From positions 1 to 46,602 of the IMG/VR virus record IMGVR_UViG_3300021087_000562: a stretch of DNA of 46,602 bases. The stretch is one strand, 5' to 3'. Both the position numbers and the translations under genes were made by a program. This DNA is from a virus. The notes beneath the pieces are model-generated. The model was not told where the DNA came from. It saw only the letters and a program-made list of their open reading frames with translations, and did no database searches. Of this stretch, positions 1 to 46,602 are shown piece after piece (within the stretch, counting starts at the first letter, position 1; the number at the start of each line of letters is the position of its first letter).

Positions 1-323
1 CGTCTATGGGTAATAGGTCTGAATTCATTGTAGTCATATCTGATTAATCCGAAGGTATAATGTTTTGGTTTGAATTCGTATCTTTGTTTGAATGCAATTA
101 AACCTTTGTTGGTAGTTACAATCTCATCCTCATCTTTATAACGATAATCAAATTCAATATCTCTTTCAAATTTTCCAACTGGCCAAGTATAGTCTATACT
201 TGTATTAAGAGATAAATCACTATCATCAAGTTTACCGCTAAAGTCTATTTGACCGCCAGCATTTACAACTGGCGATACAAATAGTAGGCCTAATAAGACC
301 ACAGTTAAAAGTTTTCTATTCAT
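1..323 (-). CDS. DUF481-like outer-membrane beta-barrel protein (partial, C-terminus beyond window)
   Basis: The leftward reading frame starts at ATG 323-321 and stays open to the window edge, giving about 107 residues. Residues 1-22 form a clear signal peptide: basic MNRK, a hydrophobic core rich in Leu/Val, and a VNA-G cleavage site. The mature part alternates polar and aromatic residues in beta-strand style (IDFSGKL, SLNTSIDYTWP, DIEFDYRYKDEDE, YEFKPKHYTFGLIRYDYNEF). That pattern resembles DUF481/YdiY-type outer-membrane proteins. The start codon shares one base with the stop of the preceding membrane-protein gene (TAATG), so the two are probably translationally coupled. A secreted outer-membrane protein is unusual in a phage structural operon. 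A role in altering the infected cell's surface or in superinfection exclusion is inference. The family call rests on pattern recognition over a partial protein. Confidence 0.6.
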   Translation of the reverse strand, partial: MNRKLLTVVLLGLLFVSPVVNAGGQIDFSGKLDDSDLSLNTSIDYTWPVGKFERDIEFDYRYKDEDEIVTTNKGLIAFKQRYEFKPKHYTFGLIRYDYNEFRPITHR

Positions 324-694
324 TATCTCTCAACTATATCATGCTGAGTTGATGTTGAATTAACATACAACCCAAACCATGCAGCACCCGCACCGACTAA
401 TACAGAGATTAATCCTGATTGTGCTACTGTTGGATCTGTTAAAGCCATAAACCAATTAGCAGATTGAAACAGTAAGTAGATATACATAGTGATAAACGCT
501 CTAGGAAATATTCTCCATCTTGAGAAATACTCAGGTGCTAGCCACATCCAACCCATTTTATTAGGGCCTGCTGCGTCTTTCATCTTTTGAATTTCGTCTT
601 TAAGAGCACCTATCTGTGCATTCTTTTCTTCATATTCTACTAAATCAATCTGTACTTGATTTCTTTGGTTATAAGTTTGTTGACCTTCAGCCAT
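323..694 (-). CDS. Small two-helix membrane protein, holin-like candidate
   Basis: A 123-residue protein. Residues 1-45 are hydrophilic and probably helical (charged EYEEKNAQIGALKDEIQKMK). A short linker containing WMWLAPEYFSRWRIFPR follows, then two hydrophobic segments at about 65-84 (AFITMYIYLLFQSANWFMAL) and 93-113 (GLISVLVGAGAAWFGLYV), and a short polar tail. A good ribosome site (GAGGAAAG) lies just upstream of ATG 694. The gene lies directly after the gp26 frameshift extension and overlaps the DUF481-like gene by one base. Size and topology fit a holin or another small phage inner-membrane protein, but no endolysin is visible in the window. The function is therefore a guess and the membrane call is firm. 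Confidence 0.6.
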   Translation of the reverse strand: MAEGQQTYNQRNQVQIDLVEYEEKNAQIGALKDEIQKMKDAAGPNKMGWMWLAPEYFSRWRIFPRAFITMYIYLLFQSANWFMALTDPTVAQSGLISVLVGAGAAWFGLYVNSTSTQHDIVER

Positions 695-705
695 TTTACT
701 TTCCT

Positions 706-909
706 CTATCTTGCAGCTTTCATTTCTGCTTCTTGTTTTCTATTTCGTTCTTCCTCTTCTTTCAAATGTTTGATTAAGAGTTGAACATATACTTCCCTCT
801 CCCAAGGTATCATGTTATCTAGTTCTGTTAAACTATACCCATGATGTTGCATTAACCCAAAATTAGTATGAGTATGATTATACAAATTTTCATGTGAGAG
901 GGCTATTCG
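706..909 (-). CDS. gp51-like tail chaperone extension, predicted to be made by -1 frameshift from gp26
   Basis: This frame is open from the gp26 slippery site to TAG 708-706 and encodes 67 residues. It begins RIALSHENLYNHTHTNFGL and contains the conserved-looking block HGYSLTELDNMIPWEREVYV, followed by a highly charged helix (KEEEERNRKQEAEMKAAR). If read by -1 slippage after gp26 residue 237, it gives a product of about 304 residues. The only internal ATG (852-850) has no Shine-Dalgarno sequence upstream and would give 48 residues. The segment resembles the short gp51 or tail-assembly-chaperone C-termini of T4-like and other long-tailed phages. A G/GT-like pair is the favoured reading. A separately initiated 48-residue protein is the alternative. 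Confidence 0.65.
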   Translation of the reverse strand, partial: RIALSHENLYNHTHTNFGLMQHHGYSLTELDNMIPWEREVYVQLLIKHLKEEEERNRKQEAEMKAAR

Positions 910-1619
910 AAAAAACTTCCAAGACCCTCTAATACCAAGTGATTATTTTTTTCACATACTGAACATTTATATTCATGTTCAATAACTAGTTTTGGTGCAC
1001 TGTCAAAAAATTCCTGTATCTGTGTAAACATTATAGTAGACATGCTATCTATAAATGATGTTAGTTCTTTTTCTGTAAAATCATCCTTTCCAAGGACTTC
1101 ATCGCCATCAATAATTGAAACAACACATTTTGTAATAACTTTGAACATTTCACTAGTTGGTATGTCACCATCTGTCATATTTAAATCTTGCATCATTGAA
1201 TAACTTGGGAATTGAAGTTCCATTGCAACTGTAGGAGTTAGTTTAATTATCGGACTAACTTCTTTTTCTGAATGAATTACTTTAGCAGATTCTAAATCTA
1301 TTTTAATATCATTATCTGATTTACAATCATCAATATTACAAGAGCCCATAAGATCAGATGTTTCTCCAACAGATTTAATTCTTAATTGTAAAAACAACCA
1401 TTCTATATCTACTACTGGTAAAGTTTTAACATTTACATTATCAACACAGACTTCAATTAATCTCATCATTTCACGAACAACATCATTTTGATTTTCACTT
1501 TCCTGAGCTATCAGTAACATTTTTTGTTCACCAACTAAGAATGGTCTGAATTCAACCATTTGTCCATTAGATGGTAATGTGCAACTGTGCTTAGGAGTTT
1601 CAAGTTTTGGTAACGCCAT
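903..1619 (-). CDS. gp26: T4 gp26-like baseplate hub / tail assembly protein
   Basis: A 238-residue protein with the plan of the T4 baseplate protein family that includes gp26 (T4 gp26 is about 208 residues). An N-terminal segment (residues 1-40) contains the typical FRPFLVGEQKMLLIAQE. A helical core with VVDIEWLFLQLRIKSVGE follows at about 68-86, and two cysteine pairs (CNIDDC near 93-98 and CSVC near 219-222) look like a split zinc ribbon. It would act in assembly of the hub or tail. The start is ATG 1619, preceded by GAGGAAA; a CTAAATAGTATT late-promoter-like element lies further upstream. The end carries a slippery heptamer leading into a gp51-like extension, making this the short form of a probable two-product gene. 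Confidence 0.75.
   Translation of the reverse strand: MALPKLETPKHSCTLPSNGQMVEFRPFLVGEQKMLLIAQESENQNDVVREMMRLIEVCVDNVNVKTLPVVDIEWLFLQLRIKSVGETSDLMGSCNIDDCKSDNDIKIDLESAKVIHSEKEVSPIIKLTPTVAMELQFPSYSMMQDLNMTDGDIPTSEMFKVITKCVVSIIDGDEVLGKDDFTEKELTSFIDSMSTIMFTQIQEFFDSAPKLVIEHEYKCSVCEKNNHLVLEGLGSFFE
909..915 (-). promoter_or_regulatory. Programmed -1 ribosomal frameshift slippery heptamer T TTT TTC
   Basis: In the gp26 frame the mRNA reads AGT TTT TTC GAA TAG, so T-TTT-TTC is a textbook X-XXY-YYZ heptamer two codons before the stop. A Shine-Dalgarno-like AGAGGG lies at 930-925, nine bases upstream, the kind of spacing that stimulates -1 shifting in bacteria. Downstream, GCCC and AAAATT can pair with AATTTT and GGG across about 40 bases, a weak candidate stimulatory stem. 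Slippage puts the ribosome exactly into the 67-codon extension frame. Confidence 0.72.
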
Positions 1620-1659
1620 AATTTATTTCCTCATTAATTATATAATACTATTTAGTCTT

Positions 1660-2292
1660 TTATCCAAAGAGCTTATTTGAAATTTTTCCTCTAATTCTAC
1701 TTCCAATTCTTCTACTATGTTTATTAAACAGACCACCCAAGTAAGATGAAGAAGGTGTATTCGCATAACTTGAATACCAAGTTCTATAAGTAAAAGTAAC
1801 ATCAAAAGTTTGAATAGCAGATGATGCCATATCTAAACTTACTGATCCTAATACTGTAGGAAATGCTTCCATTAATTCTACTTCATAGACAGTATTACCA
1901 CCTCTATCTAGTTGTCTTATAGCAACTTGACCTGGATAAGTTGGTACTTCAACCCTATCTGCATTATGATGTCTAGGATACCTTATACTGTAATCATCAT
2001 TATAAATATATTGTTGCCATAGTTCTATTTTTTGTCTATCTTCAAAAGTACTGTCTAACATAAACCCTAATACTACATTCTCATCATACTTAACACCCTT
2101 TACTAGATGATCTGGAGGGCCGCCAGGTATTTTATTAAATGAAGATAACTCTAAAGTTTTACCAGGCATCGTCGCTTTTTGACATCTAAGCGCCCGCATT
2201 CTTAAATCTATTCCTGGTACAAATATATCAACCTCAAACCTATTCGCTCTGGCCATTCCGTCTATGTGGGTTAAAAATCTATTTATATGCAT
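1660..2292 (-). CDS. Tail tube-fold protein, gp54-like baseplate tail tube initiator (gp19 paralogue)
   Basis: A 210-residue protein with the N-terminus typical of T4-type tail tube folds (INRFLTHIDGMARANRFEVDI). A conserved core follows: MRALRCQKATMPGKTLE, DRQKIELWQQYIYND near 85-99, and VELMEAFPTVLGSVSLDM near 140-156. These match gp19-like tube proteins. Its position beside gp4 and gp26, and not after a sheath gene, favours a baseplate tube initiator or junction protein (gp54 class) over the main tube protein. The C-terminal 30 residues are basic (KHSRRIGSRIRGKISNKLFG). ATG 2292 has AGGAGTAG upstream and starts one base after the previous stop. A TATAAATA motif lies inside the first codons but is explained by MHINR coding. 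A main tube protein remains possible. Confidence 0.65.
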   Translation of the reverse strand: MHINRFLTHIDGMARANRFEVDIFVPGIDLRMRALRCQKATMPGKTLELSSFNKIPGGPPDHLVKGVKYDENVVLGFMLDSTFEDRQKIELWQQYIYNDDYSIRYPRHHNADRVEVPTYPGQVAIRQLDRGGNTVYEVELMEAFPTVLGSVSLDMASSAIQTFDVTFTYRTWYSSYANTPSSSYLGGLFNKHSRRIGSRIRGKISNKLFG

Positions 2293-2293
2293 G

Positions 2294-2869
2294 TTATGCT
2301 ACTCCTGATTGGCTCCATACTGATGTTTTTCCTACTTTTCTAAATGATTCTGTCGGTAAGAAGATTGCTATTTCCCAGTCTTGTGGTTCAACTAATAAGA
2401 ATTGACCTTGAATATGTTTAGTTAAATAATGTTTGAAACAAGGTTTAAACCATCTTAATCTTTGAGTTCCTTTTAATAGTTGATATTCTAATCGCATCTT
2501 TGTTGATAAATCAAACTTATCATTAGTTCTTGTATCATATAGAGCATCTAAAAACTGAGCTCTTGTACTAGGGGGTAAATAATGTAAGTTTAATCCATGA
2601 AAACCACCTTTGGCTTTCTGTACTGGAATACATAATGGGAATCTGTCATAGAATGGTAAAGTCTTTTTTAGTTTTGGATCATAGGTGAACATCATCATTG
2701 CCCCCATAATTCTCCGACTTCTTTGTGGTCCTTGTCTTATTAAGTTTTGACGAGATACATTAAGACCACCAACTCTAGTTTTGAACCAATCCATAGATTG
2801 TTGCGTACGAGCTTGAACTCCCGCCCTAAACGCTTCTTGTTCCCATTTATCAAATAATCTTCCGGCCAT
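2294..2869 (-). CDS. Conserved T4-like structural-region protein of unknown function
   Basis: A 191-residue protein from the favoured ATG at 2869. The frame also extends to a GTG at 2932 (212 residues), but that start would overlap gp4 by 46 bases. The ATG lies exactly five bases after a perfect late-promoter element TATAAATA (2882-2875). The protein is basic and aromatic-rich. It begins MAGRLFDKWEQEAF, with MMFTYDPKLKKTLPFYDRFP and GGFHGLNLHYLPPSTRAQFL in the middle. I recognise this as a pattern seen in marine T4-like phages but cannot assign a role. Its place between gp4 and the gp54-like gene suggests a part in head completion or tail assembly. It lacks an obvious enzyme motif. Confidence 0.65.
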   Translation of the reverse strand: MAGRLFDKWEQEAFRAGVQARTQQSMDWFKTRVGGLNVSRQNLIRQGPQRSRRIMGAMMMFTYDPKLKKTLPFYDRFPLCIPVQKAKGGFHGLNLHYLPPSTRAQFLDALYDTRTNDKFDLSTKMRLEYQLLKGTQRLRWFKPCFKHYLTKHIQGQFLLVEPQDWEIAIFLPTESFRKVGKTSVWSQSGVA

Positions 2870-2874
2870 AATAC

Positions 2875-2882
2875 TATTTATA
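2875..2882 (-). promoter_or_regulatory. Late promoter TATAAATA (leftward)
   Basis: A perfect match to the T4-type late -10 element on the minus strand, followed by GTATT and then ATG 2869. T4-type late transcripts start about six bases after the last A of this element, which falls on the A of the start codon. A leaderless mRNA is therefore predicted. Confidence 0.6.
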
Positions 2883-2886
2883 TCAT

Positions 2887-3342
2887 TTAATAGATGTTTA
2901 TGTCTTTTTCTGTAATAATTCTCCAACCCCACTTTCTTTCTTCACAAAATTTAACGGCTTGTTTCCATTTAGCATCATTAATGATATAAGTATTAACTTC
3001 TTTCAAATATCTCTTTGAAGTTCTACCTGTTTTAGTTAGTTTTCTTTTGGGGTCGGGTGGTTTACAATGTCTTGAAGGTTTTATCTCTATTAAATCTTCT
3101 ACTATCACGCCTGATGCATTTTTATACTTCATATAGAAATCTGGAAAATAGCGGTGTACCCTCTTGTCTAACGGTGAGACATAAGGTATAACGATTTCCT
3201 CGGAACTCCATTTCAATACAGAAGGTGTATTATCCAGATAAACCATGAATCTACGCTCTAATAAACTACGATAAATAATGTTTGTAGGATTACCTTTGTA
3301 CTTATTTGGATTCTTTGGTCTAAACTTTCCTTTATAAGACAT
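2887..3342 (-). CDS. gp4: Head completion nuclease gp4
   Basis: A 151-residue protein, the same size as T4 gp4 (150). It trims or protects packaged DNA ends and completes heads before tail joining. The N-terminus (MSYKGKFRPKNPNKYKGNPT) and the SLLERRFMVYLD block are typical of the family. The PD-(D/E)xK-like catalytic set is visible: Glu29 in LLERRF, Asp68 in RYFPDFY, and Glu86-Ile-Lys88 in LIEIKPS. The C-terminal half is basic (KRKLTKTGRTSKRYLKE), consistent with DNA binding. It is the first leftward gene from the divergent region. Its ATG overlaps the rightward late promoter element, and no clear Shine-Dalgarno sequence precedes it. Confidence 0.88.
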   Translation of the reverse strand: MSYKGKFRPKNPNKYKGNPTNIIYRSLLERRFMVYLDNTPSVLKWSSEEIVIPYVSPLDKRVHRYFPDFYMKYKNASGVIVEDLIEIKPSRHCKPPDPKRKLTKTGRTSKRYLKEVNTYIINDAKWKQAVKFCEERKWGWRIITEKDINIY

Positions 3343-3347
3343 AAATA
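3340..3347 (+). promoter_or_regulatory. Late promoter CATAAATA driving the rightward baseplate block
   Basis: A T4-type late -10 element on the plus strand in the 40-bp divergent region, overlapping the gp4 start codon. Initiation is expected near 3353, giving a leader of about 30 bases with AAGGA before gp48. The 12-bp AT palindrome TAATATATATTA lies at 3352-3363. Confidence 0.65.
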
Positions 3348-3382
3348 ACTATAATATATATTACAATTACAAGGACAAGAAT

Positions 3383-5008
3383 ATGGGAACTTCATCTAAA
3401 GATAGACCAATTATACAATCGACCGCGGGAGATGGTAATTCGCTTACAAGCAAATTTGGTATAGGCAGAAATCTATCAAATAGATTTGATCAAAGAGTAG
3501 GAGATGGTTTAACAGATTTATTAAGTGGAGCAATAGGTGTTAGAACATCTAATATCCATGACATTTCACAAAAAGTAAAAGACGCTAACAAAAGAGCTTA
3601 TGAAGAAAGAACCTTAGCTTTGAACCAAAGTGCAGAGAGAAAAGGGGCTGCAGCTGTACCTAAAAAACAAACAGTATTAGTCTTTCCTGAACACTTTTTT
3701 AATGAAAAAGGAAGGTCAACAGGATATAACGCTAATTTATTAGATGAAAATTGTTTTAAGCCTGGATCCGAGGAACAGGCCGGAGCAAAGGCCCAAAACC
3801 TGAAAGAATCATATAAAGCACAAACTATGGCCTTTCCTAATTCAATACATTTTAGATCATTGCCTAGACCAAAAGTTGATACAACTCTAGGTTGGTGGTC
3901 TAATGAAACAGAAGAAACAAAATCAAAAGCTAATGATCCCGCTAATGAAGAAGTGTTTGATATTTTCTTATATCTTCCACATGATTTGGGTGATGGAATT
4001 AAAGTTACTTATGAATCAGCTGAAGGTGGAATGGTAGATACTTTCTTTGCAAGATTGTTTACTGGTGGTGATGGTACTACTGATGATTTAATGGGTAATA
4101 GAGGTTTTGATATGTCTGAAGTAATGAAAATGTTTCAAGGAATGTTACCAGGAGGAGCTATTATACAAAGAGCTGCAGGCGCTATATCAAATCCGATGAA
4201 GTTTCAATCATTCACTGGTTTAGAGTTCAGAAGTTATACTTATAAATTTACATTAAAACCTTCATCAACACTAGAAGCACAAACTATTAGACATATTATT
4301 CATGCATTTAAAGTTTCAATGTTACCAGGCACAGCTGGAAATAATGACAGAATTTGGACTATGCCAAATGAATGGTTAATTAAATTTCAAGGACCTATCA
4401 AAAGATGGATTGACTTTCCATTAACTGTTGCACTTGAATCATGTGATGTTAATTATGCTGCAGGGGGTGGATATGCACTTATGGAAGATGGTTCACCACA
4501 AGCTATTGAACTGACATTAACCTTTAAAGAAACAACTCAAATGTCAAGACAAAAATATGAAAGACAGGTTTCCGCATATTCGGCGGCCGGAGGTAACAGA
4601 ATAGCTGCTGACAGAACAACTCAGCTGAGTCCTGATATATATGGTCCAGTAGCTGAGTATTTAACGGATGGATCTAATGAACAAGGATTTGTTGGACCTC
4701 CTGAACCTCCTGAAAAATCTCAAGAACAGATAGACAAGGAGTTTTACATCATACAACGGATGCAGCATAGTGATTCTCTTTTAAGGAGTGATACTGCATT
4801 AAAAGATAATATCACACTACTAGGTCAATATCAAGGACATAATATCTATAGTTGGACTTGGAATAATATAGCACAATCTCTTGGAATAACCGATCCAGAA
4901 ATCGGAGTTACTGCACAAGAAGTTGCACATATACCTAATGTAGTATCTACACATGAGAGTGGTTATTTACAAGTTGATTATGGTATTTTATTCGGTAATA
5001 AGGAGTAA
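3383..5008 (+). CDS. gp48: Baseplate tail tube cap gp48 with a C-terminal S74-like domain
   Basis: A 541-residue protein, longer than T4 gp48 (364). The tube-cap region lies at about residues 145-400. Hallmarks are NSIHFRSLPRPKV, VFDIFLYLPHDLGDGIKV, FRSYTYKFTLKPSSTLEA, the MPNEWLIKFQG block and the RWIDFPLTVALESCDVNYA block. It caps the baseplate hub and starts tube polymerisation. After a Pro/Glu linker (GPPEPPEKSQEQ), residues 469-541 look like a Peptidase_S74 intramolecular chaperone: SDTALKDNI (Ser469 and Lys474 as the expected dyad), IYSWTWN, GVTAQEV and GYLQVDYGIL. This is unexpected on a tube-cap protein. AAGGA precedes ATG 3383. The gene opens the rightward baseplate operon and ends 3 bases before gp53. 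The gp48 identity is strong; autocleavage is inference. Confidence 0.85.
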   Translation: MGTSSKDRPIIQSTAGDGNSLTSKFGIGRNLSNRFDQRVGDGLTDLLSGAIGVRTSNIHDISQKVKDANKRAYEERTLALNQSAERKGAAAVPKKQTVLVFPEHFFNEKGRSTGYNANLLDENCFKPGSEEQAGAKAQNLKESYKAQTMAFPNSIHFRSLPRPKVDTTLGWWSNETEETKSKANDPANEEVFDIFLYLPHDLGDGIKVTYESAEGGMVDTFFARLFTGGDGTTDDLMGNRGFDMSEVMKMFQGMLPGGAIIQRAAGAISNPMKFQSFTGLEFRSYTYKFTLKPSSTLEAQTIRHIIHAFKVSMLPGTAGNNDRIWTMPNEWLIKFQGPIKRWIDFPLTVALESCDVNYAAGGGYALMEDGSPQAIELTLTFKETTQMSRQKYERQVSAYSAAGGNRIAADRTTQLSPDIYGPVAEYLTDGSNEQGFVGPPEPPEKSQEQIDKEFYIIQRMQHSDSLLRSDTALKDNITLLGQYQGHNIYSWTWNNIAQSLGITDPEIGVTAQEVAHIPNVVSTHESGYLQVDYGILFGNKE

Positions 5009-5011
5009 ACT

Positions 5012-5767
5012 ATGGCAACAGGATTTTTTCGACATATACCCGATATCTATTATGATTTTAAGAGTGATGGTAAATTTTTTCAAGCGAAAGATTTATTTCG
5101 TAAAGTATCTACATGGAGTTATCTTCAAGAAGGTATTACAGGATATAGTTATTACAGAATAATAGAAGGTGAAAGACCTGATGTTGTGGCTGGTAGATTA
5201 TACGGAGATAGTACTCTTTATTGGTTATTCTTTTTAGTTAATGAAAATTTACAAGACTTGAGTGATTGGCCTAAATCAAATTCTTTGTTTGTTAAATTTA
5301 TGGATAGAAAATATCCAGGTACTTGTTTAGAAGCTTCTTCATCAACAGATATAGTTTCATACGATCATTCAAAACCCGAAGATGAACAAGTAGCTAGTCG
5401 TAAATTTATATTAGGAGAAAAGGTTTCACAATCATCATCAGTATATGGATTTATAACTGATATAAACCCGACACATAATAGAATTACATTAAATAGTGTT
5501 ATTGGAAGTTTTACTGCTGACAGTACAGCAACAGGTGCTGATTCAGGAAAGAGTTTTACAATATCTTCTGTTGTAAGTGAACAGAATGCAATTCATCATT
5601 ATACAGATTCAAACGATTTCAGAACAACAGTATCAACAGGAAATACAGCTGTATCAAATTTAAGTTATGAAAGAGATGTGAATGAAGATAAACATGAAAT
5701 AAGATATATTCAACCACAATATGTACAAAAAATAGTAAGAGAGTTTAAAGACTTAGTAAGAGGTTAA
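5012..5767 (+). CDS. gp53: Baseplate wedge protein gp53
   Basis: A 251-residue protein (T4 gp53 is 196). The diagnostic gp53 region is residues 1-90: FFRHIPDIYYDF at the N-terminus, then YYRIIEGERPDVVAGRLYGD and LYWLFFLVNENL near 47-80. It helps join wedges to the hub. Residues about 130-175 contain a small beta module (GEKVSQSSSVYGFITDIN, then NRITLNSVIGSF). This resembles modules in gp7 and the DUF4815-type protein here and accounts for some of the extra length. The C-terminus returns to conserved charged sequence (RYIQPQYVQKIVREFKDLVRG). It begins 3 bases after gp48 with AAGGAG upstream and is followed closely by gp27. Confidence 0.88.
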   Translation: MATGFFRHIPDIYYDFKSDGKFFQAKDLFRKVSTWSYLQEGITGYSYYRIIEGERPDVVAGRLYGDSTLYWLFFLVNENLQDLSDWPKSNSLFVKFMDRKYPGTCLEASSSTDIVSYDHSKPEDEQVASRKFILGEKVSQSSSVYGFITDINPTHNRITLNSVIGSFTADSTATGADSGKSFTISSVVSEQNAIHHYTDSNDFRTTVSTGNTAVSNLSYERDVNEDKHEIRYIQPQYVQKIVREFKDLVRG

Positions 5768-5769
5768 TT

Positions 5770-7296
5770 ATGATTTGGGATGATCCTTTTCAATACGAGT
5801 TGGAGTGTTTAACTCTTGTTAATAATGAGGGAGTCGGATTTGATATTAGAAAAGCTTTTATGGGTCTTAAGCTCCATGAATCTATTACTCAAAATTTCTT
5901 ATCAGGAGAAGTATCCATATTAGATGGAACAGGCTTTTTAGAAAATGCTAAGTTATTTGGTCAAGAAACTTTACATTTAAGATTTTGTTCACCATATGGA
6001 ACAAGTTATGACGATGCACCACAAGAACATAGAATAGATAAACTTTTTCGTATATATCATGTAGGAGAAGTTCAAAGAAGCGGTCAAGATACTTTAATTT
6101 ATAATTTAAAATTTTGTTCACCAGAACTTATACAATCAAAAAGAATTAGAATCAATCAAGCCTTAAAAGGTGGAATGATTGACACTGCAGAAAAAATAGC
6201 TAGAGATCATTTAGGTATTGAGGTAGATAAAAAAGATGTAACTGAATCTAAATCATGTCATATAGTTATTCCTAACTGGTCTGTAAACTATGCAATCAAT
6301 TGGTTATGTAAAAATGCACAGGAGTGTGATGAACACGATGCTTTACATGATAGCTATTTCTTTTATGAATCAGCTAATAGTGGTTTTAGGTTTGGTAATA
6401 TGTCTAAAATGATTAAACGCGAATCTTTCGTAGCATCTGAAGGAATCCCTTTATTTGCATATACACCACCTTTAGTAGATAAGGACGATACCTTACTTGG
6501 TTGGGATTTTGCGGGAACAGATGTTGAAGGCAAAGAGATTGGGATAATGGGAATGGGTAGAAGAATACAAGGTTATCAAATAGGGTCTATAGCAAATGTA
6601 TTAGAAGGAACAGTCAATGGATTTTTTGCTTCAAAACAAATAACAATAGATCCAATTAATCAACAGATGGACGAACAGAGTTATAACTATCATGCGAAGT
6701 TTAATGCAAATAAAAACCTAGATAAGGGAGCTGATGATGAACCAAAACAATTTCCATTAGTTAGAGAAATGCCAGAAATATTACATTCAGGAAGTGCAGT
6801 TGAAGGTGATGAGTCTGCAGAACCAATAGTATCAACTGTTAGTATGTTAAAACCTATAAGTTCTTATAAAGATTCAAATGTAATATTTAATAGTGATACT
6901 CCTTATGCATATGAAGAAAGTGGAAGCAATTGGTTTACAGGACTTTCGGAAGGAAATGATAAAGGAAAATATATGTATAGACAAGCTGTTGATCAACTAC
7001 TTAAATATAATTCATTAAATGTAACATTGCCAGCTAGGACTAATATAACTGCAGGAGCAATGATTAAATTAGCAATACCAGTAGCTAAAGCTGGAGAAGG
7101 TGATCCATCCGCAGAGAATGTTTTTCATACTGGTACATATTTAATTACAGATATCCAATGGGAATTAGCTTTAAGTCAATGTAAAGTTAATATTAGATGT
7201 ATTAAAGATTCATTAATGAATAGAATTGAAACAACAACTGTGAAACTACCAGGTATGATTAAGGATAAAAGTCTTGAGGAGGAAGGAAATGTTTGA
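5770..7296 (+). CDS. gp27: Baseplate hub protein gp27-like
   Basis: A 508-residue protein beginning MIWDDPFQYELECLTLVNNEG. It contains the hub-type block ESITQNFLSGEVSILDGTGFLEN near residues 38-60 and LIYNLKFCSPELIQSKRIRI near 112-131. T4 gp27 (391 residues) trimerises to form the torus that carries the gp5 spike. The location, sandwiched between gp53 and gp5 and overlapping gp5 by eight bases (ATGTTTGA), agrees with that partnership. It is larger than T4 gp27, with an acidic insertion near 310-400. The C-terminus holds a beta-rich region (HTGTYLITDIQWELALSQCK). The assignment uses family pattern and context, and no catalytic residues are expected. Confidence 0.78.
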   Translation: MIWDDPFQYELECLTLVNNEGVGFDIRKAFMGLKLHESITQNFLSGEVSILDGTGFLENAKLFGQETLHLRFCSPYGTSYDDAPQEHRIDKLFRIYHVGEVQRSGQDTLIYNLKFCSPELIQSKRIRINQALKGGMIDTAEKIARDHLGIEVDKKDVTESKSCHIVIPNWSVNYAINWLCKNAQECDEHDALHDSYFFYESANSGFRFGNMSKMIKRESFVASEGIPLFAYTPPLVDKDDTLLGWDFAGTDVEGKEIGIMGMGRRIQGYQIGSIANVLEGTVNGFFASKQITIDPINQQMDEQSYNYHAKFNANKNLDKGADDEPKQFPLVREMPEILHSGSAVEGDESAEPIVSTVSMLKPISSYKDSNVIFNSDTPYAYEESGSNWFTGLSEGNDKGKYMYRQAVDQLLKYNSLNVTLPARTNITAGAMIKLAIPVAKAGEGDPSAENVFHTGTYLITDIQWELALSQCKVNIRCIKDSLMNRIETTTVKLPGMIKDKSLEEEGNV

Positions 7297-9265
7297 AGGT
7301 AGAGATGGATTTGAATGGTTTACAGGGGTTGTTGAAGATAGGAATGATCCAAAAGCTTTGAATAGAGTTCGTGTAAGAATATTTGGTATTCATACAGAAA
7401 ATAAACAAAAGATAGCTACACCAGATTTACCATGGGCGACAGTAATGATGCCTACAACATCTTCTTCTATATCTGGATTAGGTACGACAGTGCATGGTCT
7501 TGTTGAAGGATCTTGGGTAATAGGATTTTTTAGAGATGGTGCAGCTAACCAACAACCTGTAATTATGGGGTCATTAATAGGACAGCCTTCAAAGACTATT
7601 AGGCTGGATAGAACTTTAGATGACAAGGGAAAAAGAAAAGAAGATAAAATAAAAAGATTTGAAAATACTGATGATGAACAATTTAAAGGTCCTGTTACTG
7701 CTGTTGATGAAGAAAATATAGAAATTACAGGAGACATCAAAAGTCCAGGTATAAAAGGAACAATAACTGATGTAACGATAGAAGATAGAGGTGGATTTTA
7801 TAAATCAGCTCCAACAGTAACAATTAGTTCTCCATCTGTTTATACAAAAAGTGATGATGAGATTTTATTTGAAGAAGGAGATGAACTACCAGAAGGTAAA
7901 CAAGTTGGAGATGTTAAAAAAGCAAGTATTATACCAGAAGGCAAAAAAGTAGGAGATACTAATTTAAATGGTGGTATACCTGCTGTTGGTAGAGCTACTA
8001 TCAGGAAGCCTGATAAAGAAGGTGGAGGAGAACTCTTTGATGTTACATTAACAAATTATGGATATGGTTATACAGAAGCTCCTACAATTACATTCTCAGG
8101 TGGTGGCATAGACTATGAAGAAGGAGCTACAGACATACCAGATGGTAAAAAAGTAGGAGATTTAAGGAATGAGGATGAACCACATGCTAAAGCAACCGCA
8201 GTAGGTTGGGATGAAAAAAACTATATTACAATTACTCCTACATTTTCTACTAAAACAAAGAATGAACAGACTGGACAGATGGAGTCTGGAGAAGGGTTTA
8301 CAGCTAAAATACTTGTAGGACCAGATGGTAAAATAGAAGAATTTCTAGTAACTCCAGAAAATGTGTCTGGTGATAACTATGTTGTTGGAGATATATTACA
8401 GTTTGATAATGTCGGTGAGATGGAGCGTTATACAGTAAGTGACACTATACCAGAAGGTAAAGCAATAGGAAATATTAAAAATGTAAATCAAATCAAAGTG
8501 ACTGTAACTGAAATTGATGAAGAAAATATAAATATTCCAGAAGGATTTCAAGATCCACGACGCAAAATATCCAAACAATATAAAGGAACTGCTGATGGAA
8601 AAAACCCTCAACATATGTCTAATAGAACTTATGGATTAGAATTAGATTTAAAAAATTCACCTAAACGAGATGGTGATGAGATAGGACAAAGATATCCTAA
8701 AGAAGAATATATAGAAGAAGGAGAATCTTCTGTAAACAAATTAGCTAGACAAGATGGAAAATATAATGAAGAAATTTATCCAAATAACTTTATCGAAGAA
8801 GGTGGAACTGCTGGGAATGACAAAACTTTATTTGATGGTACCCTCAAAGATGGTGGTAGAAATGAGGATAGAGGAGAATGGGTAAAACCAAAATATCCAT
8901 TCAATCATGTTTACGAATCTGAATCAGGCCATGTAGTTGAAATAGATGATACACCAGGATTTGAAAGAATTAATTTATTTCATAGGAAAGGTGCACGAAT
9001 AGAAATTAATAATAAAGGTGAAATTCACATGGTGGCTGCAGGAGGTCAAGATGTTAATATACAGGGTAAGAATGTTAATATAAATGATTACGGAATTGGA
9101 ACTTTAAACATTAGGTCCGCTGGAAAAATTCTTATGAATGCTCTAGGTGATGGAGTAAAAATAGTTACTCAAGGTAAGACTGATATAGTTTCATCAGGAG
9201 AGACAAAAATAACATCTCTTAAAGATGTTATAATGAAAGCAGTTAAGAAAGTTAAGATACAATAA
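7289..9265 (+). CDS. gp5: Baseplate central spike gp5 lacking a recognisable lysozyme domain
   Basis: A 658-residue protein from ATG 7289. An in-frame TTG 15 bases upstream is rejected because GAGGAGGAAGG is the ribosome site for the ATG. Residues about 5-105 form the OB-fold of gp5/VgrG spikes (FTGVVEDRNDPKALNRVRVRIFG, LPWATVMMPTT, GSWVIGFFRDG, PVIMGSLIG). The C-terminal 110 residues are spike-like beta-helix sequence (GHVVEIDDTPGFERINLFHR, then repeated NI/VNI and GDGVKIV strands). T4 gp5 carries a muramidase between these parts. Here the middle instead has two GxGY-type beta modules (residues about 160-181 and 250-270) and four copies of a short [I/L]P[E/D]GKxxG[D/N] repeat (about 200, 215, 284 and 387). 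I see no glycoside-hydrolase motif. It works on the gp27 hub as the membrane-piercing tip. Confidence 0.85.
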   Translation: MFEGRDGFEWFTGVVEDRNDPKALNRVRVRIFGIHTENKQKIATPDLPWATVMMPTTSSSISGLGTTVHGLVEGSWVIGFFRDGAANQQPVIMGSLIGQPSKTIRLDRTLDDKGKRKEDKIKRFENTDDEQFKGPVTAVDEENIEITGDIKSPGIKGTITDVTIEDRGGFYKSAPTVTISSPSVYTKSDDEILFEEGDELPEGKQVGDVKKASIIPEGKKVGDTNLNGGIPAVGRATIRKPDKEGGGELFDVTLTNYGYGYTEAPTITFSGGGIDYEEGATDIPDGKKVGDLRNEDEPHAKATAVGWDEKNYITITPTFSTKTKNEQTGQMESGEGFTAKILVGPDGKIEEFLVTPENVSGDNYVVGDILQFDNVGEMERYTVSDTIPEGKAIGNIKNVNQIKVTVTEIDEENINIPEGFQDPRRKISKQYKGTADGKNPQHMSNRTYGLELDLKNSPKRDGDEIGQRYPKEEYIEEGESSVNKLARQDGKYNEEIYPNNFIEEGGTAGNDKTLFDGTLKDGGRNEDRGEWVKPKYPFNHVYESESGHVVEIDDTPGFERINLFHRKGARIEINNKGEIHMVAAGGQDVNIQGKNVNINDYGIGTLNIRSAGKILMNALGDGVKIVTQGKTDIVSSGETKITSLKDVIMKAVKKVKIQ

Positions 9266-10548
9266 TGAGTACAGCTATAGCAGTCGTTGAAATTCCGCCT
9301 ATGGAGTGTCCAGCAGTCATGTTACCGACTCCGGCAAACATGAAAAATATGACTAAACAGTTAGCGGCTATGCCAGCTAAACTAGGAGCTATGATGGAAG
9401 TTCAAGCAGCAACCATGGCTCAAGATGAAGTTGATAAATTAACAGAAGAAGTAGACAAGTTAAAAGAAGTAGTTGAAACTATTTTAGATGTAATAGATGC
9501 TCCTAATTTTGAGAGTATTGACTGGCCAGACCTAAGAGCTGAAATTGGTATAGACAAACTCTTTCAGAAATATCCAGTCTTTCTTCAAGTTAAGATGATA
9601 GAATTAATAACTAAAATTTTACCAATAACAGTTGAAGTTCCTGTTCCACCACTTGGGATTAGTGTTGATATAGTTAAGTTTGTTACTGATGAAGATTATA
9701 AATCTAAGTTAGTAGCGGAACTAACAGGTAACGGTGAAGATATCAAAGCACAGATAGCGGCTCTTGATCCTGCAGCAATGGGTGTTGATGCGTTTATGGA
9801 TGAAGTGAATGGATTGAAGGGTAGTATTATAGACCCGTTGTATGCAATACTTCCACCTGAATGGCAGTCATTTGGTGGTGAAGAAGGTTTAGAAATTTCA
9901 GAATTAAAGGGTCAAGCTGTTATAGCTTTTCTTGAATCTAAAATGAGTGGACTTGGAGTAGGAATGTTGTTTGATGCGTTTGGTGGTTTGATAAGTATGT
10001 TTGATCTAATATGGGATGCTTTAGGATTACCAGAATTACCAATCCCATTAAGTTTAGATGTAGGAGCTATGATTTCAGCTGTTGTAGATGCTGAGAAAGC
10101 AAAGTTTACAGCTGAGATAGAATCTTTAGATGCAGGAGAATTAACAGGTGAGGCTTTAACTAATGCTAAAACAGCAGCATTCGATAAAATGGGCGATGCA
10201 ATGACTGAAGGATTAGAAGGACTTTCAATAGCAGGCTTTGATGTAATGAGTTTAATAGGTGGACCTATTGATGATCCAGTTGAGTGTTTAGCTTTAAAGA
10301 AGAAAAGAATATGTGAAGAAATAGGAAGGTTTAAAGACAACTATCAATTCTATTTACTTAGAAAATGGATGGAAGTAGTAACCTCTTTCTTTGATGCTAT
10401 TGGTTTAGGTGCATTAACACAATGGATAGGTTGTGATTTTTGTACTTTTCTAGGATTAATAGGATTTCCAAAGAGTATTGATTTAAGTTTTTCAGATCAC
10501 ATTAAAGAAGTTGAAAACAAGGTAGTTTCACCTCTTCCAGCGACATAA
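9265..10548 (+). CDS. Helical structural protein of unknown function between gp5 and gp25
   Basis: A 427-residue protein, not recognised with certainty. Residues 30-77 form a strong coiled-coil-type helix (MTKQLAAMPAKLGAMMEVQA and DEVDKLTEEVDKLKEVVETI). The rest alternates amphipathic and hydrophobic helices with Pro-rich turns (PITVEVPVPPLGISVDIV, GLPELPIPLSLDVG). Four cysteines lie late in the chain (PVECLAL, KRICEE and CDFCTF). No signal peptide is visible. It overlaps the gp5 stop by one base and its own stop lies inside the gp25 late promoter. Position suggests a hub-associated or tape-measure-related protein (gp28/gp29 role), but I have no motif that settles this. Confidence 0.6.
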   Translation: MSTAIAVVEIPPMECPAVMLPTPANMKNMTKQLAAMPAKLGAMMEVQAATMAQDEVDKLTEEVDKLKEVVETILDVIDAPNFESIDWPDLRAEIGIDKLFQKYPVFLQVKMIELITKILPITVEVPVPPLGISVDIVKFVTDEDYKSKLVAELTGNGEDIKAQIAALDPAAMGVDAFMDEVNGLKGSIIDPLYAILPPEWQSFGGEEGLEISELKGQAVIAFLESKMSGLGVGMLFDAFGGLISMFDLIWDALGLPELPIPLSLDVGAMISAVVDAEKAKFTAEIESLDAGELTGEALTNAKTAAFDKMGDAMTEGLEGLSIAGFDVMSLIGGPIDDPVECLALKKKRICEEIGRFKDNYQFYLLRKWMEVVTSFFDAIGLGALTQWIGCDFCTFLGLIGFPKSIDLSFSDHIKEVENKVVSPLPAT

Positions 10549-10551
10549 ATA
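10544..10551 (+). promoter_or_regulatory. Late promoter CATAAATA before gp25
   Basis: A late -10 element overlapping the stop codon of the preceding gene. Five bases (GTAGT) separate it from ATG 10557, so a late transcript should begin at the start codon itself. No Shine-Dalgarno sequence precedes the ATG. Confidence 0.6.
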
Positions 10552-10556
10552 GTAGT

Positions 10557-10979
10557 ATGGCTCAATTTAATAGTAAAAATAAAGCAGACAGAGTGGCACG
10601 AAGGTGGTTCACCGATTTTGATATCAATATGAAGAATCATCCAATAACAGGTGATATAGTTTTAAAATATGATTTAAATGCAATCAAGAGAGCAGTTATG
10701 AATTTAGTAATGACCAATTATTATGAAAGACCTTTTAAACCTAGTTTAGGTGCTAATCTTAGAGGTAAGTTGTTTGAACTAAATGATGCTCCAAATAGAA
10801 TAGTATTAGAGGATGAATTAAAAGAACTGTTAAATACATTTGAACCTAGAGCAACATTTAATAATATAATGACATCACCAGATATTAATGAAAATGCATT
10901 AAATATTACAATTATGTTTACTGTTAGAAATAGTCCTCAACCACATTCATTAGACCTAATATTAGAGAGAGTAAGATAA
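10557..10979 (+). CDS. gp25: Baseplate wedge protein gp25
   Basis: A 140-residue protein (T4 gp25 is 132) of the gpW/gp25 lysozyme-like-fold family found in all contractile tails. The family signature EPR is at Glu96-Pro97-Arg98 (LLNTFEPRATF). Also typical are KYDLNAIKRAVMNLVMTN near 37-54, ERPFKPSLGANLRGKLFE near 57-74 and the C-terminal NSPQPHSLDLILERVR. It interacts with gp6 and the sheath in the wedge core. It shares one base with the gp6 start. Despite its historical name it has no lysozyme activity in known members. The start lies five bases after a late promoter element, with no ribosome site. Confidence 0.92.
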   Translation: MAQFNSKNKADRVARRWFTDFDINMKNHPITGDIVLKYDLNAIKRAVMNLVMTNYYERPFKPSLGANLRGKLFELNDAPNRIVLEDELKELLNTFEPRATFNNIMTSPDINENALNITIMFTVRNSPQPHSLDLILERVR

Positions 10980-12847
10980 TGGCAACAATAAAAAGTTCAA
11001 ACATTAATATAACAGATTTAGACTTTGAACAAGTAGAAACAAGTCTAAAGGAATATCTAAAAGGACAAACAACTTTAAAAGATTATAATTTCGAAGGATC
11101 TAACCTGTCTATACTTATAGACTTGTTAGCCTATTCAGCACATACTTCAGCATTCAATGCAAACATGGTTGCCTCTGAAATGTTTTTAGACACAGCACAG
11201 ATCAGAAAGAATGTAGTATCAAGAGCTAAAGAATTAGGATATACTCCTTCATCTAGAGCAGCTGCTTCTGCTTCTTTTAATTTAACAGTTAATAGTCCAT
11301 CAGTAAGTGGTGTAACACCTAACAATTTAACAATCAGTAGAGGCCACGAATTCACAACAGTTTTTGATGGAACATCATATACATTTATAGCATTAGATGA
11401 TAAAACAATTACACCAACAAGTGGTGCATTTAGATTTGATGATTTAAATATATATCAGGGTAGATTAGCTACTGATGTTTATAGATACAATAGTCAAATA
11501 GCTAATCAAAGATTTCCAATATTAAATCGTAATGTAGACACATCAACAATTAAAATTAATGTTACTTCAAATAATACAGTAACAGCTTGGAATAGAGCTG
11601 GAGATTTAACTGGTATTACAACAACTTCAACTGTATTTTATTTACAAGAAAATGATGATGGATTATTTGAAGTATATTTCGGAGATGGTGTAATTGGTAA
11701 AGAACCAATAGATGGTGATGAGATTTCTATATCTTATTTAATAACTGATAACAGCCATGCTAATGGTGCTAAAGTTTTTTCAATGACTACATCTATTAAT
11801 GGAAATTCAGATGTAACATTTACAAATACAGTTAGTGCATCAGGTGGTAAAGATATTGAAACACCAGATCAAATTAAATTCTCAGCTTCGAAGTTTTACA
11901 CTTCACAAAATAGATTAGTTACAGTTCAAGATTATAAAGCCAAATTACAAGACTTATATCCAGGAGCAGATTCAATAGCTGTATGGGGTGGAGAAGATGC
12001 AGACCCTATACAATATGGTAAAGTATTTTGTTCTATTAAACCTTCTCAATATTCAAACAATTTAACAACAGCTGAAAAGACACAATTAAAAAATGATTTA
12101 AGTAAACTAAGCGTTCTAACAGTTAGACCACAAGTAATTGATTCAGAGATACTACAAATATTAGTATCAACTAATTTTAAATACGATCCTTCAAAAACAT
12201 CTCTTACTAAATCAGCTTTAGAAACATTAGTAAGAGCATCTATCTTAGCTTACGATAATGACAATTTATCTGGGTTTGATACATTGTTCAGACATTCACC
12301 AATGACAAATAAAATAGATTCAGTTGAAACATCAGTTCTTTCAAACATTACAACTGTTAAGTTGAGAAAGAATTTCAATGCAACAGTTGATGGTACTGCA
12401 TCTAGTATGACTTTAGATTTTGGTAATGTAATTTATAATCCACATGCAGGACACAATTCAGCAGCAGGTGGTATTTTAACGACAACAGGTTTTTATGTTT
12501 CAGGTGATGTAAATACAGAATATTATTTAGATGACGATGGTTCAGGTAATGTAAGAAGATATTATTTATCAGGTTCAACAAGAGTCTATAAAGATAATAC
12601 AGCTGGAACAATAACATATTCATCAGGTAAGATTAGTGTAAATTCATTAACATTGGGTTCAACATCTAATACTGATAATACAATAGATTTCACAATTATT
12701 CCAAACTCAAATGATGTCATTTCAGTTCGGAACCAATTGTTGGATATCACAGCAGCCGAGATTTCTGTTACGGGTGTAGCAGATACAGTTGCTAGTGGTG
12801 AAACGAGTGCTGGAGTTGGTTATACTACCTCCTCAAGTTACTCCTAA
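10979..12847 (+). CDS. gp6: Baseplate wedge protein gp6 (gpJ-like)
   Basis: A 622-residue protein (T4 gp6 is 660). The N-terminus (LDFEQVETSLKEYLKGQTTL, then NFEGSNLSILIDLLAYSAHT) is the conserved start of gp6 and of P2 gpJ-like proteins. The central region contains FEVYFGDGVIGKEPIDGDEI near 230-250. KFYTSQNRLVTVQDYKAKLQ and LYPGADSIAVWGGEDADP follow near 302-340, also family hallmarks. gp6 forms the ring that ties wedges together. It overlaps gp25 by one base and is followed by an 80-bp gap with a terminator-like hairpin. The C-terminal 170 residues are Ser/Thr/Asn-rich and less conserved-looking. Confidence 0.9.
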   Translation: MATIKSSNINITDLDFEQVETSLKEYLKGQTTLKDYNFEGSNLSILIDLLAYSAHTSAFNANMVASEMFLDTAQIRKNVVSRAKELGYTPSSRAAASASFNLTVNSPSVSGVTPNNLTISRGHEFTTVFDGTSYTFIALDDKTITPTSGAFRFDDLNIYQGRLATDVYRYNSQIANQRFPILNRNVDTSTIKINVTSNNTVTAWNRAGDLTGITTTSTVFYLQENDDGLFEVYFGDGVIGKEPIDGDEISISYLITDNSHANGAKVFSMTTSINGNSDVTFTNTVSASGGKDIETPDQIKFSASKFYTSQNRLVTVQDYKAKLQDLYPGADSIAVWGGEDADPIQYGKVFCSIKPSQYSNNLTTAEKTQLKNDLSKLSVLTVRPQVIDSEILQILVSTNFKYDPSKTSLTKSALETLVRASILAYDNDNLSGFDTLFRHSPMTNKIDSVETSVLSNITTVKLRKNFNATVDGTASSMTLDFGNVIYNPHAGHNSAAGGILTTTGFYVSGDVNTEYYLDDDGSGNVRRYYLSGSTRVYKDNTAGTITYSSGKISVNSLTLGSTSNTDNTIDFTIIPNSNDVISVRNQLLDITAAEISVTGVADTVASGETSAGVGYTTSSSYS

Positions 12848-12854
12848 ACTATGA

Positions 12855-12872
12855 TCCATGTATATGCATGGA
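12855..12872 (+). other. Short hairpin downstream of gp6
   Basis: TCCATG and CATGGA form a 6-bp stem around a 6-base loop (TATATG), just after the gp6 stop and upstream of a second, terminator-like hairpin. It could stabilise the gp6 transcript 3' end; this is inference. Confidence 0.35.
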
Positions 12873-12880
12873 GTAGAATT

Positions 12881-12899
12881 CCCTCATGGTGAGGGTTTT
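12881..12899 (+). terminator. Rho-independent-like terminator after gp6
   Basis: CCCTCA, a 3-base loop TGG, and TGAGGG form a 6-bp GC-containing stem followed by TTTT. In this AT-rich region it is the clearest intrinsic terminator. It separates the hub/wedge genes from gp7 and gp8; the short T-run suggests partial termination. Confidence 0.55.
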
Positions 12900-12927
12900 A
12901 ACAATGCTTATTTAAGAGGAAACTAAA

Positions 12928-13389
12928 ATGGCAGATAAAAAAATAACCGCGCTTACGGATTTAAGCACAGGAATCGCAGCAGAAGATTTATTGCATGTGA
13001 TTGATGATCCTTCTGGAACTCCAGTAAATAAAAAGGTCTCAGTCGCTAATGTATTAAATTACATTCCTACATTCCTAGCATTCGCACAGGCAGAACAAAC
13101 TTTAACCGGTGCTGGTGCAGCAAATATTACTAGTGCAGTTACAGCTTTTGTAACTAATACTGATAATTCAAATGCAAACGCTGTAACATTAGCTAATGGT
13201 ACTACAGGTCAAATAAAGATTCTTTATACAAAAACAGAAGCTTCATCTGGTCAAACAAGTGTAGTAACACCTGCTAATTTCGCAAATGGTACTACATTAA
13301 CTTTCGATGCAGTTGGTGATGCCGCAATTATGTACTTCAATGGTACAAATTGGGTATTAGTTGCTGGCAACGGAGTTGCAGTAGCGTAA
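12928..13389 (+). CDS. Small virion structural protein of marine T4-like phages
   Basis: A 153-residue protein. The N-terminus ([40 protein letters not shown]) is a common leader in marine phage tail and head accessory proteins, thought to be an attachment segment. The remaining 100 residues are Thr/Ala/Asn-rich beta sequence ([54 protein letters not shown]). The final strand [10 protein letters not shown] is typical of small trimeric fibre-head or decoration domains. AAGAGGAAAC precedes the ATG. It lies between gp6 and gp7, so a baseplate or short fibre accessory role is likely. The exact function is unknown. Confidence 0.7.
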
Positions 13390-13400
13390 TTAATTAAGTC

Positions 13401-16400
13401 ATGCCTATTTTTTACGATAGAGTTGCAGATCAAATCGAGGAACTTCTACCTGAGTTTTATCAGACAGATGGACCTCGGTTTGTATCCTTTATAAAAGCTT
13501 ATTTTGAGTTTTTAGAAAAAGGACAACTGATTTATAAAGATGCGGCAGACATTGATTACATTGGTTTAGAAGATGGAACAGTAGCGGGAGAGGCTTTTAA
13601 TGCAGATGGCCAGAGAGGCAATCTACTACAAGAACCAACAACCTACGCTCCATCTTCCATAGCCAGTGCTAAGTTTAATTATGAACATGATGTTGATACT
13701 CAAGATGAACCAATAATAGCAAAAACATCTTTTGAAAAAGATGAATATATTGTAGGTGCTTCTACAGGTGCTGTAGGAAGAATTGATGTCATAGGTACAA
13801 GTTCTAACCTTTATATAGAACAATTTTCAGAATCTCAATTTGATATAGATGAAACTATAACTGGAATGACTTCTGGAATGGAAGCAAAGGTAGCTAGTTT
13901 CAAAGCTAGTCCTTTACATGCTGCTAATAATCTGTTATCATATGCCGATGTTGATAAGACATCAGGAGATTTCATAGAGTACTTTAGACGAGACTTTATG
14001 CCATTCATTGATAGAGATGTATTAGTTAATAAACGATTATTACAAAAGCATGTTAAAGAATTGTATCTATCTAAAGGTACAAAAGAATCATACGAGTTTT
14101 TATTCAGAATACTTTATGGAGAAGAAGCCGAGGTAGTTTATCCTGGTGACAATGTTATAAAGCCTTCTGAATCAGAATTCTCTGAGCCTACTGTAATGAG
14201 ATTATACAGTACATACGATATAACAAAATACAAAAGAGGTTTAATAAAAAAATACACAGGCTCTACTATTACAACTCAAGCATATATTAACGATGCATCC
14301 GGAATGAGTGCTACAAATGATAGTGCAAATGCTTATGAATTAGAACTAGTTACTCCCTTCACAGGAACATTCTCTCCTGGTGATTCAGTTATTATTTCTG
14401 ATAGAGATGGATTTAGGATTGATGCTACAGCAACAGTTCGAGGAGTAATGAGTGATATTGACCCCGATGAATCTAGTATTTATGTCGGATTAGAAGATGG
14501 TGTTAGAGGAGATAATGAAGATGTTATTCGTCTAGAAGATTATACTCCTATCTACATTTTAAATCAAGACGCAACTACTATTTTAATGGAAGATGAAAGT
14601 AAGCTTATATTTGAACATGCATTAGGTGGAGAATCATATCAAGCTAGAGCATTTGGATTAGAAACAGGAACAGGTACAGGAATATTATTAACAGAAGAAT
14701 CAAGTTATGATATTAATGGTAATTTAGTTTCAGACTATGCTTTAATAAACGAACAAACAGATTTATATGATGCATCTCTTGATCCATTATGGAGTACAGG
14801 TCCAGCCACTAGAAGATTTGGTGGAGGTATGTATCAAGAACAAGCATCTCTAGGTTCATTATATTCTGAATCAGATACTTTCAATTATAAAACTCCAGTT
14901 GGTGGAGTAGCTACACAATCAATTAATGTTATTGGTGGAATTGGTAGAGGTGGTATTACTGATATAATTATTGACGATACTGGTACTGGGTATGCAGAAG
15001 GAGATCAATTAGTATTTGTTAATTCAGGTACAGAAGGTGAAAATGCTGAGGCACAAGTAAAAACAATCAGAGCATTTGTATCATTAGAAGCAGGCACATT
15101 AAACGAACATACAATTTATTCATATACAGCAACAGCTAGTCAAACAGTTTTCTCAGGTAGAGATAATGCTGGTCTTATTATGGGATTTGATCCTAGAAAA
15201 GTAAAAGTATATGTCAACGGAACAGAAAAAACAAGAGAGACACAATTCACTACAGATCAATCTGGTGGTAAAATAACTTTAACATCAGGTGCATCAGTTA
15301 ATGATCTAGTTGAAGTCTATGCAGCCTTTCAAGGTATAAGACTTGAAGATGCAGACAATCCAAATCCACATTATCAATCTGGCCATCCAAATAACAATTA
15401 TTTAACTCAAGAAAGTGATGGTACAATTTCAAGAATTCAAATAACGCATCCAGGTGAAAACTATAAATCACTACCTAAAGTCTTTATGGGTGGATTTATT
15501 TACTACGATACTATGACAACAGGAACAGAATTTTCTGTTGGAGAAGTTTTAACTTCAACAAATAGTAAAACAGTAGTAGTAGTAAAACATGACCTAGAAA
15601 AGAAACGAGTATTAGTTTATAAAAGAGTAACAGACCCAGCAGGAGTTCCTACAGGAACAGTAACAGGTGGAACATCAAGTTCAGTTTGTACTATCTTACA
15701 GACAAATGTTACAGCAGGAACAGGAGCTAAACTATGGGCTTATGGAGACAACATTGGTTCAGTTAAAAAATTAAAGATGCAAGATGTTGGACATAACTTT
15801 GTTCAAGGTGGTATCGGTAATTATAAACAACATGCAGTCATTAAAGATATGTCAAATACACCAACTGCTACAACAACAGTTACAGCAAATCTAACAGGAG
15901 CTACTGCAACAGTTGATAGATTTGATGGTGATTTAAATATACTTACATTAAAAGATGTTAAAGGTATTTTTAATGATGGAGATTATTGTACAACAAGCGA
16001 CAGTAAGAATTTTATAATTGGTAAGATTAATCCTTGTACGGCTAGAGGTAAATTAAGTGGGACAGCATTGTATGATGGAAATTATACAAACGATACAGGA
16101 TTTCCTTCAGTAACTTCTATGAGAATACATGACAGTTCTCAATATCAAGACTTCTCATATAAAATTAAAGTTGGTAGAAGTATTAATGAATATAGAAGTT
16201 TAGTTAAATCATTATTATCTCCAGCTGGAACAATCATGTTTGGAGAAGTTTCTATAAGAAATAGAATAGATGCAACAGGAAGTATGTATGGCGCGAGAGG
16301 AATTTCAACACCAGATGAAACTGGTGGAAGATTGGCTGGAAGTGAATTCTTTGATTCAACTCAAACTTCAAGATCATTTATACCAACATTAATTATCGGT

Positions 16401-18005
16401 TCTAAAATAGATTTAGCAGATATTGAATTAGAAACTGCGACAGTAGGAATAGAAGATGATGTCTTTGGTGCAGGTATGGGTCGTATAGAATTAGAAGATG
16501 ACTCTGGTGTAATTTCAACTCAAAGATGGATATGTACAGATACTACAGCTACTAATCATAGTTCACACAATATTAAAGATCAATCTTCTGGTCAAAGAAT
16601 TTATATACCAGATATTGTTGATCCAATAGTAGAAACAGATAAAGATTTCTTTGAAAGGGTATTAACAGCTGAAGCTAGAGCTAAAGGGAATAAAGTAACT
16701 AAAGAATTAGATATATCTCCACATTGGAATCAACATAAGATATCATATGGAACATTAAATAATGCATTAGCTGTAGGAACTAAAGTAAGAGGTGCAACTT
16801 CAACTGCATTAGGTGTTGTAGTAAAACATGATACAACAAATAAGTATATTATAATTCATAGAGATTTTCACGACATTGGACAAAAGGGTTCAGAATTTTC
16901 TGGAACAGAAATTATTCAAAATGTAGCAGCTTCTACAAATTACTTTACAGCAACATCAATAGAATTACATTATATACCAGAAGATATTATAACTAAACAA
17001 GACCCAGCTTCTATTACTGCAGACACAGCATTAATATCAGCTAATCAAAAAATAAGTAATGGTGTAGAAGGTGGTGGAGCTGCATACAACCATACTAACT
17101 ACATATCAGGATTCCAAGGTAGAGGTAGAGTATTAACAGCAAACGATCCAAATGAGACATACGATTCAGAGATGAGACAAAGAAAAGTCAATATAATTTC
17201 ATCTCCTTTATTCACACAAGCAACGACACAAAGAGGAAGAGCTTATGCAGCAGGTGTGAAACAGATACGAGTTTTAAATACACAGAATACAAGAACAGAA
17301 GGCACAAATACAACAGCAAATAATAGTAATGGTTCAGCATTAAGAATAGACTCAGCATGGAATACAACAGTAACAGATAATTCTGTTGGTGTTAGTTGGG
17401 GTCATAGACCAGCTGGACAAAAATTATTTGAAACAACGAATTTTCTTTCGGAACAAATAGTTTCCGAAAATCAGGAACCAATAGTGATGGAACCTGATCA
17501 TGGTCAAGTCTTGGGAGAAGATTTCTCTCAAGGTGGAGCCGTAATATTAGAAGATGATACAAATTTAATGTGGGAAGATGCTACAGTAGTAGACGAAACA
17601 TATTATTTTGTAAGTGAAGATTCAACTCAGGTTGGCTCATTCAATATAATAAGTGAAGTAGAAGGTGTAAAACTAATTGATGAAACAGATAGTTTACCTT
17701 TAATTCACGAACAAGCACTTATGGTTGGTCAGAAAGAATCAAATCAATCAGGACCAAGTATAGGTGATTTAGGGAATATGATGTTTACTGAAAATTACAG
17801 TATGATGAAGAAAGTACAACAAGAAGGTAATACTGATGACATAATGTTAGAGACTGGAGAGCATATGCTACAAGAGTCTCCTTCAGAAGGACTTAGGATT
17901 AGTGACATAAGTACTATATATCCGAATAGATTTGTAAGTAATTTACAAAGAGAATTCGGAAGAAAGACAAATTTAAATCATTCAGCCGTAATTCAAACAG
18001 GATAA
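13401..18005 (+). CDS. gp7: Baseplate wedge protein gp7
   Basis: A 1534-residue protein (T4 gp7 is 1032). The N-terminus (PIFYDRVADQIEELLPEFYQ, PRFVSFIKAYFEFLEK) and the block near 186-250 (DFIEYFRRDFMPFIDRDVL, HVKELYLSKGTKESYEFLFR) are hallmarks of the gp7 class in marine T4-like phages. gp7 starts wedge assembly with gp8, gp53 and gp6. The protein is swollen by small beta modules: GAVGRIDV-type segments (about 117-165, 690-730 and 1120-1150), a GTGYAEGDQLVF module near 525, and many acidic LEDG/MEDE/LEDD motifs, dense in the last 160 residues. The C-terminus ends YPNRFVSNLQREFGRKTNLN. It begins 11 bases after the previous stop with only a weak ribosome site, so coupling is possible. Confidence 0.85.
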   Translation: MPIFYDRVADQIEELLPEFYQTDGPRFVSFIKAYFEFLEKGQLIYKDAADIDYIGLEDGTVAGEAFNADGQRGNLLQEPTTYAPSSIASAKFNYEHDVDTQDEPIIAKTSFEKDEYIVGASTGAVGRIDVIGTSSNLYIEQFSESQFDIDETITGMTSGMEAKVASFKASPLHAANNLLSYADVDKTSGDFIEYFRRDFMPFIDRDVLVNKRLLQKHVKELYLSKGTKESYEFLFRILYGEEAEVVYPGDNVIKPSESEFSEPTVMRLYSTYDITKYKRGLIKKYTGSTITTQAYINDASGMSATNDSANAYELELVTPFTGTFSPGDSVIISDRDGFRIDATATVRGVMSDIDPDESSIYVGLEDGVRGDNEDVIRLEDYTPIYILNQDATTILMEDESKLIFEHALGGESYQARAFGLETGTGTGILLTEESSYDINGNLVSDYALINEQTDLYDASLDPLWSTGPATRRFGGGMYQEQASLGSLYSESDTFNYKTPVGGVATQSINVIGGIGRGGITDIIIDDTGTGYAEGDQLVFVNSGTEGENAEAQVKTIRAFVSLEAGTLNEHTIYSYTATASQTVFSGRDNAGLIMGFDPRKVKVYVNGTEKTRETQFTTDQSGGKITLTSGASVNDLVEVYAAFQGIRLEDADNPNPHYQSGHPNNNYLTQESDGTISRIQITHPGENYKSLPKVFMGGFIYYDTMTTGTEFSVGEVLTSTNSKTVVVVKHDLEKKRVLVYKRVTDPAGVPTGTVTGGTSSSVCTILQTNVTAGTGAKLWAYGDNIGSVKKLKMQDVGHNFVQGGIGNYKQHAVIKDMSNTPTATTTVTANLTGATATVDRFDGDLNILTLKDVKGIFNDGDYCTTSDSKNFIIGKINPCTARGKLSGTALYDGNYTNDTGFPSVTSMRIHDSSQYQDFSYKIKVGRSINEYRSLVKSLLSPAGTIMFGEVSIRNRIDATGSMYGARGISTPDETGGRLAGSEFFDSTQTSRSFIPTLIIGSKIDLADIELETATVGIEDDVFGAGMGRIELEDDSGVISTQRWICTDTTATNHSSHNIKDQSSGQRIYIPDIVDPIVETDKDFFERVLTAEARAKGNKVTKELDISPHWNQHKISYGTLNNALAVGTKVRGATSTALGVVVKHDTTNKYIIIHRDFHDIGQKGSEFSGTEIIQNVAASTNYFTATSIELHYIPEDIITKQDPASITADTALISANQKISNGVEGGGAAYNHTNYISGFQGRGRVLTANDPNETYDSEMRQRKVNIISSPLFTQATTQRGRAYAAGVKQIRVLNTQNTRTEGTNTTANNSNGSALRIDSAWNTTVTDNSVGVSWGHRPAGQKLFETTNFLSEQIVSENQEPIVMEPDHGQVLGEDFSQGGAVILEDDTNLMWEDATVVDETYYFVSEDSTQVGSFNIISEVEGVKLIDETDSLPLIHEQALMVGQKESNQSGPSIGDLGNMMFTENYSMMKKVQQEGNTDDIMLETGEHMLQESPSEGLRISDISTIYPNRFVSNLQREFGRKTNLNHSAVIQTG

Positions 18006-18009
18006 CTGA

Positions 18010-18017
18010 TATAAATA
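18010..18017 (+). promoter_or_regulatory. Late promoter TATAAATA before gp8
   Basis: A perfect late element four bases after the gp7 stop. Initiation near 18023 would give a leader of about 33 bases containing CCAAGGGTAA before ATG 18056. Confidence 0.7.
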
Positions 18018-18055
18018 ACTATAACAAAACAATTAAATAACCAAGGGTAAAAACA

Positions 18056-19525
18056 ATGGCAGCAATAATAACTGAAAAATTTCGTTTGAACAACGCGAAA
18101 CAGTTTATCGAAGATGTAACAGAGTCACATTCTGTAGCTTATTCATTCATCGGTAGAGGACACGCTTGGACAGACGATTCTAGTCCGCCAACTCCCGTAG
18201 ATAACCCAAATGATGAATTTGACGCGTATCGAAATATGGTGGCCATGAAGAAGATCGCTACAACTGATGTATCACATGCCATTGTAAGAAGGGATTGGAC
18301 AAGCGGAACAACTTATGACGAATATCGTCATAATTATACTTCATCAAACGCAGCAAATAGTGGAGCTACATCTTTGTATTCTTCTACATATTATGTTGTG
18401 ACTGATGATTACAATGTTTATAAGTGTTTAAATAATGATGGTAACACAGCATCAACTGTAAAACCAGATCATACTACACTTGCAACACCAACAGAATCAG
18501 ATGGATATGAATGGAAATATATGTATTCCACTTCAGCATCAGATGTAATTAAATTCGTAACTAACGATTTTATACCTGTAAAAACACTAGGAGCTCAACT
18601 AACAGTAGCTGGTGGAGTTGATACAGGTTCACAAGACGGAAGATTAGGAGACGCAGCTTCAGATGATGGTTCAGCTCAATGGGATGTTGAGAATGGAGCA
18701 GTAGACGGAGCTTTAAGTAGAGTTAGAATAGTAGCAGGGGGTTCTGGATATACAGCATCAACAACTACAGGTTCTCTACCAATTTATGGAGATGGTTCAA
18801 GTGGTGTAGCTTCAGTAACAACTAATGGTTCTGGAGTAGTCAGTGCAGTGTCTGTAACGACAGCTGGTTCTGGATATACATATGCTTATCTAGCAAATGA
18901 AGATATTCCAGGATATGACAATGCTAATCAACCAGCAGATGGAACAAACGCTTCTGCAAATTTAGAATTTGTTATTCCACCAAAAGGTGGACATGGTGCA
19001 GATCCAGTTGAAGAACTAGGTGGTAACTATGTAATTCTAAATTCAAGATTAGAATATGGTGAAGGAGATGGTGATTTTCCAACCGATAACGATTTTAGAC
19101 AAATCGGTGTAGTATTAAATCCAACCGACTATGGTGGAAACTCTTTATGTTCAGCTCCAACAAGAACAGGATATAAGACAATGACTTTTGCTTCTTCTGG
19201 ATTTTCAGCTCCATCTGTAGATACTGTTATTAGAAACGCATCTACTGAACTGAAAACTTCAGCAGTAGGAGTTGTTGTATCAGTTGATTCAACAAATAGA
19301 ATAATATCTTATTTACCATATCCTAATGAAGCAGGAAACTTTGCAACATTCTCAACTAGTGATACTGTTTATTCAAGTGCTAGTACTAACCACGGAACAA
19401 TCAGTGCGTTAGCTAATGAAGAAGTTGCAAAACATTCAGGAGATATAATCTATTTGGAAAATCGGACAGCAGTTTCAAGAGCGTCTGATCAGATTGAAGA
19501 TATCAAACTTATAGTAGAAATGTAA
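18056..19525 (+). CDS. gp8: Baseplate wedge protein gp8
   Basis: A 489-residue protein (T4 gp8 is 334). The N-terminal third is unmistakable: MAAIITEKFRLNNAKQFIED, FIGRGHAWTDDSSPPTPVDN at 31-50, MKKIATTDVSHAIVRRDWTS near 64-83, and later STYYVVTDDYNVYKCLNNDG and DGYEWKYMYSTSASDVIKF. gp8 is a dimer on the outer wedge bound to gp7. The extra length is an insertion at about 215-310 containing two GSGY beta modules (LSRVRIVAGGSGYTAS and VVSAVSVTTAGSGYTYAYL), like those in gp5 and gp7. The C-terminus keeps the family pattern (GDIIYLENRTAVSRASDQIE, DIKLIVEM). It has its own late promoter. Confidence 0.92.
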   Translation: MAAIITEKFRLNNAKQFIEDVTESHSVAYSFIGRGHAWTDDSSPPTPVDNPNDEFDAYRNMVAMKKIATTDVSHAIVRRDWTSGTTYDEYRHNYTSSNAANSGATSLYSSTYYVVTDDYNVYKCLNNDGNTASTVKPDHTTLATPTESDGYEWKYMYSTSASDVIKFVTNDFIPVKTLGAQLTVAGGVDTGSQDGRLGDAASDDGSAQWDVENGAVDGALSRVRIVAGGSGYTASTTTGSLPIYGDGSSGVASVTTNGSGVVSAVSVTTAGSGYTYAYLANEDIPGYDNANQPADGTNASANLEFVIPPKGGHGADPVEELGGNYVILNSRLEYGEGDGDFPTDNDFRQIGVVLNPTDYGGNSLCSAPTRTGYKTMTFASSGFSAPSVDTVIRNASTELKTSAVGVVVSVDSTNRIISYLPYPNEAGNFATFSTSDTVYSSASTNHGTISALANEEVAKHSGDIIYLENRTAVSRASDQIEDIKLIVEM

Positions 19526-19533
19526 GGTAACAA

Positions 19534-22500
19534 ATGGCGCAGAATACAGATTTAAATGTATCGCCTTATTATGATGATTATAGCGAATCTAAGAGCTTTC
19601 ATAGAATCCTATTTCGTCCGGCGAACGCGATACAAGCAAGAGAACTAACTCAACTACAGAGTATATTACAGAACCAGGTTGAGAGATTTGGTAATCATAT
19701 CTTTCAAGAAGGTTCTCTTGTTATGGGTGGAACCATAACAGTTAATAAAGAATATTATTCTGTTAAAGTTAATGATGCAAATCCTAATAGTAGTGGAACT
19801 GCAACAGCTGAAACATTCAGAACAGCTGCAGTTGGAAAATATTATCAAGGAAAAACATCTGGAACAGTAGGGAAATGTATTAATTCAGCTGCTAAAACTA
19901 CTGACGGAGATCCATTAACTTTATTTTTCACTTATGTTAAATCTGGTAATCCTTCTGGAACAACTTATTACGATACATTTACAGATAATGAAGAAATAGA
20001 AGAAGTATCTTTAGATGCAGATGGTATTTACGATAATTCTGGAAATTCAAACAACGAATTCAAAACAATAGAAACAGATGCGACCTTTATAGGTTCAGCT
20101 GCCACAGTTCGATCTGGTGTATTCTACACACGAGGTTTCTTTGTAAGATGTGATGAACAAACAATATTACTAGACAAGTATTCAAATACACCTACATACA
20201 GAATAGGTTTACTAATATCTGAAAGTTTAATATCATCAACAGATGATGACAGTTTATTAGATAATGCTTCAGGAACAACTAACGAAAATGCTCCTGGTGC
20301 TAATAGATTAAAGATTGCACTATCATTAGTTAAGAAGGCTATAGGTGGAACTCAAGATATTGATAACTTTATTGAGTTGTCAAGAGTAGAAGCTGGTATT
20401 ATAACTAAACAAGTTGAAATAACTGCTTATGCGACATTAGAAAAGACATTAGCTAGAAGAACTTTTGATGAAAGTGGTGATTATGTTGTTAAACCATTTC
20501 AATTAGAATTGAGACAACATTTAAATAGTAGAGATAACAATGGTGTATTTCTTGCATCAAATACAGTTACTCCAGGTGATACATCAAAATTTGTAAGTAT
20601 TATGTCACCAGGTAAAGCTTATGTCAAGGGGTTTGAAGTTGATAAGCCTTCTCAAAGTTTAATTACTATTTCAAAAGCAAGGACTACGGAAGATGCTGGT
20701 GCGTTAGCCGTTCCTTTTGAAATAGGAAATTATTTTACAGTTGATAGCGTCTATGGTCAACCAGAATTTGGAACAGGTGATTCAGCAGTTACACCTTTCG
20801 GAATAGTTGATTTATATACAGATGCAAAAGCTAATCAAGCTGATAATTCATCTAGTGGAGATTTAATAGGTAAAGCTAGAGTAAGATACTTTAACTGTAC
20901 TAGTCCTACAGTAGGCTCAGGAGTTCATACAGCGGCGTCAGAACACCGTATATACTTGTTTGATGTTCGTATGTTCACTAAACTTACAGTAGCATCAACA
21001 TCATATGCACTAACAGCAGGACAAAGAGTTAAAGGAACAGTTTCAGGAGCTAAAGCAACAATAGCAGTAAATGTCGGAGCATCAGGTACAACAGCTTGGT
21101 TAATGGATGTAGAAGGAACATTCTCTACAGCAGACACGCTTAGAAAAGAAAATGATACAAGTGGTGGTAAAGCTGTTTCAGCGATCAAGGTTTATTCATC
21201 AGATAGAGTAAGAAGTCTTTATCAAGCATCAAGAACAAGTAACTCAGCAAACTTTACAGCTGATGTAGCTACAACAGACAGTCAATATGTATTAACAGGA
21301 ACAGTAGTTGGAGCATCAGGTGATCCAACACAAACAGGTGTTAATACTAAATTTAGTCAAGAATTAAAAGAGGGAGATGTTATAATAGCTCCTTCAGGAA
21401 CAGAAAAAATTGTATCATCAATTACAAGTGATACATCAATAGAGCTGACAGGAAATGGTGTCGCTGAGAACGGAAAGTACCTCAGACAAAGAGCTCGATT
21501 AATGGAACCAGAAAAAACAATAGCAATAGCACCTACACCAAAAGATTATGTATCATCAATGACACCTAATTCAATGGTAATTAGAAAACAAGCTACAGTA
21601 ACATTAAGTAGTGGATCAGGTTCAATAGCAGGAGTTGCAGATGAAGTATTATTAGCAGAAGATGTTAATGATTATATGATTACTATTATGGAAGATGGAG
21701 AAGGTGGTGATGGAGATGAAGGAGATGTAATAGACATTACAGAACATGCAACTGTTTTAGTAGCTGCAGGTGGTTCTGGTGGTGCAGTATCAATTAGTGC
21801 TACTAACTCAACTCCACTTTCAAATTCAGATCAACTTAAAATTGTATATGGAGCTACTAAAGATGTAGCTAATAATACTGCATCTAAAACATTAAACAAA
21901 TCAATAGGTGTTAAAGTTACAACTGATGATACAGCAGTTTATGGAACAAACTATAAAGATCAAATAATAACATTAGGTGTTCCAGATGCATATGCTCTAA
22001 AAGGAGTATATGAATCAAATGACACAACAGATGCCTTACCACCTATGCTAACTTTAGCAAGTGGAATGGGTGCTTGTGCTGCAGGAGATAGAATAACAGG
22101 TAGTGTTTCAGGTGCAGTAGGTAGAGTTATTCAAAAATCAAGTAATGACATATATTTTTATTATTTAACAGACACAACCTTTACAACAAGTGATGTAGTA
22201 AAGAATGAAGCTAGTACAGACAGTGCTACAAATAGTAGACAATGTACTGCCGTAACAATAGATTCAAAAGATATTACACAAAATTATGTATTAGATGATG
22301 GCCAAAGAGATGGTTATTATGGTTTAGCTTCAATTAAAAGAAAGGCTGGAGCACCAACACCACAAGCTACCATATTAATAATATTTGATTACTTTACATC
22401 TGGTGGTGGAAGTTTTTATACAGTTGATTCATATGCTGGTTTAAATTGGTCAGCAGTACCAAATTATATTCCAAACATAATTGATCCATTAGGAATAGAA

Positions 22501-23649
22501 GCAGATGGACAAGTTGAATTAGCTGATGCAGTTGATTTCAGGTCTTATGTACATTCTTTACATACATTAAGTACATTTAATGTAGCATCTCAAACTAATG
22601 TTTCAGATATAACAGATTATCCATTAGCATATGGTACAGAAGAATTTACAAGTGCAAGAGCTGTAACAATGGATTTACCACAGAGTGAAACATCAATGTC
22701 AACAACAGCTATGGTTCATTACTTACCAAGAATAGATAAGATTTCATTAAGTTCAGATGGTGGATTTATTACAACAACTGGAACTGCAGCCAATAGTCCA
22801 ACTCCACCAGCAACTCCAACTAATTCAATATTATTACATACATTACTGATTCCACCTTATACAAAATCTTTAAGTGATGTTGTAGTAACATCAGAAGATC
22901 ATAGACGATTCACAATGAAAGATATTGGTAGAATCCAAGGTAGAGTTAAAAATCTTGAAAGAGTAACAAGTTTTAATGCATTAGAAATGCAGACAAATAT
23001 GGAAAACATTAAAGACGCGGACGGATTAGATAGGTTTAAATCAGGATTTGTAACTGATAACTTTAAAGGTCATAAAGTAGGAAATGTTGATCATGTAGAT
23101 TATAAGATCGGTGTTGATAGAACTATAGGACAATTAAGACCACAACATAATACTAAATTTGTTGATATATCATTAAACGCAAGTAGTTCATCTGGATATA
23201 CAAAAACAGGTGATTTAATTACATTACCTTTTACAGAATCACCCTATATAACTATTGGTAAAGCTTCAACAACAGAATATGTTAATCCATATGATGTTGT
23301 ATTATTTAATGGTACAGTAACATTAAGTCCTTCTAAAGATATGTGGTTTGATTCAGAGAGATTACCTTCAGTTAGAAGAACAGTAGAAGGAGATTACGAT
23401 ACTGTATTAAAAGGAATAGGAAATGCTCTAGGAACAGTATGGAATAATTGGCAAACAGATTGGGTCGGAGAACCTACTGCAACCTCAGAAACAACAAGAA
23501 GGTGGCTAACTGGAGCTGAAGCTCAAGCTGTATGGGCCGGAGGCCTAGTTGAAATGGGTCCTGAGAGAGGACAGAATAGAAGAGGAAATGGCAGACGAGG
23601 TGGACGAGGTAATCGTTGGAACGATTGGGACGAGAGACCGCTTAGATAA
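19534..23649 (+). CDS. Large DUF4815-type virion structural protein (baseplate / fibre attachment)
   Basis: A 1371-residue protein. The first 70 residues (YDDYSESKSFHRILFRPANA, IQARELTQLQSILQNQVERF, GNHIFQEGSLVMGG) are the signature of DUF4815 structural proteins, which follow gp8 in many marine T4-like phages. Its place suggests it replaces T4 gp9/gp10 as the outer wedge or fibre socket, which is inference. The middle has at least two beta modules of the form GxRVxGxVSGAxxx (YALTAGQRVKGTVSGAKATI near 493 and CAAGDRITGSVSGAVGRVIQ near 847) and a conserved late domain (EDHRRFTMKDIGRIQGRVKN, LERVTSFNALEMQTNMENIK near 1120-1160). The last 30 residues are strikingly Arg/Gly-rich (NRRGNGRRGGRGNRWNDWDE). 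AAGGTAACAA precedes the ATG. Confidence 0.78.
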   Translation: MAQNTDLNVSPYYDDYSESKSFHRILFRPANAIQARELTQLQSILQNQVERFGNHIFQEGSLVMGGTITVNKEYYSVKVNDANPNSSGTATAETFRTAAVGKYYQGKTSGTVGKCINSAAKTTDGDPLTLFFTYVKSGNPSGTTYYDTFTDNEEIEEVSLDADGIYDNSGNSNNEFKTIETDATFIGSAATVRSGVFYTRGFFVRCDEQTILLDKYSNTPTYRIGLLISESLISSTDDDSLLDNASGTTNENAPGANRLKIALSLVKKAIGGTQDIDNFIELSRVEAGIITKQVEITAYATLEKTLARRTFDESGDYVVKPFQLELRQHLNSRDNNGVFLASNTVTPGDTSKFVSIMSPGKAYVKGFEVDKPSQSLITISKARTTEDAGALAVPFEIGNYFTVDSVYGQPEFGTGDSAVTPFGIVDLYTDAKANQADNSSSGDLIGKARVRYFNCTSPTVGSGVHTAASEHRIYLFDVRMFTKLTVASTSYALTAGQRVKGTVSGAKATIAVNVGASGTTAWLMDVEGTFSTADTLRKENDTSGGKAVSAIKVYSSDRVRSLYQASRTSNSANFTADVATTDSQYVLTGTVVGASGDPTQTGVNTKFSQELKEGDVIIAPSGTEKIVSSITSDTSIELTGNGVAENGKYLRQRARLMEPEKTIAIAPTPKDYVSSMTPNSMVIRKQATVTLSSGSGSIAGVADEVLLAEDVNDYMITIMEDGEGGDGDEGDVIDITEHATVLVAAGGSGGAVSISATNSTPLSNSDQLKIVYGATKDVANNTASKTLNKSIGVKVTTDDTAVYGTNYKDQIITLGVPDAYALKGVYESNDTTDALPPMLTLASGMGACAAGDRITGSVSGAVGRVIQKSSNDIYFYYLTDTTFTTSDVVKNEASTDSATNSRQCTAVTIDSKDITQNYVLDDGQRDGYYGLASIKRKAGAPTPQATILIIFDYFTSGGGSFYTVDSYAGLNWSAVPNYIPNIIDPLGIEADGQVELADAVDFRSYVHSLHTLSTFNVASQTNVSDITDYPLAYGTEEFTSARAVTMDLPQSETSMSTTAMVHYLPRIDKISLSSDGGFITTTGTAANSPTPPATPTNSILLHTLLIPPYTKSLSDVVVTSEDHRRFTMKDIGRIQGRVKNLERVTSFNALEMQTNMENIKDADGLDRFKSGFVTDNFKGHKVGNVDHVDYKIGVDRTIGQLRPQHNTKFVDISLNASSSSGYTKTGDLITLPFTESPYITIGKASTTEYVNPYDVVLFNGTVTLSPSKDMWFDSERLPSVRRTVEGDYDTVLKGIGNALGTVWNNWQTDWVGEPTATSETTRRWLTGAEAQAVWAGGLVEMGPERGQNRRGNGRRGGRGNRWNDWDERPLR

Positions 23650-23662
23650 GGAATAATAAGAT

Positions 23663-26125
23663 ATGGTATGGGAAGTAAAAACAGTTACAAATACAACTAC
23701 TAATCAAAGACAGATTAGGTCCGGTGTAGAAACTTCTATAGTAGAAGATTTTTCTGAATCAAGAAATGACAGAATTGTATCTACTAACATAGCACAGACT
23801 ATGAGAAGTAGAGATATTACTGTTACTGGAGAAAACTTTAAACCTAATACAAGATATTATATTTTCTTTGATGGTTTAGATGTTAATTCACACATGACAC
23901 CTACAGCTACTGCATATGGTATAGGTGGAGCAACAAGTAAAGGAACAGGTTTAAGATCAGATGCTTTAGGTAAGGTATCGGCTACATTTACTATTCCAAA
24001 TACAGATGAATTAAATTTTGGTACAGGAACAAAGACATTAAAAGTTACAGACAGTTCAGATAATTCAGCTGATTCTCTATCACAAGGAATTAGTCAATAC
24101 GAAGCTTCAGGAACAATTAATGTTGTACAAGAAGAAATTGTATCAACAAGAGGTGCAAGAGTTGTTCAAACTGAACTTTCAGATTCTAGAATGACAACTT
24201 CTGTTGAATCATCAGAAGATGTTAGATATGTTGATCCACTAGCACAATCATTCGTTATAGATACGAGAGGTGGTATATTTGTCACTTCTGTAGAAGTATA
24301 TTTCGGAGCTAAAGACACAGCACTTCCAGCAACAATTCAATTAAGACACATGGAAAATGGTTTTCCAACACAAAAGATATTACCTTTTGGAGAAAAAGTT
24401 TTATATCCTGCATCAATCAATACATCAAGTGATGCTAGTGTATCAACTAAATTCACTTTCCCTTCACCTGTATTTTTAGAAAACAAAAGAGAATTTTGTA
24501 TAGTAGTAATGTCAAATTCTAATGAATACACTTGTTGGGTATCAGAAATGGGTCAAAGAGATATTACAACAAATGACTTTATAGATCAACAACCATATGC
24601 TGGTTCATTGTTTAAATCACAAAATAACTCAACATGGACTCCAGATCAAATGAGAGATTTAAAAATGACTCTCAACAGAGCTTCTTTCACAACAGGAACA
24701 GCAGCATCTGTAGTCTTTGAGAATGCAACCTTATCAACTGATAGTTTACAAAATTCTCCTATTGAACCAATCGCAGGAACAAAAACATTTAGAGTTAAAC
24801 ATTATTCACATGGTAATTATGATCAAAATAAATCTAATATTACAATAGCTGGAGTCGTAGGAGATAGAACAGGTTCAGTATTCTCATTTTCAGATGATAC
24901 AATTACAGGATTATCAGGTTTAACAGCAGATGAACAAGAATTAGCAGCTGTTAATGTTTCAAGTTCTGGAACAGGATTAAAGGCTAAAGTTACTACAACT
25001 ACAACAGCATCAACTGCTATTGAAATAACAAATGTGGGTCAAGGATATGCAGCGAGTGATACTGTTAAATTTGAAAAAGATAGTGTAGATATTAATGTAA
25101 CAATAGCTGCTATTAAAGAAACTTTAGGTGGAATACCGATTGAATATATTAATACAACTCACAGTGCTGGAACAAGTGCATCAGGTTCAACATCTGGTGC
25201 CAAGATTATGTCAGATATAGATGAATATTTAATTACAATACCAGATGCCACATGGCCAGCCAGAGTAGATGGAACAGCTACAACTCCTAACTATGGAACA
25301 GATGCATCTCCACAGATGGTAGAAAATACATCTGGAGGTGGAGAGTCAGTCACAGCTACACAAAATGCATATTTTGACATAATACATACAGCAATACCTA
25401 GTATTGAATTACCAAACACAGCAATTACAAGTACCTTTAAAGCATCAAGTGCAACAGCAGCTACTTATTTAGCTAGTCCAACAGATTCTTATGCAAAAGA
25501 TTCTAGTTCAACAACCATTACATTAAATGATAATAACCAGTTGATTACACCAAAGTTAGTAGCATCTGGAATAAATGAATCAAGTGAAATGGGTAGTGCT
25601 AAAAGTTTTGAAGTACTTTGTCAATTAAGTTCTACAGCAAACAATGTTTCTCCTGTATTAGATGTTGATTCATTGGGAGCAATAATGATACAAAACAGAA
25701 TTAATAAGATAGATTCAACAACAGACATAGAAGCAGGTGCTTATGTATCATCAACAGAATCAAAAGGTGATAGTAACGCAGCAATCTATATGACTAAAAA
25801 AGTTCAATTAGAGAATGTAGCTAATGCTATACACATAATGTTTGATGGATACAAAATTCCAAATGCTACAACTGATCCTAGTATAGATGTTTATTATAAA
25901 GTAGCAGGAACAGATACAAGTTCACCATTTGATGAATTAGGTTGGAAATTAGGCACAATAAAGAAAGCAGTTCAACCAGATGCATCAGGTTTTAGAGAGC
26001 ACCTTTATGAAATAGAAGGGTTAGATGATTTTAATACCTTCTCAATTAAAATGGTTTTACAATCTATTGATAGTGCTAATCCACCATTAGTAGAAAACTT
26101 TAGAGCAATAGCGTTGAGTACATAA
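23663..26125 (+). CDS. Marine phage structural protein with a PNTRYYIFFDG module
   Basis: An 820-residue protein, recurrent in marine T4-like phages beside the DUF4815-type gene. Residues 50-80 carry ITVTGENFKPNTRYYIFFDG, a small Ig-like module. Residues about 190-290 carry VDPLAQSFVIDTRGGIFVTS, VEVYFGAKDTALPATIQLR and LENKREFCIVVMSNSNEYTC, a carbohydrate-binding-like beta-sandwich. A VGQGYAASDTVKFE module lies near 455-470. The C-terminus (YEIEGLDDFNTFSIKMVLQS, PPLVENFRAIALST) is also typical. It probably forms part of the outer baseplate or a fibre base. It ends in a TAATG overlap with the next small gene, so expression is coupled. Exact role unknown. Confidence 0.75.
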   Translation: MVWEVKTVTNTTTNQRQIRSGVETSIVEDFSESRNDRIVSTNIAQTMRSRDITVTGENFKPNTRYYIFFDGLDVNSHMTPTATAYGIGGATSKGTGLRSDALGKVSATFTIPNTDELNFGTGTKTLKVTDSSDNSADSLSQGISQYEASGTINVVQEEIVSTRGARVVQTELSDSRMTTSVESSEDVRYVDPLAQSFVIDTRGGIFVTSVEVYFGAKDTALPATIQLRHMENGFPTQKILPFGEKVLYPASINTSSDASVSTKFTFPSPVFLENKREFCIVVMSNSNEYTCWVSEMGQRDITTNDFIDQQPYAGSLFKSQNNSTWTPDQMRDLKMTLNRASFTTGTAASVVFENATLSTDSLQNSPIEPIAGTKTFRVKHYSHGNYDQNKSNITIAGVVGDRTGSVFSFSDDTITGLSGLTADEQELAAVNVSSSGTGLKAKVTTTTTASTAIEITNVGQGYAASDTVKFEKDSVDINVTIAAIKETLGGIPIEYINTTHSAGTSASGSTSGAKIMSDIDEYLITIPDATWPARVDGTATTPNYGTDASPQMVENTSGGGESVTATQNAYFDIIHTAIPSIELPNTAITSTFKASSATAATYLASPTDSYAKDSSSTTITLNDNNQLITPKLVASGINESSEMGSAKSFEVLCQLSSTANNVSPVLDVDSLGAIMIQNRINKIDSTTDIEAGAYVSSTESKGDSNAAIYMTKKVQLENVANAIHIMFDGYKIPNATTDPSIDVYYKVAGTDTSSPFDELGWKLGTIKKAVQPDASGFREHLYEIEGLDDFNTFSIKMVLQSIDSANPPLVENFRAIALST

Positions 26126-26337
26126 TGAGTAAGATAGAAGGACATAGTGATTTAATGAGAGATGATAAGAATTCAGCTATTATCAATAACGATAGAACAG
26201 GATTTTTACAAGCACGAAGAGCTAAACAATTAAGAGAGACACAAAAAAGTGAAATAAATACTCTTAAAGATGAAATTAACGAAATTAAAGATTCATTATT
26301 ACAGATTAACGAGAGAATGAAATGGCAAGAACAGTAG
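26125..26337 (+). CDS. Small coiled-coil structural accessory protein
   Basis: A 70-residue protein. The first 35 residues (MSKIEGHSDLMRDDKNSAII, NNDRTGFLQARRAKQ) match a small conserved protein found after the large baseplate genes in marine T4-like phages. Residues 40-68 are a heptad-like coiled coil (INTLKDEINEIKDSLLQINERM). It shares a base with the upstream stop and overlaps the next fibre gene by 16 bases, so it belongs to a tightly coupled set. It may be a connector or assembly factor between baseplate and fibre; no function is established from sequence. Confidence 0.7.
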   Translation: MSKIEGHSDLMRDDKNSAIINNDRTGFLQARRAKQLRETQKSEINTLKDEINEIKDSLLQINERMKWQEQ

Positions 26338-28724
26338 ATACAAGCTCAACTTTTGAGAACTGGAGACAGAATTATAACGATCTAGCAAGTGATGTTGGTG
26401 GATTAGGTAGTCTAACTACTGCAGATAAATCAAGTGTAGTAAATGCAATTAACTACATCATGGATCAATATTTTTATTTCCAAGACTTTGAATTTGACGG
26501 CAGTGATGGAGCTACATCAAATACAGTATTCTCTGGAACAGACAATGCTGGGAATACTTTCGCATATTCAGCGGGTAAATTATTAGTATTTAAAAATGGA
26601 TTATTGCTTAGATCAGGTACAGACTACACTGCAGTAAATGGAACATCAGTTACATTAGCATCAAGTGCTAATAATGCTGATATTGTTCGTATGAGTGTAT
26701 TCACAGGTTCGTATGAAAATGTAGGTGCCGCTAGTTCTGCAACATCAAATCAATGGATTTTAGCTGGTTCAACAATTTATAATCAGAATATAGGTGGTGT
26801 TGTAATAAATGCAGATTCAACAATCACAACAACTTTAGGTGTAGCAGATTCAATTCAACTTCAAGGTAATACATACGCTAATGGAAGTATTTACCTTAAT
26901 GCACAAAACGATTTAAGATTTCAAGATTCAGATAGTTCACATTATGCTGCTATACAAGCTCCAGCAACAATATCTGCTAATTACACATTAACACTACCCG
27001 CAGATGATGGTACAAGTGGTCAGACATTATCAACCGATGGAAATGGTGTTTTAACATGGTCATCAGCTACAGCAACAGATGTAAATGTAGTAGCAAACAA
27101 TTCAGCCAATGAAACAGTATATCCTGTCTTTGTAGACGGAGCTACTGGTAGTCAAGGTGTAGAATCAGACACAGGATTAACATATAATCCAAGTTCAGGA
27201 ACATTAACTTCAACAGTATTTGTCGGAGCATTAACAGGAAATTCTTCAACAGCAACAACATTAGCTAGTAATAGAAATTTCTCACTAACAGGTAATGTTA
27301 CAGCATCAGCAATAGCATTCAATGGTTCAGGTGCAGTAGCACTTTCAACTACTCTAGCTAATGATGTAGTCAACAGTCAACATTATGTAGACGGAAGTAT
27401 TGACACAGCTCATATAGCTGATTCACAAATAACACAAGCCAAGATGGCCGCAAATGCTGTAGATGCAGCAGTTATTGTTGACAATTCAGTAGGGGCTGCA
27501 GAATTAAATGTATCTGGTAATGGTTCAGCGACTCAAGCATTATTATCTGATGGAGATGGTACTTTCAGTTGGGGATCTAGTGGTCATACAACAGAAGAAC
27601 TTCAAGATATAATCGGTGCTATGTTCTCAGGTAATACTGAAACAAGAATTAGTGCTACTTATCAAGATGGCGACGGAACAATAGATTTAGTTGTTGATGA
27701 TATGACAGCTAATACAACTTATAGTGTTGGAGATGGTGGGTTAACACAAAATAACTTTACAAATGCAGATCATTCTAAATTAGATGGTATAGCAGATAAT
27801 GCAACAGCAAATGTTGGTGATATCACAGGAGTAACAGCAGGAACAGGAATGTCAGGTGGTGGAACATCTGGAACAGTTACACTTAATTGTTCTATAACTA
27901 ATAATAATCAATTATCGAATGGTGCTGGTTATACAACAAATACAGGTACAACTACAGCATCTAATTCACAAACATTTACAAATAAAACTTGGAACGGTGC
28001 ATCAATAGCTCAAGGATATTTAACAGGTCAAAGTGGAACAAACACTGGTGACCAAACATCCGTTTCAGGAAGTTCAGGTTCATGTACAGGTCTTTCAGCA
28101 ACTGCAACAGCACTTGCTACAGCAAGAACGATAGGTGGAACATCCTTTGATGGTACTGCAAATATAGCGGTTGCTTTATCGGCAACTACAACTGCACTTG
28201 CGACTTCAAGAACAATTGGTGGAGTTGCGTTTGATGGTACTGCAAACATTACATTGCCGGGTGTTAATTCAGCAGGTAATCAGAATACATCAGGAACAGC
28301 AGCTGGACTATCAGGAAGTCCAACAGTTGATCTTAACAACTTAACCTGTGATCAGATTGGTGTAAATGTTGCTGTAAATGGAACTGATGGAAGAATTGAT
28401 GCTGGAAACGATATTGTAGCATTTAGTTCATCAGATATGACATTAAAAGAAAATATAAACCCAATATCAAATGCATTAGATAAAGTATTATCTTTAGGTG
28501 GATATACTTTTGATTGGAAGAAAGAAAGAGAAAAAGAACATGGATATTCAGGTTCAGATATTGGAGTATTAGCACAAGAAGTAGAAGATGTACTTCCAAC
28601 AGCAGTTAGAGATAATTGTTATGGTAATAAATCAGTAAGGTATGAAAAACTTATTCCATTACTGGTTCAATCAATTAAGGAGCTAAAATCAGAATTAGAT
28701 GAGTTAAAATCTTCTAATTCATAA
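26322..28724 (+). CDS. Tail fibre with C-terminal S74 self-cleaving chaperone
   Basis: An 800-residue trimeric-fibre-type protein. The N-terminus (TSSTFENWRQNYNDLASDVG) is a virion-attachment leader typical of marine phage fibres. A beta domain near 60-130 (FDGSDGATSNTVFSGTD, LLVFKNGLLLRSGTDYTA) is followed by repetitive Thr/Ser/Gly shaft sequence, including the NNSANETVYPVFVDGATG cassette near 260 and a HIADSQITQAKMAANAVD segment near 360. Residues 703-800 form a Peptidase_S74 intramolecular chaperone: Ser704 and Lys709 in SDMTLKENI, IGVLAQEVEDVLP and a C-terminal coiled coil (IKELKSELDELKSS). It should trimerise and cut itself off before Ser704. It has GAGAGAATGAA before the ATG and overlaps the coiled-coil gene. 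Confidence 0.85.
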   Translation: MARTVDTSSTFENWRQNYNDLASDVGGLGSLTTADKSSVVNAINYIMDQYFYFQDFEFDGSDGATSNTVFSGTDNAGNTFAYSAGKLLVFKNGLLLRSGTDYTAVNGTSVTLASSANNADIVRMSVFTGSYENVGAASSATSNQWILAGSTIYNQNIGGVVINADSTITTTLGVADSIQLQGNTYANGSIYLNAQNDLRFQDSDSSHYAAIQAPATISANYTLTLPADDGTSGQTLSTDGNGVLTWSSATATDVNVVANNSANETVYPVFVDGATGSQGVESDTGLTYNPSSGTLTSTVFVGALTGNSSTATTLASNRNFSLTGNVTASAIAFNGSGAVALSTTLANDVVNSQHYVDGSIDTAHIADSQITQAKMAANAVDAAVIVDNSVGAAELNVSGNGSATQALLSDGDGTFSWGSSGHTTEELQDIIGAMFSGNTETRISATYQDGDGTIDLVVDDMTANTTYSVGDGGLTQNNFTNADHSKLDGIADNATANVGDITGVTAGTGMSGGGTSGTVTLNCSITNNNQLSNGAGYTTNTGTTTASNSQTFTNKTWNGASIAQGYLTGQSGTNTGDQTSVSGSSGSCTGLSATATALATARTIGGTSFDGTANIAVALSATTTALATSRTIGGVAFDGTANITLPGVNSAGNQNTSGTAAGLSGSPTVDLNNLTCDQIGVNVAVNGTDGRIDAGNDIVAFSSSDMTLKENINPISNALDKVLSLGGYTFDWKKEREKEHGYSGSDIGVLAQEVEDVLPTAVRDNCYGNKSVRYEKLIPLLVQSIKELKSELDELKSSNS
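27096..27205 (+). repeat. Fibre cassette B, copy 1 of 3
   Basis: Encodes NNSANETVYPVFVDGATGSQ and GLTYNPSSG. Related copies lie at about 34808-34915 and 45182-45291, in two other fibre genes. Boundaries are approximate. Confidence 0.65.
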
Positions 28725-28727
28725 ATA
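28720..28727 (+). promoter_or_regulatory. Late promoter CATAAATA before the 111-residue gene
   Basis: A late element overlapping the stop of the fibre gene. Initiation near 28733 leaves a leader of only about seven bases (AAAGAGA) before ATG 28740. Confidence 0.6.
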
Positions 28728-28739
28728 GTATTAAAGAGA

Positions 28740-29075
28740 ATGGCAGCAGTATCTAATTTTTATATTGATCAGGGAGCAGATTTCTCCACAACTTTGAGTT
28801 TGACTGATTCAAATAGTGATATCTTGAATTTAACAGGATATACAGGTTTGGGTCAAATGAGGAAAACTTTTGGGTCAAGTACGATAGCTGCAACATTTAC
28901 TTTAGCGTTAACAGCGGCCACTGGACAAGTAACTGTAACATTAACGGATGTACAGACTGCAGCTTTAACGAGCGGAAGATATGTTTATGATATTTTATTA
29001 ACAGATTCTTCCGGAGATAAAACAAGAATTTTAGAAGGACATGCAACAGTAACACCAAGCGTAAGTAGATCATAA
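28740..29075 (+). CDS. Small beta-sandwich virion protein
   Basis: A 111-residue protein resembling the Ig-like tail or baseplate accessory family common in marine phages. It opens FYIDQGADFSTTLSLTDSNS and continues ILNLTGYTGLGQMRKTFGSS, VTVTLTDVQTAALTSGRYVY and KTRILEGHATVTPSVS, a regular seven-strand layout. Such proteins usually sit at the base of, or along, tail fibres. It has its own late promoter with a very short leader and ends in a TAATG overlap with the next gene. No enzymatic residues are expected. Confidence 0.72.
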   Translation: MAAVSNFYIDQGADFSTTLSLTDSNSDILNLTGYTGLGQMRKTFGSSTIAATFTLALTAATGQVTVTLTDVQTAALTSGRYVYDILLTDSSGDKTRILEGHATVTPSVSRS

Positions 29076-29290
29076 TGGCGAATATAACAGTAAAAGTAAA
29101 TCCAGTTACAACAAGTAAAGTTAAACAGATAGCTATAGGTCAAGTTGCTGGTGAAAACTTTGAATTGAATGACCTTAAAAATGTAGATACAACCACAGTA
29201 ACTCCGAGTGCAGGAGATTGTTTAGTATATGATCCGTCAACATCTAAATACGAAGCTTCTTCTGGAATAGATGGTGGATATTACGGATAG
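29075..29290 (+). CDS. Small fibre-associated structural protein
   Basis: A 71-residue protein coupled to the previous gene by TAATG. It contains FELNDLKNVDTTTVTPSAGD followed by CLVYDPSTSKYEASSG. This is the LNDLxDVDTTxxxxGDxLVYD motif seen at fibre shafts and fibre-attachment segments of marine phages. The Gly/Tyr-rich end (GIDGGYYG) is also common. It may be a fibre connector split from a larger fibre gene; that is inference. Confidence 0.62.
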   Translation: MANITVKVNPVTTSKVKQIAIGQVAGENFELNDLKNVDTTTVTPSAGDCLVYDPSTSKYEASSGIDGGYYG

Positions 29291-29300
29291 GAAAAAATAA

Positions 29301-32177
29301 ATGTCAACAATAATTCAGATTAAAAGAAATTCCGGAACTACAGCTCCAAGTACGAGTGATTTAGTTATCGGAGAAATGGCTTATGCCTACGATGCATCAA
29401 ATGATGGAGCATCAGGTAAGTTATACATAGAAGCAGTCAATAGTTCATCGGCTGCAGATATTCACCTTATTGGTGGTAAATACTATACAGATTTATTAGA
29501 CCATACAAAAGGTACAGTAACAGCAAACAGTGCGATACTAACAGACGGAAGTTCAAAAATTGATGTCTTAAATGTTGACAATACGACAATCAATGGTAAT
29601 GACATATCTACAACAGATTCAAATGGCAATTTAACACTTACACCTAATGGCACTGGAATGGTTGTCATTAACAAAACAGACGGATTCAAAGTTCCAGTAG
29701 GAACAACAGCTCAGAGATTAGGTTCTCCAGCAACAGGACAATTAAGATATAACTCAACAACTTCTCAATTTGAAGGATACGCAGCTTCTTCATGGGGATC
29801 ACTAGGTGGAGTTATTGATGTTGACCAAGACACAAAAATTACAGCAGAAAGTGCAGCAGGACAAGACGAAGATGTTCTAACTTTCTTCACATCAGGTACA
29901 GCTCAAGTAGTTATAGCAGACGGAGCATTAAAACCTGTCACAGATAACGACATTGACTTAGGAACAAGTTCATTAGAATTCAAAGATGCTTTCTTTGATG
30001 GAACAGTTACTTCTGATGCCTTTGCCGGACCATTAACAGGTAATGTAGCCGGTGATCTTACAGGAACAGTTATAACAGCTGCTCAAGGAAATATAACAAG
30101 TTTAGGTACACTAACATCATTAACAGTTGATGATGTAGCAATAAATGGAAAAGTTGTCACCATGACTGGCTCTAGTGGTGATACAGCTACATTAACAGTA
30201 GGTACTAACGGAACATTAGATATAACAACAGTTGATACAGCAGCTGCTGCAGCCAACATGACACTTACTGCAGACGGAACTTTTGAAGCAGTTGGTTCTA
30301 CAATAACATTAGATTCAGGTGGAGCTATTAATTTAGAACCCGCATCTGGATCAGCAATCTTATTAGACGGAACAATTAGTGTAGACGCGGGTGTAGTAAC
30401 AGGTGCTACAAGTATTACATCAACAGCATTCGTAGGAACATTAAGTACAGCAGCTCAAGGAAATGTAACAAGTTTAGGTACTTTATCAGCATTAACAGTT
30501 GATGATGTCGCGATAGACGGTAAAGTAATTACCATGACTGGTTCTACTAGTGATACAGCAGTAATGACTGTAGGTACCAATGGTACATTAAGTATCGTCA
30601 CAACAGACGATGCAGCTGCCGCGGCCAATATTCAAATAACAGCTGATGGTACAGTAGATATTGACTCAGCAGGAGCCTTAACTTTAGACTCTGGAGCAGC
30701 AATCAATCTTGAGCCCGCAGCCGGATCGGCAATCTTATTAGATGGTACGATTAGTGTAGACGCTGGAGTAGTCACAGGGGCAACTTCAATTACATCTACA
30801 GCATTTGTAGGAGCTTTAACAGGTAATGTAACAGGTAATGCTTCAGGAACAGCTTTAACTGTAACTCAAGCAGCACAATCAGCAATAACAAGTCTTGGTA
30901 CATTAACTATTCTAAATGTAGACAATCTTAGATTAGATGCTAATGCTATAACCTCTACTAATTCTAATGGCGACATTAGTATTAATCCTAATGGAACAGG
31001 TAATGTAGCAATAGGTTCTGATACACTTTCAGTCACAGGAGCAGATGGAGAATCAGCTTCTTTATTCTTAATAGCAGATAATTCAGATGATGCTTCAGAT
31101 GATTGGTCAGTAGTAGCTAATACAGGTGGAACATTAACAATAGGTAATGACATTGCATCAGCTGGTACACAAGTAGCTCATGTTACTATCACGCCACATG
31201 CAACAGTAGCTAGTTCAACATTCGCATTAGCGGGTGCATTAACAGTAGCCGGAGCAACAACATTCTCAGGTGCAGTGGACATGGGTTCACAAGCAACTAC
31301 TAATGTTAATATAGATTCAGGTGCGATTGACGGAGTTACATTAGGAACAAACAGTGCTATTACTAATGCACAAATTGATAATATAAACATTAATGGTAAT
31401 ACAGTATCATCTACAGATTCAAATGGAAATGTTATATTAGCACCAAATGGAACAGGAAATGTAGTAGCTAATACAGATACATTATCCATTTCAGCAACAG
31501 AAGGTGAAGCAGCAAGTATTCTTCTTCAAACAGATGAAGGTGATGATAATGGAGATGACTGGACAATCAGTAATTCTACTGCCAATGTTCTTTCATTTAC
31601 TAACGATGCATCAGGTTCAGCAGTATCACATTTTCAAATTACACCAAATTCAACAGTAGCTAGTTCAACAGCAGCTTTCCCAGGTCATGTTACAGTAGCA
31701 GGTAATTTAACAATTACAGGTGCTACAACTACAACATCATCAACAAATACAACTATAGCTGATAAATTAGTTGAATTAGGAACAGGTTCTTCTGGTTCAG
31801 CATCAGGAGATGTAGGTCATATCTTTGAAAGAGGAGATGATGCTAATGTATTTATCGGTTGGGACGAATCAGCTGACACATTCATAGCAGCTACAGGAAC
31901 ATTTACTGGTTCAACAACAGGTAATTTATCATTAGCAGGATATGCAGCAGCCAAGTTCGGTTCACTAACATTAACAACTGATTTAGCAGTAGCCGAAGGT
32001 GGAACAGGAGCATCATCATTTACTGATAATGGTATCATGTTTGGTAATGGTGCAAGTGCGTTATCAGTTACAGCAGCACCTGGAAGTTCTCCAGAAACCG
32101 CATCATATCAAATTCTTACAGCCAATTCAAGTGGCGTTCCTAAATGGACAACAACTATAGACGGTGGTACATACTAA
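29301..32177 (+). CDS. Long tail fibre protein with tandem shaft repeats
   Basis: A 958-residue, Ala/Thr/Gly/Ser-rich fibre. The N-terminus (TIIQIKRNSGTTAPSTSDLV, IGEMAYAYDAS) is a standard marine-fibre attachment leader. The shaft contains repeats of ITSLGTL, INGNxIxxTDSNGNxxLxPN and GTGNVVxxTDTL, plus a near-perfect tandem duplication of 124 residues at about 260-507. The block DNDIDLGTSSLEFKDAFFDG near 214-233 is shared with the next fibre. A diverged SSTNTTIADKLVELGTG to FIGWDESADTF cassette near 815-860 is shared with two other fibres here. No S74 or G2 domain closes it; it ends GVPKWTTTIDGGTY. AGGAAAAAATAA precedes the ATG. Confidence 0.8.
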   Translation: MSTIIQIKRNSGTTAPSTSDLVIGEMAYAYDASNDGASGKLYIEAVNSSSAADIHLIGGKYYTDLLDHTKGTVTANSAILTDGSSKIDVLNVDNTTINGNDISTTDSNGNLTLTPNGTGMVVINKTDGFKVPVGTTAQRLGSPATGQLRYNSTTSQFEGYAASSWGSLGGVIDVDQDTKITAESAAGQDEDVLTFFTSGTAQVVIADGALKPVTDNDIDLGTSSLEFKDAFFDGTVTSDAFAGPLTGNVAGDLTGTVITAAQGNITSLGTLTSLTVDDVAINGKVVTMTGSSGDTATLTVGTNGTLDITTVDTAAAAANMTLTADGTFEAVGSTITLDSGGAINLEPASGSAILLDGTISVDAGVVTGATSITSTAFVGTLSTAAQGNVTSLGTLSALTVDDVAIDGKVITMTGSTSDTAVMTVGTNGTLSIVTTDDAAAAANIQITADGTVDIDSAGALTLDSGAAINLEPAAGSAILLDGTISVDAGVVTGATSITSTAFVGALTGNVTGNASGTALTVTQAAQSAITSLGTLTILNVDNLRLDANAITSTNSNGDISINPNGTGNVAIGSDTLSVTGADGESASLFLIADNSDDASDDWSVVANTGGTLTIGNDIASAGTQVAHVTITPHATVASSTFALAGALTVAGATTFSGAVDMGSQATTNVNIDSGAIDGVTLGTNSAITNAQIDNININGNTVSSTDSNGNVILAPNGTGNVVANTDTLSISATEGEAASILLQTDEGDDNGDDWTISNSTANVLSFTNDASGSAVSHFQITPNSTVASSTAAFPGHVTVAGNLTITGATTTTSSTNTTIADKLVELGTGSSGSASGDVGHIFERGDDANVFIGWDESADTFIAATGTFTGSTTGNLSLAGYAAAKFGSLTLTTDLAVAEGGTGASSFTDNGIMFGNGASALSVTAAPGSSPETASYQILTANSSGVPKWTTTIDGGTY
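30078..30449 (+). repeat. Tandem 372-bp shaft repeat, copy 1
   Basis: Encodes 124 residues from AAQGNITSLGTLTSLTVDD to SITSTAFVGTLST. Copy 2 follows immediately and keeps the same frame and length. Conserved stretches include TVGTNGTL, INLEPASGSAILLDGTISV and DAGVVTGATSITSTAFVG. Confidence 0.8.
30450..30821 (+). repeat. Tandem 372-bp shaft repeat, copy 2
   Basis: In-frame duplicate of the preceding unit (AAQGNVTSLGTLSALTVDD to SITSTAFVGALTG), with many synonymous differences. The duplication is therefore not very recent, or the copies drift quickly. Confidence 0.8.
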
Positions 32178-32181
32178 CTGT

Positions 32182-32189
32182 TATAAATA
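32182..32189 (+). promoter_or_regulatory. Late promoter TATAAATA in the largest intergenic gap
   Basis: A perfect late element four bases after a fibre stop. Initiation near 32195 would give a leader of about 90 bases for the next fibre gene, the longest predicted leader in the window. Confidence 0.65.
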
Positions 32190-32202
32190 GTATTATACGA
32201 AA

Positions 32203-32249
32203 AGAGTTATATAACTCTAATTAACATATATAAAGACTCTATATAGAGT
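32203..32249 (+). promoter_or_regulatory. Pair of mutually complementary palindromes in a fibre leader
   Basis: AGAGTTATATAACTCT (32203-32218) and ACTCTATATAGAGT (32236-32249) are each perfect palindromes. Their arms are also complementary to each other, so an RNA could form either two small hairpins or one longer-range pairing. They lie in the predicted leader of the 1133-residue fibre gene. A role as operator, RNA switch or processing site is inference. Confidence 0.45.
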
Positions 32250-32284
32250 TAAGTGATTGAACATAGTCTAAATAGGCAGGAACA

Positions 32285-35200
32285 ATGGCAACAAATATCC
32301 AATTAAAACGCTCCGCTTCAGCTGGAGCAGCACCAGGTACAGGTGATCTTGAATTAGGAGAGTTAGCACTCAATACCTACGACGGAAAAATGTACATGAA
32401 GAAAACCGTTTCAGGTACTTCATCAATCGTAGAACTCTCAGGAACACAAGCAGCAACATCATCAGCATTTGCTCACACAACATACAAATTCGTAGCTTCA
32501 GGTAGTACAACTACATTCACAGGTTCAGACGCTGATAGTCAAACATTAGCATATACAGCTGGACAAATTCAAGTATTTTTAAATGGTGTCTTATTAGATG
32601 TCGCAGATTATACTGCATCTAATGGAACTTCTGTAGTATTAGGATCAGCGACAGGTTCAGGTTCTATACTTCTTGTTACATCTTTTGAAGGAACAAATCC
32701 TTTTGATTATTTCAAATACACAGCATCAAATGCTCAAACATCATTCTCTGGAAATGACGCGAATTCAGAAAGTTTAATTTATACAGTAGGAAATATACAA
32801 GTATATCTTAATGGTGTATTGTTAGATGCATCGGACTACACAGCTACGAATGGAACTGCAGTAGTTCTAGGTTCAGGAGCAGCATCAGGTGATATTTTAA
32901 CTATTTGGGAGTTCAATGAAACAGCTCTTACACAATTATCTGCAGATACTTCTCCACAACTAGCTGGTGATTTAGATGTAGTTACTTACGATATAGTATC
33001 AACATCTAATAGAGACATTGATATTGTTCCACATGGAACAGGAGATGTAACTCTACAAACAGACACAGTTACATTAGGTTCTAGTGGAGAAAATGTAACA
33101 GTATCAACAAGTGGTACAGGAGATTTAACTCTTAACACAAATAGTGGTTCAAGTTCAGGTTCTATAGCAATAGCTGACGGAGCAAATGCTAACATAACAT
33201 TGACACCAAATGGTTCAGGAAAAATTGTTTTAGATAATCATTCATGGCCTAATTCAGATGGTTCAGCTGATCAAGTTTTAGTTACAAATGGTTCAGGTGT
33301 TTTATCTTTCTCAACAATCAGTTCAGATTCAATTACAGATGCTGATGGTAATACTAAAATTCAAGTAGAAGAAAGTTCAGATGAGAATATCATACGATTT
33401 GATATTGCTGGTACAGAACAAATAGTATTAGCAGATGGTGTATTAAAACCCACAACAGACAACGATATAGATTTAGGAACATCATCTTTAGAATTTAAAG
33501 ATGCTTTCTTTGACGGCACAGTAACTTCCGATGCTTTCGCAGGACCATTAACAGGAGATGTAATAGGAGATGTAACAGGAAATGTTACAGGTAATACTTC
33601 TGGAACAGCCGCTACAGTAACTACAGCAGCACAAACAAACATTACTTCATTAGGTTCATTAACTGGATTAGATGTTAATGGTGCAGTAACTATAAACGAT
33701 AATCTTTCACTAGATGGAAGTAATAAAGAATTAAGATTTTATGAAGGAGCTAACTATGTAGGATTTGAAGCACCAGCTTTAAGTGCTGATCAAATTTGGG
33801 TTCTTCCAACAGCTGATGGTTCAGCTAATCAAACATTAAAGACAGATGGTTCAGGAACTTTATCTTGGGCAACAGCGGCATCAGCTGTCTCAAACTTAAC
33901 AGATGTAACATTAACTTCAATAACAAGTGGAGATATGTTAAGATATAATGGTTCTGCTTGGGTTAATCAAGCCACAGCAGCCTATCCAGTTCTTAATACA
34001 ATGACTGGAGATAATTCAGACACAACTTTAACATTAACAAGAGCTCCATTACATGAGAACGCGGTTCAAGTATATTGGGACGGAGTATATCAACATAAAG
34101 ATAATTGGGCAGTAAGTGGAACAACTCTTACATTTGCTACTGCACCACCAACAGGTGTTAAAGTAGAAGCTGTTACAGGATCACAAACAAATATGTTGTA
34201 TGGACATGATGTAACTGTTGATAAAATGACTGGAGATAATTCAGACACAACATTAACATTAAGTGTAACACCTTCAAACGAAAATCACACAAACATATTT
34301 TTTGATGGTGTTTATCAGAGTAAAGACAATTATACTGTAAGTGGAACAACTGTTACTTTCTCTACAGCACCCCCAACAGGTGTTTTAGTTGAAGCAATGT
34401 CTAATCAGGCTGTAGCAGTTGGAACAGCTACAGGTATAGCAGCTTCAGCAGTAACAGGATTAACAGAAGTTACGGCAGCAGATGCAGACCATGTAATGAT
34501 ATATGATGCATCAGGTTCAGCATTAAAGAAATCTTTAGTATCAGATTTAGTTCAAACAAGTGAAGAAATAGCTGATATTGTAGGAGCTATGGTTTCTTCA
34601 AACACAGAAAGCGGAATTACAGTAGCATATCAAGACGGAGATAATACTCTAGACTTTACAGTTGGAACACTTAACCAAGACACAACAGGCCTTGCGGGAA
34701 CAGCTACAGCGTTAGCGACTGCAAGAACTATTGGTGGAACATCTTTTGATGGAACTGCGAATATAGCAGTGGCCACAGCTACAGAAGGAACAAATGTTAC
34801 AGTTAGTGCCAATAACTCTACAGACGAAACAGTTTATCCAACTTTTGTAGATGGAGCAACAGGTACACAAGGAATAGAAACAGACACAGGATTAACATAT
34901 AATCCAAGCACAGGTGTAATAACAGCTACACAATTTACAGGAAATGTGACAGGAAATGTCACAGGAAACGCTTCAGGTACTGCAGCTACAGTAACTACAG
35001 CAGCACAAACAAACATAACAAGTTTAGGCACTCTTACAGGATTAACAGGTGGAACAGGTGATTTTAATTGGGATTCAAATACTTTAGTAGTTGATTCTTC
35101 AGCAAGTATGGTTGGTATAGGAACTTCAAGTCCTGGTGGGTTATTAGAAACTTATAATGGTACTGATAATACTAAACATTGGAGAATACACAGACCAGGA

Positions 35201-35686
35201 ACAGCAGAATTTGGAATAGGTGTTGCAGGTAGTTATTTACATATATCAGATAGTTCTTCAATGCCTAGTGGTTCTTCAAAAGGAATTTATATGAAGTTTA
35301 ATACTGGAGAAGTTGGAATAGGAGTGCCTGTTCCAACAACACATTTTTCAGTAGCTAAATCAGCAAATATAACACAAGTAGCTTTAACATCAAGTTCAGC
35401 CGCAGTAGCTTGGGATGCAAAGGCGGCGGCTAACGCTTATCATCTAACAACAGAAAATACAACCTTCTCAGCACCTTCAAATGCTGTAGAAGGAGCAATC
35501 ATATCAGTAGAGATAGCACAAGGTGGAACAGCAAGAACAATAGCGTGGAATACAGTCTTTGAGTTCGCAGCATCAACAGCACCAACTATAACTGCGACAG
35601 CAAGTAAAACAGACATACTTTCATTTAGATATAATGGTTCTGTTTGGCAAGAGATAGGTAGAGTCCAAAATATGGCTCAAACTTAA
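32285..35686 (+). CDS. Long tail fibre protein (1133 residues)
   Basis: It opens with TNIQLKRSASAGAAPGTGDL, ELGELALNTYDGKMYMKK, the usual attachment leader. Two copies of a beta module follow at about 65-140 and 140-215 (FVASGSTTTFTGSDADSQT, IQVFLNGVLLDVADYTASNG and its twin IQVYLNGVLLDASDYTATNG). Two copies of another follow at about 575-700 (MTGDNSDTTLTL, VYWDGVYQHKDNW and FFDGVYQSKDNY, TAPPTGV). The shaft includes DNDIDLGTSSLEFKDAFFDG and NNSTDETVYPTFVDGATG, shared with other fibres. The C-terminal 100 residues (TSSSAAVAWDAKAAANAYHL, ISVEIAQGGTARTIAWNTV, ILSFRYNGSVWQEIG) form a common marine-phage fibre tip. It has no S74 domain. AGGCAGGAACA precedes the ATG. Confidence 0.8.
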   Translation: MATNIQLKRSASAGAAPGTGDLELGELALNTYDGKMYMKKTVSGTSSIVELSGTQAATSSAFAHTTYKFVASGSTTTFTGSDADSQTLAYTAGQIQVFLNGVLLDVADYTASNGTSVVLGSATGSGSILLVTSFEGTNPFDYFKYTASNAQTSFSGNDANSESLIYTVGNIQVYLNGVLLDASDYTATNGTAVVLGSGAASGDILTIWEFNETALTQLSADTSPQLAGDLDVVTYDIVSTSNRDIDIVPHGTGDVTLQTDTVTLGSSGENVTVSTSGTGDLTLNTNSGSSSGSIAIADGANANITLTPNGSGKIVLDNHSWPNSDGSADQVLVTNGSGVLSFSTISSDSITDADGNTKIQVEESSDENIIRFDIAGTEQIVLADGVLKPTTDNDIDLGTSSLEFKDAFFDGTVTSDAFAGPLTGDVIGDVTGNVTGNTSGTAATVTTAAQTNITSLGSLTGLDVNGAVTINDNLSLDGSNKELRFYEGANYVGFEAPALSADQIWVLPTADGSANQTLKTDGSGTLSWATAASAVSNLTDVTLTSITSGDMLRYNGSAWVNQATAAYPVLNTMTGDNSDTTLTLTRAPLHENAVQVYWDGVYQHKDNWAVSGTTLTFATAPPTGVKVEAVTGSQTNMLYGHDVTVDKMTGDNSDTTLTLSVTPSNENHTNIFFDGVYQSKDNYTVSGTTVTFSTAPPTGVLVEAMSNQAVAVGTATGIAASAVTGLTEVTAADADHVMIYDASGSALKKSLVSDLVQTSEEIADIVGAMVSSNTESGITVAYQDGDNTLDFTVGTLNQDTTGLAGTATALATARTIGGTSFDGTANIAVATATEGTNVTVSANNSTDETVYPTFVDGATGTQGIETDTGLTYNPSTGVITATQFTGNVTGNVTGNASGTAATVTTAAQTNITSLGTLTGLTGGTGDFNWDSNTLVVDSSASMVGIGTSSPGGLLETYNGTDNTKHWRIHRPGTAEFGIGVAGSYLHISDSSSMPSGSSKGIYMKFNTGEVGIGVPVPTTHFSVAKSANITQVALTSSSAAVAWDAKAAANAYHLTTENTTFSAPSNAVEGAIISVEIAQGGTARTIAWNTVFEFAASTAPTITATASKTDILSFRYNGSVWQEIGRVQNMAQT
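34808..34915 (+). repeat. Fibre cassette B, copy 2 of 3
   Basis: Encodes NNSTDETVYPTFVDGATGTQ and GLTYNPSTG in the 1133-residue fibre. Confidence 0.65.
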
Positions 35687-35700
35687 TAGGTGATTAAATT

Positions 35701-37137
35701 ATGGCGTTTTTAGATAGAGCAGCGAATAGAGGTAGTATATCTACAGGATCTTATCAGATTGATTATTCTTTGAAACTAGAAGCTGATAATTCTGAATATT
35801 TAGGAACTGGTAATATTTCCACTACTCCAACTGATGCAAAAATAGGAACATATTCTTGTTGGGTAAAAAGAACTGAACTAGGTACAAACTATCTTTTTGT
35901 AACTGGTAATTCAGCTAGATACTCTAGAATCTTTTTTAATTCTGATGATAAAATACAGTTATACGCAGGAGACAGTAGTTGGAATAGTGTACAACCTATA
36001 ACTAATGCTGTTTATAGAGATACAGCAGCTTGGTATCATATCGTATTAAGAATTGACACAACAGATGGAACAGCTGCGAATAGATTAAGATTATATGTAA
36101 ATGGAGTTGAGCAAACTTGGGGAACTGCTCCTAATATTAATCAAAATGCTACTCCAACATTACTAGAGGCTTTTGGTAGTCCTGGTTATCATGCATGGGG
36201 AAGAGCTTTAACTCCAAATTGGTCAACAAATGATTACTTTAGTGGTTATTTAGCAGAAGTACATTATGTAGATGGACAAAGTTTAGCACCAACAGAATTT
36301 GGTGAGTTTGATAGTGACAGTGGTATTTGGAAACCAATAGAATACGAAGGTACTTATGGAACTGTTGGCTATTATCTGGATTTTGCAGATGCCGATAATC
36401 TTGGAGATAATGAGTCAGGCACAAGCCTTCCTGATTTTACTGAAAACAACATAGCTGCTATCGATCAATCTACAGATACACCTACTAATAATTTTTGTAC
36501 TCTTAGTCCTCTGTGGAACTTTACAAATAATCCTACTATAACTGAGGGTGGTACTAAATCGGCTCCTTCAAATGCTTGGAGTGGTGCTAAAGCTACTATG
36601 GGTTTATCTTCTGGTAAATGGTATTGGGAATGGAAAGCATCTTCTCAAGGTAACTATATGGGTGTTCAAACAGACGGAGAAGATAATATTCATAGCGGTA
36701 ATGCACAAAATAATCAAATGGGAGCTTTCTTTGTTCATGACGGAGAATTTAAAATTTATGATGCTGATTCAACTAGTGGTAGAAATGATGTTGATATTGA
36801 TTACGCAGCATTTAATTCAGCTCATATCTTCGCGTGTGCATTAGATATGGATAATAACAGAATATCTTTTTATCAAAACGGAACTATAATTCCAGACAGT
36901 GCTGGTGGAAGAGCGAATGCTCCCGGAAACTATGATTTAGATGGATTATCTGATAAAACAGTTTTTCCAACAGCTGCTCAATATGATGTAACTTTTGAAT
37001 GGAACTTTGGTGGTTGTACGGCCTTTTCAATATCAAGTGCTCAATCAGACGAGAATGGATATGGTACTTTCGAACATGCTCCACCCAGTGGTTATTTAGC
37101 TATTTGTACAAAGAATTTAGCGGAGAACGGAGGATAA
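35701..37137 (+). CDS. LamG plus SPRY-like receptor-binding protein
   Basis: A 478-residue protein with two lectin-like beta-sandwiches. Residues about 22-215 are a laminin-G/concanavalin-like domain: LKLEADNSEYLGTGNIS, YSCWVKRTELGTNYLFV, WYHIVLRIDTTDGTAANRLR, LYVNGVEQTW and FSGYLAEVHYVDGQSL. Residues about 265-475 look like a SPRY domain: SGAKATMGLSSGKWYWEWKA, NYMGVQTDGEDN, IFACALDMDNNRISFYQNGT and PSGYLAICTKNLAE. Such pairs occur in marine phages as adhesins that recognise cell-surface glycans. It lies directly before a DUF7483-like gene, one base after its stop, so the two probably function together at a fibre tip. Confidence 0.75.
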   Translation: MAFLDRAANRGSISTGSYQIDYSLKLEADNSEYLGTGNISTTPTDAKIGTYSCWVKRTELGTNYLFVTGNSARYSRIFFNSDDKIQLYAGDSSWNSVQPITNAVYRDTAAWYHIVLRIDTTDGTAANRLRLYVNGVEQTWGTAPNINQNATPTLLEAFGSPGYHAWGRALTPNWSTNDYFSGYLAEVHYVDGQSLAPTEFGEFDSDSGIWKPIEYEGTYGTVGYYLDFADADNLGDNESGTSLPDFTENNIAAIDQSTDTPTNNFCTLSPLWNFTNNPTITEGGTKSAPSNAWSGAKATMGLSSGKWYWEWKASSQGNYMGVQTDGEDNIHSGNAQNNQMGAFFVHDGEFKIYDADSTSGRNDVDIDYAAFNSAHIFACALDMDNNRISFYQNGTIIPDSAGGRANAPGNYDLDGLSDKTVFPTAAQYDVTFEWNFGGCTAFSISSAQSDENGYGTFEHAPPSGYLAICTKNLAENGG

Positions 37138-37138
37138 G

Positions 37139-38245
37139 ATGGCTAATTATACAGCAGTAGACGATTCATCAGCACATTTTCAAGCCACTACTTATACGGG
37201 TACTGGTACAAGTACAACTGTAACTAATGGTGGTAATTCAGATTTAAAACCAGATTTTCTTTGGATTAAAAACAGAGGTGCTGGTTATGGTTCTATGGTA
37301 TTAAATTCTAGTGTAGGTATAAGTTATGCTCAAACTACAGATTTTAAAAATGCTAATGCTAATCCACCTTATATGGAATCTTCTAGTAATGCTGCTGAAA
37401 ACAACAATCAGAAATGGATTGATACTGTAAACACAGATGGATTTACTTCTGGAGTATCAGAACATAGCCATTCAAATTCTGGTTCTACTTTTATAGCATG
37501 GCAGTGGAAAATGAATGGTGGTACAACATCTACTAATTCAGATGGAGATATTGATACAAAAGTACAAGTAAATGCAGCTGCTGGTCAGAGTATTGTAACT
37601 TATTCACCACCAAATGATACTGCACGAACTATAGGTCATGGTTTAGGAGCAGTTCCTAAATTAATTATAATAAGAGCTAGAAATAGAGTTGAAGATTGGC
37701 ATTGGTTTCATTATTCAGCTGGCACTGGTGGTTGGAGAGGAAATCATGCAGAAGCACACAATGATAATACAGTATTAGGAGATACTTTACCAACTTCAAG
37801 TGTTTATAAATTAGGAACGGATTGGAGAATGAACGGAGCATATAATTATGTTGGACATTTCTTTGCTGATGTTCAAGGTTATAGTAAATTTGGAGCATAC
37901 TATGGTAATGGTCAATATGATGGAACTTTTGTTTATACTGGTTTTAAACCCGCTTTAATAATACTTAAAGAAGAAGCTGGAACAGAACCATGGTTAATGT
38001 ATGACACAGCAAGAAATCCATTTAATATAACAGATAAAAAATTAGGTCCTGCTCATGTAAGTGCTGAAAATGCTGTACCAGGAGGCGGAGACGCTGGGTA
38101 TAATATGATTGATATATTGGGTAATGGTTTTAAATGTAGATCAAATAGTGGTGCAGCAAACGGTAGTGGAACAAGATATTGTTATGCCGCGTGGGCTGAA
38201 AACTCTTTAGTAACATCAGGTGGAACTCCTGGAACCGCAAGATAA
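37139..38245 (+). CDS. DUF7483-like adhesin / fibre tip protein
   Basis: A 368-residue protein. It starts ANYTAVDDSSAHFQATTYTG and has the pattern of phage proteins paired with LamG/SPRY adhesins: NSDLKPDFLWIKNRGAGYGS, FIAWQWKMNGG, TIGHGLGAVPKLIIIRARNR, DWHWFHYS and FKPALIILKEEAGTEPWLMY. The last segment holds YCYAAWAENSLVTSGGTPGT. Conserved aromatic and glycine positions suggest a beta-sandwich that may bind a host surface ligand. ATG 37139 is one base after the previous stop, with GGAGGAT as ribosome site. Family naming is by recognised pattern, and the receptor is unknown. Confidence 0.68.
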   Translation: MANYTAVDDSSAHFQATTYTGTGTSTTVTNGGNSDLKPDFLWIKNRGAGYGSMVLNSSVGISYAQTTDFKNANANPPYMESSSNAAENNNQKWIDTVNTDGFTSGVSEHSHSNSGSTFIAWQWKMNGGTTSTNSDGDIDTKVQVNAAAGQSIVTYSPPNDTARTIGHGLGAVPKLIIIRARNRVEDWHWFHYSAGTGGWRGNHAEAHNDNTVLGDTLPTSSVYKLGTDWRMNGAYNYVGHFFADVQGYSKFGAYYGNGQYDGTFVYTGFKPALIILKEEAGTEPWLMYDTARNPFNITDKKLGPAHVSAENAVPGGGDAGYNMIDILGNGFKCRSNSGAANGSGTRYCYAAWAENSLVTSGGTPGTAR

Positions 38246-38258
38246 TAGGAGAAAAATT

Positions 38259-38837
38259 ATGTGGGCAAAAGTAGAATCGGGTAGTGTAACAGAAATTTAT
38301 ACACGCCCAAAACAATTAACAATAGGAGATGTTCAATATCCTAAAAATATTTTTCAACTCTGGAGTAGTTCAGAATTAGAAGCTATTGGGATTTATGAAA
38401 TCACTATAAACAGTACGAATTTAAAAGATCAAGAGTATTATAATAATACAGGTATAACATATACATATGCTAGTGGTGCAGTGACAGGAGCTTATAATAC
38501 AGCAACAGCTAAATCATTAACAGATACAAGTGAAACAGTTGATGGTGTAACGACAACTGTATTAGGACTTAAAAGTGTTCATAAAAATAATATCAATTCA
38601 AAAGCTAGTGTTTTATTAACAAAACACGATTGGATGTCAATTAGAGAAGCAGAAGGTGGAACAGACATGCCAAGTAATATTAAAACTTGGAGAGCTGGTT
38701 TAAGAACAAAAGCTAACTCTATGTGTACAGCTGTAGATAACGCAGCGAATGTCGATGCTTTAGCAGCTTTGTATGTTTATAATTCAGATGATCCACCTAC
38801 AAGACCTTTAGGTGAATTTCCGTCTGAACCAAGTTAA
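38259..38837 (+). CDS. Fibre-assembly-like protein (DUF4376-type C-terminus)
   Basis: A 192-residue protein from ATG 38259, chosen over an upstream in-frame ATG at 38220 because ATAGGAGAAAAATT gives a proper ribosome site and avoids a 26-base overlap. The N-terminus (WAKVESGSVTEIYTRPKQL, QYPKNIFQLWSSSELEAIGI) matches the leader of tail-fibre assembly or accessory proteins. The C-terminal helices (VHKNNINSKASVLLTKHDWM, WRAGLRTKANSMCTAVDNAA, NVDALAALY) resemble DUF4376. Such proteins usually sit immediately after the fibre gene they help fold. Here it follows the DUF7483-like adhesin. A chaperone role is likely but not proven. Confidence 0.7.
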   Translation: MWAKVESGSVTEIYTRPKQLTIGDVQYPKNIFQLWSSSELEAIGIYEITINSTNLKDQEYYNNTGITYTYASGAVTGAYNTATAKSLTDTSETVDGVTTTVLGLKSVHKNNINSKASVLLTKHDWMSIREAEGGTDMPSNIKTWRAGLRTKANSMCTAVDNAANVDALAALYVYNSDDPPTRPLGEFPSEPS

Positions 38838-38841
38838 AAGA

Positions 38842-38849
38842 CATAAATA
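38842..38849 (+). promoter_or_regulatory. Late promoter CATAAATA before a small membrane gene
   Basis: A late element just after the previous stop. Five bases (ACTAT) separate it from ATG 38855, the same spacing as at gp25 and at 2869, so a leaderless transcript is predicted. No Shine-Dalgarno sequence is visible. Confidence 0.6.
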
Positions 38850-38854
38850 ACTAT

Positions 38855-39115
38855 ATGGAATTTGATAGTCATATCATATGGAACATAATACTAACATTAG
38901 TAATTGCTCCACTTGCTTGGTGGGTTCGTACCACCCATGATGAAATGCGAAGGCAGGATATATTATTAAACAAAACTAGAGAAGAAATAGCTAGAGATTA
39001 TGTTTCAAAACGAGAACTAGAACAAGATTTAGGGCGTATTTTAAACGCCATTCAGAAATTAGACGAAAAATTAGACCGAATTCAAGAAGCTGCCGTAAAA
39101 GAATATAGACTTTAG
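38855..39115 (+). CDS. Small membrane-anchored coiled-coil protein
   Basis: An 86-residue protein. Residues about 7-25 are one transmembrane segment (IIWNIILTLVIAPLAWWVR). The remainder is a charged, probably coiled-coil helix (EMRRQDILLNKTREEIARDY, ELEQDLGRILNAIQKLDEKL). The topology resembles an inner-membrane spanin or a signal-anchored accessory, though it is short for a spanin and no outer-membrane partner is seen next to it. It lies between the fibre-assembly-like gene and gp13 and has its own late promoter. A lysis or membrane-remodelling role is only a suggestion. Confidence 0.6.
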   Translation: MEFDSHIIWNIILTLVIAPLAWWVRTTHDEMRRQDILLNKTREEIARDYVSKRELEQDLGRILNAIQKLDEKLDRIQEAAVKEYRL

Positions 39116-39128
39116 TATTTCTATTTTA

Positions 39129-39136
39129 TATAAATA
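39129..39136 (+). promoter_or_regulatory. Late promoter TATAAATA before gp13
   Basis: A perfect late element. Initiation near 39142 gives a short leader containing CGAGGAAATAATTT before ATG 39158. Confidence 0.68.
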
Positions 39137-39157
39137 GTAGTAACGAGGAAATAATTT

Positions 39158-39976
39158 ATGGCAACACCTACAACAAAAGCAACACTTTTATCATACTGTA
39201 AACGCCAATTAGGTTATCCAGTTGTGGAAATCAATGTAGATGATGACCAAGCTGATGATATATTGGATGATGCATTACAGTATTTTGCAGAATACCATTA
39301 TGATGGTTCTATCAGAGCGTATTTCAAACATCAAGTTACACAAGCAGAAATAGATATTCAAAGAGCGAATGCTAATGTGGTATCATCTTCAAGTGGTGGT
39401 TCTGACAGTGGAGCAACTACATGGCAAGAAGGAACTAATTACATTGAGTTGCCTGAATCAATCATGTCTGTCATTAAAATCTTTACAATGTCTGATAATA
39501 CTACAAACAATATGTTTGATTTAAGGTATCAATTAAGATTAAACGATTTATATGATTTAACATCTACATCTATTTTGTATTATGAAATGGTACAACAACA
39601 TTTAGGAATGTTAGATGATATACTTGTAGGACAACCGTTCATGCGACACAGTAAACACGGAAACAGATTATATATTGATATGGATTGGGAATCGCGTATC
39701 AATAAAAATGAATATATTGTAATAGAATGTATTAGAAAACAAGACCCAACTACATATACAGATATTTACAATGATGTATGGTTAAAGAAATACTGTACAG
39801 CTAAATTAAAATTACAATGGGGTCAGAATTTAATTAAATTTGATGGAATTCAAATGCCAGGTGGAGTTACACTTAATGGAAGGCAACTAGTTGATGATGC
39901 TAAAGAAGAAATTAGAGAATTAGAAGAAGAAGTCAGATTAGGATTTGAATTACCAGCACTAGATATAATAGGATAA
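39158..39976 (+). CDS. gp13: Neck protein gp13
   Basis: A 272-residue protein (T4 gp13 is 309). Hallmarks: LLSYCKRQLGYPVVEINVDD, DILDDALQYFAEYHYDGS, YIELPESIMSVIKIF, LRLNDLYDLTSTSILYYEMV, GNRLYIDMDW and the C-terminal helix LVDDAKEEIRELEEEVRLGF. gp13 seals the head vertex with gp14 after packaging and provides the tail-docking surface. An insertion rich in Ser/Gly lies near 72-88 (VSSSSGGSDSGA). It has its own late promoter and sits between fibre-island genes; gp14, its usual partner, is not visible in the window. Confidence 0.9.
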   Translation: MATPTTKATLLSYCKRQLGYPVVEINVDDDQADDILDDALQYFAEYHYDGSIRAYFKHQVTQAEIDIQRANANVVSSSSGGSDSGATTWQEGTNYIELPESIMSVIKIFTMSDNTTNNMFDLRYQLRLNDLYDLTSTSILYYEMVQQHLGMLDDILVGQPFMRHSKHGNRLYIDMDWESRINKNEYIVIECIRKQDPTTYTDIYNDVWLKKYCTAKLKLQWGQNLIKFDGIQMPGGVTLNGRQLVDDAKEEIRELEEEVRLGFELPALDIIG

Positions 39977-39979
39977 GAT

Positions 39980-42484
39980 ATGGCAATAACGAAACCAACT
40001 AGAAATATGTTGAGTACAGGAGTTTCAGACTCTAGTGATAGTACATTCTTAACAGCTGACAGTTCAGAGAATGCTACATTCGCTGGTAATCTAATAGTAA
40101 CAGGAAATTTAACTGTATCAGGAACACAAACAGTTGTTTCATCAACAGTAGAAACACATGCTGACCCATTAATCGAACTTAACACAGGAGCAGGTTCTAA
40201 TTCTAATGATTTAGGATTTGTATTCGAAAGAGGTTCGACAGGAGACAATGCTGCTCTTATTTGGGACGAATCAGCTGATGTATTTGTAGTAGGAACAACT
40301 ACAGCAACAGGAACTTCAACAGGTAATATGTCAATAACTGCGACAGGATTTACTGCCGCGGCTATAACAGGAACAACAGGAACATTTAGTGGTGAAGTTT
40401 CAGCAGGAACATTAGACATTGGTGGTACAAATATAACAAGTACTGCAGCAGAGATAAATTTACTAGATGCATTAGATAGAGGTTCTATTCTTTATGGTAA
40501 TGCTAGTGGAGTAACAACTGTTTTAGGACAAGGTTCAGCTGATCAAGTATTAACATCAGATGGAACAGATATAAGTTGGGAAGATGCAGGTGGAGTATCA
40601 TCACTTGATGGTTTATCAGATGCTGTATCAGGCATAAGTAATTTTACAAGATCATTAATTCTAGGACATCAATCTACAGGAACATTAAGTAGTGCAACTG
40701 ATAATGTTGGGGTAGGTAATGCTGTTTTTGCGAGTTTAACATCAGGTATTAATAGTGTTGCTATTGGTTCATTGGCTTTAGATGCTCAGACCGGACCAGG
40801 CTATAATACAGCTGTTGGTTATGCTGCTTTATCAACAATTAGTAGTGGATATAATTGCGTAGCTGTTGGTAGTACAGCAGGTCAATTAAATACGGCAAAT
40901 AATCTTGTGGCTATTGGAGCTAATTGTTTAGATGCTAATAGTTCAGGGGCGGAGAACACAGCTGTTGGCTCTCATGCTCTAACTGTAAATCAAACAGGTG
41001 GAAATCTAGTAGCAATTGGTTACATGGCTTTAGGTGCTAATACAGCCAGTAGTAACACAGCAGTAGGTACGAATGCTTTAGCAGCAAATATTGGAGGTAC
41101 ACCAAATACTGCAATAGGAATGAATTCTATGCAGGCAAACACTACAGGCACTAACAACACAGCTTTGGGTTATGGGTCTATGTATACTCAAACAAATGGT
41201 AATCGTAATACGGCTGTGGGTGATGGAGCATTGTACTGGAATCAATCAGGAAGTTGGAATGTGGCAATTGGTAGTCTTGCACTACAGCAAAACACCACAG
41301 GTAATTACAATACTGCAGTTGGTTACGAAACCATGGATGCAAATACCGAAGCACATAATAACACCGCAGTTGGTTATGCAGCTTTAGGAGCATGCAGCAC
41401 AGGTGAAAATAATGTCGCGATTGGTTACCAAGCAATGGATGCTTGTCAAGATGGCGGTGCTAATGTTGGTATAGGTAAAGATGCTCTTGGTGATTTAACA
41501 TCAGGAAGTGAAAATGTTGGTGTAGGTTGGACTGCAGGTGGTGATATTACTTCTGCTAGATTCTGTACTGCTGTAGGTAGACAGGCATTAAGAATGAATG
41601 AAACAACCGAATATTTAACAGCAGTTGGGTACTCAGCAATGCGAAGTACCACAGGAGCAAATAATACAGCTTTTGGTTCTCATGCACTTTATGCCAATAC
41701 CACAGGAACAGAAAATACTGCAGTGGGTAAAGGTGCTATGCAGAATAATGAATCTGGTTCTTTTAATACGGCTGTTGGTTGGAGTGCTATGAGTGGGACC
41801 AACGCAGGTCATGCACGAAATGTTGCAGTGGGTTATCAAGCTTTAAATGGTATGACTAATGGATCATATAATGTTGGAATTGGTATGACTGCAGGATCAA
41901 GTTTAACGACAGGTGCAAGGAATGTTATACTAGGATATGGTGCTCAAGCATCAGCGGTAGGTTCAAATGACCAAATAGTTTTAGGTAAAGATGTAACAGG
42001 TGGTGGTAATTCAACTTTTGTTTTTGGTAGTGGTGGTTATGATACAAAATGTGATTTTAACTCTACTACATGGTCTAACCCCTCTGATATTAGATTAAAA
42101 GAAGATATACAAGATGAAGTAATTGGATTAGATTTTATTAATGAATTAAGACCTGTCACTTTCCTTTGGAAAAAAGAAAAAGACATACCAGAAACATTTA
42201 AAGCTTATAAAGAAGGCTCTGAAGAAAGAGGTGCAAATGGTAAATATAATCATGGTTTTATTGCTCAAGAAGTTAAAGAAGTAATAGACAAATATTCCTT
42301 TAAAGAAGGATTTGGTTTGTGGAGCGAAGATGAATCTGATGGAAAACAAAGAGTTGGAGAAACAGCTTTATTGCCTATGATGGTTAAAGCACTACAAGAA
42401 TTAAGTCAAGATTTAGCAAATAGAAATCAAGAAATATCAGATTTAGAACAAAGAATACATGACATAGAGCAGAGGTTAATTTAA
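39980..42484 (+). CDS. Tail fibre with YadA/Hep_Hag-type head repeats and S74 chaperone
   Basis: An 834-residue fibre. The N-terminal part contains VTGNLTVSGTQTVVSSTVET and DPLIELNTGAGSNSNDLGFV, a cassette shared with the last gene of the window. Residues about 242-650 consist of some 25 repeats of an N(T/V)AVGxxAL type (NTAVGYAAL, NVAIGYQAM, NTALGYGSM), the left-handed beta-roll repeat of bacterial trimeric adhesins. Residues 702-834 form a Peptidase_S74 chaperone with Ser702 and Lys707 in SDIRLKEDI, HGFIAQEVKEV, and a terminal coiled coil (EISDLEQRIHDIEQRLI). It should assemble as a trimer and release its C-terminus before Ser702. It starts three bases after the gp13 stop and ends in a TAATG overlap. 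Confidence 0.85.
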   Translation: MAITKPTRNMLSTGVSDSSDSTFLTADSSENATFAGNLIVTGNLTVSGTQTVVSSTVETHADPLIELNTGAGSNSNDLGFVFERGSTGDNAALIWDESADVFVVGTTTATGTSTGNMSITATGFTAAAITGTTGTFSGEVSAGTLDIGGTNITSTAAEINLLDALDRGSILYGNASGVTTVLGQGSADQVLTSDGTDISWEDAGGVSSLDGLSDAVSGISNFTRSLILGHQSTGTLSSATDNVGVGNAVFASLTSGINSVAIGSLALDAQTGPGYNTAVGYAALSTISSGYNCVAVGSTAGQLNTANNLVAIGANCLDANSSGAENTAVGSHALTVNQTGGNLVAIGYMALGANTASSNTAVGTNALAANIGGTPNTAIGMNSMQANTTGTNNTALGYGSMYTQTNGNRNTAVGDGALYWNQSGSWNVAIGSLALQQNTTGNYNTAVGYETMDANTEAHNNTAVGYAALGACSTGENNVAIGYQAMDACQDGGANVGIGKDALGDLTSGSENVGVGWTAGGDITSARFCTAVGRQALRMNETTEYLTAVGYSAMRSTTGANNTAFGSHALYANTTGTENTAVGKGAMQNNESGSFNTAVGWSAMSGTNAGHARNVAVGYQALNGMTNGSYNVGIGMTAGSSLTTGARNVILGYGAQASAVGSNDQIVLGKDVTGGGNSTFVFGSGGYDTKCDFNSTTWSNPSDIRLKEDIQDEVIGLDFINELRPVTFLWKKEKDIPETFKAYKEGSEERGANGKYNHGFIAQEVKEVIDKYSFKEGFGLWSEDESDGKQRVGETALLPMMVKALQELSQDLANRNQEISDLEQRIHDIEQRLI
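40112..40350 (+). repeat. Fibre cassette A, copy 1
   Basis: Encodes VSSTVETHADPLIELNTGAG through DNAALIWDESADVFVVGTTT. Copy 2 (about 44684-44922) is closely similar at DNA and protein level. A diverged third copy lies at about 31720-31935. Boundaries are approximate. Confidence 0.7.
40703..41960 (+). repeat. Array of YadA-head-type repeats
   Basis: About 25 degenerate repeats of 15-25 codons centred on N-(T/V)-A-(V/I)-G, encoding a beta-roll stalk or head. The repeats are diverged from one another, which suggests an old array under selection. Confidence 0.78.
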
Positions 42485-42909
42485 TGGCATATACAAAAGT
42501 AACAGGCGGTTTAATAGGTTCAATAAGTGATTTGGACTTGACTAATGTAGGGGATATTGAATTAGACTCTATTACAGGTGATGGTGATACAAACACATCA
42601 ATCACATTTAGTGGTTCAGATGTAATCACTATAGCAACAGGTGGATCTGGTAGATTAACAATAGGTGACGGAGCAATGTCTCCTGTCACAGACAATCAAA
42701 TAGATTTAGGTACAAGTTCATTAAAGTACAAAGATGGATATATTGATGGAACTTTACATACTGATGCTATTAATTTAAATGGTACTGCATTAACAGCAGA
42801 TGGAACAGAATTAAATTATGTTGATGGAGTAACATCAGCAATACAAACACAAATGGACACAAAGGCGTCCACAGCAAAATCTTGGGCCATGGCTACGGTT
42901 TTTGGATAA
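42484..42909 (+). CDS. Short fibre-shaft-like protein (possible fibre fragment)
   Basis: A 141-residue protein coupled to the upstream fibre by TAATG. The N-terminus (AYTKVTGGLIGSISDLDLTN) resembles fibre leaders. The middle (VTDNQIDLGTSSLKYKDGYI) is a diverged form of the block in the 958- and 1133-residue fibres. The end (LTADGTELNYVDGVTSAIQT, QMDTKASTAKSW) is a common fibre-shaft motif. It lacks a tip or chaperone domain. It may be a stand-alone short fibre segment or a remnant of a recombined fibre gene. Confidence 0.6.
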   Translation: MAYTKVTGGLIGSISDLDLTNVGDIELDSITGDGDTNTSITFSGSDVITIATGGSGRLTIGDGAMSPVTDNQIDLGTSSLKYKDGYIDGTLHTDAINLNGTALTADGTELNYVDGVTSAIQTQMDTKASTAKSWAMATVFG

Positions 42910-42927
42910 AATTAGGAGAAATATAAA

Positions 42928-43290
42928 ATGGTAACACCAAATATAATAAGTACAGCGACAGTTAATGCATTTTGTGTTAATGGAGCAGTTACAACATCTA
43001 ATCAAGATATTGTAGATGTAGCTGACGAATATGTTTACAAAATTAATACTATTATCATAGCAAATATAGATGGAACAAATGCAGCCACAGTAACGGTAAG
43101 TATAAGCACAGATAATGGTTCAAATTATCATGCTATAGCAAGTACTGTTTCTGTACCAGCAGATGCAACATTAGTAGTAATAGATAAGAATAGTGCATTA
43201 TATTTAGACGAAACTGACTTATTAAGAGTAGTGGGATCAGCAAATAGTGATCTTACATATACAGTTTCAGGCGAAAAAATAACTGATTAA
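42928..43290 (+). CDS. Small beta-sandwich structural protein
   Basis: A 120-residue protein. Sequence such as VVDVADEYVYKINTIIIANI is not present exactly; what is seen is DIVDVADEYVYKINTIIIAN, VTVSISTDNGSNYHAIAS, SVPADATLVVIDKNSALYL and LLRVVGSANSDLTYTVS. These suggest an Ig-like or cupin-like beta-sandwich of the kind found in fibre-island accessory proteins. TTAGGAGAAATATAAA precedes the ATG. Part of the 42.5-44.6 kb adhesin accessory set; function unknown. Confidence 0.58.
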   Translation: MVTPNIISTATVNAFCVNGAVTTSNQDIVDVADEYVYKINTIIIANIDGTNAATVTVSISTDNGSNYHAIASTVSVPADATLVVIDKNSALYLDETDLLRVVGSANSDLTYTVSGEKITD

Positions 43291-43304
43291 TAAAGGAACA
43301 TAAC

Positions 43305-43679
43305 ATGGCACACTTTGCAGAACTTAATTCAAGCAACGAAGTATTACGAGTAATCGTAGTATCTAATGATGATGTAGATGCTAATGGTGGTGATCAACAT
43401 GCTGATGCAGAGACTTTTGTTACAACTATTGTTCCTTATGGAACAGGTGGAGTAGCTTGGAAACAATGTTCTTATAATAATAGTTTTAGAAAACAATATG
43501 CAGGCATTGGGTATACTTACGATTCATCAAAGAATAAATTTATAGCTCCCAAGCCATACGCATCATGGACTTTAAATAGTAGTAGTGATTGGGAAGCACC
43601 AGTCGATAAGCCTGATGATGGTAAAATATATGATTGGAACGAAACAGACAGACAATGGGACGAGGTAACTAATGGCTAG
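43305..43679 (+). CDS. Conserved small marine-phage structural protein
   Basis: A 124-residue protein of a type recurrent in cyanophages and other marine T4-like phages. It begins AHFAELNSSNEVLRVIVVSN, has the WKQCSYNNSFRKQYAGIGYT block near 52-71, and ends with YASWTLNSSSDWEAPVDKPD then IYDWNETDRQWDEV. The WxLN...W.AP...PDDG pattern is characteristic. It may be a fibre or decoration subunit; no function is established. AAAGGAACATAAC precedes the ATG, and its end overlaps the glycine-rich gene by eight bases. Confidence 0.72.
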   Translation: MAHFAELNSSNEVLRVIVVSNDDVDANGGDQHADAETFVTTIVPYGTGGVAWKQCSYNNSFRKQYAGIGYTYDSSKNKFIAPKPYASWTLNSSSDWEAPVDKPDDGKIYDWNETDRQWDEVTNG

Positions 43680-44601
43680 TTTAAATGGCGGAATAATAGG
43701 TAAATATAATGTACCAGTGGATAATGGTCAAGCTGAGGTCATAACTACATTTAATTCAAGTGGTACTCTTACAACAGCCGCACAAACAACCTCACTTGAA
43801 TATTTAGTTATTGCTGGTGGCGGTGGTGGAGGAAGTACTGTTTCTGGTGGAGGCGGAGCAGGAGGATATAGGACAGCTAGTGGTTTCTCTGTTTCAGCAT
43901 CAACAGATTACTCAATTACTGTAGGTGCAGGCGGAGTTGGAAGTGCTGCAGGAAATAGTTCTTCAATGAATGGTTCAAATTCAGTTTTTTCTACAGTAAC
44001 TTCTACAGGTGGTGGATATGGATCAGGGTTTCAAGGTGGAGGTGCTGATGGTGGCTCTGGCGGTGGTGTTGGTGGTAGAAATGGTTACGCAAACACTTTA
44101 GGAGGCGGTGCTGCATCACCTTCTGGTCAAGGTAATGCTGGCGGCGGTCGAGGTGGCGGTGGAGCTAACGCACTTGGCGGTGGCGGCGGCGGAGGTGGTG
44201 CTGGTGCAGCTGGTGGTCATAGCAGGAATGAAATGAGTTCTAATGATTATAAAGATGGTGGTCACGGAGGTGCTGGTTTAGCTTCTTCAATCACAGGTTC
44301 ATCTGTAACAAGAGCAGGTGGAGGCGGTGGCGGTGGCGATAGTAATGGTTTAAGCGGAGATCCTGGAACTGGCGGTGGTGGTCAGGGTGGCGGTTCAGAT
44401 ATTGGTACAGATACAGCAGGAACTGCAAACACAGGTGGCGGTGGTGGAGGCTGTCGTTCAGCTGACGCAGCTGGCAGTGCTGGTGGTTCTGGAGTAGTTA
44501 TCATTAAACAACCCGCAATAGTTGATATACAAAACACTTCTGGTGTGTGGACTATGAACGCTGTTTATAATGCTAGAGTAGGAGACAACTGGACTTCATA
44601 A
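43672..44601 (+). CDS. Glycine-rich adhesin
   Basis: A 309-residue protein in which residues about 40-275 are dominated by glycine runs (VIAGGGGGGSTVSGGGGAGG, LGGGGGGGGAGAAGGHS, GGGGGGGDSNGLSGDPGTGG). The run begins after EYLVIAG and closes with GSGVVIIKQPAIVDI, the usual borders of glycine-rich domains in marine phage tip proteins. Polyglycine sandwich loops bind receptors in some T4-like adhesins (for example Salmonella phage S16 gp38), so a receptor-binding role is plausible but inferred. Local GC is much higher because of GGT/GGC codons. It overlaps the previous gene by eight bases and is followed by a fibre gene. Confidence 0.72.
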   Translation: MASLNGGIIGKYNVPVDNGQAEVITTFNSSGTLTTAAQTTSLEYLVIAGGGGGGSTVSGGGGAGGYRTASGFSVSASTDYSITVGAGGVGSAAGNSSSMNGSNSVFSTVTSTGGGYGSGFQGGGADGGSGGGVGGRNGYANTLGGGAASPSGQGNAGGGRGGGGANALGGGGGGGGAGAAGGHSRNEMSSNDYKDGGHGGAGLASSITGSSVTRAGGGGGGGDSNGLSGDPGTGGGGQGGGSDIGTDTAGTANTGGGGGGCRSADAAGSAGGSGVVIIKQPAIVDIQNTSGVWTMNAVYNARVGDNWTS

Positions 44602-44611
44602 GGAAAATAAT

Positions 44612-46602
44612 ATGACAACAAGAAATAGAGAATTAGCTGGAATAATAGACGATAGTGGCAACATAATTGCCGGTGGTAATCTTACTGTATCTGGAACAAC
44701 AACAACTGTTTCATCAACAGTAGAAACACACGCAGACCCTTTAATAGAACTCAATACGGGTGCTGGTTCAAATTCAAATGATTTAGGATTTGTATTTGAA
44801 CGAGGATCAACAGGAGATAATGCTTGTTTAATATGGGACGAATCAAATGATGTATTTGCAGTAGGAACAACTACAGCAACTGGTACATCAACAGGTAATA
44901 TGTCATTCACAGCTGCTGGCCTTACTGCTGCAGTAGGAACATTTAGTTCATTAGATATATCAGGTAATGCTGATATTGACGGAACTTTAGAAGCTGATGT
45001 AATTACAGTAGATGGTACAGCATTAAATGAATATATAGCAGACACAGTTGGAGCTATGGTAGGTTCTAACACAGAGACAAATATTGCAGTTACTTACGAA
45101 GATGGAGATAATACTCTAGACTTTGTAATAGGAACATTAAATCAAGACACAACAGGAACAGCAGACAATATTACAATAACTGCAAATAACTCTACAGACG
45201 AAACAGTATATCCGATCTTTGTTGACGGAACTTCTGGTTCACAAGGTGCAGAAAGTGATTCAGGATTAACATATAATCCTTCAAGTGGTTTATTAACTAT
45301 TGCAGGTGAACTAGATGCTGGAAGTTTAGATATATCAGGTAACGCAGATATAGACGGAACTTTAGAAACAGATAATTTAACAGTCGGTGGTGCACAAGGT
45401 TCTGACGGACAAGTATTAACTTCTACAGGAAGTGGAGTTGCTTGGGAAGATGCAGCAAGTAGTACAGCTAATGTAACCTTTACTGGATTAACAAAATTTG
45501 ATCAATATGGTAGTGCAGCAGGTCATGGAAGAATTGAGTTTGGGAATAGTGGAGAACCTTATATTCAGGGTATTGACACAGGCAATGGTGGTTCTGGAGC
45601 TTATTTAAAATTTGGTATTAATGCAACTGATGTAATTTATATTAAGAATGATTTTAATGTTGGTATAGGAACTAATGCTCCAGTAGCAAAATTAGATATT
45701 GCAACTGCAGGTTCAACAGCAAAACCTTTAGCTATTAGAATTACAAATGCTGCTGCTACTAACTATGCTTGGGAAATATGGCGAGATAATACAGATGGAG
45801 ATTTAAGATTTGGGGAAGAATTAGCTGGTACTGATACTACTAGAGTTACATTTGAATCAGGTGGACAAGTAGGTATAGGAACTACGAGTCCTGATGCTAG
45901 ATTAGACATAGAAGGAATGGCAGCAGGAGAACAAGCATTATTAATCACCTCTCCAAGAAATGATGCTCTTTCAAATGGTCTTGCACGAATTAATATAACT
46001 GATGTTAATTGTCCATTTCACGGGTTACAGATTGATCATGCTGGAACAGGGAGTGCTCTTTATGTTAATGGAACAATAACAATTCCTAATTATGAGTCTG
46101 GTGGTGGACAAGGTACTGCAGGTACTATATCCCATAAAACCAACAACTATATGTATATAACAGGTGGAGCTGAAGCATTAGTATTAGGGGGTGCAACTGC
46201 ATCTGAAAGTGGTCGTGGGACAATCAGAATTCCTGAAGGCAACAATGATATGGACTTTAGTATATCTGGTTTAGTTAGATTTAAGGTTAGATATGATTAT
46301 GTAGATGTTGGTGGTACTACTGTAGATTATGGAAGATTAAATATAAAATCATCAGGTGCTTCACACATCAGAATGTGGGACGCAGGTTCAGGTAATACAA
46401 TTCAACTACATACTCATAGTGTCAATCTAAGAATGGTTGATGTGCCTAATAACGACCCTTGTATTCAGTTTGAAGCTGATGGAGATATTGATATTGATGG
46501 TTCGTACTTAACAGGTGGTTTTGACTATGCTGAGTATTTTGAATCAACAGATGGAACAGCTATACCAGTAGGTACAACTGTTGTTCTGGTAAATGAAAAA
46601 GT
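44612..46602 (+). CDS. Tail fibre with G2-like C-terminal autoprotease (partial, open at window end)
   Basis: Open from ATG 44612 (AAGGAAAATAAT upstream) to the window end, at least 663 residues. The N-terminus (TTRNRELAGIIDDSGNIIAG) leads into cassette A (VSSTVETHADPLIELNTGAG). The shaft has EYIADTVGAMVGSNTETNI, NQDTTGTADN and NNSTDETVYPIFVDGTSG, all shared with other fibres here. Two VGIGTxxPxAxLDI motifs (near 350 and 425) are typical of phage and bacterial self-processing fibres. The last visible residues (GGFDYAEYFESTDGTAIPVG, TTVVLVNEK) look like the start of a Peptidase_G2-type intramolecular chaperone, a family related to phi29 appendage protein gp12. The end is missing, so the domain call is provisional. 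Confidence 0.78.
   Translation, partial: MTTRNRELAGIIDDSGNIIAGGNLTVSGTTTTVSSTVETHADPLIELNTGAGSNSNDLGFVFERGSTGDNACLIWDESNDVFAVGTTTATGTSTGNMSFTAAGLTAAVGTFSSLDISGNADIDGTLEADVITVDGTALNEYIADTVGAMVGSNTETNIAVTYEDGDNTLDFVIGTLNQDTTGTADNITITANNSTDETVYPIFVDGTSGSQGAESDSGLTYNPSSGLLTIAGELDAGSLDISGNADIDGTLETDNLTVGGAQGSDGQVLTSTGSGVAWEDAASSTANVTFTGLTKFDQYGSAAGHGRIEFGNSGEPYIQGIDTGNGGSGAYLKFGINATDVIYIKNDFNVGIGTNAPVAKLDIATAGSTAKPLAIRITNAAATNYAWEIWRDNTDGDLRFGEELAGTDTTRVTFESGGQVGIGTTSPDARLDIEGMAAGEQALLITSPRNDALSNGLARINITDVNCPFHGLQIDHAGTGSALYVNGTITIPNYESGGGQGTAGTISHKTNNYMYITGGAEALVLGGATASESGRGTIRIPEGNNDMDFSISGLVRFKVRYDYVDVGGTTVDYGRLNIKSSGASHIRMWDAGSGNTIQLHTHSVNLRMVDVPNNDPCIQFEADGDIDIDGSYLTGGFDYAEYFESTDGTAIPVGTTVVLVNEK
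44684..44922 (+). repeat. Fibre cassette A, copy 2
   Basis: Close copy of 40112-40350, encoding VSSTVETHADPLIELNTGAG through CLIWDESNDVFAVGTTT. Differences are concentrated at third codon positions. Boundaries are approximate. Confidence 0.7.
45182..45291 (+). repeat. Fibre cassette B, copy 3 of 3
   Basis: Encodes NNSTDETVYPIFVDGTSGSQ and GLTYNPSSG in the last, partial fibre gene. Confidence 0.65.

Follow-up and report, generated by a model that had tools for sequence, protein, structure and literature searches.

In several T4-like groups frameshifting was reportedly found by Vladimirov and colleagues in 2022, and genes 26 and 51 of T4 itself are said to be separate. Among long-tailed phages as a whole, a 2016 review describes the G-T frameshift of the tail-assembly chaperones as conserved 'except T4' (PMC5009743). 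By the account of one paper that cites Vladimirov, Gautam and Davidson (Virology 2022; 566:9-15), some T4-like phages do without frameshifting and have a short gene alongside a longer, fused one (PMC10885494), and another, citing the same work, mentions -1 sites of the poly-T kind in the TAC-N genes of T4-like phages (PMC12846349). The gp51 protein of T4 is required for assembly and is absent from the particle (PMC3004832). No direct description of a gp26/gp51 frameshift was found in the open papers searched.

The locus considered here is on the minus strand of an unannotated metagenomic viral contig of 46,602 nucleotides (IMGVR_UViG_3300021087_000562), the whole of which is referred to as the window. 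Its gp26-like gene very probably gives rise to two forms of tail-assembly chaperone, one short and one long, by programmed -1 frameshifting, in the manner of the lambda G and GT proteins.

A gp26-like gene and its -1 frame extension

The gp26-like gene (903..1619, minus strand) encodes 238 amino acids, the putative short tail-assembly chaperone (TAC-N, equivalent to lambda gpG). It matches the Pfam family T4_baseplate (PF12322; E-value 9.8e-51, 173 bits, above the gathering cut-off of 24.5) and phrog_150 (6.8e-59). An AlphaFold2 model of the protein has a mean pLDDT of 92.8, and its top-probability fold match in the PDB is the tail assembly chaperone gp13 of HK97 (2ob9), a weak match (probability 0.47, E-value 1.5), so that the likeness of the modelled fold is only suggestive; the gp26 sequence profile, run against solved structures, gave no useful match.

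The 3' end of the gene reads TTA GAG GGT CTT GGA AGT TTT TTC GAA TAG CCCTCTCAC on the minus strand, and contains the slippery heptamer T TTT TTC (915-909), which is decoded as Phe-Phe in the 0 frame and is the predicted site of the -1 shift. The preliminary description had recognized the heptamer within AGT TTT TTC GAA TAG correctly, but had placed it two codons before the stop; a single codon (GAA) separates it from the TAG (903..905) that ends the unshifted reading. The -1 frame (706..909, minus strand) begins with CGA (909-907) and, as had been claimed, stays open for 67 codons, to a stop at 708-706. The protein that it would add, RIALSHENLYN...HGYSLTELDNMIPWEREVY...MKAAR, is the putative C-terminal, T-like domain of a long form (TAC-NC): it matches phrog_634, the 'baseplate hub assembly catalyst' family of gp51 (1.1e-25), and also aligns to the last 47 positions, the C-terminal end, of phrog_150.

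Family-wide, no stop codons are present over the extension in the -1 frame (4913 codons), whereas per 100 codons the 0 frame has 9.7 and the +1 frame 9.3; the median dN/dS is about 0.3, and the positions that vary most are the third codon positions of the -1 frame. The structure model of the extension is helical, with a mean pLDDT of 82.7, and a Foldseek search with the extension alone found no match.

Directly upstream of the chaperone gene is a gene for a tail-tube-like protein (1660..2292, minus strand) that resembles the baseplate tail tube initiators gp48 and gp54 (phrog_45, tail tube, 2e-28). The downstream neighbour (323..694, minus strand; 123 amino acids) belongs to a family with no assigned function (phrog_10198, 9.4e-20), the next genes likewise lack an assigned function, and no tape measure gene was identified directly downstream in the available sequence. 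In the related pelagiphage HTVC008M, one small gene is present between the chaperone and the tape measure, which is two genes on. Positions 1-325 of the window (minus strand) and 3294-4378 of a related locus, L003, both downstream of the chaperone gene, encode a protein with a signal-peptide-like N-terminus and a predicted membrane protein, neither of which has PHROG matches.

Conservation of the heptamer and the question of a separate gp51 gene

Relatives were collected in two ways. A profile search with the gp26 motifs alone gave a first set, the best 80 viral contigs of the larger family, and a search with the extension (the T domain) gave 80 loci, one of which was already in the first set, leaving 79 others. 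A heptamer T TTT TT(C/T/A) is present at the end of gp26 in the same register in all of the best 80 gp26-motif matches, and is followed by the same -1 domain in all but one of them, which ends at the contig edge; the 79 loci selected by the extension also have the heptamer in register without exception. Together with the window, the first set forms 62 clusters at 70% identity, every one of which carries the heptamer. From codon usage alone, the mean chance of TTT with a preceding T is 0.42 per cluster, giving a joint chance of about 10^-24 across the 62 clusters if these are assumed to be independent, shared ancestry being ignored. The presence of the heptamer in every locus of both sets is not a matter of chance. 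The heptamer and the -1 domain are found in the cyanophage isolates P-SSM7, metaG-MbCM1, S-ShM2, MED4-213, S-SZBM1 and MA10, and the same arrangement is present in HTVC008M, in phages of Sinorhizobium, Rhizobium, Acidovorax and Aeromonas, and in Vibrio phage VS1, Pseudomonas phage Astolliot and Stenotrophomonas phage Mendera. Comparison of heptamer, register and -1 domain strongly supports the lambda-like frameshift that had been suggested from the window.

A different reading, implied by the annotations of cyanophages, is that gp51 is a gene of its own, translated from its own start after termination of gp26. Many cyanophage records do show a separate gp51 that starts near or slightly past the gp26 stop, and in some relatives of the Ackermannviridae type the stop and a start overlap as TAATG. 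The earliest start codons in the -1 frame of the window, however, are a TTG at codon 10 and an ATG at codon 21, neither of which is preceded by any anti-Shine-Dalgarno pairing (+1.3 and -0.9 kcal/mol, respectively), in agreement with the earlier remark that the inner ATG has no ribosome site, and 29 of the best 80 gp26-motif matches have no ATG, GTG or TTG within the first 12 codons. Protein conservation also extends upstream of the annotated gp51 starts, up to the slip site, and the invariant heptamer is left unexplained by a separate gene. Among the homologues examined in this lineage, none has the two frames separated by a normal start and ribosome site in the absence of the heptamer. The chance that gp51 is separately initiated is thus slim, and with frameshifting as the preferred reading, the annotation of a very common gene pair of marine viruses would be corrected, gp51 not being a separate gene in this lineage.

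In cyanophage records such as GU071103, GU071096, OL473597 and JN371769, gp51 either has no annotation or is entered as a short separate gene with its start within the extension; such annotations remove the start of the conserved domain.

A T-like domain in the -1 frame was also noted in Salmonella phage Se_EM1 (locus L182) and Dickeya phage Ds16CZ (locus L186), where gp26 ends near position 2295, and in Pseudomonas phage Cygsa01 (locus L012, positions 1400-1460). The site in these three loci is ATT TTC ATT/ACC TAA, without the canonical heptamer and with TAATG overlaps in some; they may slip at a different sequence or rely on stop-start coupling.

Candidate stimulators and the proposed mechanism

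The hexamer AGAGGG (925..930, minus strand), an internal Shine-Dalgarno-like element nine bases 5' of the heptamer, had been proposed as a stimulator. Across the 62 clusters, predicted pairing of the region 5' of the site with the anti-Shine-Dalgarno sequence averages -6.4 kcal/mol, compared with -5.0 kcal/mol in synonymous shuffles (z -8.6), and none of 200 shuffles reached the observed value; in a second set of 61 further clusters, chosen to be less than 75% identical to the first, z is -6.4. In every cluster the best hexamer is located 6 to 9 bases 5' of the heptamer; that of the window is AGAGGG, at nine bases.

RNA folding 3' of the site was examined in stretches of 60 bases from just beyond it, with synonymous shuffles made from each gene's own codons. 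Near the site, folding is stronger than in the shuffles, with a difference of about 2.3 to 3.5 kcal/mol and z values of about -8 to -12; in other parts of gp26, z is between -1.8 and -5.3. This excess fades about 60 bases downstream, and the second set also has it (z -8.7). Because the fold of the window alone is ordinary (z -0.7, not significant), its candidate 3' stimulator, a predicted UAGCCC/GGGUUA stem with an inner AAAAUU/AAUUUU stem (853..905, minus strand), is proposed from the excess folding of the family as a whole. In a search for a consensus 3' hairpin shared across loci, no pair exceeded a mean probability of 0.18, indicating that the 3' structures differ by lineage. The 3' arms nevertheless pair better with their native partners than with partners of matched GC content taken from other loci (z -3.3 to -4.7, with controls mostly around -1).

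Pairing of the Shine-Dalgarno-like element with CCCTCT just after the stop, which is striking in the window, was rejected, as across loci the element pairs with its own partner no better than with permuted ones (z -0.15 and +1.0).

A three-part signal resembling that of dnaX, composed of an internal Shine-Dalgarno element, U UUU UUN and a lineage-specific 3' structure, may be envisaged. Selection on the element and the structure across T4-like myoviruses would then exceed what coding requires, and the signal would have disappeared as most Straboviridae came to carry the gene in duplicate, as separate gp26 and gp51; we regard this proposition as one that could go either way. The conserved stimulators are a concrete target for a reporter test.

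We infer that ribosomes slip at this site, at a rate such that the majority would end at the TAG and release the short chaperone gp26 (TAC-N), and a minority would shift by -1 on T_TTT_TTC to make a long gp26-gp51 protein (TAC-NC) with the junction GSFF-RIALSH. Slippage would be aided by the internal AGAGGG and probably also by 3' RNA structure. Lambda G/GT is the model here for the two forms, the proportion in which they would be made, their putative function as chaperones and what they would do at the tape measure: by that analogy, many short and few long molecules would coat the tape measure protein, and the C-terminal domain of the long form would recruit tail tube subunits.

Slippage of RNA polymerase on the T run, rather than of the ribosome, could also yield a shifted message, and runs of seven to eight T in some relatives would favour it. 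Polymerase slippage usually needs more than six T, however, and the window has only six; the majority of heptamers in the second set end in C or A, and a phased internal Shine-Dalgarno-like element at near-constant spacing fits ribosomes, not polymerase, leaving this explanation a chance that is slimmer still. Homopolymers are error-prone, but the idea that a sequencing or assembly error has split one long gene is excluded by replication and has virtually no chance of being right, because two contigs from the metagenomes of other samples have the identical junction (0 and 1 mismatches over 3400 shared bases), which indicates that the T run is real, and because the site is also conserved among isolate genomes and 159 other loci.

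T4, the Straboviridae and other described systems

In T4, gp26 and gp51 are indeed encoded by separate genes, as the preliminary description stated, but gp51 is more than the extension. Both T4 proteins belong to PF12322, and gp51 spans positions 13 to 280 of the 282 in phrog_150. Residues 6-200 of Straboviridae gp51 align to the profile of this lineage's gp26 (E-value 2.5e-13) and residues 206-250 to the profile of the -1 extension (2e-8); by these alignments, gp51 consists of a complete gp26-like protein to which the extension is joined in frame. The T4 gp26 gene ends GAG TTC TTT GAG TTA CTA TAA, in which both Phe codons are kept and the heptamer is gone, and its -1 frame runs into gene 25. 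Nor is there a heptamer in gp26 of the Straboviridae among the contigs, whereas Vibrio phage VS1 (Straboviridae, Schizotequatrovirus) retains GAT TTT TTC GTA TAA and the -1 domain. In most Straboviridae, including T4, gp26 is the short form and has no heptamer, and gp51 joins a gp26 paralogue in frame to the same C-terminal domain, frameshifting having apparently been kept in Schizotequatrovirus; the simplest history would be that duplication replaced frameshifting within the family.

In phage RB43 (locus L178, positions 1501-2794), one strand carries both paralogues, gp51 and gp26, in tandem, as opposed to the divergent genes of T4; such a pair is a possible intermediate of the duplication.

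The locus resembles T4 in its PF12322 protein and in the C-terminal domain that it shares with gp51, and differs from T4 in that the latter has two divergent genes, with TTC TTT GAG in place of the heptamer and no need of a frameshift. Lambda has a non-contractile tail, unlike the virus here, and the heptamer G GGA AAG, and no sequence homology to lambda G/GT was found here. In lambda, as is proposed for this locus, a short protein and a rare -1 fusion are made, the slip site being located late in the first gene (PMC5009743). The chaperone genes of Vandenendeviridae and Andersonviridae, such as that of Pseudomonas phage Adele, likewise combine a conserved -1 site that contains GTTTTT with a -1 frame that stays open, but are found in other phage families, and their motif is described as GTTTTT (PMC12846349). 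Also close are the T4-like TAC-N/TAC-NC genes of Vladimirov et al. (2022), which, as related in the papers that cite that work, share a gp26-like TAC-N, a poly-T -1 site and a gp51-like C-terminal domain with the locus here, the difference being that the virus here is a metagenomic contig without annotation. Most of the finding was anticipated there: the link that had been drawn from the T4 arrangement to tail-chaperone frameshifting in general is correct but, by the same accounts, not new. Nothing beyond the generality of the stimulators on the 5' and 3' sides may be new; the principle of chaperone frameshifting in T4-like phages has been published since 2022, and this locus is a well-supported further example of it.
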